Assembly: GCA_017480495.1 (NCBI GenBank)
Contig: JAFVAQ010000025.1
Coordinates: 1 to 41,265, forward strand
Length of the DNA: 41,265 nucleotides
DNA from: Eubacterium sp.
GTDB lineage: Bacteria; Bacillota; Clostridia; Lachnospirales; Lachnospiraceae
Reading direction: 5' to 3'
Shown here: piece after piece, positions 1-41,265 of the stretch
Position numbering within the stretch: position 1 is the stretch's first letter
Layout of the letters: every line of letters starts with the position of its first letter
The notes under the pieces: model-generated
What the model saw: only the letters and a program-made list of their open reading frames with translations
Databases searched by the model: none
What the model was told of the DNA's origin: nothing
Program-made: the position numbers and the translations under genes

Positions 1-90
1 AGAAGTTAAATGTATAGTAAAATCAGCGAATCTAATAGCTGAGCACTCAGATAGATTTGGTGGGTTCCCACATTTAATTTCCGAATGTAA

Positions 91-213
91 ATTTACGCTG
101 TCGGATTTAAGAAAATACTTGAAAAATATCGAATTAATGTTACTATTAGGAGAGGTATGGGCAGAAATATAGATGCTGCCTGTGGACAGTTAAGAAGGAA
201 GTATGGTTTATGA
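91..213 (+). pseudogene. rlmN: 3' remnant of 23S rRNA / tRNA adenine C2-methyltransferase RlmN
   Basis: The frame ending in TGA at 211-213 reads as the typical C-terminus of RlmN: a short basic helix, then INVTIRRGMG and the signature ACGQLRRKYG. RlmN is a radical-SAM enzyme that methylates A2503 of 23S rRNA, and it commonly lies just upstream of stp-prkC in Firmicutes. The stop overlaps the stp start as ATGA, the normal operon arrangement. The same frame has stops at 88-90, 52-54, 40-42 and 7-9, and the bases before 91 do not read as the preceding part of RlmN in any + frame. Another frame is open at 2-172 but I do not recognise its product. Either the gene was truncated by rearrangement, or the first 90 bases are an assembly or sequencing error. 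The identity of the tail is fairly sure; the cause is open. Confidence 0.6.
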
Positions 214-935
214 AACTAGTTTCCACTGGTAGGACAGATAAGGGAAGAAAACGAAATAATAACCAGGACAGTATATTTGTGAGCGATAAGCCAGTAGGAC
301 CACTTCCTAATCTGTATATTGTTGCAGATGGAATGGGCGGTCACGCTGCTGGAGACTTTGCGTCCAGATATGCCATCAGCATCGTGATTGACTTTGTCTC
401 GAAGTCGACAGTTGCAAATCCTATTTCCTTACTTAGGAGGGCTCTGGTTTATGCTAGCAATGAGCTATACAAGGAGTCTGAGAAGGATAAAGACAAGATG
501 GGCATGGGTACCACTATGGTCGCCTCTGTCATTATGGATGATAAACTGTATGTAGCCAACATAGGCGACAGTAGATTATATATAATAAATGATGATATAA
601 AACAGGTGACTATGGATCACTCCCTTGTTGAAGAGCTTATAAGAAGTGGACAGTTGGAGAGGAATAAGGGACGAAATCATCCTGAGAAGAACATTATCAC
701 CAGAGCTATGGGCTCTAGGGATGAAGCTATGCCTGACTTCTTCGAACTGGATATTAAAGAAGGCGATAAGATACTCATGTGTTCAGATGGCCTGTCAAAT
801 ATGGTCGAAGACGATGAGATAAAGGATATAGTTCAGGAGAATCAGGTTTTAGATCAGGCTGTTTCTTCATTAATAAGCAGAGCCAATTATTATGGTGGAA
901 ATGATAACATTTCCGTAATAATAATTTCGATATAG
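210..935 (+). CDS. stp: PP2C-family Ser/Thr protein phosphatase (Stp/PrpC)
   Basis: A 241-residue cytoplasmic metal-dependent phosphatase that reverses phosphorylation by the neighbouring PrkC kinase. PP2C motifs appear in order: TDKG with NQD near residues 9-20, VADGMGG at 38-44 with the metal-binding Asp40, GMGTT in the middle, ANIGDSR, CSDGL at 191-195 and the C-terminal GGNDN. The length fits bacterial single-domain PP2C enzymes of about 240-250 residues. The ATG overlaps the upstream rlmN stop (ATGA), and AAGGAAG lies about seven bases before it. The kinase gene starts 11 bases after the stop, so the pair is almost certainly co-transcribed. No truncation or missing catalytic residue was seen. 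Confidence 0.95.
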   Translation: MKLVSTGRTDKGRKRNNNQDSIFVSDKPVGPLPNLYIVADGMGGHAAGDFASRYAISIVIDFVSKSTVANPISLLRRALVYASNELYKESEKDKDKMGMGTTMVASVIMDDKLYVANIGDSRLYIINDDIKQVTMDHSLVEELIRSGQLERNKGRNHPEKNIITRAMGSRDEAMPDFFELDIKEGDKILMCSDGLSNMVEDDEIKDIVQENQVLDQAVSSLISRANYYGGNDNISVIIISI

Positions 936-946
936 AGAGGTAAGTT

Positions 947-3139
947 ATGTTAAAACCCGGAACAATACTAGATGATAGATATGAAATAATAGATGTTGTG
1001 GGAACAGGTGGAATGTCCACTGTTTACAGAGCAAAGGATGAAAGACTTAAAAGATTTGTAGCAATAAAGGTGCTGAAGTCTGATTATAGTTCTGATCAAA
1101 ACTTTGTTTCTAAGTTCCGTGCAGAGGCTCAGTCATCTGCAGGACTTACACATCCAAATATTGTAAGCGTTTACGATGTATGTGAAGATGATGGAAGATA
1201 TTTCATAGTAATGGAGCTCGTAGAGGGCATTACTCTGAAGGAGTATATCAACCTTAATGGACGTCTGTCTATGAGTCAGGCTATTGATTTCTCTATTCAG
1301 ATAGCTTCTGGTCTGGAGGCTGCTCACGAGCATCATGTAATTCATAGAGATATTAAGCCACAAAACATTATCGTATCTAAGAGTGGAAATATTAAGGTTA
1401 CAGACTTTGGTATCGCAAAGGCTGCGACTTCTACTACAATGTCTACTACAGGAATAGGTTCGGTTCATTATATATCCCCTGAACAGGCAAGAGGTGGATA
1501 TAGTGATGAGAGAAGTGATATCTATTCACTTGGTATTACTATGTATGAGATGGTTACAGGAAGGGTTCCTTTTGAAGGAGATACAAATGTAGCTATAGCG
1601 CTCATGCATATTCAGAATGAAATGATTCCGCCAAGACAGCTATATCCTGATATATTCCCAAGCTTCGAGAAGATCATTCTAAAAGCTTCTCAGAAGAAGC
1701 CGGAGAGAAGATATCTGACAGCAGCTGCACTTATTGCGGATCTGAATAGAGTTAAGGATAACCCAAGCATCGATATAATCGTTGCTCCAGCTACAGTTAC
1801 TGGAGCGCCTACTCAGCAGTTTACCAACGAAGATATGGAAAAGATCAAGAATGGTAGCGCTAATAAGGCTTATGACGAGGAAATGGAAGCTTCAGGAAAG
1901 GCGGCTGAGAGTTCTGAGGTTAGACCTGATAGAAGTCGTATTGAGGCTCTTCTTAATCAGGAGGACGAGGATTTCTATGATGAGCGTCCTGCTAGAAAGG
2001 GTAGTCTCAAGAAGATAGACGACGATGATGACGGATATGCTATGGATGATGAATACGATGACGATGATGAGTCAGATGTAGATCCAAAGCTTGAAAAGGC
2101 TGTAATGATAGGTGGTATTGCTGCAGCAGTTATAGTGGCAGTTATTATATTCGTAGTAGTTGGTAACATGATGGGCTGGTTTAGCTTTGGCAGCAAGGAG
2201 AAGAAGACTACAGAGGCGACTACAGAGGCTTCCACAGAAGAAGCTAAGATCAAGATGGTTGATGTAGTGGGTCTGAGTGAGAAGGCTGCAGAGAAGGATA
2301 TGAAGGAAGCTGGATTTACTAATTACCAGTTCGTTCAGGAGAATTCTACAGATGTTAAAGAAGGCTATGTTATCAGCCAGAATGTAGAAGCTGGAACAGA
2401 AGTTGCAAAGGATGCACAGATTATAATTACAGTCAGCGCAGGAGCTGCAGAGCTGGATGTTGCTGATGTTAAGGGAATGGATGAAGATGCTGCTTATGAA
2501 ACTCTTGAGAAGCAGGGCTTCAAGCCAACTAGATCCTATAAGTTTGATGATGAGATAGAAGAAGGTAAGGCTATATCAACTGATCCTGCTGCTGGTAAGA
2601 AAGCAAAGGCTGGAGATACAATAGTTATCTATATCAGTCAGGGTAAGGAAGAGAAGACAGTAAAGGTTCCTAACCTTTCAGGTCTTACAGAGTCAGCCGC
2701 TAAGGGTGCTCTTGAATCTAACACACTTACAGCTGGAAATGTATCTTACGAGTTTAATTCAGAGGTTGCCTCTGGTCTTGTTATCAGACAGAGCGTACCT
2801 GCAGATACAGAAGTTAAAGAGAAGACTACAGTTGATTTTGTAATCAGTAATGGTGCAGAGAAGAAGTCTTATAAGGGTACAGTTACAGGAAGTATTTCCA
2901 CTGCTGATGAGACTCTTGCTGCTAGTACAGTTACAGTAAATGTATATATAAACGATGAGGGTGGATATCACCTGGCATATACAACAACACAGTCAGGAGC
3001 TACGATTGATGTTAATGGTGCTGCTGGTGGACTTGGTTACAATAATGGTACAGTATCATTTACAGTAGTTGATGCAAATGGTGCTGATGTATCAGCAAGC
3101 TATAACAAGTCACTGACACTTTCTTATCAGAATGAGTAG
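947..3139 (+). CDS. prkC: PASTA-domain Ser/Thr protein kinase (PrkC/StkP/IreK type)
   Basis: A 730-residue membrane kinase that senses peptidoglycan fragments or lipid II and phosphorylates division, wall and metabolic proteins. Residues 1-275 form a Hanks-type kinase: GTGGMSTVY loop at 19-27, Lys41 in VAIK, Glu60, HRDIKPQN with catalytic Asp135, DFG at 153-155, and a Thr-rich activation loop before SPEQA. An unusually acidic linker rich in Asp occupies about 338-383. One transmembrane helix spans about 385-411. Three PASTA repeats follow at about 434-500, 502-569 and 573-640, then an extra C-terminal domain of about 85 residues, probably beta-rich. It lies between stp and rsgA, the usual order. 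A likely substrate, IreB, is encoded at 27551. Confidence 0.95.
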   Translation: MLKPGTILDDRYEIIDVVGTGGMSTVYRAKDERLKRFVAIKVLKSDYSSDQNFVSKFRAEAQSSAGLTHPNIVSVYDVCEDDGRYFIVMELVEGITLKEYINLNGRLSMSQAIDFSIQIASGLEAAHEHHVIHRDIKPQNIIVSKSGNIKVTDFGIAKAATSTTMSTTGIGSVHYISPEQARGGYSDERSDIYSLGITMYEMVTGRVPFEGDTNVAIALMHIQNEMIPPRQLYPDIFPSFEKIILKASQKKPERRYLTAAALIADLNRVKDNPSIDIIVAPATVTGAPTQQFTNEDMEKIKNGSANKAYDEEMEASGKAAESSEVRPDRSRIEALLNQEDEDFYDERPARKGSLKKIDDDDDGYAMDDEYDDDDESDVDPKLEKAVMIGGIAAAVIVAVIIFVVVGNMMGWFSFGSKEKKTTEATTEASTEEAKIKMVDVVGLSEKAAEKDMKEAGFTNYQFVQENSTDVKEGYVISQNVEAGTEVAKDAQIIITVSAGAAELDVADVKGMDEDAAYETLEKQGFKPTRSYKFDDEIEEGKAISTDPAAGKKAKAGDTIVIYISQGKEEKTVKVPNLSGLTESAAKGALESNTLTAGNVSYEFNSEVASGLVIRQSVPADTEVKEKTTVDFVISNGAEKKSYKGTVTGSISTADETLAASTVTVNVYINDEGGYHLAYTTTQSGATIDVNGAAGGLGYNNGTVSFTVVDANGADVSASYNKSLTLSYQNE

Positions 3140-3141
3140 AT

Positions 3142-4035
3142 ATGATATTAAGAGGACGAATAATTAAAGGAATCGGCGGCTTCTACTATGTAGATGCCGC
3201 TGGTGTTGTTTATGAGACCAGAGCCAGAGGTGTTTTCAGGAAACAAGGAATAACGCCGCTGGTTGGTGATAATGCAGAAATCGATGTTATAAGCGAGCAG
3301 GAGCATACGGCATTTCTGGTCGATATAGTAGATAGACAAAATGAACTGATCAGACCAGCTGTAGCAAATGTAGATCTGGCACTGGTTATCTTCGCAGTTG
3401 CGCATCCTGTTCCGAATACCGGTCTTCTCGACCGGTTTCTCATCAATATGGAGAAGCAGGAGATGGATACCTGTATAGTTCTGAGCAAGGTTGATCTCTT
3501 AAAGGATAATCCGGAAGAGTTGGATAGACTAAGGGGCATTTACAGTAACGCAGGATATAAGGTAGTAGAGCTATCAAATATCAATGGCAGGGGCCATGCT
3601 GAGATAAGAGAACTCCTCAACGGCAAGATAACAGTTTTGTCAGGTCCTTCGGGAGTTGGCAAATCCTCTCTTATCAATAGCCTGGTTCCGGACTACAATG
3701 GAGAGACTGGGGATATCAGCAAGAAGCTGGGTAAGGGTAAGAATACAACTCGTCACACGGAGATAATACCTGTCCCGGGTTTCACAGATACATTTATTAT
3801 TGATACGCCGGGATACAGCTCGATAGAGCTTATGGTCAGCGACGAGAATGATATAAGATATTATATCAGAGAGTTTGAAGGACTGAATGAGAGCTGTAAA
3901 TATACTGGATGCGTGCATATAGCGGAGCCTTCCTGTGCTGTGAAGGAGCGGCTTGAAAGTGGCGTGATATCGCAGGAAAGATATGCAAGCTACGTTGATA
4001 TATATAACGATGTTAAGAGTAGGAGGAAATGGTAA
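3142..4035 (+). CDS. rsgA: Ribosome small-subunit-dependent GTPase A
   Basis: A 297-residue circularly permuted GTPase that helps late maturation of the 30S subunit and checks the decoding centre. An N-terminal OB-like domain is followed by the G4 motif (LSKVDL), which precedes G1 (GPSGVGKSSL, about residues 168-177) and G3 (DTPG); this permuted order defines the family. The C-terminal zinc site is visible as Cys252, Cys257, His259 and Cys265. The start lies two bases after the prkC stop with only a weak GA-rich ribosome site inside the prkC end, which suggests translational coupling. Its TAA stop overlaps the rpe start. Known in some Firmicutes as yloQ/cpgA and reported as a PrkC target, which fits the neighbourhood. 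Confidence 0.95.
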   Translation: MILRGRIIKGIGGFYYVDAAGVVYETRARGVFRKQGITPLVGDNAEIDVISEQEHTAFLVDIVDRQNELIRPAVANVDLALVIFAVAHPVPNTGLLDRFLINMEKQEMDTCIVLSKVDLLKDNPEELDRLRGIYSNAGYKVVELSNINGRGHAEIRELLNGKITVLSGPSGVGKSSLINSLVPDYNGETGDISKKLGKGKNTTRHTEIIPVPGFTDTFIIDTPGYSSIELMVSDENDIRYYIREFEGLNESCKYTGCVHIAEPSCAVKERLESGVISQERYASYVDIYNDVKSRRKW

Positions 4036-4688
4036 TGAACATACTTGCTCCATCGATACTATCTATTGACTTCGGTCATATGGAGGATGAACTTAAGAAA
4101 GTGGTAAATGCAGGAGCAGATATCATTCATGTGGATGTTATGGATGGCCTGTTTGTTCCAAATATATCCTTTGGACCTCCGGTTATTAAATATGTGAAAA
4201 AGGCTATTCCTGATACGAAGCTTGACCTTCATATGATGGTCAAGGATCCGATCAGATACCTAAATACTTACGTGAGTCTGGGAATGAGTGACATCACTAT
4301 TCATGCTGAGGCAACAAAGCATTTGAGAGAGGACCTGCTTCAGATAAAGGAGTCAGGCCTCGGAGTAGGCGTTGCTGTTAGCCCTGATACTCCTCTTAGT
4401 GCAGTGGAGAATGTACTCGATCTCATAGATATTCTTCTCATTATGACTGTTTATCCTGGATTTGGTGGACAGAGCTTCAGAGAAGAGTCTTATGACAAGA
4501 TCAGAGAAGCCGTACAGATGAGAGAGACCAGAGGACTTAGCTTTGATATTGAGGTGGACGGCGGTGTTAATGCTGAGAACATAGACAAGATACTTGCAGC
4601 CGGCGCGAATATGATAGTTGCAGGTTCTGCTGTATTTAATGGTGATACAGAAGCAAATACAAAAAGATTATTAGAGATGATGAAATGA
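4035..4688 (+). CDS. rpe: Ribulose-phosphate 3-epimerase
   Basis: A cytoplasmic TIM-barrel enzyme that interconverts ribulose 5-phosphate and xylulose 5-phosphate in the pentose phosphate pathway. Seen: APSILSIDF at the N-terminus, HVDVMDG with its metal and catalytic residues, DLHMMV, the HAEA strand, VYPGFGGQSF and the late VDGGV phosphate-binding turn. I chose the ATG at 4035, which overlaps the rsgA stop as TAATG and sits eight bases after AGGAGG (4021-4026). An in-frame ATG at 4029 would leave only two bases. The product is 217 residues, normal for the family. It is the fourth gene of the stp-prkC-rsgA-rpe-thiN run that is conserved in Firmicutes. Confidence 0.95.
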   Translation: MNILAPSILSIDFGHMEDELKKVVNAGADIIHVDVMDGLFVPNISFGPPVIKYVKKAIPDTKLDLHMMVKDPIRYLNTYVSLGMSDITIHAEATKHLREDLLQIKESGLGVGVAVSPDTPLSAVENVLDLIDILLIMTVYPGFGGQSFREESYDKIREAVQMRETRGLSFDIEVDGGVNAENIDKILAAGANMIVAGSAVFNGDTEANTKRLLEMMK

Positions 4689-5323
4689 AAATTCTTTTAG
4701 TTGCAGGTGGAGAACTGGATATAGATGTTCTTAAGAAAGTATATAACGGACTAGACAACCCATATGTTATTGGAGTTGATAGAGGGACCTTGATACTTCT
4801 TGAAAACGGGATCAAGATAGATAGAGCGATAGGAGACTTTGACTCTGTAACGGATGAGGAAAGAGAGGGTATCTTATCTAAGCTTGATTTTGAGAAGCTT
4901 AATCCTGTAAAAGACGATACAGATACAGAACATGCTCTTAAATATGCCATTTCGCTTGCACCAGAAGAGATAATCATGCTGGGCAGTACTGGAAGAAGAA
5001 TGGATCACAGCCTTGCCTGTGTAGGAATGCTTCGTCTCGCCTATGATGCGGGTATAGAAGCGTATATAATTGACAGATATAACCGTATACGTGTAACGCG
5101 TGGAGATGTACAACTTTCCGCGTCAGAATGTTACGGTAAGTACATATCAATACTTCCTTATGGCGATAAGGCCAGGGGACTAAGTATAAAAGGTTTTAAG
5201 TATAATGCTGAAGGACTTGATATTACAGCGGCTGAGACTAGAGGCGTCAGTAATGAACTGATAGAGGAAGTAGGAAGCATTTCATGTGACGATTATATGA
5301 TAATAATGGAGACCCGAGACTAA
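4685..5323 (+). CDS. thiN: Thiamine pyrophosphokinase
   Basis: A 212-residue cytoplasmic enzyme that transfers pyrophosphate from ATP to thiamine, giving ThDP. Family motifs seen: GDFDS near residue 51, the acidic DDTDTEHAL segment near 78-86, GSTGRRMDHSL near 99-109, and a C-terminal beta-rich thiamine-binding half ending with a G-V-S-N element. The start overlaps the rpe stop (ATGA), and the stop overlaps the next start (TAATG), so translation is coupled on both sides. ThDP made here would be the cofactor for the acetolactate-synthase-like protein at 10858, though that link is only biochemical common sense. Confidence 0.92.
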   Translation: MKILLVAGGELDIDVLKKVYNGLDNPYVIGVDRGTLILLENGIKIDRAIGDFDSVTDEEREGILSKLDFEKLNPVKDDTDTEHALKYAISLAPEEIIMLGSTGRRMDHSLACVGMLRLAYDAGIEAYIIDRYNRIRVTRGDVQLSASECYGKYISILPYGDKARGLSIKGFKYNAEGLDITAAETRGVSNELIEEVGSISCDDYMIIMETRD

Positions 5324-6774
5324 TGTATATTCGTAAGTTTGCCCTGGGGGACGCTTCACCAATTGAAATCGGACTTACATCAACTGTTTTTCTGACAGGT
5401 TTTATTGGTACAGTTATTTTACCATTTTATTTATATCTATTTGGTGCAGGTATATTCTGGGAGTTTCTTGGAGTATCTATCTGCATTCTTATCGTGTGGA
5501 ATTTTGAATCCTATAGACTAATGAGATATTCGAAGAAAAGCCTGAGAATTGTAACGCTCCCAGGCTTTTTTGAGTATAGATTTGGGGCGAAGGGATATTT
5601 TATACGCTTACTTGCTGCGGTAGAGATAATAGTAATACCTATTGTTATAACAGCTCTTGTTCTGAAGGAAGCGGCTATAGTTCTGTATAAGGTTTTAGGT
5701 TTCCCTCAGGAGTTTATAATTATAGCGATGTCTCTTGCCATCGCGCTCCTCGTTGGAATATTCGGCCTTGATCTATTTGTGAAGCTGGTTAGATTTAAGG
5801 CGCTTATAATGCTTCTAGGGGTTATCCTGCTAGTAGTATTTCTGCTTTATGATATAGGACTAAATAGACTTATCAGAAATATGATGGAAATGGATATACT
5901 TGGAAGTGTAAGTGACTACATGAATATTCTCTTTCATGATGGTAAACCACTTATGCCTTCTGATTATGTATCTCTCATATCTATGGGTCTACTCGCATCT
6001 GGTATGCCGTTTATGCTCGGGCTTTTCTTTGCAGAGAAGGATGGTACAGCTATTAATGTTGGCAAGATAATTACAGTCATTTATGTATTTATATTCTTTG
6101 CAAGCCTTGCGTGTTTGGGGGCTATTTCCAGAGGAGTGCTGTATCCACATAGGATAACTAATTCAGTTTCGGATTATATCAGCCTGATGTTTCAGCAGAT
6201 TGGAAATATCGGACAGATAGGAAAGATGACTGCGGTCATATATATGATAGTTATAGTTTTGGGATTTGCTACGGCCATCGAAGGGGCATTTCACTCTATC
6301 ATAACGTCGCTATATGAGGATATTATATGCTGCGGAAGAGTTATAAGAGTAGATCATAGAAAAGATAAGAGAAATATAATCATCACTTCAGTCTTCGTTG
6401 GAATAATAACAGCAATGATAGCTATGGGAATAAAAAATATGTCTATTGGACTTATCCTTGTATTCCTAGGAGCTCTTGGTTGCTCGATATCACCAACTCT
6501 ATTTATGTCTCTTGCATGGAAAAGAATGAATAAGTTTGGATGCGTGGCAGGCCTTATTGTTGGACTAGGCAGCGTACCAGTTTTTAAATATGCCGCGATA
6601 TTTGACGGGGATGGGGTTAAGGAAACCCTTTGCGATATTATCGGAATCAATTCGGTTATACCATCTATGTTATTTACTGTATTTATGATAATGGTAGTAA
6701 GCCTTCTGTCTCCTGAGCCAGAAGAAAAACAGGTGGAAGAGTTCCTAGAAGTTAAGCATAGAATAATGGAGTAG
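5323..6774 (+). CDS. Sodium:solute symporter (SSS) family membrane protein
   Basis: A 483-residue integral membrane protein with about a dozen hydrophobic segments. The pattern resembles the SSS/PutP-like transporters: an early cytoplasmic loop reading LPGFFEYRFG followed by a long helix, a central segment with LLASGMPFML, and a later helix ending in HSIITSLYEDI, matching the position where SSS proteins carry a conserved Ser/Asp element. The substrate cannot be read from sequence; proline, pantothenate or other organic solutes are all possible. It is the last gene of the stp operon, starting on the thiN stop, and is followed by a terminator at 6815. The family call is by pattern, less certain than for its neighbours. 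Confidence 0.7.
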   Translation: MYIRKFALGDASPIEIGLTSTVFLTGFIGTVILPFYLYLFGAGIFWEFLGVSICILIVWNFESYRLMRYSKKSLRIVTLPGFFEYRFGAKGYFIRLLAAVEIIVIPIVITALVLKEAAIVLYKVLGFPQEFIIIAMSLAIALLVGIFGLDLFVKLVRFKALIMLLGVILLVVFLLYDIGLNRLIRNMMEMDILGSVSDYMNILFHDGKPLMPSDYVSLISMGLLASGMPFMLGLFFAEKDGTAINVGKIITVIYVFIFFASLACLGAISRGVLYPHRITNSVSDYISLMFQQIGNIGQIGKMTAVIYMIVIVLGFATAIEGAFHSIITSLYEDIICCGRVIRVDHRKDKRNIIITSVFVGIITAMIAMGIKNMSIGLILVFLGALGCSISPTLFMSLAWKRMNKFGCVAGLIVGLGSVPVFKYAAIFDGDGVKETLCDIIGINSVIPSMLFTVFMIMVVSLLSPEPEEKQVEEFLEVKHRIME

Positions 6775-6814
6775 AGTAGAATGAATATGACTTGTTTATT
6801 TATCAGTACAAAGA

Positions 6815-6844
6815 AAAAGCACCCCGTTTTCACGAGGTGCTTTT
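6815..6844 (+). terminator. Rho-independent terminator after the stp-prkC operon
   Basis: Left arm AAAAGCACCCCG and right arm CGAGGTGCTTTT pair over 12 positions with one C/A mismatch, around a six-base loop TTTTCA. The right arm ends in TTTT. It lies 40 bases after the symporter stop and before the promoter of the bactofilin gene. The A-rich left and T-rich right arms mean it could work on both strands. Confidence 0.85.
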
Positions 6845-6971
6845 GTATACACTATTTCATAGGGTGAGAGAGTTATGAAAAATCTATGGTTTAAATATAA
6901 ACTATAAATATGAACAAGTTATTAACAAACTTTAAAATATATGTAAAAGTGATGTGAAAAATTATAAATTG

Positions 6972-6980
6972 TGATATAAT
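6972..6980 (+). promoter_or_regulatory. Extended -10 promoter for the bactofilin-pyrH operon
   Basis: TG at 6972-6973, one base, then a perfect TATAAT at 6975-6980 forms an extended -10 element. No good -35 box stands at 17 bases, as is often true for extended -10 promoters. The leader to the first ATG is about 50 bases. The surrounding 130 bases are strongly AT-rich and hold no gene. Confidence 0.7.
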
Positions 6981-7010
6981 CTGAGTCGTGGTTATACTCG
7001 CTAGTTTACA

Positions 7011-7033
7011 CCGAAACTACATTTCGGGAGGAG
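7011..7033 (+). promoter_or_regulatory. Leader hairpin abutting the bactofilin ribosome-binding site
   Basis: CCGAAA at 7011-7016 and TTTCGG at 7022-7027 pair perfectly around CTACA. The last G of the stem is the first base of the Shine-Dalgarno stretch GGGAGGAG. The hairpin may set ribosome access or stabilise the 5' end of the message. Pairing is seen directly; function is inferred. Confidence 0.4.
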
Positions 7034-7039
7034 ATATTT

Positions 7040-7912
7040 ATGGGTTCAAAGAAGAAGTATCGAAAGAGTTTTGCGGAGGCTGTTAAGAGCTTTGATACAA
7101 AGCCTCAGGAAGAAGAGAATGTGGCTTCTGATGAAATGTCAGCCGATACCCTTAAGAAACAGGTGGATAAGGATATCGAGGAAGAGATACAGGAGCTTAA
7201 AGCAGCATCTAAGGACTCAAAAACTGAAAGTGTAAAAGAGGAAGCTGAAGGTTCTTCAGATAAATCAGATAATAAAGAGACTAAGATAGATACTGAGAAT
7301 AAAACCGAGAAGGATACTGAAAAAACAATCGAGAAAAATACCGAAAAAAAGACTGAGAAGAAGACGACTAGCAAGACTGCTAAGGAGGTTCAAATGAGCA
7401 GCTTAGAGCATGAGATAAGAGGAGACGAGGAACTCACAGGACTGAGTGAGAATACAACATATATCACAAAAGGAACTGGAATCAGCGGAGATATTGATGT
7501 AGATGGAGATATTGAAATGCTCGGAAGAGTAGATGGAAATATCAAGTGTACAGGCAAGCTGGTTGTTGGTGGAAGAGTAAATGGTGACATTGACTCTGGT
7601 GATCTATATACTGAGAATGCCCATATAGAAGGTGAGATAGTTCTTTCTGGACATCTCAGAGTAAGTGCTGGATCAGTTCTTATCGGTAATGTAAAAGCAG
7701 AATCAGCTGTTATATCAGGAGCTATTAAGGGCGATATAGATGTAACAGGTGATGTAGAGATTGGATCAACGGCAGTAATAGTTGGTAATATCAAGTCTAA
7801 GTCCGTTCAGATTAGTAGCGGTGCAGTAGTAGAAGGTATGTGCCAGCAGGTTTATGCAAGTGTAGATATTAACCAGTATTTTGAAGAAGGCATTCAAAAT
7901 CTGGATGATTAA
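7040..7912 (+). CDS. Bactofilin-family cytoskeletal protein with charged N-terminal extension
   Basis: A 290-residue protein in two parts. Residues 1-135 are highly charged and low in complexity, with runs of K-T-E-K type repeats, likely disordered. Residues about 138-275 form a bactofilin beta-helix: regular repeats of the G-x-I-x-x-D-G-D-I and G-x-V-x-G-N-I kind, rich in Gly, Val and Ile. Bactofilins polymerise without nucleotide and often scaffold wall-modifying or polar proteins at the membrane. Typical bactofilins are 110-200 residues, so the long acidic/basic tail is notable. GGGAGGAG lies before the ATG. It has its own promoter and runs into pyrH with 12 bases between, so it may be expressed with the phospholipid and isoprenoid genes. 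Confidence 0.85.
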   Translation: MGSKKKYRKSFAEAVKSFDTKPQEEENVASDEMSADTLKKQVDKDIEEEIQELKAASKDSKTESVKEEAEGSSDKSDNKETKIDTENKTEKDTEKTIEKNTEKKTEKKTTSKTAKEVQMSSLEHEIRGDEELTGLSENTTYITKGTGISGDIDVDGDIEMLGRVDGNIKCTGKLVVGGRVNGDIDSGDLYTENAHIEGEIVLSGHLRVSAGSVLIGNVKAESAVISGAIKGDIDVTGDVEIGSTAVIVGNIKSKSVQISSGAVVEGMCQQVYASVDINQYFEEGIQNLDD

Positions 7913-7924
7913 AAAGGAGACAAC

Positions 7925-8626
7925 ATGGAATTTAACAGAATACTACTAAAACTTAGTGGCGAAGCTCTTGCAGGAGAAGCGCATCATGGTTTCTCAGAAG
8001 AGGAAGTAATGAGAGTTGCTAAGGAAGTTAAGAAAATCGTAGATAAAGGAATACAGGTATGTATTGTAATAGGTGGCGGTAACTTCTGGAGAGGTAGAAG
8101 CTCTGAAGGAATGGATAGAGTTAAGGCTGACCAGATAGGAATGCTCGCTACAGTTATGAACTGCATATATACAGCAGATGCATTTCGAAGAGAAGGAATG
8201 AAGTGCAGAGTTACTTCTCCATACGCGATAGGAGATGTGACAGAAGGCTTTGTAAGAGCAAATGCCATAGAGGCTATGGAAGCTGGCGAGGTAGTTTTCT
8301 TCGCAGGTGGTACAGGTCATCCATACTTCTCAACAGATATGGCTGTAGTACTTAGAGCAATAGAGGTTGAGTGTGATGCTATACTTTCCGCTAAGGCAAT
8401 TGACGGAGTATATGACAGCGATCCAAAGCTCAATCCTAACGCTAAGAAATATGACACAATGAAGATGTCTGATATCGTTGATCAGAAGCTTGGAGTTATA
8501 GACCTTGCATCAGCGGTTCTCGCGATGGAGAACAAGATGCCAATGCTCCTCTTTGGTCTCAACGAGGAAGACTCAATAGTAAAGGCAGTTAATGGGGAAA
8601 AGATAGGAACTCTAGTAACTGTTTAG
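7925..8626 (+). CDS. pyrH: UMP kinase
   Basis: A 233-residue hexameric amino-acid-kinase-fold enzyme that phosphorylates UMP to UDP and is normally feedback-regulated by UTP and GTP. Seen: LLKLSGEALAGE at the N-terminus, VIGGGNFWRGR near residue 42-52, the GTGHPYFSTDMAV segment near 128-140, and ILSAKAIDGVYDSDP. The length fits the bacterial family. AAAGGAG precedes the ATG. It stands at the head of pyrH-frr-uppS-cdsA, the standard order in bacteria. The stop is followed by 87 bases holding a hairpin repeat before frr. Confidence 0.97.
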   Translation: MEFNRILLKLSGEALAGEAHHGFSEEEVMRVAKEVKKIVDKGIQVCIVIGGGNFWRGRSSEGMDRVKADQIGMLATVMNCIYTADAFRREGMKCRVTSPYAIGDVTEGFVRANAIEAMEAGEVVFFAGGTGHPYFSTDMAVVLRAIEVECDAILSAKAIDGVYDSDPKLNPNAKKYDTMKMSDIVDQKLGVIDLASAVLAMENKMPMLLFGLNEEDSIVKAVNGEKIGTLVTV

Positions 8627-8653
8627 GAAAAAGATAGATAAAGGGAAATAAAT

Positions 8654-8680
8654 GTCATTCTGAGCGTAGCGAGGAATATT
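8654..8680 (+). repeat. Intergenic hairpin repeat, copy 1 (pyrH-frr)
   Basis: Arms ATTCT and GGAAT (8657-8677; one T-G wobble) enclose GA, GC, loop GTA, GC, GA. The two inner GA steps face each other as a tandem G-A mismatch. GTC precedes the hairpin and an A/T-rich tract follows, leading to CGGAGGA before frr. Three further clear copies occur at 9266, 28249 and 34764. Confidence 0.75.
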
Positions 8681-8713
8681 TAAAAACAAATATAATTATC
8701 GGAGGATACAACA

Positions 8714-9256
8714 ATGACACCATATGAAGAGAAAATGCAGAAGGCAATTGATAACCTAGTAGCAGACTACGCTACAATAAGAGCTGGACGTGCCAATCCA
8801 CACATACTTGATAAGCTTACAGTAGAGTACTACGGTACACCAACAAATCTTCAGAGCGTAGCTAACGTTACTGTACCTGAAGCTAGAACTCTTATGATCA
8901 CACCATGGGAGGCTTCTATGGTTAAGGAGATAGAGAAAGCTATTCAGATATCAGACCTTGGTGTAACACCAAATAATGACGGAAAGAGCGTTATTATTAA
9001 CTTCCCTGAGCTTACAGAGGAGAGACGTAAGGAACTCGCTAAGGATATCAAGAAGAAGGGCGAGGACACAAAGGTTGTAGTTCGTAACGCTAGACGTGAT
9101 GCAAACGATGCTGTTAAGAAGCAGAATAAGGCAGGAGAGCTTTCTGATGACGAGCTTGCTGGAGAGGAAGAAGATATCCAGAAGGCTACAGACAAGTTTA
9201 TCGCTGAGATTGATAAGCTTGTAGATGCTAAGACTAAGGAAATCCTTACAGTCTAA
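8714..9256 (+). CDS. frr: Ribosome recycling factor
   Basis: A 180-residue two-domain tRNA mimic that, with EF-G, splits post-termination ribosomes. Seen: EEKMQKAIDNL, the conserved IRAGRANPHILDKLTVEYYGTPTNLQSVANVTVPEARTL region (residues about 21-60, read in pieces), the TEERRKELAKDIKKKGEDTKVVVRNARRDAND helix and the closing DKLVDAKTKEIL. The length is slightly under the usual 185 because the N-terminus is short. GGAGGA lies ten bases before the ATG. It is flanked on both sides by a hairpin repeat copy, an unusual arrangement for an operon-internal gene. Confidence 0.97.
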   Translation: MTPYEEKMQKAIDNLVADYATIRAGRANPHILDKLTVEYYGTPTNLQSVANVTVPEARTLMITPWEASMVKEIEKAIQISDLGVTPNNDGKSVIINFPELTEERRKELAKDIKKKGEDTKVVVRNARRDANDAVKKQNKAGELSDDELAGEEEDIQKATDKFIAEIDKLVDAKTKEILTV

Positions 9257-9265
9257 TTAAAAAAA

Positions 9266-9289
9266 CATCCTGAACGTAGTGAAGGATCT
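9266..9289 (+). repeat. Intergenic hairpin repeat, copy 2 (frr-uppS)
   Basis: ATCCT and AGGAT (9267-9287) enclose GA, AC, loop GTA, GT, GA. Relative to copy 1, ATTCT became ATCCT with a matching change in the other arm, and GC/GC became AC/GT. Pairing and the GA/GA step are both kept, so the structure rather than the sequence appears conserved. Confidence 0.75.
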
Positions 9290-9302
9290 GAAAAGGAAAA
9301 TT

Positions 9303-10013
9303 ATGAGTGAAGAATATAAAATCCCACAACACGTTGCCATCATTCTAGATGGTAACGGAAGATGGGCTAAGAGTAAACACATGCCAAGAAACTACGGCCA
9401 CAAGGTCGGGGCAGACAATCTAGAGAGAGTCATCGAAGATGCATGGGATCTTGGAATCAAGTATCTTACGGTTTATGCATTTTCAACTGAAAACTGGAAA
9501 CGCTCTGTTGAAGAGGTTACAGGAATAATGACTATCCTTAGAGACTTCCTGAAGAAGTCTATAGATAAAGCCGAGAAGAATAATATGCGTGTTCGTATAA
9601 TTGGTGAGAGGTCTAGACTTGATAAGGACATTATTGAGGCGATGAATAGACTCGAAGAGGCTACAAAGGATAATACTGGTATACAGTTTAATGTGGCTCT
9701 TAATTATGGCGGCAGAGATGAGATAACCAGAGCTGTTCGTAAGATAGCTGACGAGGTGAAGGCGGGAACTATCAGTAGCGAAGATATAACAGAAGAGTAT
9801 ATCTCTTCTAAGCTTGATACTGCTGGTATTCCTGATCCGGATCTTCTGATCAGAACCAGTGGTGAGATCAGAATATCTAACTTCCTTCCTTGGCAGATAT
9901 CATATTCTGAATTCTATTTCTGCGATACATTGTGGCCAGACTTTGATAAAGAGGCGCTTCGCAAGGCTATAGATTACTATAATGGCAGAGACAGAAGATT
10001 TGGTGGGGTATAG
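9303..10013 (+). CDS. uppS: Undecaprenyl diphosphate synthase (isoprenyl transferase)
   Basis: A 236-residue cis-prenyltransferase that condenses farnesyl diphosphate with eight isopentenyl diphosphates to the C55 lipid carrier of wall and glycan synthesis. Seen: HVAIILDGNGRWAK with the catalytic Asp, the NYGHKVGADN segment, YAFSTENWKR, NYGGRDEI, and the late RTSGEIRISNFLPWQ-SEFYF region. I chose the ATG at 9303, seven bases after AAAGG, since an in-frame GTG at 9279 falls inside the hairpin repeat and would add eight residues outside the family norm. The carrier it makes is the likely acceptor for the glycosyltransferase at 16303. Confidence 0.96.
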   Translation: MSEEYKIPQHVAIILDGNGRWAKSKHMPRNYGHKVGADNLERVIEDAWDLGIKYLTVYAFSTENWKRSVEEVTGIMTILRDFLKKSIDKAEKNNMRVRIIGERSRLDKDIIEAMNRLEEATKDNTGIQFNVALNYGGRDEITRAVRKIADEVKAGTISSEDITEEYISSKLDTAGIPDPDLLIRTSGEIRISNFLPWQISYSEFYFCDTLWPDFDKEALRKAIDYYNGRDRRFGGV

Positions 10014-10014
10014 T

Positions 10015-10842
10015 ATGTTTTGGACTAGATTATTTAGCGGAATAGCATTAATTATAATAGCATTTGCCGTACTTTGGGTAGGTGGACCACTAACAGGAGT
10101 TGTGACAATGGCTCTTTCTCTTGTGGGTGTTTTCGAGCTATGCAGGGTCTACGGAATAGAAAAAAGATCTCCAGGTATATTCGCATATATCTGGACGGTT
10201 TTATATTATGCGGTTCTTATTCTAGGTGGAATCATAGTAAATGGCTTCAGTCTGGTAGGATTGGCTATGCCTGTTATGATCACATATCTGCTTGCAATAC
10301 TGGCGGTATATGTTATCAGATTCCCTAAGTATCATGATAGAGAGATAATGGCTGCATTTATGTCCTTTTTCTATGTAAGCGTAATGCTGTCATATGTATT
10401 TAGAATAAGGGAAATGAAGAACGGTGGATACTTTGTTGTTCTGATATTCCTTTGCTCATGGGGAAATGACACCCTTGCTTACTGCGTTGGAGTTCTATTC
10501 GGTAAGCACAAGATGTCACCAAAGCTTAGCCCTAAGAAGAGCATAGAAGGACTGATAGGAGGAATACTCGGAGCTGGAGCACTTGGGGCACTGTATGCGT
10601 TCTTGCTGAAGAATCAGATTCCAGAACTCACACATCCTCATCTTGTACTCTTTGCAGTATGCGCGCTTGGTGCAATCCCGGCGGTTATCGGAGACCTCGC
10701 GGCATCAGCAATCAAACGAAATAACGACATAAAGGACTATGGCAAACTGATACCAGGCCACGGTGGTGTGCTGGATAGATTTGATAGTATGATATTTACA
10801 GCGCCGATTATTTATTATCTGGTTAGGTTTGTGATTGGGTAA
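10015..10842 (+). CDS. cdsA: Phosphatidate cytidylyltransferase
   Basis: A 275-residue membrane enzyme making CDP-diacylglycerol from phosphatidate and CTP, the branch point to phospholipids. Several hydrophobic helices are followed by the signature near the C-terminus: LGAIPAVIGDLAASAIKR then KDYGKLIPGHGGVLDRFDS, with acidic residues that bind metal. The start at 10015, one base after the uppS stop and preceded by GGTGGGG, gives the usual MFWTRLFSGI N-terminus; the ATG at 9982 would overlap uppS by 32 bases. Normally dxr follows directly. Here the stop is followed after 15 bases by a glycan cassette. Confidence 0.95.
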   Translation: MFWTRLFSGIALIIIAFAVLWVGGPLTGVVTMALSLVGVFELCRVYGIEKRSPGIFAYIWTVLYYAVLILGGIIVNGFSLVGLAMPVMITYLLAILAVYVIRFPKYHDREIMAAFMSFFYVSVMLSYVFRIREMKNGGYFVVLIFLCSWGNDTLAYCVGVLFGKHKMSPKLSPKKSIEGLIGGILGAGALGALYAFLLKNQIPELTHPHLVLFAVCALGAIPAVIGDLAASAIKRNNDIKDYGKLIPGHGGVLDRFDSMIFTAPIIYYLVRFVIG

Positions 10843-10857
10843 AAAAGGAGTCTGAAA

Positions 10858-12648
10858 ATGAAACTTTCGGATTATGTATTTAAGTTTTATGAAGATAAAG
10901 GTGTAAAAAATGCATTTATGCTTTCTGGCGGAGGAATAATGCATTTGGTTGATTCACTTGGAAGAAGCAACATTAATTATATATGTTGTCATCATGAGCA
11001 GGCTGCGTCTATAGCAGCACAGGCTGCGACTATGTATAACGAAGTGCCAGCAATATGTCTTTCTACGACTGGACCGGGTGGAACTAATGCACTAACCGGA
11101 TGTGCAGCAGCTTATGTGGATTCTACTCCTGAGATATTTTTGTCGGGACAAGTTAAGAGATCTGATTATGCTTCACTTAGAGGCGTTAGGCAGTTTGGAG
11201 CGCAGGAAAATGATATTATCTCAATGGCTAAGCCGGTTACTAAATATGCAGTTCAGATAAATGATCCAGATAAAATAAGATATGAATTAGAAAAGTCTTT
11301 TTATATTGCGACAAGTGGTAGAAAAGGACCTGTATGGATTGATATTCCTTTAGATGTTCAAGCGATGGATATTGAACCAGATAGTTTATGTAGTTTTAAT
11401 GAAAATGAATCGATAGATGAGAAAAAAGATGTTCCAGATGATATAATAAATGAAGTCTATAACACCTTGGTTAATTCTCATAAACCTGTAGTTTTAATTG
11501 GACAGGGTGCAGTGGCCTCTGGGGCATATGATGTTATAAGAGATTTTATAAATATAACACACATTCCGGTTTTAACAACTTGGAGAGTTCAAGATTTCAT
11601 GGATAGCGATGCGAAGGGGTATTATGGTAGTCCTGGACTTCAAGCTCCAAGGTATTCTAATCTTATTATACAGAATGCAGATACTCTTCTTGTGCTGGGA
11701 AGCCGACTCGATAATATGATTACAGCTTTTAATGAAGAGCATTTTGCTTATAAAGCTAAACGTATAATAGTTGATATTGATTCGAATGAAATAAACAAAC
11801 TTAATATGCCAGGAAAACTTGGGATAGTATACGATATCAAAGAGTTTGTTAGTAAGCTTGTAGATTTTTGTGAGCGTAATAATTATGCAAATAATATTAA
11901 TCAGTGGATAGATGTTTGTGAATTAGTGAAAAAAAAGTTTCCGTTGCTTAATGAACAACAAGAAGTTGATGATAGTGTCAATCTATATAAAGTTACTAAT
12001 TGCGTTTCAAACTATGCTCAATCAGATGATGTTATTGTTATTTCCTCAACAAGTAGATGTAATACAGCAGGACATATAGCGTTTAATCATAAAAAAGGAC
12101 AAAAAACTATTTCATCTATGGGAATGGGATCTATGGGATTCGCTATACCATCAGCAGTAGGAGCTTATTTTGCAAGTGATAATCGAGTTGTTGTAATAGA
12201 AGGTGATGGTAGCTTACAGCTTAATATACAGGAGTTGGAAACTATAGTATCTAATGGAGTAGATGCCAAGATGTTTATATTTGATAATAGAGGCTACGCA
12301 GCTATCACGACGATGCAGGACCGAAATTTTGATAGCTTTTATGTTGGTAGTAATGAACAGAGCAAACTGTTTATGCCAATCACCTCAGAAATTTCTAAGG
12401 CCTATGGTATACCTTGTTATGAAATAAAAACAGATGATGATATTGAAAAAGTAGTTCCAGAAGTGTTTGACACGGAAGGACCTGTGATGTGTGTAATATA
12501 TGGTTCTCTTCATTTTGACGAAATACCAAAATGCATATCGAAAGTAAATGAAGAGACAGGTCAGCGGGAATCAGCTGTACTAGAGAATCCGTATCCATTT
12601 TTAACAGAAGAAGAATTAGAAAGTGTTCAAAATATACTTACTATATAG
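10858..12648 (+). CDS. Thiamine-diphosphate-dependent enzyme, acetolactate-synthase-like
   Basis: A 596-residue ThDP enzyme with the three-domain layout of acetolactate synthase. The catalytic Glu is Glu47 in HHEQAA; TGPGGTNALTG follows near 77-87; the central domain has PVVLIGQGAVASGAY; and the ThDP-magnesium motif runs from GDGS near 449 to FDN near 476-478. GPVMCVI lies near the end and a unique tail of about 55 residues follows. The context is not amino-acid synthesis: the next gene is NeuB-like and no small ilvN-type subunit is present. Some relatives, such as YerE of yersiniose synthesis, add two-carbon units to nucleotide sugars, so sugar branching is a possible role; a keto-acid decarboxylase is another. 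AAAGGAG lies before the ATG. First gene of the cassette. Confidence 0.8.
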   Translation: MKLSDYVFKFYEDKGVKNAFMLSGGGIMHLVDSLGRSNINYICCHHEQAASIAAQAATMYNEVPAICLSTTGPGGTNALTGCAAAYVDSTPEIFLSGQVKRSDYASLRGVRQFGAQENDIISMAKPVTKYAVQINDPDKIRYELEKSFYIATSGRKGPVWIDIPLDVQAMDIEPDSLCSFNENESIDEKKDVPDDIINEVYNTLVNSHKPVVLIGQGAVASGAYDVIRDFINITHIPVLTTWRVQDFMDSDAKGYYGSPGLQAPRYSNLIIQNADTLLVLGSRLDNMITAFNEEHFAYKAKRIIVDIDSNEINKLNMPGKLGIVYDIKEFVSKLVDFCERNNYANNINQWIDVCELVKKKFPLLNEQQEVDDSVNLYKVTNCVSNYAQSDDVIVISSTSRCNTAGHIAFNHKKGQKTISSMGMGSMGFAIPSAVGAYFASDNRVVVIEGDGSLQLNIQELETIVSNGVDAKMFIFDNRGYAAITTMQDRNFDSFYVGSNEQSKLFMPITSEISKAYGIPCYEIKTDDDIEKVVPEVFDTEGPVMCVIYGSLHFDEIPKCISKVNEETGQRESAVLENPYPFLTEEELESVQNILTI

Positions 12649-12679
12649 AAATAGATATTATTAGGAGGAGGGGTAAGTC

Positions 12680-14212
12680 ATGAAACTATATAATAAGCCG
12701 CTATTTATATTTGAAATGGCTAATAATCATCAAGGAAGTGTCGAACATGGCAAAAAGATAATTAGGAGTATGGCGGATGCTGTTTCTGATTATAGAGAAT
12801 GTTTTGATTTTGCCTTTAAGTTTCAGTATAGGGACCTTGATACATTTATTAGACCTGATTATATAGATAGAGATGATATAAAGAATGTTAAGAGATTCAA
12901 AGATACAAGGCTTAGTCAGGAACAATTTCTTGAACTAAAAAATGAAGTAGAAAGTGTAGGCATGTTTACGATTTGTACAGGTTTCGATGAAAAATCTGTC
13001 GAACGTATAGGTGAACAAAACTATGATGTAATCAAAATAGCTAGCTGCTCATTTAATGATTGGCCTTTACTTGAAACTATTGCAAAGACAGGTCTTCCAG
13101 TGATTGCCTCTACAGCGGGAGTTTCTGAGGAAGAGATAGATAAGGTTGTTTCTTTTTTTGAACACAGAAATATAGACTTAACTATTATGCATTGTGTAGC
13201 TGAATATCCTACACCTAATGAAAATCTTCAGATGAACCAAATTGATTATCTTAGAGATAGATATAAAGGGCATAGAGTTGGTTTTTCTACACATGAAGAT
13301 CCTTCAAACATGGATCCAATTAAAATGGCAGTGGCTAAGAATGTTAAGATTTTTGAAAAGCATGTAGGATATCCAACGGAAGAAATAACATTAAATGGCT
13401 ATTCGGCAAATCCAGAGCAAGTAAAAGAATGGGTGAAGACTGCGTATGATGCTTTTACAATGTGTGGAGTTGAGGGACAACGAAGTAAGTCTTCTGAAAA
13501 AGAACAGAGTGATTTGGCAGCGTTACAGAGAGGTGTTTTTGCAAAGGCTGATCTTAAAGCTGGAACAGAGATATCTGCAAAAAATAGTTATTATGCTTTC
13601 CCATGTGAACAAGGACAATTATTAACTCGGAATATATCCAAATATGCCAATATTACACTGACGAAAGACATAGAAGCAGGTAAACCTATTTTCTTAGAAG
13701 ATTTAGAGATTAAGAATAATTATGATGAGGTTGCTGATAAAGTAAAAAAGGTTATGCATCTACTAAAGAAAAGTAATGTCACTGTTCCGCTTGATAGTAG
13801 ATGTGAATTATCTCATCATTATGGAATAGAATCCTTTGATGAGGTTGGACTCACACTAATAGATTGTATAAACCGAGAATATTGTAAGAAAATACTTGTC
13901 GTTTTACCTGGTCAGAGTCATCCAGCACACTATCATAAAAAAAAGGAAGAAACCTTTACTATTTTATATGGATCTCTAGATGTAGTGTGTGATGGTGAGG
14001 TTAAACATATGGGCAGAGGTGAAACTATGACTGTTCATAGAAATGTTAATCATAGTTTTAGCTCTGAAGAGGGGTGTGTTTTTGAAGAAGTCTCTACTAC
14101 ACATTATAAAGATGATTCATTTTATGAAAAAAAGGATGAGTTTGTAAGTCCAAGAAAAACAGGTGTTTATATAACTGCAGATATGATAAAACGATATGAG
14201 AAGGAATCATGA
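12680..14212 (+). CDS. NeuB-like sialic/nonulosonic acid synthase with SAF and cupin domains
   Basis: A 510-residue protein in three parts. Residues 1-275 are a NeuB-type TIM barrel that condenses phosphoenolpyruvate with an aldehyde sugar: EMANNHQG at 12-19, FKFQYRD, KIASCSFNDWPLLE, HCVAEYPTPNENLQM, GFSTHED with His205, and EKHVG with His228; the two His match the family metal site. Residues about 284-345 are a SAF/antifreeze-like domain that usually closes the active site. Residues about 407-480 form a cupin with GQSHPAHYHKKKEE and a late His, an added domain. After EKH the sequence departs from classic NeuB (the GPDHKASL segment is replaced by EITLNGYSANPEQ), so the substrate is probably not N-acetylmannosamine. 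AGGAGGAGG precedes the ATG. No CMP-sugar activating enzyme is nearby. Confidence 0.85.
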   Translation: MKLYNKPLFIFEMANNHQGSVEHGKKIIRSMADAVSDYRECFDFAFKFQYRDLDTFIRPDYIDRDDIKNVKRFKDTRLSQEQFLELKNEVESVGMFTICTGFDEKSVERIGEQNYDVIKIASCSFNDWPLLETIAKTGLPVIASTAGVSEEEIDKVVSFFEHRNIDLTIMHCVAEYPTPNENLQMNQIDYLRDRYKGHRVGFSTHEDPSNMDPIKMAVAKNVKIFEKHVGYPTEEITLNGYSANPEQVKEWVKTAYDAFTMCGVEGQRSKSSEKEQSDLAALQRGVFAKADLKAGTEISAKNSYYAFPCEQGQLLTRNISKYANITLTKDIEAGKPIFLEDLEIKNNYDEVADKVKKVMHLLKKSNVTVPLDSRCELSHHYGIESFDEVGLTLIDCINREYCKKILVVLPGQSHPAHYHKKKEETFTILYGSLDVVCDGEVKHMGRGETMTVHRNVNHSFSSEEGCVFEEVSTTHYKDDSFYEKKDEFVSPRKTGVYITADMIKRYEKES

Positions 14213-15135
14213 AATATTTAATTACTGGTCCTACAGGGACAATTGGAATGTCACTAATAAAACAATTGTCATTAGATGATAATGATATATGGGTTATTTG
14301 TAATCCTAAATCAAGACGAAGTCATATATTAAAACAATTCAAGAATATAAAAGTTATTTATTGTGATATGAATTCATATGATAGTATTAAAGAAGAAGAT
14401 CTACCAGAATCGTGGGATTGCACGATTAATCTTGCTTGGAAGGGGACTATTGGTGGTTCAAGAGATGATATGTTAATACAGTCATATAATATTTTGAGTG
14501 GTATACAAATTATTGAATTATCACATAAACATAATTGTAAATTGTTTGTAGGTGCTGGTTCTCAGGCTGAATATGGGAGAAAAAATCATCCAATTAGAGA
14601 GGACGAGAATACAAATCCTGAAAATGGTTATGGAATTGCAAAATTAGCCCTTAATAAAATGTCGAAAACCCTATGTGAAAAATATAGAATGAGATTTTTA
14701 TGGTTAAGAATATTTAGTGTATATGGTCCATATGAAAACTACTATTCTTTGACTATATCTACTATATTAAAATGTATAAACAATAAGAAACCATCATTTA
14801 CTAGTGCAGAACAATTATGGGATTATGCATATACTGATGATGTGGCTGATTCAATTATAAAGTTAATATATGGTCAAAGTGAAGGTGTTTATAATATCGG
14901 AAGCGGTAAAATGAAGCCATTATCCTATTATATAGACAAAATTATAAAGGCATCTAATTATAAAGGGGATATTGGTTATGGAGAAATTGCTTATTCTACT
15001 AAACAGGTTATGTATTTATGTGCTGATATATCAAAACTGAAAGAAACAATAGGTGATTGTATGAAAACCTCATTTGATGAGGGAATAAAAAATACTATTG
15101 ATTGGTGCCGGAGTTTAAATGATTATGAAGTGTAG
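14209..15135 (+). CDS. NAD(P)-dependent epimerase/dehydratase (extended SDR)
   Basis: A 308-residue Rossmann-fold protein of the nucleotide-sugar epimerase/dehydratase type. Seen: the N-terminal LITGPTGTIGMS glycine motif, GAGSQAEYG in the position of the catalytic Ser/Thr, YGIAK as the Tyr-x-x-x-Lys pair, LRIFSVYGPYE, and a C-terminal YNIGSG sugar-binding turn. Substrate and precise reaction (epimerase, reductase or dehydratase) cannot be assigned. Its ATG overlaps the NeuB-like stop (ATGA), and its 3' end overlaps the next gene by 17 bases, so the three genes are probably translationally coupled. The sequence is visibly AT-rich, with heavy use of TTA and ATA codons. Confidence 0.85.
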   Translation: MKYLITGPTGTIGMSLIKQLSLDDNDIWVICNPKSRRSHILKQFKNIKVIYCDMNSYDSIKEEDLPESWDCTINLAWKGTIGGSRDDMLIQSYNILSGIQIIELSHKHNCKLFVGAGSQAEYGRKNHPIREDENTNPENGYGIAKLALNKMSKTLCEKYRMRFLWLRIFSVYGPYENYYSLTISTILKCINNKKPSFTSAEQLWDYAYTDDVADSIIKLIYGQSEGVYNIGSGKMKPLSYYIDKIIKASNYKGDIGYGEIAYSTKQVMYLCADISKLKETIGDCMKTSFDEGIKNTIDWCRSLNDYEV

Positions 15136-16234
15136 ATTGTGTTCCAAGATTATAGAAAGTCCTAAGTTATACGGTTTCAAAAATATGCCAGATTCGGCAC
15201 AAGGTCTTCTTGATATGGTAGATGAAAATGATAAAGGTATTAGCTATGATTTATATCAATGCGAGTATTGTGGGATGATACAGTTAGATTGTGAGCCAGT
15301 CAGTTATTTCAAGGATGTTATTAGAACAACAGGCAATACCAAAACAATGAATACGACTAGATTTGATGAAATATCTTATTTTGCGAGAAAATATAATTTA
15401 ATAGATTTAAAAGTATTAGAAATTGGTTCAGGACAAGGTGAAAATCTACGTATTGGTAAATCTTTAGGATTAAAAATATATGGGTTAGAGAATAATAAAA
15501 CAAATGTAGATAAATCTATTTCTTTTGGTTACCATACAATTAATGGTTATCCAGATGATAGTTTACTTATTGAAGAATCTCCATTTGATGCTTTTATGTG
15601 TTTTAATTTTTTAGAACATCAGCCAGATCCTAATTTATTTATTCAGGGTATATCTAGACAATTAAAAAAAGGAGCGGTTGGTTTTGTTACAGTTCCGGAT
15701 TTTGATTTTATTATAAGAAGTAATGGGTATTATGAATTTATTAGGGATCATTTATTATATTTTAATAAAGATACTTTGATAACGTTGTTTAAAAATAATG
15801 GTTTTGAAATACTAGAATTAGGTGATAGCAATAAAGATACAATAAAAATAATAGTAAAAAAAAGAAGTGGTTTTGTGTTTGATGATATCATTGAAAAGAA
15901 GGATTATCTAAAAGGACAAATTAAAGCATTTTTTAAATGTCATAAGAATGTAGCTGTCTGGGGAGCTAGTCATCAAGCATTTACAATTATTCAAATGCTT
16001 CAGATTTCTGATAAAATATCATTTATCATTGATTCTGCACCTTTTAAACAAGGAAAATACTCTCCGGCATCACATATTAAAATAGTTTCTTCTGAAGAAA
16101 TAGATAAGTCGAAAATAGATGGAGTGATTATTATCGCGCCAACGTATTCTGATGAAATAGCTAATATAATTAAGGATAATTATCCTAATGTTGATGTTGT
16201 TTCTATTCTAAACAATCATTTAATAAAGTACTAG
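15119..16234 (+). CDS. SAM-dependent C-methyltransferase, TylCIII/NovU-like architecture
   Basis: A 371-residue protein with three parts. The N-terminal CRLC and later CEYC pairs form a small zinc-binding domain. A class I SAM domain carries VLEIGSGQGENL near residues 99-110 and a later FNFLEHQPDP. The C-terminal domain has AVWGASHQAF, a DSAPFKQGKYSPASHIKI stretch and a IIAPTYSDEI strand, matching the C-terminal domain of sugar C-methyltransferases. Such enzymes add a methyl group to C3 or C5 of keto nucleotide sugars in antibiotics and some surface glycans. CGGAG lies five bases before the ATG at 15119; an in-frame ATG at 15125 is an alternative start. Substrate unknown. Confidence 0.82.
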   Translation: MIMKCRLCSKIIESPKLYGFKNMPDSAQGLLDMVDENDKGISYDLYQCEYCGMIQLDCEPVSYFKDVIRTTGNTKTMNTTRFDEISYFARKYNLIDLKVLEIGSGQGENLRIGKSLGLKIYGLENNKTNVDKSISFGYHTINGYPDDSLLIEESPFDAFMCFNFLEHQPDPNLFIQGISRQLKKGAVGFVTVPDFDFIIRSNGYYEFIRDHLLYFNKDTLITLFKNNGFEILELGDSNKDTIKIIVKKRSGFVFDDIIEKKDYLKGQIKAFFKCHKNVAVWGASHQAFTIIQMLQISDKISFIIDSAPFKQGKYSPASHIKIVSSEEIDKSKIDGVIIIAPTYSDEIANIIKDNYPNVDVVSILNNHLIKY

Positions 16235-16302
16235 TATTTTGTTGATATTATTAAATAGTTAATGAAAGGAGAAAGAGGTGTAATAAGCATCTGATTATTA
16301 TT

Positions 16303-17250
16303 ATGTTAAAAATATCTGTGATGCTTCCGTGTTATAACGAGGAAGAAAATGTTGTTCAAATATATGAAGCTGTTAGAAGTGTTATAGTTGATAATTTGCC
16401 TAATTATAATTATGAAATATTATTTGTTGATAACAAATCAACTGATAATACTAGAGAACTAATAAGAAAGATATGTTTTAAAGACAAAAATGTAAAAGCA
16501 ATATTCAATATTGCAAATTTTGGTCAATTTAATAGTCCATATCATGCACTATGTCAGTGTTCTGGCGATTGTGTTATTAGCATGAGTTCCGATTTTCAAG
16601 ATCCTCCAAAATATATTGTTGATATGGTTCATGAGTGGGAAAAAGGAAATAGTGTTGTTTGTATGGTAAAGACATCAAGTAAAGAAAATCCCATCATATA
16701 TAAGTTAAGAGGGATTTATTACAATTTGATTCATAAGATGAGTAACATAGATCAAATAAAGCAATTTGCAGGTTTTTGTTTATTTGATAAAACCTTCATT
16801 AAATTATTACGTGAATTAAATGATCCGACACCATTCATAAAAGGTATTATATCTGAATATGCACCTAATAGAGTTGAAATACCTTACGAGCAACAAAAAA
16901 GAAAAGCAGGCAAAAGCAAAAATAATTTTTTTACTCTTTATGATGCTGCTATGTTAAGTTTCACAAGTTATACAAAAGGAGGATTAAGAATTGCTACTTT
17001 TATTGGATTAATTATATCATCGTTAAGTTTTTTGCTTGCTTTAGTTTATTTGATTATGAAATTAATTATGTGGAATGAATTCATTGCAGGAAATGCTCCT
17101 ATACTAATTGGAGTATATTTCTTGGGAGGAATTCAGTTGTTTTTTTTAGGATTGCTGGGAGAATATGTAATGACGATGAATTCAAGAGTCATAAATAAGC
17201 CATTGGTGGTTGAGGAAGAAAGAATCAACATGGATTTAGATAATAAATAA
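16303..17250 (+). CDS. Family 2 glycosyltransferase, GtrB/DPM1-like, with two C-terminal membrane helices
   Basis: A 315-residue inverting GT-A transferase likely to move a sugar from a nucleotide donor to polyprenyl phosphate on the inner membrane face. Seen: SVMLPCYNEEENV at the N-terminus, FVDNKSTDNT (the usual DDGS is DNKS here), SSDFQDPP as the metal-binding acidic motif near residue 97-104, a QQKRKAGKSKN segment typical of the GtrB group, and helices at about 232-254 and 264-288. The nearest good ribosome site (AGGAGA, 16267-16272) is 30 bases before the ATG, too far for ordinary initiation. The only in-frame alternatives after the stop at 16282 are CTG or ATT codons, so the start is uncertain. 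Confidence 0.88.
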   Translation: MLKISVMLPCYNEEENVVQIYEAVRSVIVDNLPNYNYEILFVDNKSTDNTRELIRKICFKDKNVKAIFNIANFGQFNSPYHALCQCSGDCVISMSSDFQDPPKYIVDMVHEWEKGNSVVCMVKTSSKENPIIYKLRGIYYNLIHKMSNIDQIKQFAGFCLFDKTFIKLLRELNDPTPFIKGIISEYAPNRVEIPYEQQKRKAGKSKNNFFTLYDAAMLSFTSYTKGGLRIATFIGLIISSLSFLLALVYLIMKLIMWNEFIAGNAPILIGVYFLGGIQLFFLGLLGEYVMTMNSRVINKPLVVEEERINMDLDNK

Positions 17251-17269
17251 AACAAATAAGGAGATAATG

Positions 17270-18169
17270 ATGAAGACTTTAGTATGGGGATTAGACAAAG
17301 ATTATTATGATAACAGGGAATGGATAGAAAGCAATTTTGATGATTTGTATTATTATGATGCAAATGAAAAAAAATTACCGTTGTATAACGCAATTAAAAA
17401 GGAGGATCTGGATAATACTTTAAGTGAATTTGATTGTATCCTTGTGGCTGCAGATCCTCCAAGTATAATTGATTTATTAGTGAATCAATATAAAATATCG
17501 CTTTCCAAGATAAAAGTGTTGTTTTATGAAATATTAAAATATAACGCCGAGGAAATAAAGTTTTTTGGTGAATCTAATGAAGATGCTGTAATTATGTTAT
17601 TGTTATCAAGATTAGGGATCAGCTTAAAAGATGCAAGATATTTGGAAATAGGAACAAATGATCCTGTAAGGCATAATAATAGTTTTTCACTTTATCAAAA
17701 TGGAGCTAGAGGAGTTCTTGTAGATGCATTTCCAATGGTAGGAGTTCTTTCTCAGATTATTCGTCCTGAAGATAAGTTTATAAATTGTGCTGTTTCTGAT
17801 AAGTCAGGAGAAAATGTTGTTTTTTATGCTTGTGAGAGTTCGGCGTATAGTAGTTTGGATGAAGAACATCATAAACAGTATGAAAATCAACGATTAAATA
17901 GGGTGAGAGAAATTTCTGTACCTATGATTGGAATTAATGAACTAATTAATATGTGTGGATTTGTTCCTAATGTTTTATTGTGTGATGCAGAAGGATTTGA
18001 TGAGAGGATTGTAAGAGGAATAGAGGATTATGTATTTGATATAATAATGCTTGAAACTGATCATGTTGATACGGATAATGATAGTTTATTAAACTACATG
18101 GAAGAAAAAGGGTACAAACTCTTTTCGCGCATCAAACAGAATGATATATATTATAGAATCAAACGGTAA
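17270..18169 (+). CDS. FkbM-family SAM-dependent methyltransferase
   Basis: A 299-residue protein. An N-terminal part of about 100 residues reads like a small Rossmann-type domain, with FDCILVAADPPS, and is not itself a methyltransferase. The FkbM domain follows from about 120: YLEIGTNDP as the SAM loop, GVLVDAFP with the ribose-binding Asp, NCAVSDKSGENVVFYA, and LLCDAEGFDERIVRG then IIMLETD, the family core. FkbM proteins O-methylate sugars or polyketides. I prefer the ATG at 17270, six bases after AAGGAG, over the adjacent ATG at 17267. It is the last cassette gene, 19 bases after the glycosyltransferase. Confidence 0.85.
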   Translation: MKTLVWGLDKDYYDNREWIESNFDDLYYYDANEKKLPLYNAIKKEDLDNTLSEFDCILVAADPPSIIDLLVNQYKISLSKIKVLFYEILKYNAEEIKFFGESNEDAVIMLLLSRLGISLKDARYLEIGTNDPVRHNNSFSLYQNGARGVLVDAFPMVGVLSQIIRPEDKFINCAVSDKSGENVVFYACESSAYSSLDEEHHKQYENQRLNRVREISVPMIGINELINMCGFVPNVLLCDAEGFDERIVRGIEDYVFDIIMLETDHVDTDNDSLLNYMEEKGYKLFSRIKQNDIYYRIKR

Positions 18170-18257
18170 ATTATATTATATTTCATATTTTTTTAATTAA
18201 TAATAATATGTTCCAATATGATTTATAAGTTGTATGTAGTATTGTTGAGAGGATATA

Positions 18258-19406
18258 ATGAAGAATATATCAATTATAGGTTCCACTGGCTCGATAGGAA
18301 CTCAGGCTCTTGATATAGTCAGAGCAAATGATGACCTGAAGGTTGTGGCACTTGCATGTGGAAGTAATATAGAACTACTAGAGAAACAGGCTAGGGAATT
18401 TAGTCCCGAGCTTGTTTCTGTTATGTCAGAGGAAGCTGCAGATACACTCAGAGTAAAGCTTGCTGATACAGGTATTAAGGTTGTTTCAGGAATGAAGGGA
18501 CTTTGTGAGGTTAGTGCAATAGATTCAGCGGACATGACTCTTACAGCTGTAGTAGGAATGATAGGAGTAGAACCAACTCTTGCCGCGATAGAGGCAGGAA
18601 AGGATATAGCTCTTGCAAATAAGGAGACTTTAGTTACTGCAGGTCATCTTGTTATGAAAGCAGCAGCAGAAAAGGGTGTTAGGATACTTCCAGTAGATAG
18701 CGAGCATAGTGCGATATTCCAGAGTCTTCAAGGTAATCAAAACAATAAGATATCAAGAATTCTTCTAACAGCCTCAGGTGGTCCATTTAGAGGTCGTAAA
18801 AGGGGCGAACTGGCTGATGTAACTATTGAACAGGCGCTTAATCATCCTAACTGGTCCATGGGACCCAAAATTACCATCGATAGTGCTAGCATGGTTAACA
18901 AGGGACTTGAAGTAATAGAAGCACATTGGTTATTCGATACCGATATAGAGGATATAGAGGTTTTGATTCAGCCTCAGAGTATCATTCATTCGGCGGTTGA
19001 ATATGAGGATGGAGCAGTGATAGCACAGCTCGGAACTCCAGATATGAAGTTACCTATACAGTATGCTTTCTATTATCCGGAGAGAAGATATCTGGCGGGA
19101 GAGAGATTGGACTTCACTAAGATAAGTGGAATCATAATAGATAAGCCTGATTATGAGGCGTTCCTCGGTATACCTCTTGCCAAGAAGGCGAGTCAGATAG
19201 GTGGTTCTATGCCAACAGTTATGAATGAAGCAAACGAGCATGCAGTTGCGGCATTCCTTGCTGGCAAGATCAAGTTCCTGGAAATATATGACATGATTGA
19301 GTACGCTATGTCACAGCACAAGGTTATTCCAGATGTTGACCTAAAGGGAATACTTGAAACAAGAGACGAGACAGATGCACTATTACGTGCAAAATATGGG
19401 GTATAA
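18258..19406 (+). CDS. dxr: 1-deoxy-D-xylulose 5-phosphate reductoisomerase
   Basis: A 382-residue NADPH enzyme that turns DXP into MEP, the first committed step of the non-mevalonate isoprenoid pathway. Seen: IIGSTGSIGTQALDIV at the N-terminus, ALANKETLVTAG, PVDSEHSAIFQ with metal ligands, LTASGGPFRG, then NHPNWSMGPKITIDSASMVNKGLEVIEAHWLF (in parts) covering the substrate site. GAGAGGAT lies before the ATG. In most relatives it follows cdsA directly; here 7.4 kb separate them, leaving dxr dependent on read-through or on a promoter in the AT-rich spacer 18170-18257, where I see no convincing one. Confidence 0.97.
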   Translation: MKNISIIGSTGSIGTQALDIVRANDDLKVVALACGSNIELLEKQAREFSPELVSVMSEEAADTLRVKLADTGIKVVSGMKGLCEVSAIDSADMTLTAVVGMIGVEPTLAAIEAGKDIALANKETLVTAGHLVMKAAAEKGVRILPVDSEHSAIFQSLQGNQNNKISRILLTASGGPFRGRKRGELADVTIEQALNHPNWSMGPKITIDSASMVNKGLEVIEAHWLFDTDIEDIEVLIQPQSIIHSAVEYEDGAVIAQLGTPDMKLPIQYAFYYPERRYLAGERLDFTKISGIIIDKPDYEAFLGIPLAKKASQIGGSMPTVMNEANEHAVAAFLAGKIKFLEIYDMIEYAMSQHKVIPDVDLKGILETRDETDALLRAKYGV

Positions 19407-19421
19407 TACATATACTTACTT

Positions 19422-19429
19422 AGAATGAC
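19422..19429 (-). repeat. Possible half-copy of the intergenic hairpin repeat
   Basis: AGAATGAC is the reverse complement of GTCATTCT, the opening of the hairpin repeat, in the dxr-rseP spacer. The other arm is absent, so it may be a decayed minus-strand copy or chance. Confidence 0.25.
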
Positions 19430-19441
19430 GGGATATAAAGA

Positions 19442-20515
19442 ATGGATCAACTGATTAATATAATTGCGATAATACTTACCTTCGGAATAATTGTGTTCGT
19501 ACATGAATTTGGGCATTTTATCTTTGCGAAAATGAACCACATCAAGGTTAATGAATTCGCTGTAGGTATGGGCCCTAAGATAGCTAGCTGGGAAAAGAAT
19601 GAAACACTGTATTCAGTAAGAGGGCTTCCATTTGGTGGTTACTGCCTGATGGAAGGAATGGCAGAGGCGTCTGACAACAAGAATGGCTATAATAATAAGT
19701 CAGTTTTAGCTAGACTCTCTGTATCCTTTGCGGGACCATTTTTCAACTTCGTATTAGCATTCCTACTTTCAATCATTATTTGTCATTTCTATGCAATAGA
19801 TGAGCCTATATTAACCAAAATAATGGATAATAGTGCAGCCTCAGAAGCAGGTATAGAAGCAGGTGACAAGATAGTAGCACTTGATGGTAAGAGAATATAC
19901 AATTACCGCGAGATTACTCTTTATTCTATGGTAACTGATCCAAAGGATCCTGTGGAAATCACTTATGAACGTGAAGGAAAGGAATATAATACAACCCTTA
20001 CTAGAAAGAAAGATGCTGAAACAGGTAACTACTATTTTGGATTTATCAGTATGGGTAGACCTTCTAAGGGTTTAGCGGATGAATTAAAGTATTCCGTATA
20101 CGAAGTTAGATTCCAAGTAAAAGCAGTTATATATTCTATCAAAATGCTTGTTACAGGTAAGGCGTCTAAAGATAGTCTCATGGGACCGGTTGGAATCAGT
20201 AGCACCATGAATGACATTATAGAAGAGGCGAAGGAAGAGACTGCTGACGAGACAGCGTGGACGCAGTTCCTTACAGTATTTCTAAATATCGTGAACTTTG
20301 CAGTTTTGCTGAGTGCTAACCTCGGAATTATGAATCTACTTCCAGTACCAGCACTGGATGGTGGAAGGATTCTATTCGTACTGATTGAGGCTATATCAGG
20401 TAGACCAGTACCACCTGAAAAGGAAGCTATTGTAAATGCAGTTGGTGTTATACTGCTTATGCTTCTAATGATATTTGTATTCTTTAATGATTTAGGAAAC
20501 GTAATCAATAAATAG
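19442..20515 (+). CDS. rseP: Site-2-type intramembrane zinc metalloprotease RseP/RasP
   Basis: A 357-residue membrane protease that cleaves anti-sigma factors and leftover signal peptides inside the membrane. Seen: FVHEFGHF with the zinc-binding HExxH near residue 21-25, a PDZ domain around 125-195 (AASEAGIEAGDKIVALDG), and NLLPVPALDGGRI near 300-312, which provides the third zinc ligand Asp. Four hydrophobic segments match the family topology. It lies between dxr and ispG, the conserved order, with 35 bases upstream holding a possible decayed repeat. ispG follows eight bases after its stop. Confidence 0.95.
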   Translation: MDQLINIIAIILTFGIIVFVHEFGHFIFAKMNHIKVNEFAVGMGPKIASWEKNETLYSVRGLPFGGYCLMEGMAEASDNKNGYNNKSVLARLSVSFAGPFFNFVLAFLLSIIICHFYAIDEPILTKIMDNSAASEAGIEAGDKIVALDGKRIYNYREITLYSMVTDPKDPVEITYEREGKEYNTTLTRKKDAETGNYYFGFISMGRPSKGLADELKYSVYEVRFQVKAVIYSIKMLVTGKASKDSLMGPVGISSTMNDIIEEAKEETADETAWTQFLTVFLNIVNFAVLLSANLGIMNLLPVPALDGGRILFVLIEAISGRPVPPEKEAIVNAVGVILLMLLMIFVFFNDLGNVINK

Positions 20516-20523
20516 GAGAAAAA

Positions 20524-21585
20524 ATGTACAGAGATAATACAAAGAAGATAAAAATCGGTAATGTTGAAATTGGTGGCGGAAATAGAATAGCTATTCAGTC
20601 AATGACTAATACAGAAACCTCAGATATAGATGCGACAGTTGAACAGATACTCCGTCTTGAAGAGGCAGGCTGCGATATAGTTAGATGTACAGCAAATACG
20701 GAAGCTGCTGCTAGAGCCTTTGAGAAGCTGAAGGAGAGAACTCATGTTCCTCTTGTGGCGGATATACATTTTCAGTATAAGCTCGCTATTATGGCTATGG
20801 AAGCTGGCGCTGATAAGATAAGAATTAATCCTGGTAACATTGGTTCTGAGGAGAATCTTAGAGCTGTAGTTGATGTTGCGAAGAGTAGAGATATCCCTAT
20901 AAGAGTAGGTGTAAATAGCGGTTCGCTTGAGCAACAGTTTATCGATAAGTATAACGGCGTTACTGCAGAGGGTATCGTAGAAAGTGCTCTTGATAAGGTA
21001 AGAATGATTGAGGAACAGGACTATGACAATATCGTTATTAGTATCAAGTCTTCAGATGTTCTTATGTCTGTAAAAACTCATGAACTTATAGCTGAGAGAA
21101 CTAAGTATCCGCTTCATGTAGGTATTACAGAGTCGGGTACTCTTTGGAGCGGAAATATCAAGTCTTCAGTTGGACTTGGTATCATACTGAACCAGGGTAT
21201 AGGAGATACTATCCGTGTATCTCTGACAGGGGACCCTGTTGAAGAAGTAAAGAGTGCAAAGCTTATACTTAAGACACTGGGACTACGTAATGATGGAATA
21301 ACACTTGTATCATGTCCTACATGCGGTAGAACTCATATTGACTTAATTGGACTAGCCAATCAGACAGAAAAACTTATAAGCCAGTATAGTAACCTGAATA
21401 TTAAGGTTGCGGTTATGGGCTGTGCAGTTAATGGTCCTGGTGAAGCTAGAGAGGCAGACCTCGGAATAGCTGGCGGTGATGGAGTAGGACTTGTATTCAA
21501 GAAGGGTGAGATACTGAGAAAGGTTCCACAGGAACAACTATTATTAGAACTTAAGAAGGAATTGGATAATTGGGATGAAAACTGA
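20524..21585 (+). CDS. ispG: 4-hydroxy-3-methylbut-2-enyl diphosphate synthase (flavodoxin)
   Basis: A 353-residue iron-sulfur enzyme that converts MEcPP to HMBPP, the penultimate step of the MEP pathway. Seen: the N-terminal GNVEIGGGNRIAIQSMTNT, VPLVADIHF, KIRINPGNIG, and the 4Fe-4S ligands Cys264 and Cys267 (SCPTCGR) and Cys300 with a nearby Glu in GCAVNGPGEA. TAGGAG precedes the ATG. The last 11 bases overlap polC. The usual bacterial single-core form, without the plant-type insert. Confidence 0.96.
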   Translation: MYRDNTKKIKIGNVEIGGGNRIAIQSMTNTETSDIDATVEQILRLEEAGCDIVRCTANTEAAARAFEKLKERTHVPLVADIHFQYKLAIMAMEAGADKIRINPGNIGSEENLRAVVDVAKSRDIPIRVGVNSGSLEQQFIDKYNGVTAEGIVESALDKVRMIEEQDYDNIVISIKSSDVLMSVKTHELIAERTKYPLHVGITESGTLWSGNIKSSVGLGIILNQGIGDTIRVSLTGDPVEEVKSAKLILKTLGLRNDGITLVSCPTCGRTHIDLIGLANQTEKLISQYSNLNIKVAVMGCAVNGPGEAREADLGIAGGDGVGLVFKKGEILRKVPQEQLLLELKKELDNWDEN

Positions 21586-24500
21586 TGGATTTAAAAAATT
21601 TAAAGAGGTTTTCCCTGGAATAGAATTAGATGATGACATAAATGAATATTTTGATGACGTAGAAGTAACTAGAGTAGAAATGGTCAGCAGTACCACGACT
21701 ATTTATGTCAGGATTCAGTCAAAGCATCTTATAGCAAGACCGAATATCAAGAAGGCGGAAGAAGCACTCCGTCTTTTTGTGTTTGGAGACGAAGCTGGAA
21801 ATGTAAAAATAGAGGATAGATATTTGCTGTCAGGCCAGTACAATCTTAAGAACCTGATGCATATCTATGGAGATAGTATCATGGATGAGCTTCGTGATAC
21901 CAGTGCTATAGAGCATGCTCTTGTAAAAATGTCTGACATAAAATGTAAGGACAATCTGATAACTATTCAAATGATAGAGGGAAAGCTTTCTAGAGAAAGA
22001 AAAGCGGATATAGAGATATTCTTCAATCATCTTTTTGCAACAAAGTTTGGTATGAATATCAATACCTCAGTTAAGCTTGTAAAGAGGATAGAAGAAGAGG
22101 AAGAGCCAGATGAAGAGGAAGTAACGGTTGAAGGACTTCCTGAGAAAGAGGATAAGTTAAAGGAAGTAGAGAAACAGCTTGAAGAAGCATATGATGCGGA
22201 TTCAAATGAAGTTTCGATTAATAATAGCATGATGCCTAAGAAGAGCACGGAGGCTCCAAAGAAGAAGGACTACAAGGCTCGTGCAGAGGAGTTTAAACGT
22301 AAGAATTATAACGACATGGACTGCTTCTATGGTAAGAACACTGAAGGAGACATTGTACCTATCAGTTCTATCATAGAGGAACTGCCAGATTATGTTGTAA
22401 TAAAGGGACAGATAACTAGTATTGAGGAAAAGCCTATTAGAAATAATAAGACTATTCTGAAGGCTTATATAACAGATTTTACAGATACTATCGGCTTCAA
22501 GCTTTTTATAGCAAATGACGACCTGGATCCGCTTAAGGATGACCTTAAGGTGGGTAGTTTTGTAATGGTAAAGGGTATACCTATGAAGGATACCTATGCA
22601 AAGGAACTTATCCTAGAGAAGGTGGATGGTGTTAAGAAGATACAGGACACCAGGCCTAAGAGAGAGGATAATGCACCTGTCAAGAGAGTAGAGCTTCATC
22701 TTCACACAAAGTTTAGTGAGATGGATGCCGTTACTCCTGTTGAAGGAGCTGTACAGAGAGCCCTTGACTGGGGACATCCCGCTGTTGCTATAACGGATCA
22801 TGGAGTAGTTCATGGCTTTACTGAGGCGGATCATTATCTGCATAGTAAGGATGCAAAGGGAGACAAGGATAACTTTAAACTCCTGTTCGGTGTAGAGGGA
22901 TACTTCGTAGATGATATCAAAACTCTTGTTATGAATAGTCATGGTCAGAGTCTGGATAGTGAATATGTTGTATTCGATATAGAGACAACGGGACTATCCT
23001 TTAAGTTCTGTAAGATTATTGAGATAGGAGCGGTTCGTCTTGACACAGCAGGAAATGTAATAGACAGATTCTCTGAATTTGTTAATCCAGAGGTTCCTAT
23101 CCCATACCATATAGAGAAGCTTACATCGATAAATGACAACATGGTTAAGGATGCAGATACTATAGATAAGGTTCTTCCGAGATTCCTTAAGTTCTGCGAA
23201 GGTGCCATGCTGGTTGCTCATAATGCAACATTTGATACTACATTTATCAGAGTTAATGCCAAGAGACTTGGACTTGCATATGATTTTACAGCACTTGATA
23301 CAATGACTCTTGCCTATATATATCTTCCAGAGCTTGGTAGGTATACACTGGACAGACTTACACATTACTTCAATCTGACAAATGCTCATCATCATAGAGC
23401 GTGCGATGATGCTGAGGTTACATCTGAGATATTTGTATGTCTCATGAAGATGATAAATGAATCAGGTGCGAAGACTGTAGATGACCTTAATAAGATGGGC
23501 AAAGCATCAGCTGACAAGATTAAGAAGGCTAAGTCCTATCACGGTATTATCTTCTTCAAGAATGAGACAGGTAGAACGAATCTATATAGACTGATATCAG
23601 AGGCACATCTTAACTACTTCAATAGAAGGCCTAGGATACCTATGTCTCTTATTGAGAAATATAGAGAAGGACTTATAGTTGGTTCGGCGTGTTCTTCAGG
23701 ACTTTTGTATTCTGCCCTGCTAGATGGAGCGGAGGATGAAGAGATAGAGAGACTTGTTAGGTTCTTTGATTATCTTGAGATACAGCCAGTTGGCAATAAC
23801 ATGTATCTTGTTAATGATGAGAAGGAAGATCGTATCAATTCGATTGAAGATCTGCAGGATATAAACAGACAGATAGTTGAACTGGGAGAAAAGTATGATA
23901 AGCCTGTAGTTGCTACAGGTGATGTACATTTCCTGGATCCAGAGGATGCGATATCAAGAGCTATCATTTTGGACAGTGTTCGCATCAGACAGATGAACAA
24001 GAATACTAGAGAAAAGGTTCTGGCAGAAGTAGAAGAAAAGGTGGCACAGGGACTGATAGATCCTCATGCAGATCCTGTAAAGGATGAGATGGAGAAACAG
24101 CCTCCGCTATACTTTAAAACCACAGAAGAGATGCTGGAGGAATTCTCTTATTTGGGTGAGGAGAAAGCATACGAGGTTGTAGTAACTAATACGAATCTAG
24201 TTGCTTCCTGGATGGAGAAGATGTCACCGGTACGTCCGGACAAGGCGCCTCCAAGAATCGAGAATTCAGATCAGATACTTAGGAAGATATGCTATGACAA
24301 GATGCATGAGATGTATGGACCTGAACCTCCTGATATAGTTAAGAATAGACTTGATAAGGAACTGGATTCCATAATAGGTAACGGATACTCTGTTATGTAT
24401 ATAGTTGCACAGAAGCTGGTTTGGAAGTCTAATGAGGATGGATATCTGGTTGGTTCCAGAGGTTCGGTTGGTTCTTCATTTGCAGCTACTATGGCAGGTA

Positions 24501-26167
24501 TAACAGAGGTTAATCCTCTTCCTGCACATTATCTATGTCCAAATTGCTTCTATACGGAGTTTGATTCTGAAAGAGTTAAGAAGTATGCAGGTGAATGTGG
24601 TTGTGATATGCCGGATGCAGTATGTCCTAAGTGCGGAACTAAGCTGAAGAAGGAAGGACAGGATATACCATTTGAGACCTTCCTAGGATTTAAGGGTGAT
24701 AAGGAGCCAGATATAGATCTTAACTTCTCTGGTGAGTATCAGGCTAAGGCTCATGCTTTCCTAGGAGAACTCTTTGGTAAGGATCACTCCTTCAAAGCTG
24801 GAACAGTTGGTAAAGTCGCAGAAAAAACTGCGATGGCCTATGCTAGAGATTATTGTAAATATAGAGGTCTTGATAAGAGATGGCAGGAGATGGAGAGACT
24901 GTCTAAGGGTTGTATAGATGTTAAGAGAACAACAGGTCAGCATCCAGGTGGAATCATAGTTACTCCAGATGATGAAGAGATATATAGCTTCACTCCGGTG
25001 CAGAGACCAGCTAATGATCAGACAGTTGATATAATAACAACACATTTCGAGTATCACTCCATTGATCATAACCTTCTGAAGTTTGATATTCTTGGTCACG
25101 ATGATCCAACTATGATTAGACGTCTGGAGGATCTGACAGGAGTAAAGGTTAAGGATATACCACTTGATGACCCAAATGTTATGCAGCTCTTCAAGAGTAC
25201 AGAACCGCTTGGTATAACACCGGAGGATATGGGTGGTATACCACTTGGATGCCTGGGTGTGCCAGAGTTTGGAACAGAGTTCGCTATGCAGATGCTTATA
25301 GATGCAGATCCTAAGAGCTTTTCTGACCTTGTTCGTATAGCGGGTCTGTCTCACGGAACTGATGTATGGCTCGGCAATGCCCAGAAACTTATTCAAGAAG
25401 GTACATGTGAACTTTCAAGTGCTATTTGTTGTCGTGATGATATCATGGTTTATCTCCTGAATCAGGGACTTGACTCTGGTGATGCATTTACCATTATGGA
25501 ACGAGTTCGTAAGGGACTCGTGGCTAAGGGAAAGTGTAATGAATGGCCTGAATTTAAGAAGACCATGGAAGAACATGGTGTACCGGACTGGTATATATGG
25601 AGCTGTGAACAGATTAAGTATATGTTCCCTAAGGCTCACGCAGTTGCGTACGTAATGATGTCATGGCGTGTTGCTTACTATAAGCTGTACTATCCATTGG
25701 CATACTACGCAGCCTACTTCAGTATCAGAGCTGATGACTTCTCATATGAGGTTATGTGCCAGGGCGAGGATCATCTGGACACAGTGCTGGAAGAGTATAA
25801 GGCAATGGATAAGAATGCTCTATCAGCTACAGAGAAAGGGCTCCTTAAGGATATGAAGATAGTTAAGGAGATGTATGCTAGAGGTTTTGATTTTATGCCG
25901 CTGGATATATATAGAGCTAAGGCTGACCGTTTTCAGATAATAGATGGTAAGATTATGCCAAGCTTCCTTTCTATCGATAAGATGGGAGAGTCTGCTGCAT
26001 TCCAGATGGAGAAGGCTGCACAGGGTGGTCGCTTCCTATCTCAGCAAGAGCTTAAGGATAGAGCTAAGGTATCTGGAACAGTTATAGAGAAAATGGAAGA
26101 GCTTGGAATATTAGGCGATATGCCGAAGACCAGCCAGCTGACATTTGATTTTTTGAGTGAGGAATAG
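21575..26167 (+). CDS. polC: DNA polymerase III alpha subunit, Gram-positive PolC type
   Basis: A 1530-residue replicative polymerase with built-in proofreading, diagnostic of Firmicutes. An N-terminal region is joined by a charged linker (about 170-235) to an OB domain at about 250-355. A PHP domain begins at about 373 (ELHLHTKFS) and is split, as in all PolC, by the DEDD exonuclease starting with FDIETTGL near 466. A zinc finger starts at Cys988 and Cys991. The catalytic Asp1046 and Asp1048 lie in EPDIDLNFSGEYQ, followed by KAGTVGKVAEKTAMAYAR. It is somewhat longer than the usual 1430-1470 residues, mainly through the linker. It overlaps ispG by 11 bases and ends seven bases before the next start. 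Confidence 0.97.
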   Translation: MKTDGFKKFKEVFPGIELDDDINEYFDDVEVTRVEMVSSTTTIYVRIQSKHLIARPNIKKAEEALRLFVFGDEAGNVKIEDRYLLSGQYNLKNLMHIYGDSIMDELRDTSAIEHALVKMSDIKCKDNLITIQMIEGKLSRERKADIEIFFNHLFATKFGMNINTSVKLVKRIEEEEEPDEEEVTVEGLPEKEDKLKEVEKQLEEAYDADSNEVSINNSMMPKKSTEAPKKKDYKARAEEFKRKNYNDMDCFYGKNTEGDIVPISSIIEELPDYVVIKGQITSIEEKPIRNNKTILKAYITDFTDTIGFKLFIANDDLDPLKDDLKVGSFVMVKGIPMKDTYAKELILEKVDGVKKIQDTRPKREDNAPVKRVELHLHTKFSEMDAVTPVEGAVQRALDWGHPAVAITDHGVVHGFTEADHYLHSKDAKGDKDNFKLLFGVEGYFVDDIKTLVMNSHGQSLDSEYVVFDIETTGLSFKFCKIIEIGAVRLDTAGNVIDRFSEFVNPEVPIPYHIEKLTSINDNMVKDADTIDKVLPRFLKFCEGAMLVAHNATFDTTFIRVNAKRLGLAYDFTALDTMTLAYIYLPELGRYTLDRLTHYFNLTNAHHHRACDDAEVTSEIFVCLMKMINESGAKTVDDLNKMGKASADKIKKAKSYHGIIFFKNETGRTNLYRLISEAHLNYFNRRPRIPMSLIEKYREGLIVGSACSSGLLYSALLDGAEDEEIERLVRFFDYLEIQPVGNNMYLVNDEKEDRINSIEDLQDINRQIVELGEKYDKPVVATGDVHFLDPEDAISRAIILDSVRIRQMNKNTREKVLAEVEEKVAQGLIDPHADPVKDEMEKQPPLYFKTTEEMLEEFSYLGEEKAYEVVVTNTNLVASWMEKMSPVRPDKAPPRIENSDQILRKICYDKMHEMYGPEPPDIVKNRLDKELDSIIGNGYSVMYIVAQKLVWKSNEDGYLVGSRGSVGSSFAATMAGITEVNPLPAHYLCPNCFYTEFDSERVKKYAGECGCDMPDAVCPKCGTKLKKEGQDIPFETFLGFKGDKEPDIDLNFSGEYQAKAHAFLGELFGKDHSFKAGTVGKVAEKTAMAYARDYCKYRGLDKRWQEMERLSKGCIDVKRTTGQHPGGIIVTPDDEEIYSFTPVQRPANDQTVDIITTHFEYHSIDHNLLKFDILGHDDPTMIRRLEDLTGVKVKDIPLDDPNVMQLFKSTEPLGITPEDMGGIPLGCLGVPEFGTEFAMQMLIDADPKSFSDLVRIAGLSHGTDVWLGNAQKLIQEGTCELSSAICCRDDIMVYLLNQGLDSGDAFTIMERVRKGLVAKGKCNEWPEFKKTMEEHGVPDWYIWSCEQIKYMFPKAHAVAYVMMSWRVAYYKLYYPLAYYAAYFSIRADDFSYEVMCQGEDHLDTVLEEYKAMDKNALSATEKGLLKDMKIVKEMYARGFDFMPLDIYRAKADRFQIIDGKIMPSFLSIDKMGESAAFQMEKAAQGGRFLSQQELKDRAKVSGTVIEKMEELGILGDMPKTSQLTFDFLSEE

Positions 26168-26174
26168 TTATTTT

Positions 26175-27461
26175 ATGAACAAGAGCCTTGTAAATAGATT
26201 TCTGACAAATAGTAATGATATAGATAAGTCAGGTGCTATATGGAATCTGGTGGCAAGCGTGTTATGTGCATTCCAATCAGTTATACTACTTGTCGTTATG
26301 ACTCATACTGTAGGACTAATTCCCGCTGGAATATATACAATGGGTAATACTGACAATAACCTATTTTTGTCAATAGGTAAATATGGAGTGAGACCATTTC
26401 AGGTATCTGATGTAGATAGAGAATATAAATTCCGCGAATACCGAATGGCAAGGATTATTAGTACGATACTTATGGCTGTTGTATCCACAGGATATGTATT
26501 ATATGTTGCTATAAAAAATAATTATTCTTCAAATAAGTTGTGGATAATCATTTGGATGTGTATCTACAAGCTTCCTGATTCTTTTGAGGACGTTTATTAT
26601 GGAGATTACCAAAAAAATGAGAGGCTGGATGTTGCGGCCAAACCACTAGCTCTTAGAATGATTATAACCATAGTTCTATGGGCACTTCTTCTTGTAGTTA
26701 CAAAAGATTTGCTTATATCTGTAGTTGTATCGACTATAGTTACTATTTTTCTGATGATATGGTTTATTCTTCTTACAAAAGAATATGTAACAGAGAGAGA
26801 AAAACCTGATAGTTCAAGAGTATTAAAACTCTTATGGGTTACATTACCTCTTGCTGTTGCTGCTTTTCTTACGCTATATATAAGTGCGGCACCAAAGAAT
26901 TCAATAGATGCACATTTGGATGATAAGCTTCAGGCTATATATGGATTCATCGCCATGCCTGTATTTGTTGTGCAGTTACTTGCACAGGCGGTTTTTAATC
27001 CTGTTTTATACAAGATATCTTGTCTTTGGAATGATGGGGATATTGGGAAATATGTTAAGGAATCTTTAAAACAAGTTGCTTATGTATTTATAATAACCGT
27101 AGTGTGTATGGTTGGAGCGTGGCTTCTTGGTATTCCGATTTTATCAATTATGTACCACACAGAACTCGCATCTTATAAGACGGATCTTATGTATATGATG
27201 GTCGGTAGTGGATTTTTAGGGTTGATTGTTTTATTGTCAGGCTTTTTGACTATTATGAGACGACAATCCATTATCATCGTAGGATACTTAATTGTATCGA
27301 TAATAGCATTTTTCTTTACAGATAAATATGTTATTAAATACGGGATCAGAGGAGCTGTTTTATTCTTTGTAGCATTACTGGCTATGCTTTGCATTATATT
27401 TGTTATAGGATATATATGGTCGGCTGTTACACAAAGAAAAAAGAATTCTAATAAATCGTGA
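26175..27461 (+). CDS. Polytopic membrane protein, probable Wzx/MATE-like polysaccharide flippase
   Basis: A 428-residue membrane protein with about twelve hydrophobic segments in paired fashion. The opening, with SGAIWNLVASVLCAFQSVILLVVMT, resembles the first helices of Wzx-type oligosaccharide flippases, and charged residues lie mostly in short loops. No motif fixes the substrate. The ATG at 26175 is 12 bases after GAGGA in the polC end; the earlier in-frame ATG at 26157 has no ribosome site. It is more AT-rich than polC and is not part of the usual dxr-rseP-ispG-polC operon, which suggests it arrived separately, perhaps with the cassette at 10858-18169. Other polytopic exporters cannot be excluded. 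Confidence 0.65.
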   Translation: MNKSLVNRFLTNSNDIDKSGAIWNLVASVLCAFQSVILLVVMTHTVGLIPAGIYTMGNTDNNLFLSIGKYGVRPFQVSDVDREYKFREYRMARIISTILMAVVSTGYVLYVAIKNNYSSNKLWIIIWMCIYKLPDSFEDVYYGDYQKNERLDVAAKPLALRMIITIVLWALLLVVTKDLLISVVVSTIVTIFLMIWFILLTKEYVTEREKPDSSRVLKLLWVTLPLAVAAFLTLYISAAPKNSIDAHLDDKLQAIYGFIAMPVFVVQLLAQAVFNPVLYKISCLWNDGDIGKYVKESLKQVAYVFIITVVCMVGAWLLGIPILSIMYHTELASYKTDLMYMMVGSGFLGLIVLLSGFLTIMRRQSIIIVGYLIVSIIAFFFTDKYVIKYGIRGAVLFFVALLAMLCIIFVIGYIWSAVTQRKKNSNKS

Positions 27462-27463
27462 AC

Positions 27464-27492
27464 TTGATATTTATAGATAAATTAGTTATATT
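27464..27492 (+). promoter_or_regulatory. Sigma-A-type promoter for ireB-ruvX, with a palindrome over the -10
   Basis: TTGATA at 27464-27469, a 17-base spacer and TATATT at 27487-27492. The palindrome TAGTTA-TAT-TAACTA at 27483-27497 covers the -10 box and could be an operator. No terminator was seen between the membrane protein and this promoter. Confidence 0.6.
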
Positions 27493-27550
27493 AACTATGT
27501 ATGTTTAGAATAATATATAGTGAAGGTTTATTTAAAAGGAAAGGAAGAGT

Positions 27551-27817
27551 ATGGGAAATTACGACGGACAGCATACACAGGACGTAAACATCGAGAGAGA
27601 ATATACTATTGAGGTTTCTGATATAGTAGCGGATGTTTATGAGGCACTTTCAGAGAAGGGGTATAATCCTGTGAATCAGATAGTTGGATATATCATGAGT
27701 GGCGATCCAACTTACATCACGAGCTATAAGGGGGCTCGCAGTCTTATAATGAAGGCTGAAAGAGATGAGATACTGGAACTCCTTATGGAAAACTATATAG
27801 AAACGAGACTCAAATAA
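27551..27817 (+). CDS. ireB: IreB-family regulatory phosphoprotein (UPF0297)
   Basis: An 88-residue cytoplasmic protein. The family core is clear: SDIVADVYEALSEKGYNPVNQIVGYIMSGDP, then ITSYKGARSLIMKAERDEILELL (given in parts). In enterococci IreB is phosphorylated on N-terminal Thr residues by the PASTA kinase IreK and affects cephalosporin resistance. The N-terminus here contains Thr10 and later Thr residues that could serve. GGAAAGGAAGAG precedes the ATG. It overlaps ruvX as TAATG, the standard pairing. Its kinase and phosphatase are encoded at 947 and 210. Confidence 0.93.
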   Translation: MGNYDGQHTQDVNIEREYTIEVSDIVADVYEALSEKGYNPVNQIVGYIMSGDPTYITSYKGARSLIMKAERDEILELLMENYIETRLK

Positions 27818-28242
27818 TGAGAGTAATGGGACTGGACTATGGCGATAAGACTGTCGGTGTAGCCATTTCTGATGAGCTACTCATTACAGCACAGCCTATA
27901 GAAACAATCGAAAGAGAAAGAGCTAGTAAGCTTCGCAAAACTTATCAGAGAATAGAAACTCTTATCGCTGAGTATAGTGTCGAGAAAATAGTTATCGGTA
28001 GACCTCTCAACATGAACGGAACTGAGGGTGAGCGTGTAGAAACTACAAGAGCCTTCAAGGATGAGTTGGCTAGAAGGACAGGACTTGAAATAGTAGAGAT
28101 AGATGAGAGACTTACCACTGCAGAGGCAAACCGTATACTAGAAGAAACAGGTGTTGCTCATTCTGCCAGAAAAGAACACATCGATAAGATGGCAGCAGCT
28201 ATTATATTACAGAGTTATTTAGATGGATTATCAAATCAGTAG
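27817..28242 (+). CDS. ruvX: Putative pre-16S rRNA nuclease / Holliday junction resolvase RuvX (YqgF)
   Basis: A 141-residue RNase H-fold protein. Seen: MGLDYGDKTVGVAISD at the N-terminus with the catalytic Asp, VIGRPLNMNGTEG in the middle, IDERLTTAEANRIL with a conserved acidic residue, and the closing DKMAAAIILQSYLD with the last catalytic Asp. YqgF matures the 16S rRNA 5' end in E. coli; a resolvase role was proposed from the fold. It starts on the ireB stop. A hairpin repeat lies seven bases after its stop. Confidence 0.94.
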   Translation: MRVMGLDYGDKTVGVAISDELLITAQPIETIERERASKLRKTYQRIETLIAEYSVEKIVIGRPLNMNGTEGERVETTRAFKDELARRTGLEIVEIDERLTTAEANRILEETGVAHSARKEHIDKMAAAIILQSYLDGLSNQ

Positions 28243-28248
28243 TTTGTT

Positions 28249-28274
28249 GTCATTCTGAACGAAGTGAAGAATCT
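28249..28274 (+). repeat. Intergenic hairpin repeat, copy 3 (ruvX-rnjA)
   Basis: ATTCT and AGAAT (28252-28272) enclose GA, AC, loop GAA, GT, GA. GTC precedes it and CTTTAAAA follows; the spacer then runs to CGGAGGA before the TTG start of rnjA. The tail after the hairpin resembles that of copy 1. Confidence 0.75.
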
Positions 28275-28310
28275 TTAAAATACGAACAGTTTATATTCGG
28301 AGGACGTACA

Positions 28311-29972
28311 TTGGATACGAATAATGCAAGAGTGAAAATCATACCACTAGGTGGTTTAGAACAGATAGGTATGAATATCACTGCTATTGAATATGAGGAT
28401 GATATAATCGTTATAGATGGCGGTCTGTCATTCCCAGATGATGATATGCTTGGAATAGATCTTGTTATTCCTGATATCACATATCTAAAAGAAAATAAAG
28501 ATAAGATAAGAGGTATGGTTGTAACACATGGTCATGAGGATCATATAGGTGCCATACCTTATATTGAGAAGGAACTTAGTATTCCTATATATACCACTAA
28601 GCTTACTATGGGGCTTATTGAGTATAAGCTGACTGAACATGGTCTGATAGATAATGTCAGACGTAAGGTGGTAACCTATGGGCAGATAATCAATCTTGGA
28701 TGCTTTAGGATCGAGTTCATTAGAACTAATCATTCTATAGCAGATGCATGTGCACTTGCTATATATACTCCAGCTGGAATTATTGTTCACACTGGAGACT
28801 TTAAGGTGGACTTTACTCCTGTATTCGGTGGAGTTATAGACCTCCAGCGATTTGGTGAACTTGGTAAGAAGGGTGTACTTGCGCTTATGGCGGATTCTAC
28901 AAACGTAGAAAGACCTGGCTACACACCTTCTGAAAAGACAGTTGGAAAAACCTTTGATCATATATTTGATGATAATAGAAATCATAGACTTATCATTGCA
29001 ACCTTTGCATCAAATGTTGATAGAGTTCAGCAGATTATAAATTCTGCATACAAGTACGGACGTAAATGTATAGTTGAAGGACGAAGCATGGTGAATATAA
29101 TCAACATTGCTTCTGAACTTGGTTATATCAAGATTCCTGATAATACACTAATTAGTATAGATGAAGCTAAGGAATTTCCTGATGAGAAGCTTGTTTATAT
29201 TACAACTGGTAGCCAGGGTGAAAATATGGCGGCGCTTTCTCGTATAGCGGCATCTATTCATAATAAAATATCTATAGTACCAGGCGACGTGGTTATATTC
29301 TCGTCTAGTCCAATACCTGGAAACGAGAAGTCCGTTTATAGAGTTATGAATGAACTCGAGCAGAAGGGTGCCAGAGTTATATATCATGATACGCATGTTT
29401 CAGGACATGCATGCCAGGAAGAGCTTAAACTTATATATGCACTGACAAAACCTAAGTATGCTATTCCAGTACATGGAGAGTACAGACATCTGAAGAGGCA
29501 TTCAGAATTGGCTCAGGAAATGGGTATCCCTAAAGAGAATGTGAAGATACTTATGTGTGGAGAGGTTCTGGAAGTTGGTGAGGATAAGTTTGATGTTGTA
29601 GGTAAGGTGCCTGCAAGAGGCGTATTCGTAGATGGGCTTGGAGTAGGCGACGTTGGAAATATCGTTATAAGAGATAGACAACATCTATCAGAGAATGGTC
29701 TGATGGTTATTGTGATTACACTTGAGAGTGGAACTAATCAGGTTCTATCAGGTCCAGATATAGTATCCAGAGGTTTCGTATATGTTAGAGAAGCGGAGCT
29801 TCTGATAGAACAGTGTAGGGATGTTGTGTCTGAAACACTGTTTGAATGTCTGAATAGTGATAACGTTGATTGGAACAAAATCAAGAATAGTATCAGAGAA
29901 GATCTTGGAGAGTTCCTTTGGGAGAGAACAAAGCGTAACCCTATGATACTGCCAATTATATCTGAGGTATAA
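28311..29972 (+). CDS. rnjA: Ribonuclease J
   Basis: A 553-residue metallo-beta-lactamase/beta-CASP nuclease with 5'-3' exo- and endonuclease activity on mRNA and rRNA. Seen: IIPLGGLEQIGMN at the N-terminus, VTHGHEDHIGAIP near residue 69-81 with the zinc His/Asp set, HTGDFK, ADSTNVERPG, ATFASNVDR, and the beta-CASP HVSGHA and PVHGEYRHL elements. The length fits RNase J. The start is TTG at 28311, seven bases after GGAGG (28299-28303), with no better ATG nearby. The spacer before it carries a hairpin repeat, so the leader is structured. The YlbF-family gene follows. Confidence 0.95.
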   Translation: MDTNNARVKIIPLGGLEQIGMNITAIEYEDDIIVIDGGLSFPDDDMLGIDLVIPDITYLKENKDKIRGMVVTHGHEDHIGAIPYIEKELSIPIYTTKLTMGLIEYKLTEHGLIDNVRRKVVTYGQIINLGCFRIEFIRTNHSIADACALAIYTPAGIIVHTGDFKVDFTPVFGGVIDLQRFGELGKKGVLALMADSTNVERPGYTPSEKTVGKTFDHIFDDNRNHRLIIATFASNVDRVQQIINSAYKYGRKCIVEGRSMVNIINIASELGYIKIPDNTLISIDEAKEFPDEKLVYITTGSQGENMAALSRIAASIHNKISIVPGDVVIFSSSPIPGNEKSVYRVMNELEQKGARVIYHDTHVSGHACQEELKLIYALTKPKYAIPVHGEYRHLKRHSELAQEMGIPKENVKILMCGEVLEVGEDKFDVVGKVPARGVFVDGLGVGDVGNIVIRDRQHLSENGLMVIVITLESGTNQVLSGPDIVSRGFVYVREAELLIEQCRDVVSETLFECLNSDNVDWNKIKNSIREDLGEFLWERTKRNPMILPIISEV

Positions 29973-29989
29973 TTATCAGGAGATTATAA

Positions 29990-30013
29990 ATGAGGCGCTT
30001 ATGGATAATATAA
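29990..30013 (+). other. Possible seven-codon leader ORF before the YlbF-family gene
   Basis: CAGGAG at 29978-29983 is well spaced (six bases) for the ATG at 29990, which opens MRRLWII and stops with TAA at 30011-30013. That stop overlaps an ATG at 30013, which is Met5 of the YlbF-family protein. The best ribosome site in the spacer thus serves the short frame rather than the gene. Coding is not proven. Confidence 0.3.
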
Positions 30014-30327
30014 TGGAAGAGTGCAGAAAACTTAATCTAATGATTACTAATTCCGAAGAGTATAGAAATTATATCTTTGCTCGAAATTCTATAAAGGCTA
30101 ATGAGGACTTATATAATAGCCTGATGGAGTTTAAACGTAGATATGAAGATATAATGAAGTATACAGACGGTAATCCATATGATGAGATATATAGGATATA
30201 CTATGAGAATGATGATCTCATACATAATTCTACAGTAAATGAATATTTGAGAGCCGAAAGCGCTCTATCAAAACTCATTAGAAGTATAATAGCAAAGGTA
30301 ACTGATGGAATCAGGTTTGAGGAATAA
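30001..30327 (+). CDS. YlbF/YmcA-family protein
   Basis: A 108-residue, mostly helical cytoplasmic protein. It has the family pattern of an N-terminal helix ending in a T/N-S-E-E-Y-R-N-Y stretch, a long charged helix with F-K-R-R-Y-E, and a closing EYLRAESALSKLIRSI segment. In B. subtilis, YlbF, YmcA and YaaT form a complex that guides RNase Y maturation of mRNAs. Here it is next to RNase J, so an RNA-processing role is reasonable. The start is ambiguous: ATG 30001 has GAGG five bases upstream, while ATG 30013 overlaps the stop of a short leader frame and better fits family N-termini. The stop overlaps the next start. Confidence 0.75.
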   Translation: MDNIMEECRKLNLMITNSEEYRNYIFARNSIKANEDLYNSLMEFKRRYEDIMKYTDGNPYDEIYRIYYENDDLIHNSTVNEYLRAESALSKLIRSIIAKVTDGIRFEE

Positions 30328-30902
30328 TGAAGAAAAGAGTATTAGATAGTCGTAAGAAGAAAGCAATAAAAACTGAAAAGAGATTACAGGTAGCTCTTTA
30401 TTATTCATTTCAGTTGCTGGTTGATGTGCTGATTGTGCTTCTGTTTGTAAAGGCATTCACTATATCCTTTAATTTTTCGCATGATGTATTCCATGATTCG
30501 GCGAAGGATCTGAAGAGTAGGGAATATATGACAGTTACGATTGAGCCTGACTCATCTACCAGTACTGTGTCTTCTGTATTATACGAGAGTGGAGTTATAA
30601 AGAATAAGTATGTAATGATGGCTAAGATAAAGCTGGGGGAGGTTGGTCCTGATATTAAGCCTGGTAAGTATAAGTTGTCCCCATCGATGAGATATAGTGA
30701 AATAATTACTATTATTACAGGTGGAGCCTTCAGTAATGATGATATAAAGGATGATATACCTACAGTATCCACTCCAACAGATGCTAATGGAGTTCATGAT
30801 AACTCTGCTGCTGGAGCTGGTGATGGAGCTTCCGAAGGAGACGACTATGTTCCTGAAGACGGTGGAGACACTGGAGATACAGGAGCAGAAGGTGAGGAGT
30901 AG
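30327..30902 (+). CDS. Short MltG-like membrane protein lacking the transglycosylase domain
   Basis: A 191-residue single-pass protein. A basic cytoplasmic start is followed by a membrane helix at about 22-47, then an extracellular part resembling the LysM-like N-terminal domain of MltG: VTIEPDSSTSTVSSVLYESGVIKN, then KPGKYKLSPSMRYSEIITIITGG (in parts). The catalytic YceG domain that normally follows, with its Glu, is missing. Instead there is an acidic Gly/Asp/Glu tail of about 55 residues. The gene occupies the usual mltG position between ruvX and yrrM. It may regulate or anchor glycan-strand synthesis without cutting. No frameshifted catalytic part follows, since the next gene starts four bases on. 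Confidence 0.75.
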   Translation: MKKRVLDSRKKKAIKTEKRLQVALYYSFQLLVDVLIVLLFVKAFTISFNFSHDVFHDSAKDLKSREYMTVTIEPDSSTSTVSSVLYESGVIKNKYVMMAKIKLGEVGPDIKPGKYKLSPSMRYSEIITIITGGAFSNDDIKDDIPTVSTPTDANGVHDNSAAGAGDGASEGDDYVPEDGGDTGDTGAEGEE

Positions 30903-30905
30903 TAA

Positions 30906-31592
30906 ATGGATTATAGTAGAATCAGAGATTTTGTAATGTCATATAGTCATGATGATACAGGACTTCTGAAGGATATCCATGACAAAGCTCTTGAGAAAGA
31001 TGTGCCTATCATAAGAAGAGAGGCAGCTGACTATCTGAAGGTTATGCTTCAAATAGTAAGACCAAAGAATGTCCTGGAGATAGGAACAGCTGTTGCTTAT
31101 TCTACACTACTTATTGCGGATGCCTTGGCTGATGTTTTTGGCGAGAATGAAACCTCGATGTATGATGCGGAGTCTACTTGGTCTATAGATACCTGCGAGT
31201 TGGATACGGATAGAATAACAGAAGCTAGGGCTAATATAGCTAAAAGTGGTTATAAGAATATCCAGATATTTGAAGGCGATGCTGCAGAGACGTTAAGAGG
31301 TATTCAGGACAAGGTATATGACTTTATCTTTATAGATGCTGCTAAAGCTCAGTATAAGATATATATGGAGGAAGCTATCAGACTTTCTCATTTAGGTACA
31401 GTAATAATAACGGACAACATTCTGGCGGATGGTGATGTTCTTGAATCTCATTTTCTCGTGGAGAAGAGAGACCGGACCATTCATGACAGAATGAGAGAAT
31501 ATTTATATATGATTAAGAATGATGATAGACTAGAAACTGCAATATTATCAGTAGCAGATGGTATTGCAGTTTCTGTTGTTAAGAAGAATTAG
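30906..31592 (+). CDS. Class I SAM-dependent O-methyltransferase, YrrM/COMT-like
   Basis: A 228-residue cytoplasmic methyltransferase of the catechol-O-methyltransferase-like family. Seen: VLEIGTAVAYSTLLIADAL near residue 58-76 as the SAM loop, an acidic ribose-binding region, DFIFIDAAKAQY with metal-binding Asp residues, and VIITDNILADG. Relatives modify small phenols or wobble uridines of tRNA (TrmR); B. subtilis YrrM is TrmR, making 5-methoxyuridine. The synteny (mltG position before, U32 peptidase after) matches the yrrM-yrrN/O neighbourhood, so TrmR is the best guess. GGAG precedes the ATG. Confidence 0.85.
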   Translation: MDYSRIRDFVMSYSHDDTGLLKDIHDKALEKDVPIIRREAADYLKVMLQIVRPKNVLEIGTAVAYSTLLIADALADVFGENETSMYDAESTWSIDTCELDTDRITEARANIAKSGYKNIQIFEGDAAETLRGIQDKVYDFIFIDAAKAQYKIYMEEAIRLSHLGTVIITDNILADGDVLESHFLVEKRDRTIHDRMREYLYMIKNDDRLETAILSVADGIAVSVVKKN

Positions 31593-31598
31593 TATGTA

Positions 31599-31615
31599 GT
31601 GGTGCGAAGCATCAT
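31599..31615 (+). repeat. Small intergenic hairpin before the U32 peptidase gene
   Basis: TGGTGC at 31600-31605 and GCATCA at 31609-31614 pair with one wobble around a GAA loop, and one more G-T pair extends the stem. It shares the GAA loop of copy 3 but lacks the tandem GA step and the ATTCT arms, so it is not counted in that family. Confidence 0.4.
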
Positions 31616-31633
31616 GAGACGGAGAAACAGATA

Positions 31634-32920
31634 ATGGATAAACATTATATAAATAAACCGGAACTTCTTATACCTGCAGGAGGGCTGGAAACTCTAAAGG
31701 TTGCGGTTGACTATGGTGCGGATGCGGTATACATAGGCGGTAATAGATTCGGTTTACGAGCTAAGGCAGATAACTTCACTAGAGAAGAAATGGAAGAGGG
31801 GCTTGCCTACTGCCATGCGCACAATGTTAAGTTATATGTCACAACTAATATATATGCTCATAACGAAGATATAGTTAAGGCAGAAGATTACTTCACAGAG
31901 CTTCGTGAGATCGGGGTAGATGCTGTTCTGATATCGGATCCGGGAATGTTCAGTATAGCAAGTGAGGTTTTGAAGGATAGTGAGACAGAGATACATATCA
32001 GTACTCAAGCTAATAATACAAACTATATGACATATAGATTCTGGAAGGACATGGGGGCTACCAGAGTAGTTGCGGCAAGAGAACTCTCTCTTAAAGAGAT
32101 AAAGGATATAAGAGAGAATATCCCGGAAGATTTAGAGATAGAAGCCTTCATGCACGGCGCTATGTGTATATCATATTCGGGTAGATGCTTGCTCTCAAAC
32201 TATTTTACAGGACGTGATGCCAATAGAGGGGCATGCACACATCCTTGCAGATGGAAGTATGCTGTGGTTGAGGAACATCGCCCGGGAGAATATCTTCCTG
32301 TAGAAGAGGATGATAGAGGAACTTATATATTCAATTCCAAGGACCTGTGTATGGTTGATAAGATTCCGGATCTTGTTAGCGCCGGAATTAATTCCTTTAA
32401 GGTTGAGGGAAGAATGAAGACCAACCTCTATGTAGCTGTTACAGCCAGAACCTATAGAGAAGCTATAGACGATTACTTTGAGTCGGTTGAAAAGTATGAG
32501 TCGAAGATAGAACACTACAAAGAAGAAATATCTGCATGTACTATGCGTGATTTTACTAGGGGCTTCTATTATGGAAAGCCTTCTGAGGAAGATCAGATAT
32601 ATGATAATAATACTTATATAAGAAATGCTGTTTATATGGGACGGGTTGACAGCGTAAATGAAGATGGAAGTATAAGTATAATGCAGAAGAATAAGTTCTC
32701 TGTAGGAGACGAAATAGAAGTCATGCTTTATGATGGTGAAAACCTTAAAACGAAGGTGTCCAGGATAGTGGATGAATATGGTAGAGATGCAGAGTCGGCT
32801 CCACATCCTAAGGAGAATCTAAAGGTTTGGTTAGAGGTGATAGATGGGGACTCCAAACCAAATGGCATAGGTACTCAGATGGAGACCGGAATGATTCTTA
32901 GAACTATCGTAAATGACTAA
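31634..32920 (+). CDS. Peptidase U32 family protein
   Basis: A 428-residue protein of the U32 collagenase-like family. Seen: the N-terminal ELLIPAGGLETLKVAVDYGADAVYIGG barrel entry (in parts), the signature EAFMHGAMCISYSGRC, and ACTHPCRW, which give four Cys likely to bind an iron-sulfur cluster; a C-terminal beta-rich part ends in GDEIEV-type strands. Some U32 members hydroxylate rRNA or tRNA (RlhA, TrhP), and B. subtilis YrrN/YrrO-type pairs act in tRNA modification. Only one U32 gene is present here. If the upstream gene is TrmR, a tRNA hydroxylation role would be coherent, because TrhP makes the hydroxyuridine that TrmR methylates. Confidence 0.88.
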   Translation: MDKHYINKPELLIPAGGLETLKVAVDYGADAVYIGGNRFGLRAKADNFTREEMEEGLAYCHAHNVKLYVTTNIYAHNEDIVKAEDYFTELREIGVDAVLISDPGMFSIASEVLKDSETEIHISTQANNTNYMTYRFWKDMGATRVVAARELSLKEIKDIRENIPEDLEIEAFMHGAMCISYSGRCLLSNYFTGRDANRGACTHPCRWKYAVVEEHRPGEYLPVEEDDRGTYIFNSKDLCMVDKIPDLVSAGINSFKVEGRMKTNLYVAVTARTYREAIDDYFESVEKYESKIEHYKEEISACTMRDFTRGFYYGKPSEEDQIYDNNTYIRNAVYMGRVDSVNEDGSISIMQKNKFSVGDEIEVMLYDGENLKTKVSRIVDEYGRDAESAPHPKENLKVWLEVIDGDSKPNGIGTQMETGMILRTIVND

Positions 32921-32953
32921 ATTATTTGTATAATATGTACAGAAAAAATAAAG

Positions 32954-32982
32954 TTGCCATGGATATTTTCGTATGATATAAT
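32954..32982 (+). promoter_or_regulatory. Strong sigma-A-type promoter of the pilus locus, bracketed by an inverted repeat
   Basis: TTGCCA at 32954-32959, a 17-base spacer and TATAAT at 32977-32982, with TG one base before the -10. ACAGAAAAA at 32939-32947 and TTTTTCTGT at 32982-32990 form a 9-base inverted repeat around the core promoter, a candidate operator. The leader to pilB is about 35 bases. Confidence 0.75.
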
Positions 32983-33025
32983 TTTTCTGTTGTGGGTGAC
33001 ATAAAATATTAAAGGAGAAGGGTTT

Positions 33026-34741
33026 ATGCGATTAACGGGTGCGAGAAAGAAGATACGTATCGGTGATCTGCTTGTAGAAGCTGGTGCTATTACAGACGAG
33101 CAGCTCCAGGAAGCGCTTGCGAAGCAGAAAGAAGAAGGTGGTATGCTTGGTAATATCATCATGGATCTTGGCTTCATATCAAGAGAGCTTCTGATTACAG
33201 TTCTTACTACCCAGATGGGTATCGATTATTGTGAGGTTAGAACAGTTCAGATAGATGAAAATGTTGTCGGTCTGGTATCAAAGGATCTGGTGCAAAAGTA
33301 CAAGGCTATGCCAATAGGTTATGCTGAGGACAATCCAAATATGCTCCAGGTTGCTATGGCCGATCCTATGGATCTGATGGCAATAGATGACATCAGCATA
33401 TCTAGTGGTCTCCAGGTAGAGCCACTTCTATCATTCCAAGATGATCTGGAAAATGTAATAGGTAAATACTACGGTAGTGCAGAGGCTATGGAAGCCGCTG
33501 AAGCTTATAAGCTTGAGATGGGTTCTGGTGCTGATGAAGAAGGAGATGGCTCAAATGAAGAGATAGATAATTCTCCTATCGTACTCCTGGTTAATCAGAT
33601 AATAGAAGGTGGAGTTAGACAGAGGGCTTCCGATATTCATATCGAAGCGCTTGAGACTAATGTTCGAGTTCGTTATCGAATAGACGGTGCGTTGAAGCAG
33701 GTAATGACATATGAGCTAAGTATACTTCCTGCCATTACAGCCCGTATCAAGATTATTGGTGGTATGGATATAGCAGAGAAGAGAAAACCTCAGGATGGTC
33801 GTATCACTATAATAGTAGATAGAAAAGAGTTTGATGTCCGTGTTTCTATCCTTCCTACAGTATTCGGAGAGAAGACGGTTATGAGACTTACCTCCAAGGA
33901 TGGTCTTACTAAACCAAAGGCTGGACTTGGATTCTCACCAGAAGAGCTGGAGGTCTTCGATGGAATCCTCAGCAATCCACATGGAATCATTCTGGTTACA
34001 GGACCTACAGGTTCTGGTAAATCAACAACGCTGTATACATCCCTCTCGGAGCTTAATACTGAAGATGTTAATATCATCACTGTAGAAGACCCTGTTGAGG
34101 CGAATATAAATGGTATAAATCAGGTACAGGTTAATGTTAAAGCAGAGATGACCTTCGCGGCAGCTCTACGATCTATCCTTCGTCAGGACCCTGACATAAT
34201 AATGATAGGTGAGATTCGAGATGGTGAGACAGCACAGATAGCAGTTCAGGCCGCTATCACTGGTCACTTGGTTGTTTCTACACTGCATACGAACTCTGCT
34301 GCTTCTACAGTAACCCGTGTAATCGATATGGGTATAGAACCATACGTTGCGGGAGATGCACTCGTAGGAGTTATAGCACAGAGACTTGTTCGTAGACTTT
34401 GTACATCGTGTCGAGTTCCTAGACTTGCAGATGATGACGAGAAGGTGGTTCTCGGAGTAAAGGATCCAGAGGATGACGTAGTTATCTACGAACCGGAAGG
34501 ATGTCCACTCTGTAACGATACTGGATACTCGGGACGAATTGGTGTTTACGAGATGATGCCTGTATCAAAAGCGCTTCAGGCGGTTATAGCCAAGGGCGCT
34601 ACAGCAGATGTTATTGAGAAACAAGCACTTGAAGAAGGAATGTCGACTCTGAAGATGTCAGCTGCCAGACATGTACTTGCAGGAACGACATCTATATCAG
34701 AGATGAAGAAAATCGTTTATACGACTGGAGATACTTACTAA
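33026..34741 (+). CDS. pilB: Type IV pilus assembly ATPase PilB (GspE family)
   Basis: A 571-residue hexameric motor that powers pilin polymerisation. The N-terminal GspE_N-type domain (about 10-150) starts with the RIGDLLVEAGAITDEQLQEAL pattern (in parts). The ATPase has Walker A GPTGSGKSTT near 326-335, an Asp box, Walker B MIGEIRDGE near 392-400, a His box (STLHTNSA), and a zinc tetracysteine formed by CTSC near 459 and CPLC near 492. All parts of a working assembly ATPase are present. AAAGGAGAAGGG lies before the ATG. First gene of the locus, behind a strong promoter, and followed by pilT after an 85-base spacer with a hairpin repeat. Confidence 0.95.
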   Translation: MRLTGARKKIRIGDLLVEAGAITDEQLQEALAKQKEEGGMLGNIIMDLGFISRELLITVLTTQMGIDYCEVRTVQIDENVVGLVSKDLVQKYKAMPIGYAEDNPNMLQVAMADPMDLMAIDDISISSGLQVEPLLSFQDDLENVIGKYYGSAEAMEAAEAYKLEMGSGADEEGDGSNEEIDNSPIVLLVNQIIEGGVRQRASDIHIEALETNVRVRYRIDGALKQVMTYELSILPAITARIKIIGGMDIAEKRKPQDGRITIIVDRKEFDVRVSILPTVFGEKTVMRLTSKDGLTKPKAGLGFSPEELEVFDGILSNPHGIILVTGPTGSGKSTTLYTSLSELNTEDVNIITVEDPVEANINGINQVQVNVKAEMTFAAALRSILRQDPDIIMIGEIRDGETAQIAVQAAITGHLVVSTLHTNSAASTVTRVIDMGIEPYVAGDALVGVIAQRLVRRLCTSCRVPRLADDDEKVVLGVKDPEDDVVIYEPEGCPLCNDTGYSGRIGVYEMMPVSKALQAVIAKGATADVIEKQALEEGMSTLKMSAARHVLAGTTSISEMKKIVYTTGDTY

Positions 34742-34763
34742 AATTAATTATTTACATATAATT

Positions 34764-34793
34764 GTCATTCTGAGGGCAAAGCCCGAAGAATCT
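34764..34793 (+). repeat. Intergenic hairpin repeat, copy 4 (pilB-pilT)
   Basis: ATTCT and AGAAT (34767-34791) enclose GA, GGGC, loop AAA, GCCC, GA. The upper stem has four pairs instead of two, yet the tandem GA step and lower arms are the same. GTC precedes and CTTATAAAAACAA follows, then GGGGG before pilT. Confidence 0.8.
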
Positions 34794-34826
34794 TATAAAA
34801 ACAAGAAAGATTGGGGGTAACTAATA

Positions 34827-35882
34827 ATGATAGATATGGACGAGCTCCTCAGCCTTGCGGTTGACGAGAATGCATCAGATATCCATTTGGCGGTAGGAAT
34901 TCCACCTAAGTTTAGAATAAACGGTGGACTTCAGGAGGTTGATGTACCACCTCTTTCAGCTAGCGAAGCTGCCGAGAGTATCGGTATGACAATGAATGAG
35001 AGACAGAAAGCTATCCTTAAAGATAGAGGTGAGTGCGACTTTGCTTACTCAGTAGGTGATAAAGGAAGATTCCGTGTTAATGTCTATATGGACCGTGGTA
35101 ATATGGCTGCGGCATACAGAAAGATTGATACAATTATTCCTAAGCCTGAACAGTTGGGACTTCCACCTGCAGTGGTAGATCTCTACAAGAAGAAGAGAGG
35201 ACTGGTACTGGTTACAGGTCCTACAGGTTCTGGTAAGTCAACAACACTTGCTTCTATTATTAATAAGTGTAATGAGAATACAAGTAACCACATCATTACT
35301 CTTGAGGATCCTATCGAGTACATACATCATCATAAGAAATCGATAGTCAACCAGAGAGAGCTTGGAATGGATACGCTTTCTTTCGATAATGCGCTTAGAG
35401 CTGCACTTCGCGAGGATCCAGATGTTATCCTCGTAGGGGAGATGCGTGACCCAGAAACAATTCAGATAGCTATTACTGCTGCTGAGACTGGTCACCTCGT
35501 ATTCTCTACGCTACATACTATCGGTGCTGCGGCTACTGTAGACCGTATCATTGACGTATTCCCTCCACACCAGCAGCAGCAGATACGTATTCAGCTTGCT
35601 ATGGTTATTGAGGGTGTTATATCACAGCAGCTTATTCCAACAGCTGACGGACATGGTAGATGTGCGGCTTTCGAGGTTATGCTTGCTACATCAGCTATTA
35701 GAGCTCAGATCCGTGAAGGAAAGACACATCAGATCGAGTCATCTATCCAGACATCACGTAATGTTGGAATGGTTACAATGGATGATTGCCTGGTAGAAAT
35801 GTTCAGAAATGGCCAGATATCAAAGGATAATGCACTACTATATGCACAGGATCAGCTGACCATGAAAAAGAATTTGTATTAA
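34827..35882 (+). CDS. pilT: Type IV pilus retraction ATPase PilT
   Basis: A 351-residue hexameric motor that disassembles the pilus for twitching motility or DNA uptake. An N-terminal PAS-like domain begins with ASDIHLAVGIPPKFRINGGL. The ATPase has Walker A GPTGSGKSTT near residue 131-140, EDPIEYIHHHKKS (Asp box), Walker B VGEMRDPET, STLHTIGAAATVDRIIDVFP (His box) and, near 290, the PilT-specific AIRAQIREG motif needed for retraction. The last motif distinguishes it from PilB. GGGGG lies nine bases before the ATG. PilT in a Gram-positive pilus locus predicts a dynamic pilus. Confidence 0.95.
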   Translation: MIDMDELLSLAVDENASDIHLAVGIPPKFRINGGLQEVDVPPLSASEAAESIGMTMNERQKAILKDRGECDFAYSVGDKGRFRVNVYMDRGNMAAAYRKIDTIIPKPEQLGLPPAVVDLYKKKRGLVLVTGPTGSGKSTTLASIINKCNENTSNHIITLEDPIEYIHHHKKSIVNQRELGMDTLSFDNALRAALREDPDVILVGEMRDPETIQIAITAAETGHLVFSTLHTIGAAATVDRIIDVFPPHQQQQIRIQLAMVIEGVISQQLIPTADGHGRCAAFEVMLATSAIRAQIREGKTHQIESSIQTSRNVGMVTMDDCLVEMFRNGQISKDNALLYAQDQLTMKKNLY

Positions 35883-35958
35883 TAGAGTAATTTATGTGTA
35901 CTTTTTGTGAAAAAGGTTGAATTATTCACAGTTTATTCATATATTATTTACAAAATAG

Positions 35959-35987
35959 TTGCAATCTTATGTTAATTATTGTATAGT
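35959..35987 (+). promoter_or_regulatory. Promoter for pilC and the pilin genes
   Basis: TTGCAA at 35959-35964, a 17-base spacer and TATAGT at 35982-35987. It lies in the 153-base AT-rich gap after pilT and gives a leader of about 43 bases to pilC. No terminator stem with a T-run was seen after pilT. Confidence 0.6.
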
Positions 35988-36035
35988 TTTGTAAGTATAT
36001 TATAAAATGTTCTAATTAGGGGCGGAGGATAGAAT

Positions 36036-37241
36036 ATGGCAAAGTATGATTACAGAGCTATTGACGCCAATGGTAAGGTAAAAAAAGGTACCATTGAAGC
36101 AAATAATGAAGATACTGCTAAGTCAAAGCTACGTGCCGAAGGACTAAGTATTACTGAGTTTGGCGACAGTAAGGATATATCAATTAGTCTTGGCAAAAAA
36201 GGTGTTAAAAACAAGGATCTGTCAGTTTTCTGTAAACAGTTTGCGGCAGTACTGAGAGCAGGTGTTCCTGTTATATCGGCGCTTGATATGATGGCGACAA
36301 GTACGGAAAATAAGACATTAAAAGCTGCTATTGAAGAGGCGGGTACGCATGTTCAGAAAGGTGGCACCCTTGCTGAAGCTCTCAAGCTTAACCCAAAAGT
36401 ATTTCCTGATATGTTATCTAACATGGTAGCTGCTGGTGAGTCTTCTGGTAAGATGGAGATTTGTTTTGAAAGAATGGCTACTCAGTTTGAAAAGGATGGT
36501 CATATAGAAGGTAAGATTAAATCAGCAATGATGTATCCTATTGTTATTCTTGTTGTTGTAACTGGCGTAGTTATACTTATGCTTACATCTGTTGTACCTA
36601 CATTTGCAGAGATGTTTGAGGAAATGGGGGCCGAACTTCCTGTTGCAACACAGATGCTTGTAAATGGATCTAATTTCCTTACTAAAAGATGGTATATAGT
36701 TCTACTTATTGTAATTTTGTTAGTTGTGGGTATTAGAGTGTTTTCGCAGACGGATTTTGGTCAAGAGTTTAATGGTAATGCGGCTCTTAAATTGCCTGTG
36801 TTTGGTAATCTGAATGTTAAAACTGCTGCAGCGACATTCTCTAGAACTTTTGCCACACTACTTGCTTCTGGTATACCTATGGTTGATGCTGTTGAACAGA
36901 CAGCCAACGTAATGAAAAATAAGGTTATTAGAGACAAACTTAAGGATTGTAAGGTTCAGGTAATGAGAGGTGTTCCTTTATCTAAACCTATAAAGGATAT
37001 GCAGATATTTCCTGATATGCTTTCTCAGATGATGCATATAGGTGAAGAAACCGGTAACATCGAAGATATGATGGAGAAGGTTGCTGACTTCTATGAGGAT
37101 GAGGTTGACCTTGCTACAGATGCTCTTACATCAGCGATGGAGCCTCTTATCATTGTTGTTATGGCTGTTGTCGTTGGTGCAATGGTAGTTGCTATTTATT
37201 CACCTATCCTTAGTATGTACGATGCAGTTGACAGTTATTAA
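36036..37241 (+). CDS. pilC: Type IV pilus inner-membrane platform protein PilC (GspF family)
   Basis: A 401-residue membrane protein with two tandem GspF domains. The opening KYDYRAIDANGKVKKGTIEA is typical. Domain 1 contains FCKQFAAVLRAGVPVISALDMM (in parts); domain 2 begins with FSRTFATLLASGIPMVDAVEQ, the repeated element. Helices lie at about 165-190, 218-240 and 368-393. PilC couples ATPase motion to pilin insertion. GGCGGAGG precedes the ATG. The stop is followed by a 122-base spacer with a hairpin, then the pilin. Confidence 0.95.
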   Translation: MAKYDYRAIDANGKVKKGTIEANNEDTAKSKLRAEGLSITEFGDSKDISISLGKKGVKNKDLSVFCKQFAAVLRAGVPVISALDMMATSTENKTLKAAIEEAGTHVQKGGTLAEALKLNPKVFPDMLSNMVAAGESSGKMEICFERMATQFEKDGHIEGKIKSAMMYPIVILVVVTGVVILMLTSVVPTFAEMFEEMGAELPVATQMLVNGSNFLTKRWYIVLLIVILLVVGIRVFSQTDFGQEFNGNAALKLPVFGNLNVKTAAATFSRTFATLLASGIPMVDAVEQTANVMKNKVIRDKLKDCKVQVMRGVPLSKPIKDMQIFPDMLSQMMHIGEETGNIEDMMEKVADFYEDEVDLATDALTSAMEPLIIVVMAVVVGAMVVAIYSPILSMYDAVDSY

Positions 37242-37249
37242 GATTCTTG

Positions 37250-37274
37250 GATATTCCGACTACGTCGAAATATC
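37250..37274 (+). repeat. Hairpin between pilC and the major pilin
   Basis: GATATTCCGAC and GTCGAAATATC pair over 11 positions with one C/A mismatch around a TAC loop. No T-run follows, so it is not an obvious terminator; it may stabilise or process the pilin message. Part of it (right-side GA next to the lower arm) recalls the hairpin repeat family, but the left side differs. Confidence 0.5.
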
Positions 37275-37363
37275 TTAGATATAAGTGAAATATTGCCGGG
37301 CGAGCGGCCATATTATACACTATTTATTTTTTTAAAATCTATATTTAAAAGGAGAATGAGATT

Positions 37364-37831
37364 ATGAAGAATAAGGGTTTCTCACTTGTTGAGCTTATTA
37401 TTGTTATAGCTATTATGGCTATCCTTGCTGCAGCTATCGCTCCAGCACTTATCCGTTACATTGATAAGTCTCGTAGATCAGACGACGTTGCTGCTGCTGA
37501 GACAATCAATACAGCTGTTCAGGCTGCACTTGCAAATGAAGATGCTTATGATGAGATTCAGGGTAGTATGCCTACTAATGCAGCATCAGTTAAGATATTA
37601 GGAAGTGCTAATGCTGATGGAACAGCTTCATTTGGTGGTGTTACTGCTCCTTCTTTCTGGGAGGAAGTTAACTCTTCAACAACAGGCGGTCCAAAGCTTA
37701 AGTATACTAAGAATGGTGCTAATAAATGGCTTATTGGTGTTAATGGATCTGGAAAGCCTGTAGTTTATGTTGGTTTATCTGGTGGTAGTAGTTTAGAGCT
37801 TCAGCCAAATATTGATAAATCATATAAGTAA
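37364..37831 (+). CDS. pilA: Type IV prepilin, probable major pilin
   Basis: A 155-residue secreted subunit. The class III leader is short (MKNKG), cut by prepilin peptidase after Gly5. The mature protein starts with Phe and has the canonical Glu at +5 (FSLVE) in a hydrophobic helix to about residue 28, followed by Arg-rich YIDKSRRSDD. The globular part has no Cys, so it lacks the disulfide loop of Gram-negative pilins. AAAAGGAGAATGAG precedes the ATG. The codons are less AT-rich here and Ala/Ser are abundant, as expected of a highly expressed structural protein. A perfect terminator-like stem follows, consistent with a separate abundant transcript. Confidence 0.93.
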   Translation: MKNKGFSLVELIIVIAIMAILAAAIAPALIRYIDKSRRSDDVAAAETINTAVQAALANEDAYDEIQGSMPTNAASVKILGSANADGTASFGGVTAPSFWEEVNSSTTGGPKLKYTKNGANKWLIGVNGSGKPVVYVGLSGGSSLELQPNIDKSYK

Positions 37832-37844
37832 GATTTGTTTTTTT

Positions 37845-37881
37845 GATAAGATTTCAGGTCTCGACCGCCTGAAATCTTATC
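37845..37881 (+). terminator. Long perfect stem-loop after the major pilin
   Basis: GATAAGATTTCAGG and CCTGAAATCTTATC pair over 14 bases without mismatch around a 9-base loop. A T7 run precedes the stem and TTGTAATATTTATT follows, a weak T tract. It may end most pilin transcripts while letting some continue into pilM, or stabilise the pilin 3' end. Confidence 0.7.
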
Positions 37882-37921
37882 TTGTAATATTTATTATTGA
37901 TTATCAGCGGTTTTTTATTTA

Positions 37922-37964
37922 CTTCCTTTACATATGTATTCAAGAAGTGCAAATGTAAAGGGGG
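37922..37964 (+). promoter_or_regulatory. Structured leader upstream of the pilMN fusion gene
   Basis: CCTTTACAT (37925-37933) and ATGTAAAGG (37953-37961) pair perfectly and the stem extends to 12 pairs with G-T wobbles at 37922-37924 and 37962-37964, around a 19-base loop. The rest of the 159-base leader (to 38040) is A-rich and carries GAGGGAGG before the ATG. No known riboswitch core was recognised. Confidence 0.45.
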
Positions 37965-38040
37965 GTAGGCCGCTCAAACAAGAGGTCTCGTGCCTTTATA
38001 AATAAAAACAACTGAAAAGAAAAATGAGGGAGGCTATAGA

Positions 38041-39654
38041 ATGGCAAAGAGTAACAGAGTCTTATCAATAGACATTACGAATGAAAGTATTACTATTGTA
38101 GAGATTACAGCGGCTCAGAAGAAACAGACCTATATCCATAAGGTTCTTATATTTGAGACACCAGAGGATAGCTTTGAAGATGGTCAGATTAGAGATTTGG
38201 AGCGTATAGCATCAGAGATACGTACACAGTTGGCGAGTGCAGGTGTCTCAAATAAGAATGCTGTATTTGTAATGAACTCTACAAAGATTGTTAACAGAGA
38301 GGTTGTTATACCTGATGTTCCAGAGAAGAAGATTGCTCAGTTAATTAATTCAAATGCATCAGAGTATTTCCCTGTTAATAATATTGAAGAATATGTAATA
38401 GCTAATACTGTTCTTGAACATTTTGTTGACGAGAATGGTAATAAACAGCAGAGAGTTATGGCTGTCGCAGCACCAGAAATGATGGTTAGAGGTTATTATG
38501 ACCTTGCTCAAGCTGCTGGACTTAAGGTACAGGATCTTGACTACATTGGTAATGCAATGCTTCAGCTTATCAAGACTCAGACTACAGAACAGTCAACTAC
38601 TATGGTTATTCAGCTTGGTGCTGAGTCTACTGTACTTAATGTAGTAAATGGAGATAAGCTATTACTTCAGAGAACAGTTCCATATGGAACTAATCCTGTA
38701 GTTAATGTAGTTATGCAGGAGAAAGGCGTAGATGCAACTACTGCAATGACAATGCTTCAGAATGAAAGAATCATCACAGTTGATTTTGATGATAATGAAG
38801 CTACAGGGGCATTTAGATATCTTATTAATAATATAGGACGTGTTATGGACTTCTATGCATCAAAGAATCCTGATAATCCTATTGATGATGTATTCTTAAC
38901 AGGTGATGGTGCTCTTATTAGAGGTATAGATGGACTTTTTAAGATACAGCTTAATGTTTCTACTAGAATCATGGATAGTCTCTATAATGTTAAGTTTGAT
39001 CCATCAATTGATTTAAGAATTTATAGCCCAGTTTATTTAATAGCCCCTATTGGTGGTGCTCTTAATCCTATGGGATTCAATTTGTCTGCAACTGGTGGAA
39101 AATCAACAGGTGGTAGTATAGCTCCGTTTGTTGCTATTGCTGTAGCTGGTGCTATTATTGCAGCTGGTATTTCGTTCTACTTTATTTATACTGAGAATAA
39201 GCTTCAGAATGAAAAAGCGGTTCTTGAAAGACAGATTGAAGAGAAGAGTTATATAGAACAGATTATAGCAGATAGAGATGCTGCTGAGGCAAAAGCGGTT
39301 GATGTTGATACTATGGATGTGTCGACATATAGACTTAATGAGCAGTCTTTAGAGCTTATTAAAGAACTTGAAGAAAAAATGCCTGAAAATGTAAATGTTT
39401 CAACTTTTACTGCTAGCCAGGATTCTATTCAGATCCCAGGTATTGCTTCAAGTTATGATGATATTACAGATTATATAATGCAGCTTAAGACAATAGAATG
39501 CATTGATGATGTGTATGTTTCTAATATATCTCAAACATTGGAGATTCCTGCTGGTGCTACTAACGCATCTGATGGAACTGCAACATATAACTTTACATTG
39601 TCATGTGTTTATACTAATCCTTGGGCATCACTTACTGATGCTGAAGAAGAATAA
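38041..39654 (+). CDS. PilM-PilN fusion, type IV pilus platform protein
   Basis: A 537-residue protein that appears to join two normally separate pilus proteins. Residues 1-345 are a PilM-type actin/FtsA-like domain: SIDITNESITIVEI as phosphate-1-like strand, ASEYFPV, VAAPEMMVRGYYDLAQAAGL, VIQLGAESTVLNVV, and LTGDGALIRGIDGLF. A membrane helix follows at about 362-383, then a coiled stretch (NEKAVLERQIEEKSYIEQI), and a PilN-like ferredoxin-fold domain to about 515 (ASQDSIQIPGIASSYDDITDY). In Gram-negatives PilM is cytoplasmic and binds the PilN N-terminal tail; here that contact would be covalent. GAGGGAGG precedes the ATG, and pilO follows 18 bases on. Confidence 0.85.
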   Translation: MAKSNRVLSIDITNESITIVEITAAQKKQTYIHKVLIFETPEDSFEDGQIRDLERIASEIRTQLASAGVSNKNAVFVMNSTKIVNREVVIPDVPEKKIAQLINSNASEYFPVNNIEEYVIANTVLEHFVDENGNKQQRVMAVAAPEMMVRGYYDLAQAAGLKVQDLDYIGNAMLQLIKTQTTEQSTTMVIQLGAESTVLNVVNGDKLLLQRTVPYGTNPVVNVVMQEKGVDATTAMTMLQNERIITVDFDDNEATGAFRYLINNIGRVMDFYASKNPDNPIDDVFLTGDGALIRGIDGLFKIQLNVSTRIMDSLYNVKFDPSIDLRIYSPVYLIAPIGGALNPMGFNLSATGGKSTGGSIAPFVAIAVAGAIIAAGISFYFIYTENKLQNEKAVLERQIEEKSYIEQIIADRDAAEAKAVDVDTMDVSTYRLNEQSLELIKELEEKMPENVNVSTFTASQDSIQIPGIASSYDDITDYIMQLKTIECIDDVYVSNISQTLEIPAGATNASDGTATYNFTLSCVYTNPWASLTDAEEE

Positions 39655-39672
39655 TGTGGGGAGGACAAGGAA

Positions 39673-40794
39673 ATGAGTGATTCAAATAAGAAGATACTAT
39701 TAGTTCTCTTGGGAATACTTTTTATTGCTGGAGCTGTATTTTTAGTGGCTAGACCTAAAAATGAGAAAATAAAAGGCTTGAAAGCTGAGATTTCTGAGCT
39801 GCAAGCAAGATATGATGATCTATGTGAGAAAGAAAAACATAAGGATGAATATTTACAGGATATAGCAGATTTTAATGCTCATTTTGAGGATGTTATTTCT
39901 AAATATGCGTCTGACTTAGATCAGGAGAATACAGTACAGTTTTTAAAATCTGTTGAAGAGGATAATGATTTTGTCAATTTAAGTATATCTCTTCCAAGAG
40001 AAACTGATTATTATATTCTTGGTCAAGGAGCTGTTGAAGGTGAAGGACAAGAGATAGAACCGGATGCTTATGCTGTAACATCAGATATTTACAATATTTC
40101 ATTTACTGGTTCTTATGAAGGCGTTAAGAGTTACCTTGATTATATACTAAATTATAAGTATAGAATGGCTGTAGAATCTATTAATATTAGTTTTGCTGAA
40201 GATGCTGAAGCGCCAATCGCAGAATGTACTGGTTCTGTAACTCTTGATGCATATGCAGTTAAACATCCAGATAGAAAACATGATGTTCCAAGTGTCAATG
40301 TTGAGGAAGGTAAAGATAATATTTTCGCTACAGAAGGTGAAAATATTTCAGCTGGAGCTGGTTCAAGTACTCATGATGCAGATAAGGGAGAAAGCATTGT
40401 ATCAGATCATACTTTAGTTATATTGCTTAATAATTCCGATAATGATTCAATGTCAGGAATAATTGCTGCATCAAACGAGAGTAATGAAAGCACTTATGTT
40501 ACATCTAATGAAAACAAGGTTGAAGATTTAGTTCTTTCCCTTAAAGAAGAAGATGGTAAAAATTATCTTACATACTCTATTGGATCCAAGAGTAACAAGG
40601 TTGAAGTTACTTCAACAGATGTTACCGTATATGTAAAATCATCAGATAGAGTTGATGATAATGATAAAAATGGTGTCAATGTAAAAATCGAGAATGAAAC
40701 TAGCCTTGCTGTTTACTTCAAGGTTGCAGGTGATGATTCATCTAATCCAAGATTTAAGATAGGTCAGAAAGCGGGCGTTGTTAAAGAATATTAA
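39673..40794 (+). CDS. PilO-like type IV pilus protein with C-terminal extension
   Basis: A 373-residue single-pass membrane protein. A helix at about 5-26 is followed by a coiled coil (KIKGLKAEISELQARYDDLCEKE, in parts) and a ferredoxin-like PilO domain to about 190 with SFTGSYEGVKSYLDYILNYKYRMAV. The last 170 residues are not part of ordinary PilO, which is about 200 residues: first a Ser/Asp/Glu-rich linker, then a small domain with beta-strand pattern ending near YFKVAGDDSS. The extension would be extracellular. GGGGAGGACAAGG precedes the ATG. With the PilMN fusion it completes the alignment platform. Call rests mainly on position and domain order. Confidence 0.75.
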   Translation: MSDSNKKILLVLLGILFIAGAVFLVARPKNEKIKGLKAEISELQARYDDLCEKEKHKDEYLQDIADFNAHFEDVISKYASDLDQENTVQFLKSVEEDNDFVNLSISLPRETDYYILGQGAVEGEGQEIEPDAYAVTSDIYNISFTGSYEGVKSYLDYILNYKYRMAVESINISFAEDAEAPIAECTGSVTLDAYAVKHPDRKHDVPSVNVEEGKDNIFATEGENISAGAGSSTHDADKGESIVSDHTLVILLNNSDNDSMSGIIAASNESNESTYVTSNENKVEDLVLSLKEEDGKNYLTYSIGSKSNKVEVTSTDVTVYVKSSDRVDDNDKNGVNVKIENETSLAVYFKVAGDDSSNPRFKIGQKAGVVKEY

Positions 40795-40808
40795 GATTGG
40801 AGTGAGAT

Positions 40809-41265
40809 ATGATGGCAATTCGAAATAACAAAGGAATAAGTTTGGTGGATCTTATTATTGCTATTGCCGTTATGGCTTTATTGCTCACACCTATTATTTT
40901 ACAGACTGCTACCACACTTACTACCAGTGCAAAGTCAAAAGAGAAACAGTATGTTATTGATAGTGCAACTGGAGTAATGGAATATTTTAATCAGTCAACT
41001 ATTCAGGAAATTGATAGCAACAAGATATCATCTGGAGTTGTGGAGTTTGCTCCATCTACTTTAACTGATCCTAATCCTAAAAAATCTGTTGTTACATGTA
41101 AGGTCACTGTAAACGGAGAAGTAAAGGCTACTATTGATTATAATGCATACGATTATAAGCTTGTAAGCACTAAATTAGGTAGAGCAAAACATGATTATGA
41201 ACGTGCAGTAGTAATGAGTGATCTTGCTAATAGATTGTTGTTTGGGAAGGCGAGTAATAATGTAA
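40809..41265 (+). CDS. Second prepilin-like protein (partial, runs off the window)
   Basis: An open frame from the ATG at 40809 to the window end, at least 152 residues. The leader MMAIRNNKG is cut after Gly; the mature start is ISLVDLIIAIAVMALLL, a hydrophobic pilin helix. Position +5 is Asp instead of the near-universal Glu. The helix is followed by TTLTTSAKSKEKQYVIDSATG and a soluble domain with one Cys (in VVTCKV). Minor pilins or pseudopilins often begin the tip, and unusual +5 residues occur in such proteins (GspK lacks Glu5). GGAGTGAG lies six bases before the ATG at 40809; the adjacent ATG at 40812 is equally possible. Downstream pilus genes probably continue past the window. Confidence 0.85.
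   Translation, partial: MMAIRNNKGISLVDLIIAIAVMALLLTPIILQTATTLTTSAKSKEKQYVIDSATGVMEYFNQSTIQEIDSNKISSGVVEFAPSTLTDPNPKKSVVTCKVTVNGEVKATIDYNAYDYKLVSTKLGRAKHDYERAVVMSDLANRLLFGKASNNV

What the first reader, a model, noticed from the sequence alone, without database searches (positions are those of the whole stretch)
10858..16234. ThDP enzyme, NeuB-like synthase and C-methyltransferase together suggest an unusual branched or higher-carbon acidic sugar
NeuB proteins add a three-carbon pyruvyl unit to a sugar. YerE-type ThDP enzymes add a two-carbon unit, and TylCIII-type enzymes add a methyl to carbon. Having all three in one operon with an SDR, and no CMP-sugar synthetase, does not match any standard sialic, legionaminic or pseudaminic acid pathway I know. 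The NeuB-like protein also departs from the classic sequence after EKH, implying a different acceptor. The system may build a sugar not yet described.
Basis: inference. Interest (0 to 1): 0.75.

Follow-up and report, generated by a model that had tools for sequence, protein, structure and literature searches.

The report
Sialic-type synthase feeding sugar-branching enzyme
A bacterium carries a small gene set in which a relative of the enzyme that makes sialic acid probably supplies a carbon chain that a neighbouring vitamin-B1 enzyme grafts onto another sugar, a likely route to large branched sugars that would explain why the usual sialic-acid activating gene is not beside it.

Summary
Observation confirmed: window 10858-18169 holds ThDP enzyme, NeuB-cupin fusion, SDR, C-methyltransferase, GT2 and FkbM genes between cdsA and dxr. 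The ThDP protein is JanthE/YerE-like, not acetolactate synthase. Of 80 relatives of this NeuB, 30 of the 32 nearest carry the ThDP gene, 0 of the 48 others; a CMP-sugar synthetase cluster shows the reverse (0 of 32, 34 of 48; 2 and 35 with a more sensitive profile). RfbH, needed for CDP-3,6-dideoxy-4-keto-glucose (the YerE acceptor), passes its cut-off in 29 of 32 near and 2 of 18 far genomes searched. ThDP paralogs sit beside other 2-oxo-acid-forming enzymes (HMGL-like or HpcH/HpaI aldolase, classic NeuB) in 26 of 33 loci, 32 of them from the genus; outside it in 24 of 52 long paralogs and 0 of 7 short ones. Best reading: NeuB makes a 2-keto-3-deoxy acid; the ThDP enzyme decarboxylates it and grafts the rest onto C4 of the CDP-ketosugar, giving a neutral caryophyllose-type branched sugar. 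No activity was tested, and the window's own 66%-complete genome shows no RfbFGH over cut-off.

The parts
10858..12648 (+). ThDP-dependent JanthE/YerE-like carboligase (596 aa)
   Evidence: best solved relative JanthE 8rph, aligned 2-589; profile 561 bits for JanthE vs 405 for the best acetolactate synthase; HHEQ at 45, GDGS at 449
12680..14212 (+). NeuB-type PEP-condensing synthase fused to a SAF-like region and a D-lyxose/mannose-isomerase-like cupin (510 aa); proposed donor synthase
   Evidence: PF03102 130 bits, SAF 19.5 bits (cut-off 21), Cupin_2 39 bits, PF07385 30.6 bits; 3g8r E 3e-111; cupin profile vs 2y0o E 1e-13
14209..15135 (+). Extended SDR, proposed reductase of the branch ketone (YerF-like role, inferred)
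   Evidence: PF01370 111.8 bits; its cluster in 14 of 33 ThDP-type loci incl. window and 2 of 48 others
15119..16234 (+). TylCIII-type C-methyltransferase
   Evidence: PF08484 57 bits; D-mycarose 3-C-methyltransferase 4rv9 E 5e-12; its cluster in 18 of 33 ThDP-type loci incl. window, 0 of 48 others
16303..17250 (+). GT2, polyprenyl-phosphate glycosyltransferase type (PgfS/ArnC-like)
   Evidence: PF00535 84.6 bits; NF047588 156 bits, below its cut-off of 500; its cluster in 14 of 33 ThDP-type loci and 4 of 48 others
17267..18169 (+). FkbM-family methyltransferase, probable O-methylation of the glycan (inferred)
   Evidence: PF05050 36 bits
9279..10842 (+). uppS and cdsA, upstream flank of the insertion
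   Evidence: named by recall from sequence; same flank in L002 at 85% and 75% identity; GC 41-42% vs 28-35% in the insert
18258..21585 (+). dxr, rseP, ispG, downstream flank; in the nearest relative rfbF-rfbG-rfbH lie between dxr and rseP
   Evidence: Dxr over cut-off; rseP and ispG by recall; L094 layout

Best explanation
The operon builds a caryophyllose-type branched-chain sugar. Step 1 (inferred): the cupin domain, isomerase-like, may supply an aldose to the fused NeuB domain, which condenses it with PEP to a 2-keto-3-deoxy-aldonic acid. Step 2 (inferred from homology, linkage and published ErwE/JanthE chemistry): the JanthE/YerE-like ThDP enzyme takes this keto acid, releases CO2 and adds the polyhydroxyacyl anion to the C4 ketone of CDP-3,6-dideoxy-4-keto-hexose, made with RfbF, RfbG and RfbH. 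Step 3 (inferred): the SDR reduces the branch ketone, the C-methyltransferase and FkbM enzyme add methyl groups, and the GT2 loads the sugar onto a polyprenyl phosphate. The NeuB product is thus a sacrificial donor and needs no CMP activation. Shown here: gene linkage, near-exclusivity with CMP synthetase, co-occurrence with RfbG/RfbH in relatives, and replacement of NeuB by other 2-oxo-acid-forming enzymes beside paralogous ThDP genes. Not shown: any activity, the aldose, the final structure.
For: ThDP gene in the held DNA of 30 of 32 near loci vs 0 of 48 far loci; CMP-synthetase cluster 0 of 32 vs 34 of 48 (tests). NeuB rows of the near set form one clade, SH-aLRT 100. RfbH (NF011936) over cut-off in 29 of 32 near genomes vs 2 of 18 far; at E<=1e-50 31 of 32 vs 6 of 18. 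RfbG over cut-off 24 of 32 vs 2 of 18; at E<=1e-50 28 of 32 vs 4 of 18. RfbF/G/H in the held locus 15 of 32 vs 1 of 48. Nearest relative: rfbF-rfbG-rfbH in the same operon. Donor-maker rule: 26 of 33 ThDP-paralog loci (32 of the genus plus L118) have an HMGL-like (16), HpcH/HpaI (6) or classic NeuB (4) gene within 3 genes (clusters named from one representative each); labels cluster on the ThDP tree, 12 changes vs 33 in shuffles. Outside the genus 22 of 52 long ThDPs have NeuB or HMGL within 4 genes vs 0 of 7 short ones; two more (L173, L196) have over-cut-off 4-hydroxy-2-oxovalerate aldolase and acetaldehyde dehydrogenase directly upstream, matching a published ErwE donor, 4-hydroxy-2-oxopentanoate (PMC12247030 section 2.1). 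Of 4 congeners with classic NeuB beside ThDP, three have no PF02348 match at E<=1e-5 and one a 25.8-bit match; in L105 NeuB and NeuC pass their curated cut-offs.
Against: The window's own genome (65.6% complete) has no RfbF, RfbG or RfbH over cut-off, and rfbFGH are not between dxr and rseP there. In the genus RfbH is common without this NeuB (35 of 48 congeners have RfbH, 3 of 48 this NeuB), so genome-level co-occurrence among the Lachnospiraceae loci is weak evidence. 28 of 52 long ThDP loci outside the genus and 7 of 33 in the first paralog set show no recognised donor-maker nearby. A sensitive profile finds a CMP-synthetase-like protein in 2 of 32 near loci (L014, L024) and 1 of 34 paralog loci (L138); C6A11 (L005/L142) has one about 10 kb from its NeuB, beside an HMGL-like protein, so a 2-oxo acid may also be CMP-activated in such clusters. 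L007 (contig edge) and L014 hold no ThDP gene. The ThDP tree does not make the NeuB-cupin partners one group (3 changes). The structure tool was off, so active sites were not modelled.
Confidence: 0.65

Rival explanations
1. Two separate sugars: the ThDP enzyme makes a yersiniose-type C2 branch from pyruvate, and NeuB makes an independent ulosonic acid for the same glycan.
For: YerE itself prefers pyruvate; 7 short ThDPs outside the genus have no donor-maker, 6 of them with rfb genes nearby.
Against: Near-exclusive linkage of this NeuB clade to ThDP with CMP synthetase mostly absent; the ThDP here is of the long JanthE-like type, whose relatives often adjoin other 2-oxo-acid-forming enzymes.
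Confidence: 0.17
2. One reading: NeuB makes an acidic ulosonate that is itself then C-branched by the ThDP enzyme and C-methylated, giving a branched acidic sugar.
For: All enzyme types present.
Against: No CMP synthetase to activate such an acid found in 30 of 32 near loci; YerE adds to CDP-4-keto-3,6-dideoxyglucose, whose makers co-occur.
Confidence: 0.08
3. The ThDP enzyme acts first and makes the aldehyde or ketose that NeuB uses as acceptor.
For: Gene order ThDP-NeuB in the window and in most Lachnospiraceae loci; carboligases can make acyloins (established knowledge).
Against: Order is NeuB-ThDP in L023-L029 and L031-L033; ThDP-positive congeners without this NeuB still have RfbH in 28 of 30.
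Confidence: 0.05
4. The ThDP gene is an acetolactate synthase that happens to lie here.
For: NCBIfam lists acetolactate synthase models first.
Against: All 25 models shown (of 54 matched) are far below cut-off, e.g. TIGR00118 319 vs 538 bits; JanthE scores higher; three acetolactate synthases form their own branch, SH-aLRT 100.
Confidence: 0.02

Closest known systems
YerE-like lyases (YerE yersiniose, ErwE erwiniose, MMAR_2332 caryophyllose, JanthE)
   Same: ThDP fold and near full-length alignment to JanthE incl. the C-terminal part; RfbFGH acceptor route in relatives; ErwE prefers long hydroxylated 2-oxo acids and MMAR_2332 is said to be similar (PMC12247030, section 2.1 read whole)
   Different: here the partner is a NeuB-type PEP synthase fused to a cupin; the term NeuB has 0 occurrences in PMC12247030
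NeuB / SpsE nonulosonate synthases (3g8r family; NeuB, PseI, LegI)
   Same: TIM barrel + SAF-like region, conserved stretches
   Different: below NeuB and PseI equivalog cut-offs, cupin fusion, ThDP gene in place of CMP synthetase
D-lyxose/D-mannose isomerase cupins (2y0o, 7nzo)
   Same: C-terminal domain aligned to 2y0o in two stretches, HxH, E and H kept
   Different: fused to NeuB; isomerase activity untested
Caryophyllose (C12 sugar with hydroxylated C6 chain on C4)
   Same: C6 chain on a tetrasubstituted C4 (PMC7821131, passages); the branch as I recall it lacks oxygen at its second carbon, as a 2-keto-3-deoxy acid donor predicts
   Different: source of its branch donor not found in the papers I could read; product here unknown

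Membership tests
YerE-like ThDP lyase | closer to a characterised YerE-like enzyme (JanthE) than to acetolactate synthase | tested here: met
   561 vs 405 bits with the family profile; single protein 297 vs 241 bits; acetolactate synthases branch apart
YerE-like ThDP lyase | catalytic Glu and ThDP/Mg motif | tested here: met
   HHEQ 45, GDGS 449; E47, D450, N477 invariant in 26 aligned proteins; role of the residues recalled
YerE-like ThDP lyase | acts on CDP-3,6-dideoxy-4-keto-hexose, makers present | tested here: inconclusive
   RfbH/RfbG in relatives' genomes and in the nearest relative's operon but not over cut-off in the incomplete own genome
YerE-like ThDP lyase | ketone carboligation activity | not testable with these tools
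   needs an enzyme assay
Acetolactate synthase | passes a curated ALS model | tested here: not met
   319 vs cut-off 538 bits for TIGR00118; all 25 models shown below cut-off
N-acetylneuraminate or pseudaminate synthase | passes TIGR03569 or TIGR03586 | tested here: not met
   134.7 vs 399.65 and 117.7 vs 340.25 bits
NeuB superfamily (PF03102) | curated Pfam cut-off | tested here: met
   130 vs 22.1 bits
CMP-nonulosonate pathway | CMP-sugar synthetase beside NeuB | tested here: not met
   none among the six proteins of the operon; 2 of 32 near loci vs 35 of 48 far loci
TylCIII-type C-methyltransferase | C-terminal Methyltransf_14 over cut-off and Zn-type N-terminal cysteines | tested here: met
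   57.1 vs 23.5 bits; CRLC at 5, CEYC at 48, their zinc role recalled; Methyltransf_13 itself not listed; D stands before the conserved H in 17 of 18 members
D-lyxose/mannose isomerase | cupin with HxH, E and H metal ligands | tested here: met
   H417 (at least 90%), H419, E424, H458 (invariant) in 52; PF07385 30.6 vs 20.8 bits, matched over residues 381-424; ligand role recalled; activity not tested

The most novel reading that the evidence does not exclude
A general modular rule follows: the 2-oxo-acid-forming gene beside the carboligase (NeuB, HMGL-like aldolase, HpcH/HpaI, 4-hydroxy-2-oxovalerate aldolase) predicts the branch.
Probability: 0.55. Interest if true: 0.78.

Novelty: new variant of a known kind. 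Interest (0 to 1): 0.64.

Why it matters
It would give NeuB-family enzymes a second job: supplying a carbon chain for decarboxylative grafting instead of a sugar for CMP activation. That would explain NeuB genes that have no CMP synthetase, offer a source for the long branches of caryophyllose-type sugars, and let branch length be predicted from the gene next to the ThDP enzyme. It also warns against calling such genomes sialic-acid producers.

Tried and rejected
Acetolactate synthase rejected. Standard sialate/legionaminate/pseudaminate pathway rejected for the window NeuB (within an incomplete genome). 'Departure after EKH marks this operon' rejected: shared by the whole cupin family. The plasmid collection gave nothing useful: 2 ThDP records at 30-31% identity, one annotated ilvB and one unannotated, and no NeuB match. 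Key papers are not held (Steitz 2022; Vinogradov 2004; Rombouts 2009), so statements about donor supply in them, or in Krug 2024 (not tried), cannot be excluded. Ten full-text searches listed no paper that I recognised, from titles and abstract starts, as linking NeuB to a YerE-like enzyme. Papers seen: PMC12247030 outline and abstract, section 2.1 whole, part 1 of 2 of the references, and passages; PMC12188165, PMC7821131, PMC9912281, PMC4703794, PMC5706390 passages only.
Full report
What is there. The window (C18 of a 1.89 Mb, 65.6% complete genome) carries on the + strand ThDP enzyme 10858-12648, NeuB-cupin 12680-14212, SDR 14209-15135, C-methyltransferase 15119-16234, GT2 16303-17250 and FkbM methyltransferase 17267-18169. 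Spacing from cdsA on is operon-like (15, 31, -4, -17, 68, 16 bases). The set interrupts frr-uppS-cdsA | dxr-rseP-ispG-polC (frr, dxr, polC; the other names by recall). Its GC is 28-35% against 38-42% in the flanking genes, which suggests acquisition. The genus also holds the genomes of L002, L004 and L005, as shown by identical coordinates; L005 is Lachnospiraceae bacterium C6A11.

The ThDP enzyme. Its best solved relative is 8rph, which PMC12188165 (passages) identifies as JanthE, a YerE-like enzyme accepting short and long 2-oxo acids and several ketones. A profile of 26 relatives scores JanthE 561 bits over nearly full length and the best acetolactate synthase 405. All 25 NCBIfam models shown (of 54 matched) stay under their cut-offs, and three acetolactate synthases branch apart (SH-aLRT 100).

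The NeuB protein. It is a NeuB barrel with a SAF-like region (below Pfam's cut-off) and a C-terminal cupin. The nearest chain is 3g8r (E 3e-111). The cupin profile finds the D-lyxose isomerase 2y0o first (E 1e-13), and its HxH/E/H residues are kept. It fails the NeuB and PseI equivalog cut-offs.

Linkage test 1. A scan of genome contigs with this NeuB gave 140 confirmed relatives, of which the best 80 were returned. I split them at about 47.5% identity after seeing the neighbours: L002-L033 (32 loci) and L034-L081 (48). The ThDP gene is in the held DNA of 30 of 32 and 0 of 48; L007 (contig edge) and L014 lack it, and in L013 and L022 it lies 8-9 kb away. A CMP-synthetase cluster (PF02348/PseF-like by its representative) is in 0 of 32 and 34 of 48; a more sensitive profile gives 2 of 32 and 35 of 48. 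On a tree of 51 of the 80 loci plus the window and 4 classic NeuBs, the near rows form one side of a branch with SH-aLRT 100, so the split is not only an identity threshold.

Linkage test 2, the acceptor. Beside many of these pairs lie RfbF, RfbG and RfbH, whose representatives pass the curated cut-offs. Within held loci at least one occurs in 15 of 32 near and 1 of 48 far loci. Whole genomes (50 of the 80 searched): RfbH over cut-off in 29 of 32 near and 2 of 18 far genomes; at E<=1e-50, 31 of 32 and 6 of 18. RfbG over cut-off 24 of 32 and 2 of 18; at E<=1e-50, 28 of 32 and 4 of 18. In the nearest relative the glycan genes sit in the same housekeeping operon, with rfbF-rfbG-rfbH between dxr and rseP. 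CDP-3,6-dideoxy-4-keto-glucose is the published YerE acceptor (PMC12247030 section 2.1). Limits: the own genome shows no RfbF, RfbG or RfbH over cut-off, and within the genus RfbH is common anyway (35 of 48 congeners). There it tracks the ThDP genes: both 31, RfbH alone 4, ThDP alone 2, neither 11 (test).

Linkage test 3, the donor. If NeuB supplies the donor, ThDP paralogs without it should sit by other 2-oxo-acid-forming enzymes. I fetched 34 of the 47 ThDP places (L105-L138; 33 from the genus, L118 from another family); 33 loci hold a ThDP ORF in my clustering. Within three same-strand genes, 16 have an HMGL-like protein (PF00682 by its representative; nearest solved chains a putative aldolase and 4-hydroxy-2-oxovalerate aldolase), 6 an HpcH/HpaI protein (PF03328, 34.9 bits by its representative; no solved chain found), 4 a classic NeuB: 26 of 33. 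Partner labels cluster on the ThDP tree (12 changes, shuffled mean 33; a quick tree with long branches). The NeuB-cupin partners are not one group there (3 changes); two HMGL-linked ThDPs (L119, L120) fall among them at modest support, as partner exchange would give.

I then tested outside the genus: 392 genomes of the order, 60 of 65 listed places fetched, 59 with a ThDP ORF; L144 is the same contig as L019, judged by its length. RfbF or RfbH lies within four same-strand genes in 41 of 59. NeuB (7, three of them short proteins) or HMGL (15) accompanies 22 of 52 ThDPs of 585 aa or more and 0 of 7 shorter ones (p 0.04); 6 of those 7 have rfb genes nearby, the layout expected of pyruvate users. 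Donor-making ORFs are 19 of 228 within two genes and 4 of 333 farther off (p 4e-5). Two further loci, L173 and L196, have acetaldehyde dehydrogenase and 4-hydroxy-2-oxovalerate aldolase over their curated cut-offs directly before the ThDP gene. Their product, 4-hydroxy-2-oxopentanoate, is a reported ErwE donor. This is the best anchor for the donor rule. A HAD phosphatase stands near the ThDP gene in 9 loci, all with a donor-maker, which would fit phosphorylated keto acids. Against: 28 of 52 long ThDPs have no recognised donor-maker nearby.

Classic NeuB cases. In L105, L106, L107 and L115 a classic NeuB and a NeuC-type epimerase sit by the ThDP gene; in L105 both pass their curated cut-offs. 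Three of these four genomes (88, 72 and 97% complete) have no PF02348 match at E<=1e-5 and the fourth one of 25.8 bits. Their keto acid is therefore probably not CMP-activated either. Other genes there (Gfo/Idh type, CBS-nucleotidyltransferase) resemble legionaminate genes by recall, so a different use remains possible.

Counter-case. In C6A11 (L005/L142) a 221-aa cytidylyltransferase-like protein lies about 10 kb from the NeuB, next to what look by eye like an HMGL-type aldolase and a sugar kinase. It may belong to that second pathway, but it shows that CMP activation of a 2-oxo acid in the same cluster cannot be ruled out. L014 has a similar pair.

Mechanism and product. PEP + aldose gives a 2-keto-3-deoxy acid; decarboxylative addition to the C4 ketone gives a 4-C-acyl 3,6-dideoxyhexose; the SDR reduces it. 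A C4, C5 or C6 aldose would give a C12, C13 or C14 sugar. Caryophyllose, a C12 sugar with a hydroxylated C6 chain on C4 (PMC7821131 passages), fits the scheme; its side-chain deoxy positions are recalled. PMC5706390 (passages) states, citing others, that MMAR_2332 mutants accumulate a precursor that lacks the terminal caryophyllose. The role of the C-methyltransferase is open: C3 of the hexose, or the position next to the branch ketone.

Verdict. The parts are real and linked far beyond chance. The system works like, and by sequence belongs to, the YerE-like branched-sugar pathways, with a NeuB-type enzyme as proposed donor synthase. That last step is inferred.

Noticed in passing
window 10858-18169; L002 and L094: Low-GC glycan genes are inserted in the uppS-cdsA/dxr-rseP-ispG-polC housekeeping operon; a relative has a larger insert there plus rfbFGH between dxr and rseP, as if this operon were a recurrent landing site.
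   Followed up: partly
L105, L106, L107, L115 (unnamed congeners): Classic NeuB and NeuC-type genes beside a YerE-like ThDP gene, with no PF02348 match in 3 of the 4 genomes and a 25.8-bit one in the fourth.
   Followed up: partly
L142:7314-10609 (C6A11): By eye an HMGL-type aldolase and a PfkB-type kinase beside a cytidylyltransferase-like 221-aa protein: perhaps a CMP-ulosonate route that starts from an aldolase instead of NeuB. L014:471-2819 looks similar.
   Followed up: no
L026:6256-6837 and five more loci (L023, L024, L025, L029, L033): A 192-218 aa protein beside the NeuB-ThDP pair, between the two genes in L024, L025, L026 and L033; the L026 representative has no Pfam or NCBIfam match at the limits used.
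   Followed up: no
L030:12063-13145 and 17 more near loci: A radical SAM protein is found in 18 of the 32 near loci and in none of the 48 far loci, but not in the window's operon; a NUDIX protein likewise in 11 and none.
   Followed up: no
L193, L194, L197, L198, L199: Short (568-583 aa) ThDP proteins next to rfbF/rfbH without a recognised donor-making gene, fitting pyruvate-using true YerE.
   Followed up: partly
L108, L110, L117, L118 (and, by eye only, L196): Split transketolase halves near YerE-like ThDP genes.
   Followed up: no
L147:4039-4692, L148:8450-9274, L149:3088-3918: Short NeuB-like proteins of 217-276 aa near ThDP genes, too short to hold the usual C-terminal SAF domain.
   Followed up: no
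window 4685-5323: Thiamine diphosphokinase gene a few genes upstream; ordinary housekeeping, though it makes the cofactor of the ThDP enzyme.
   Followed up: no
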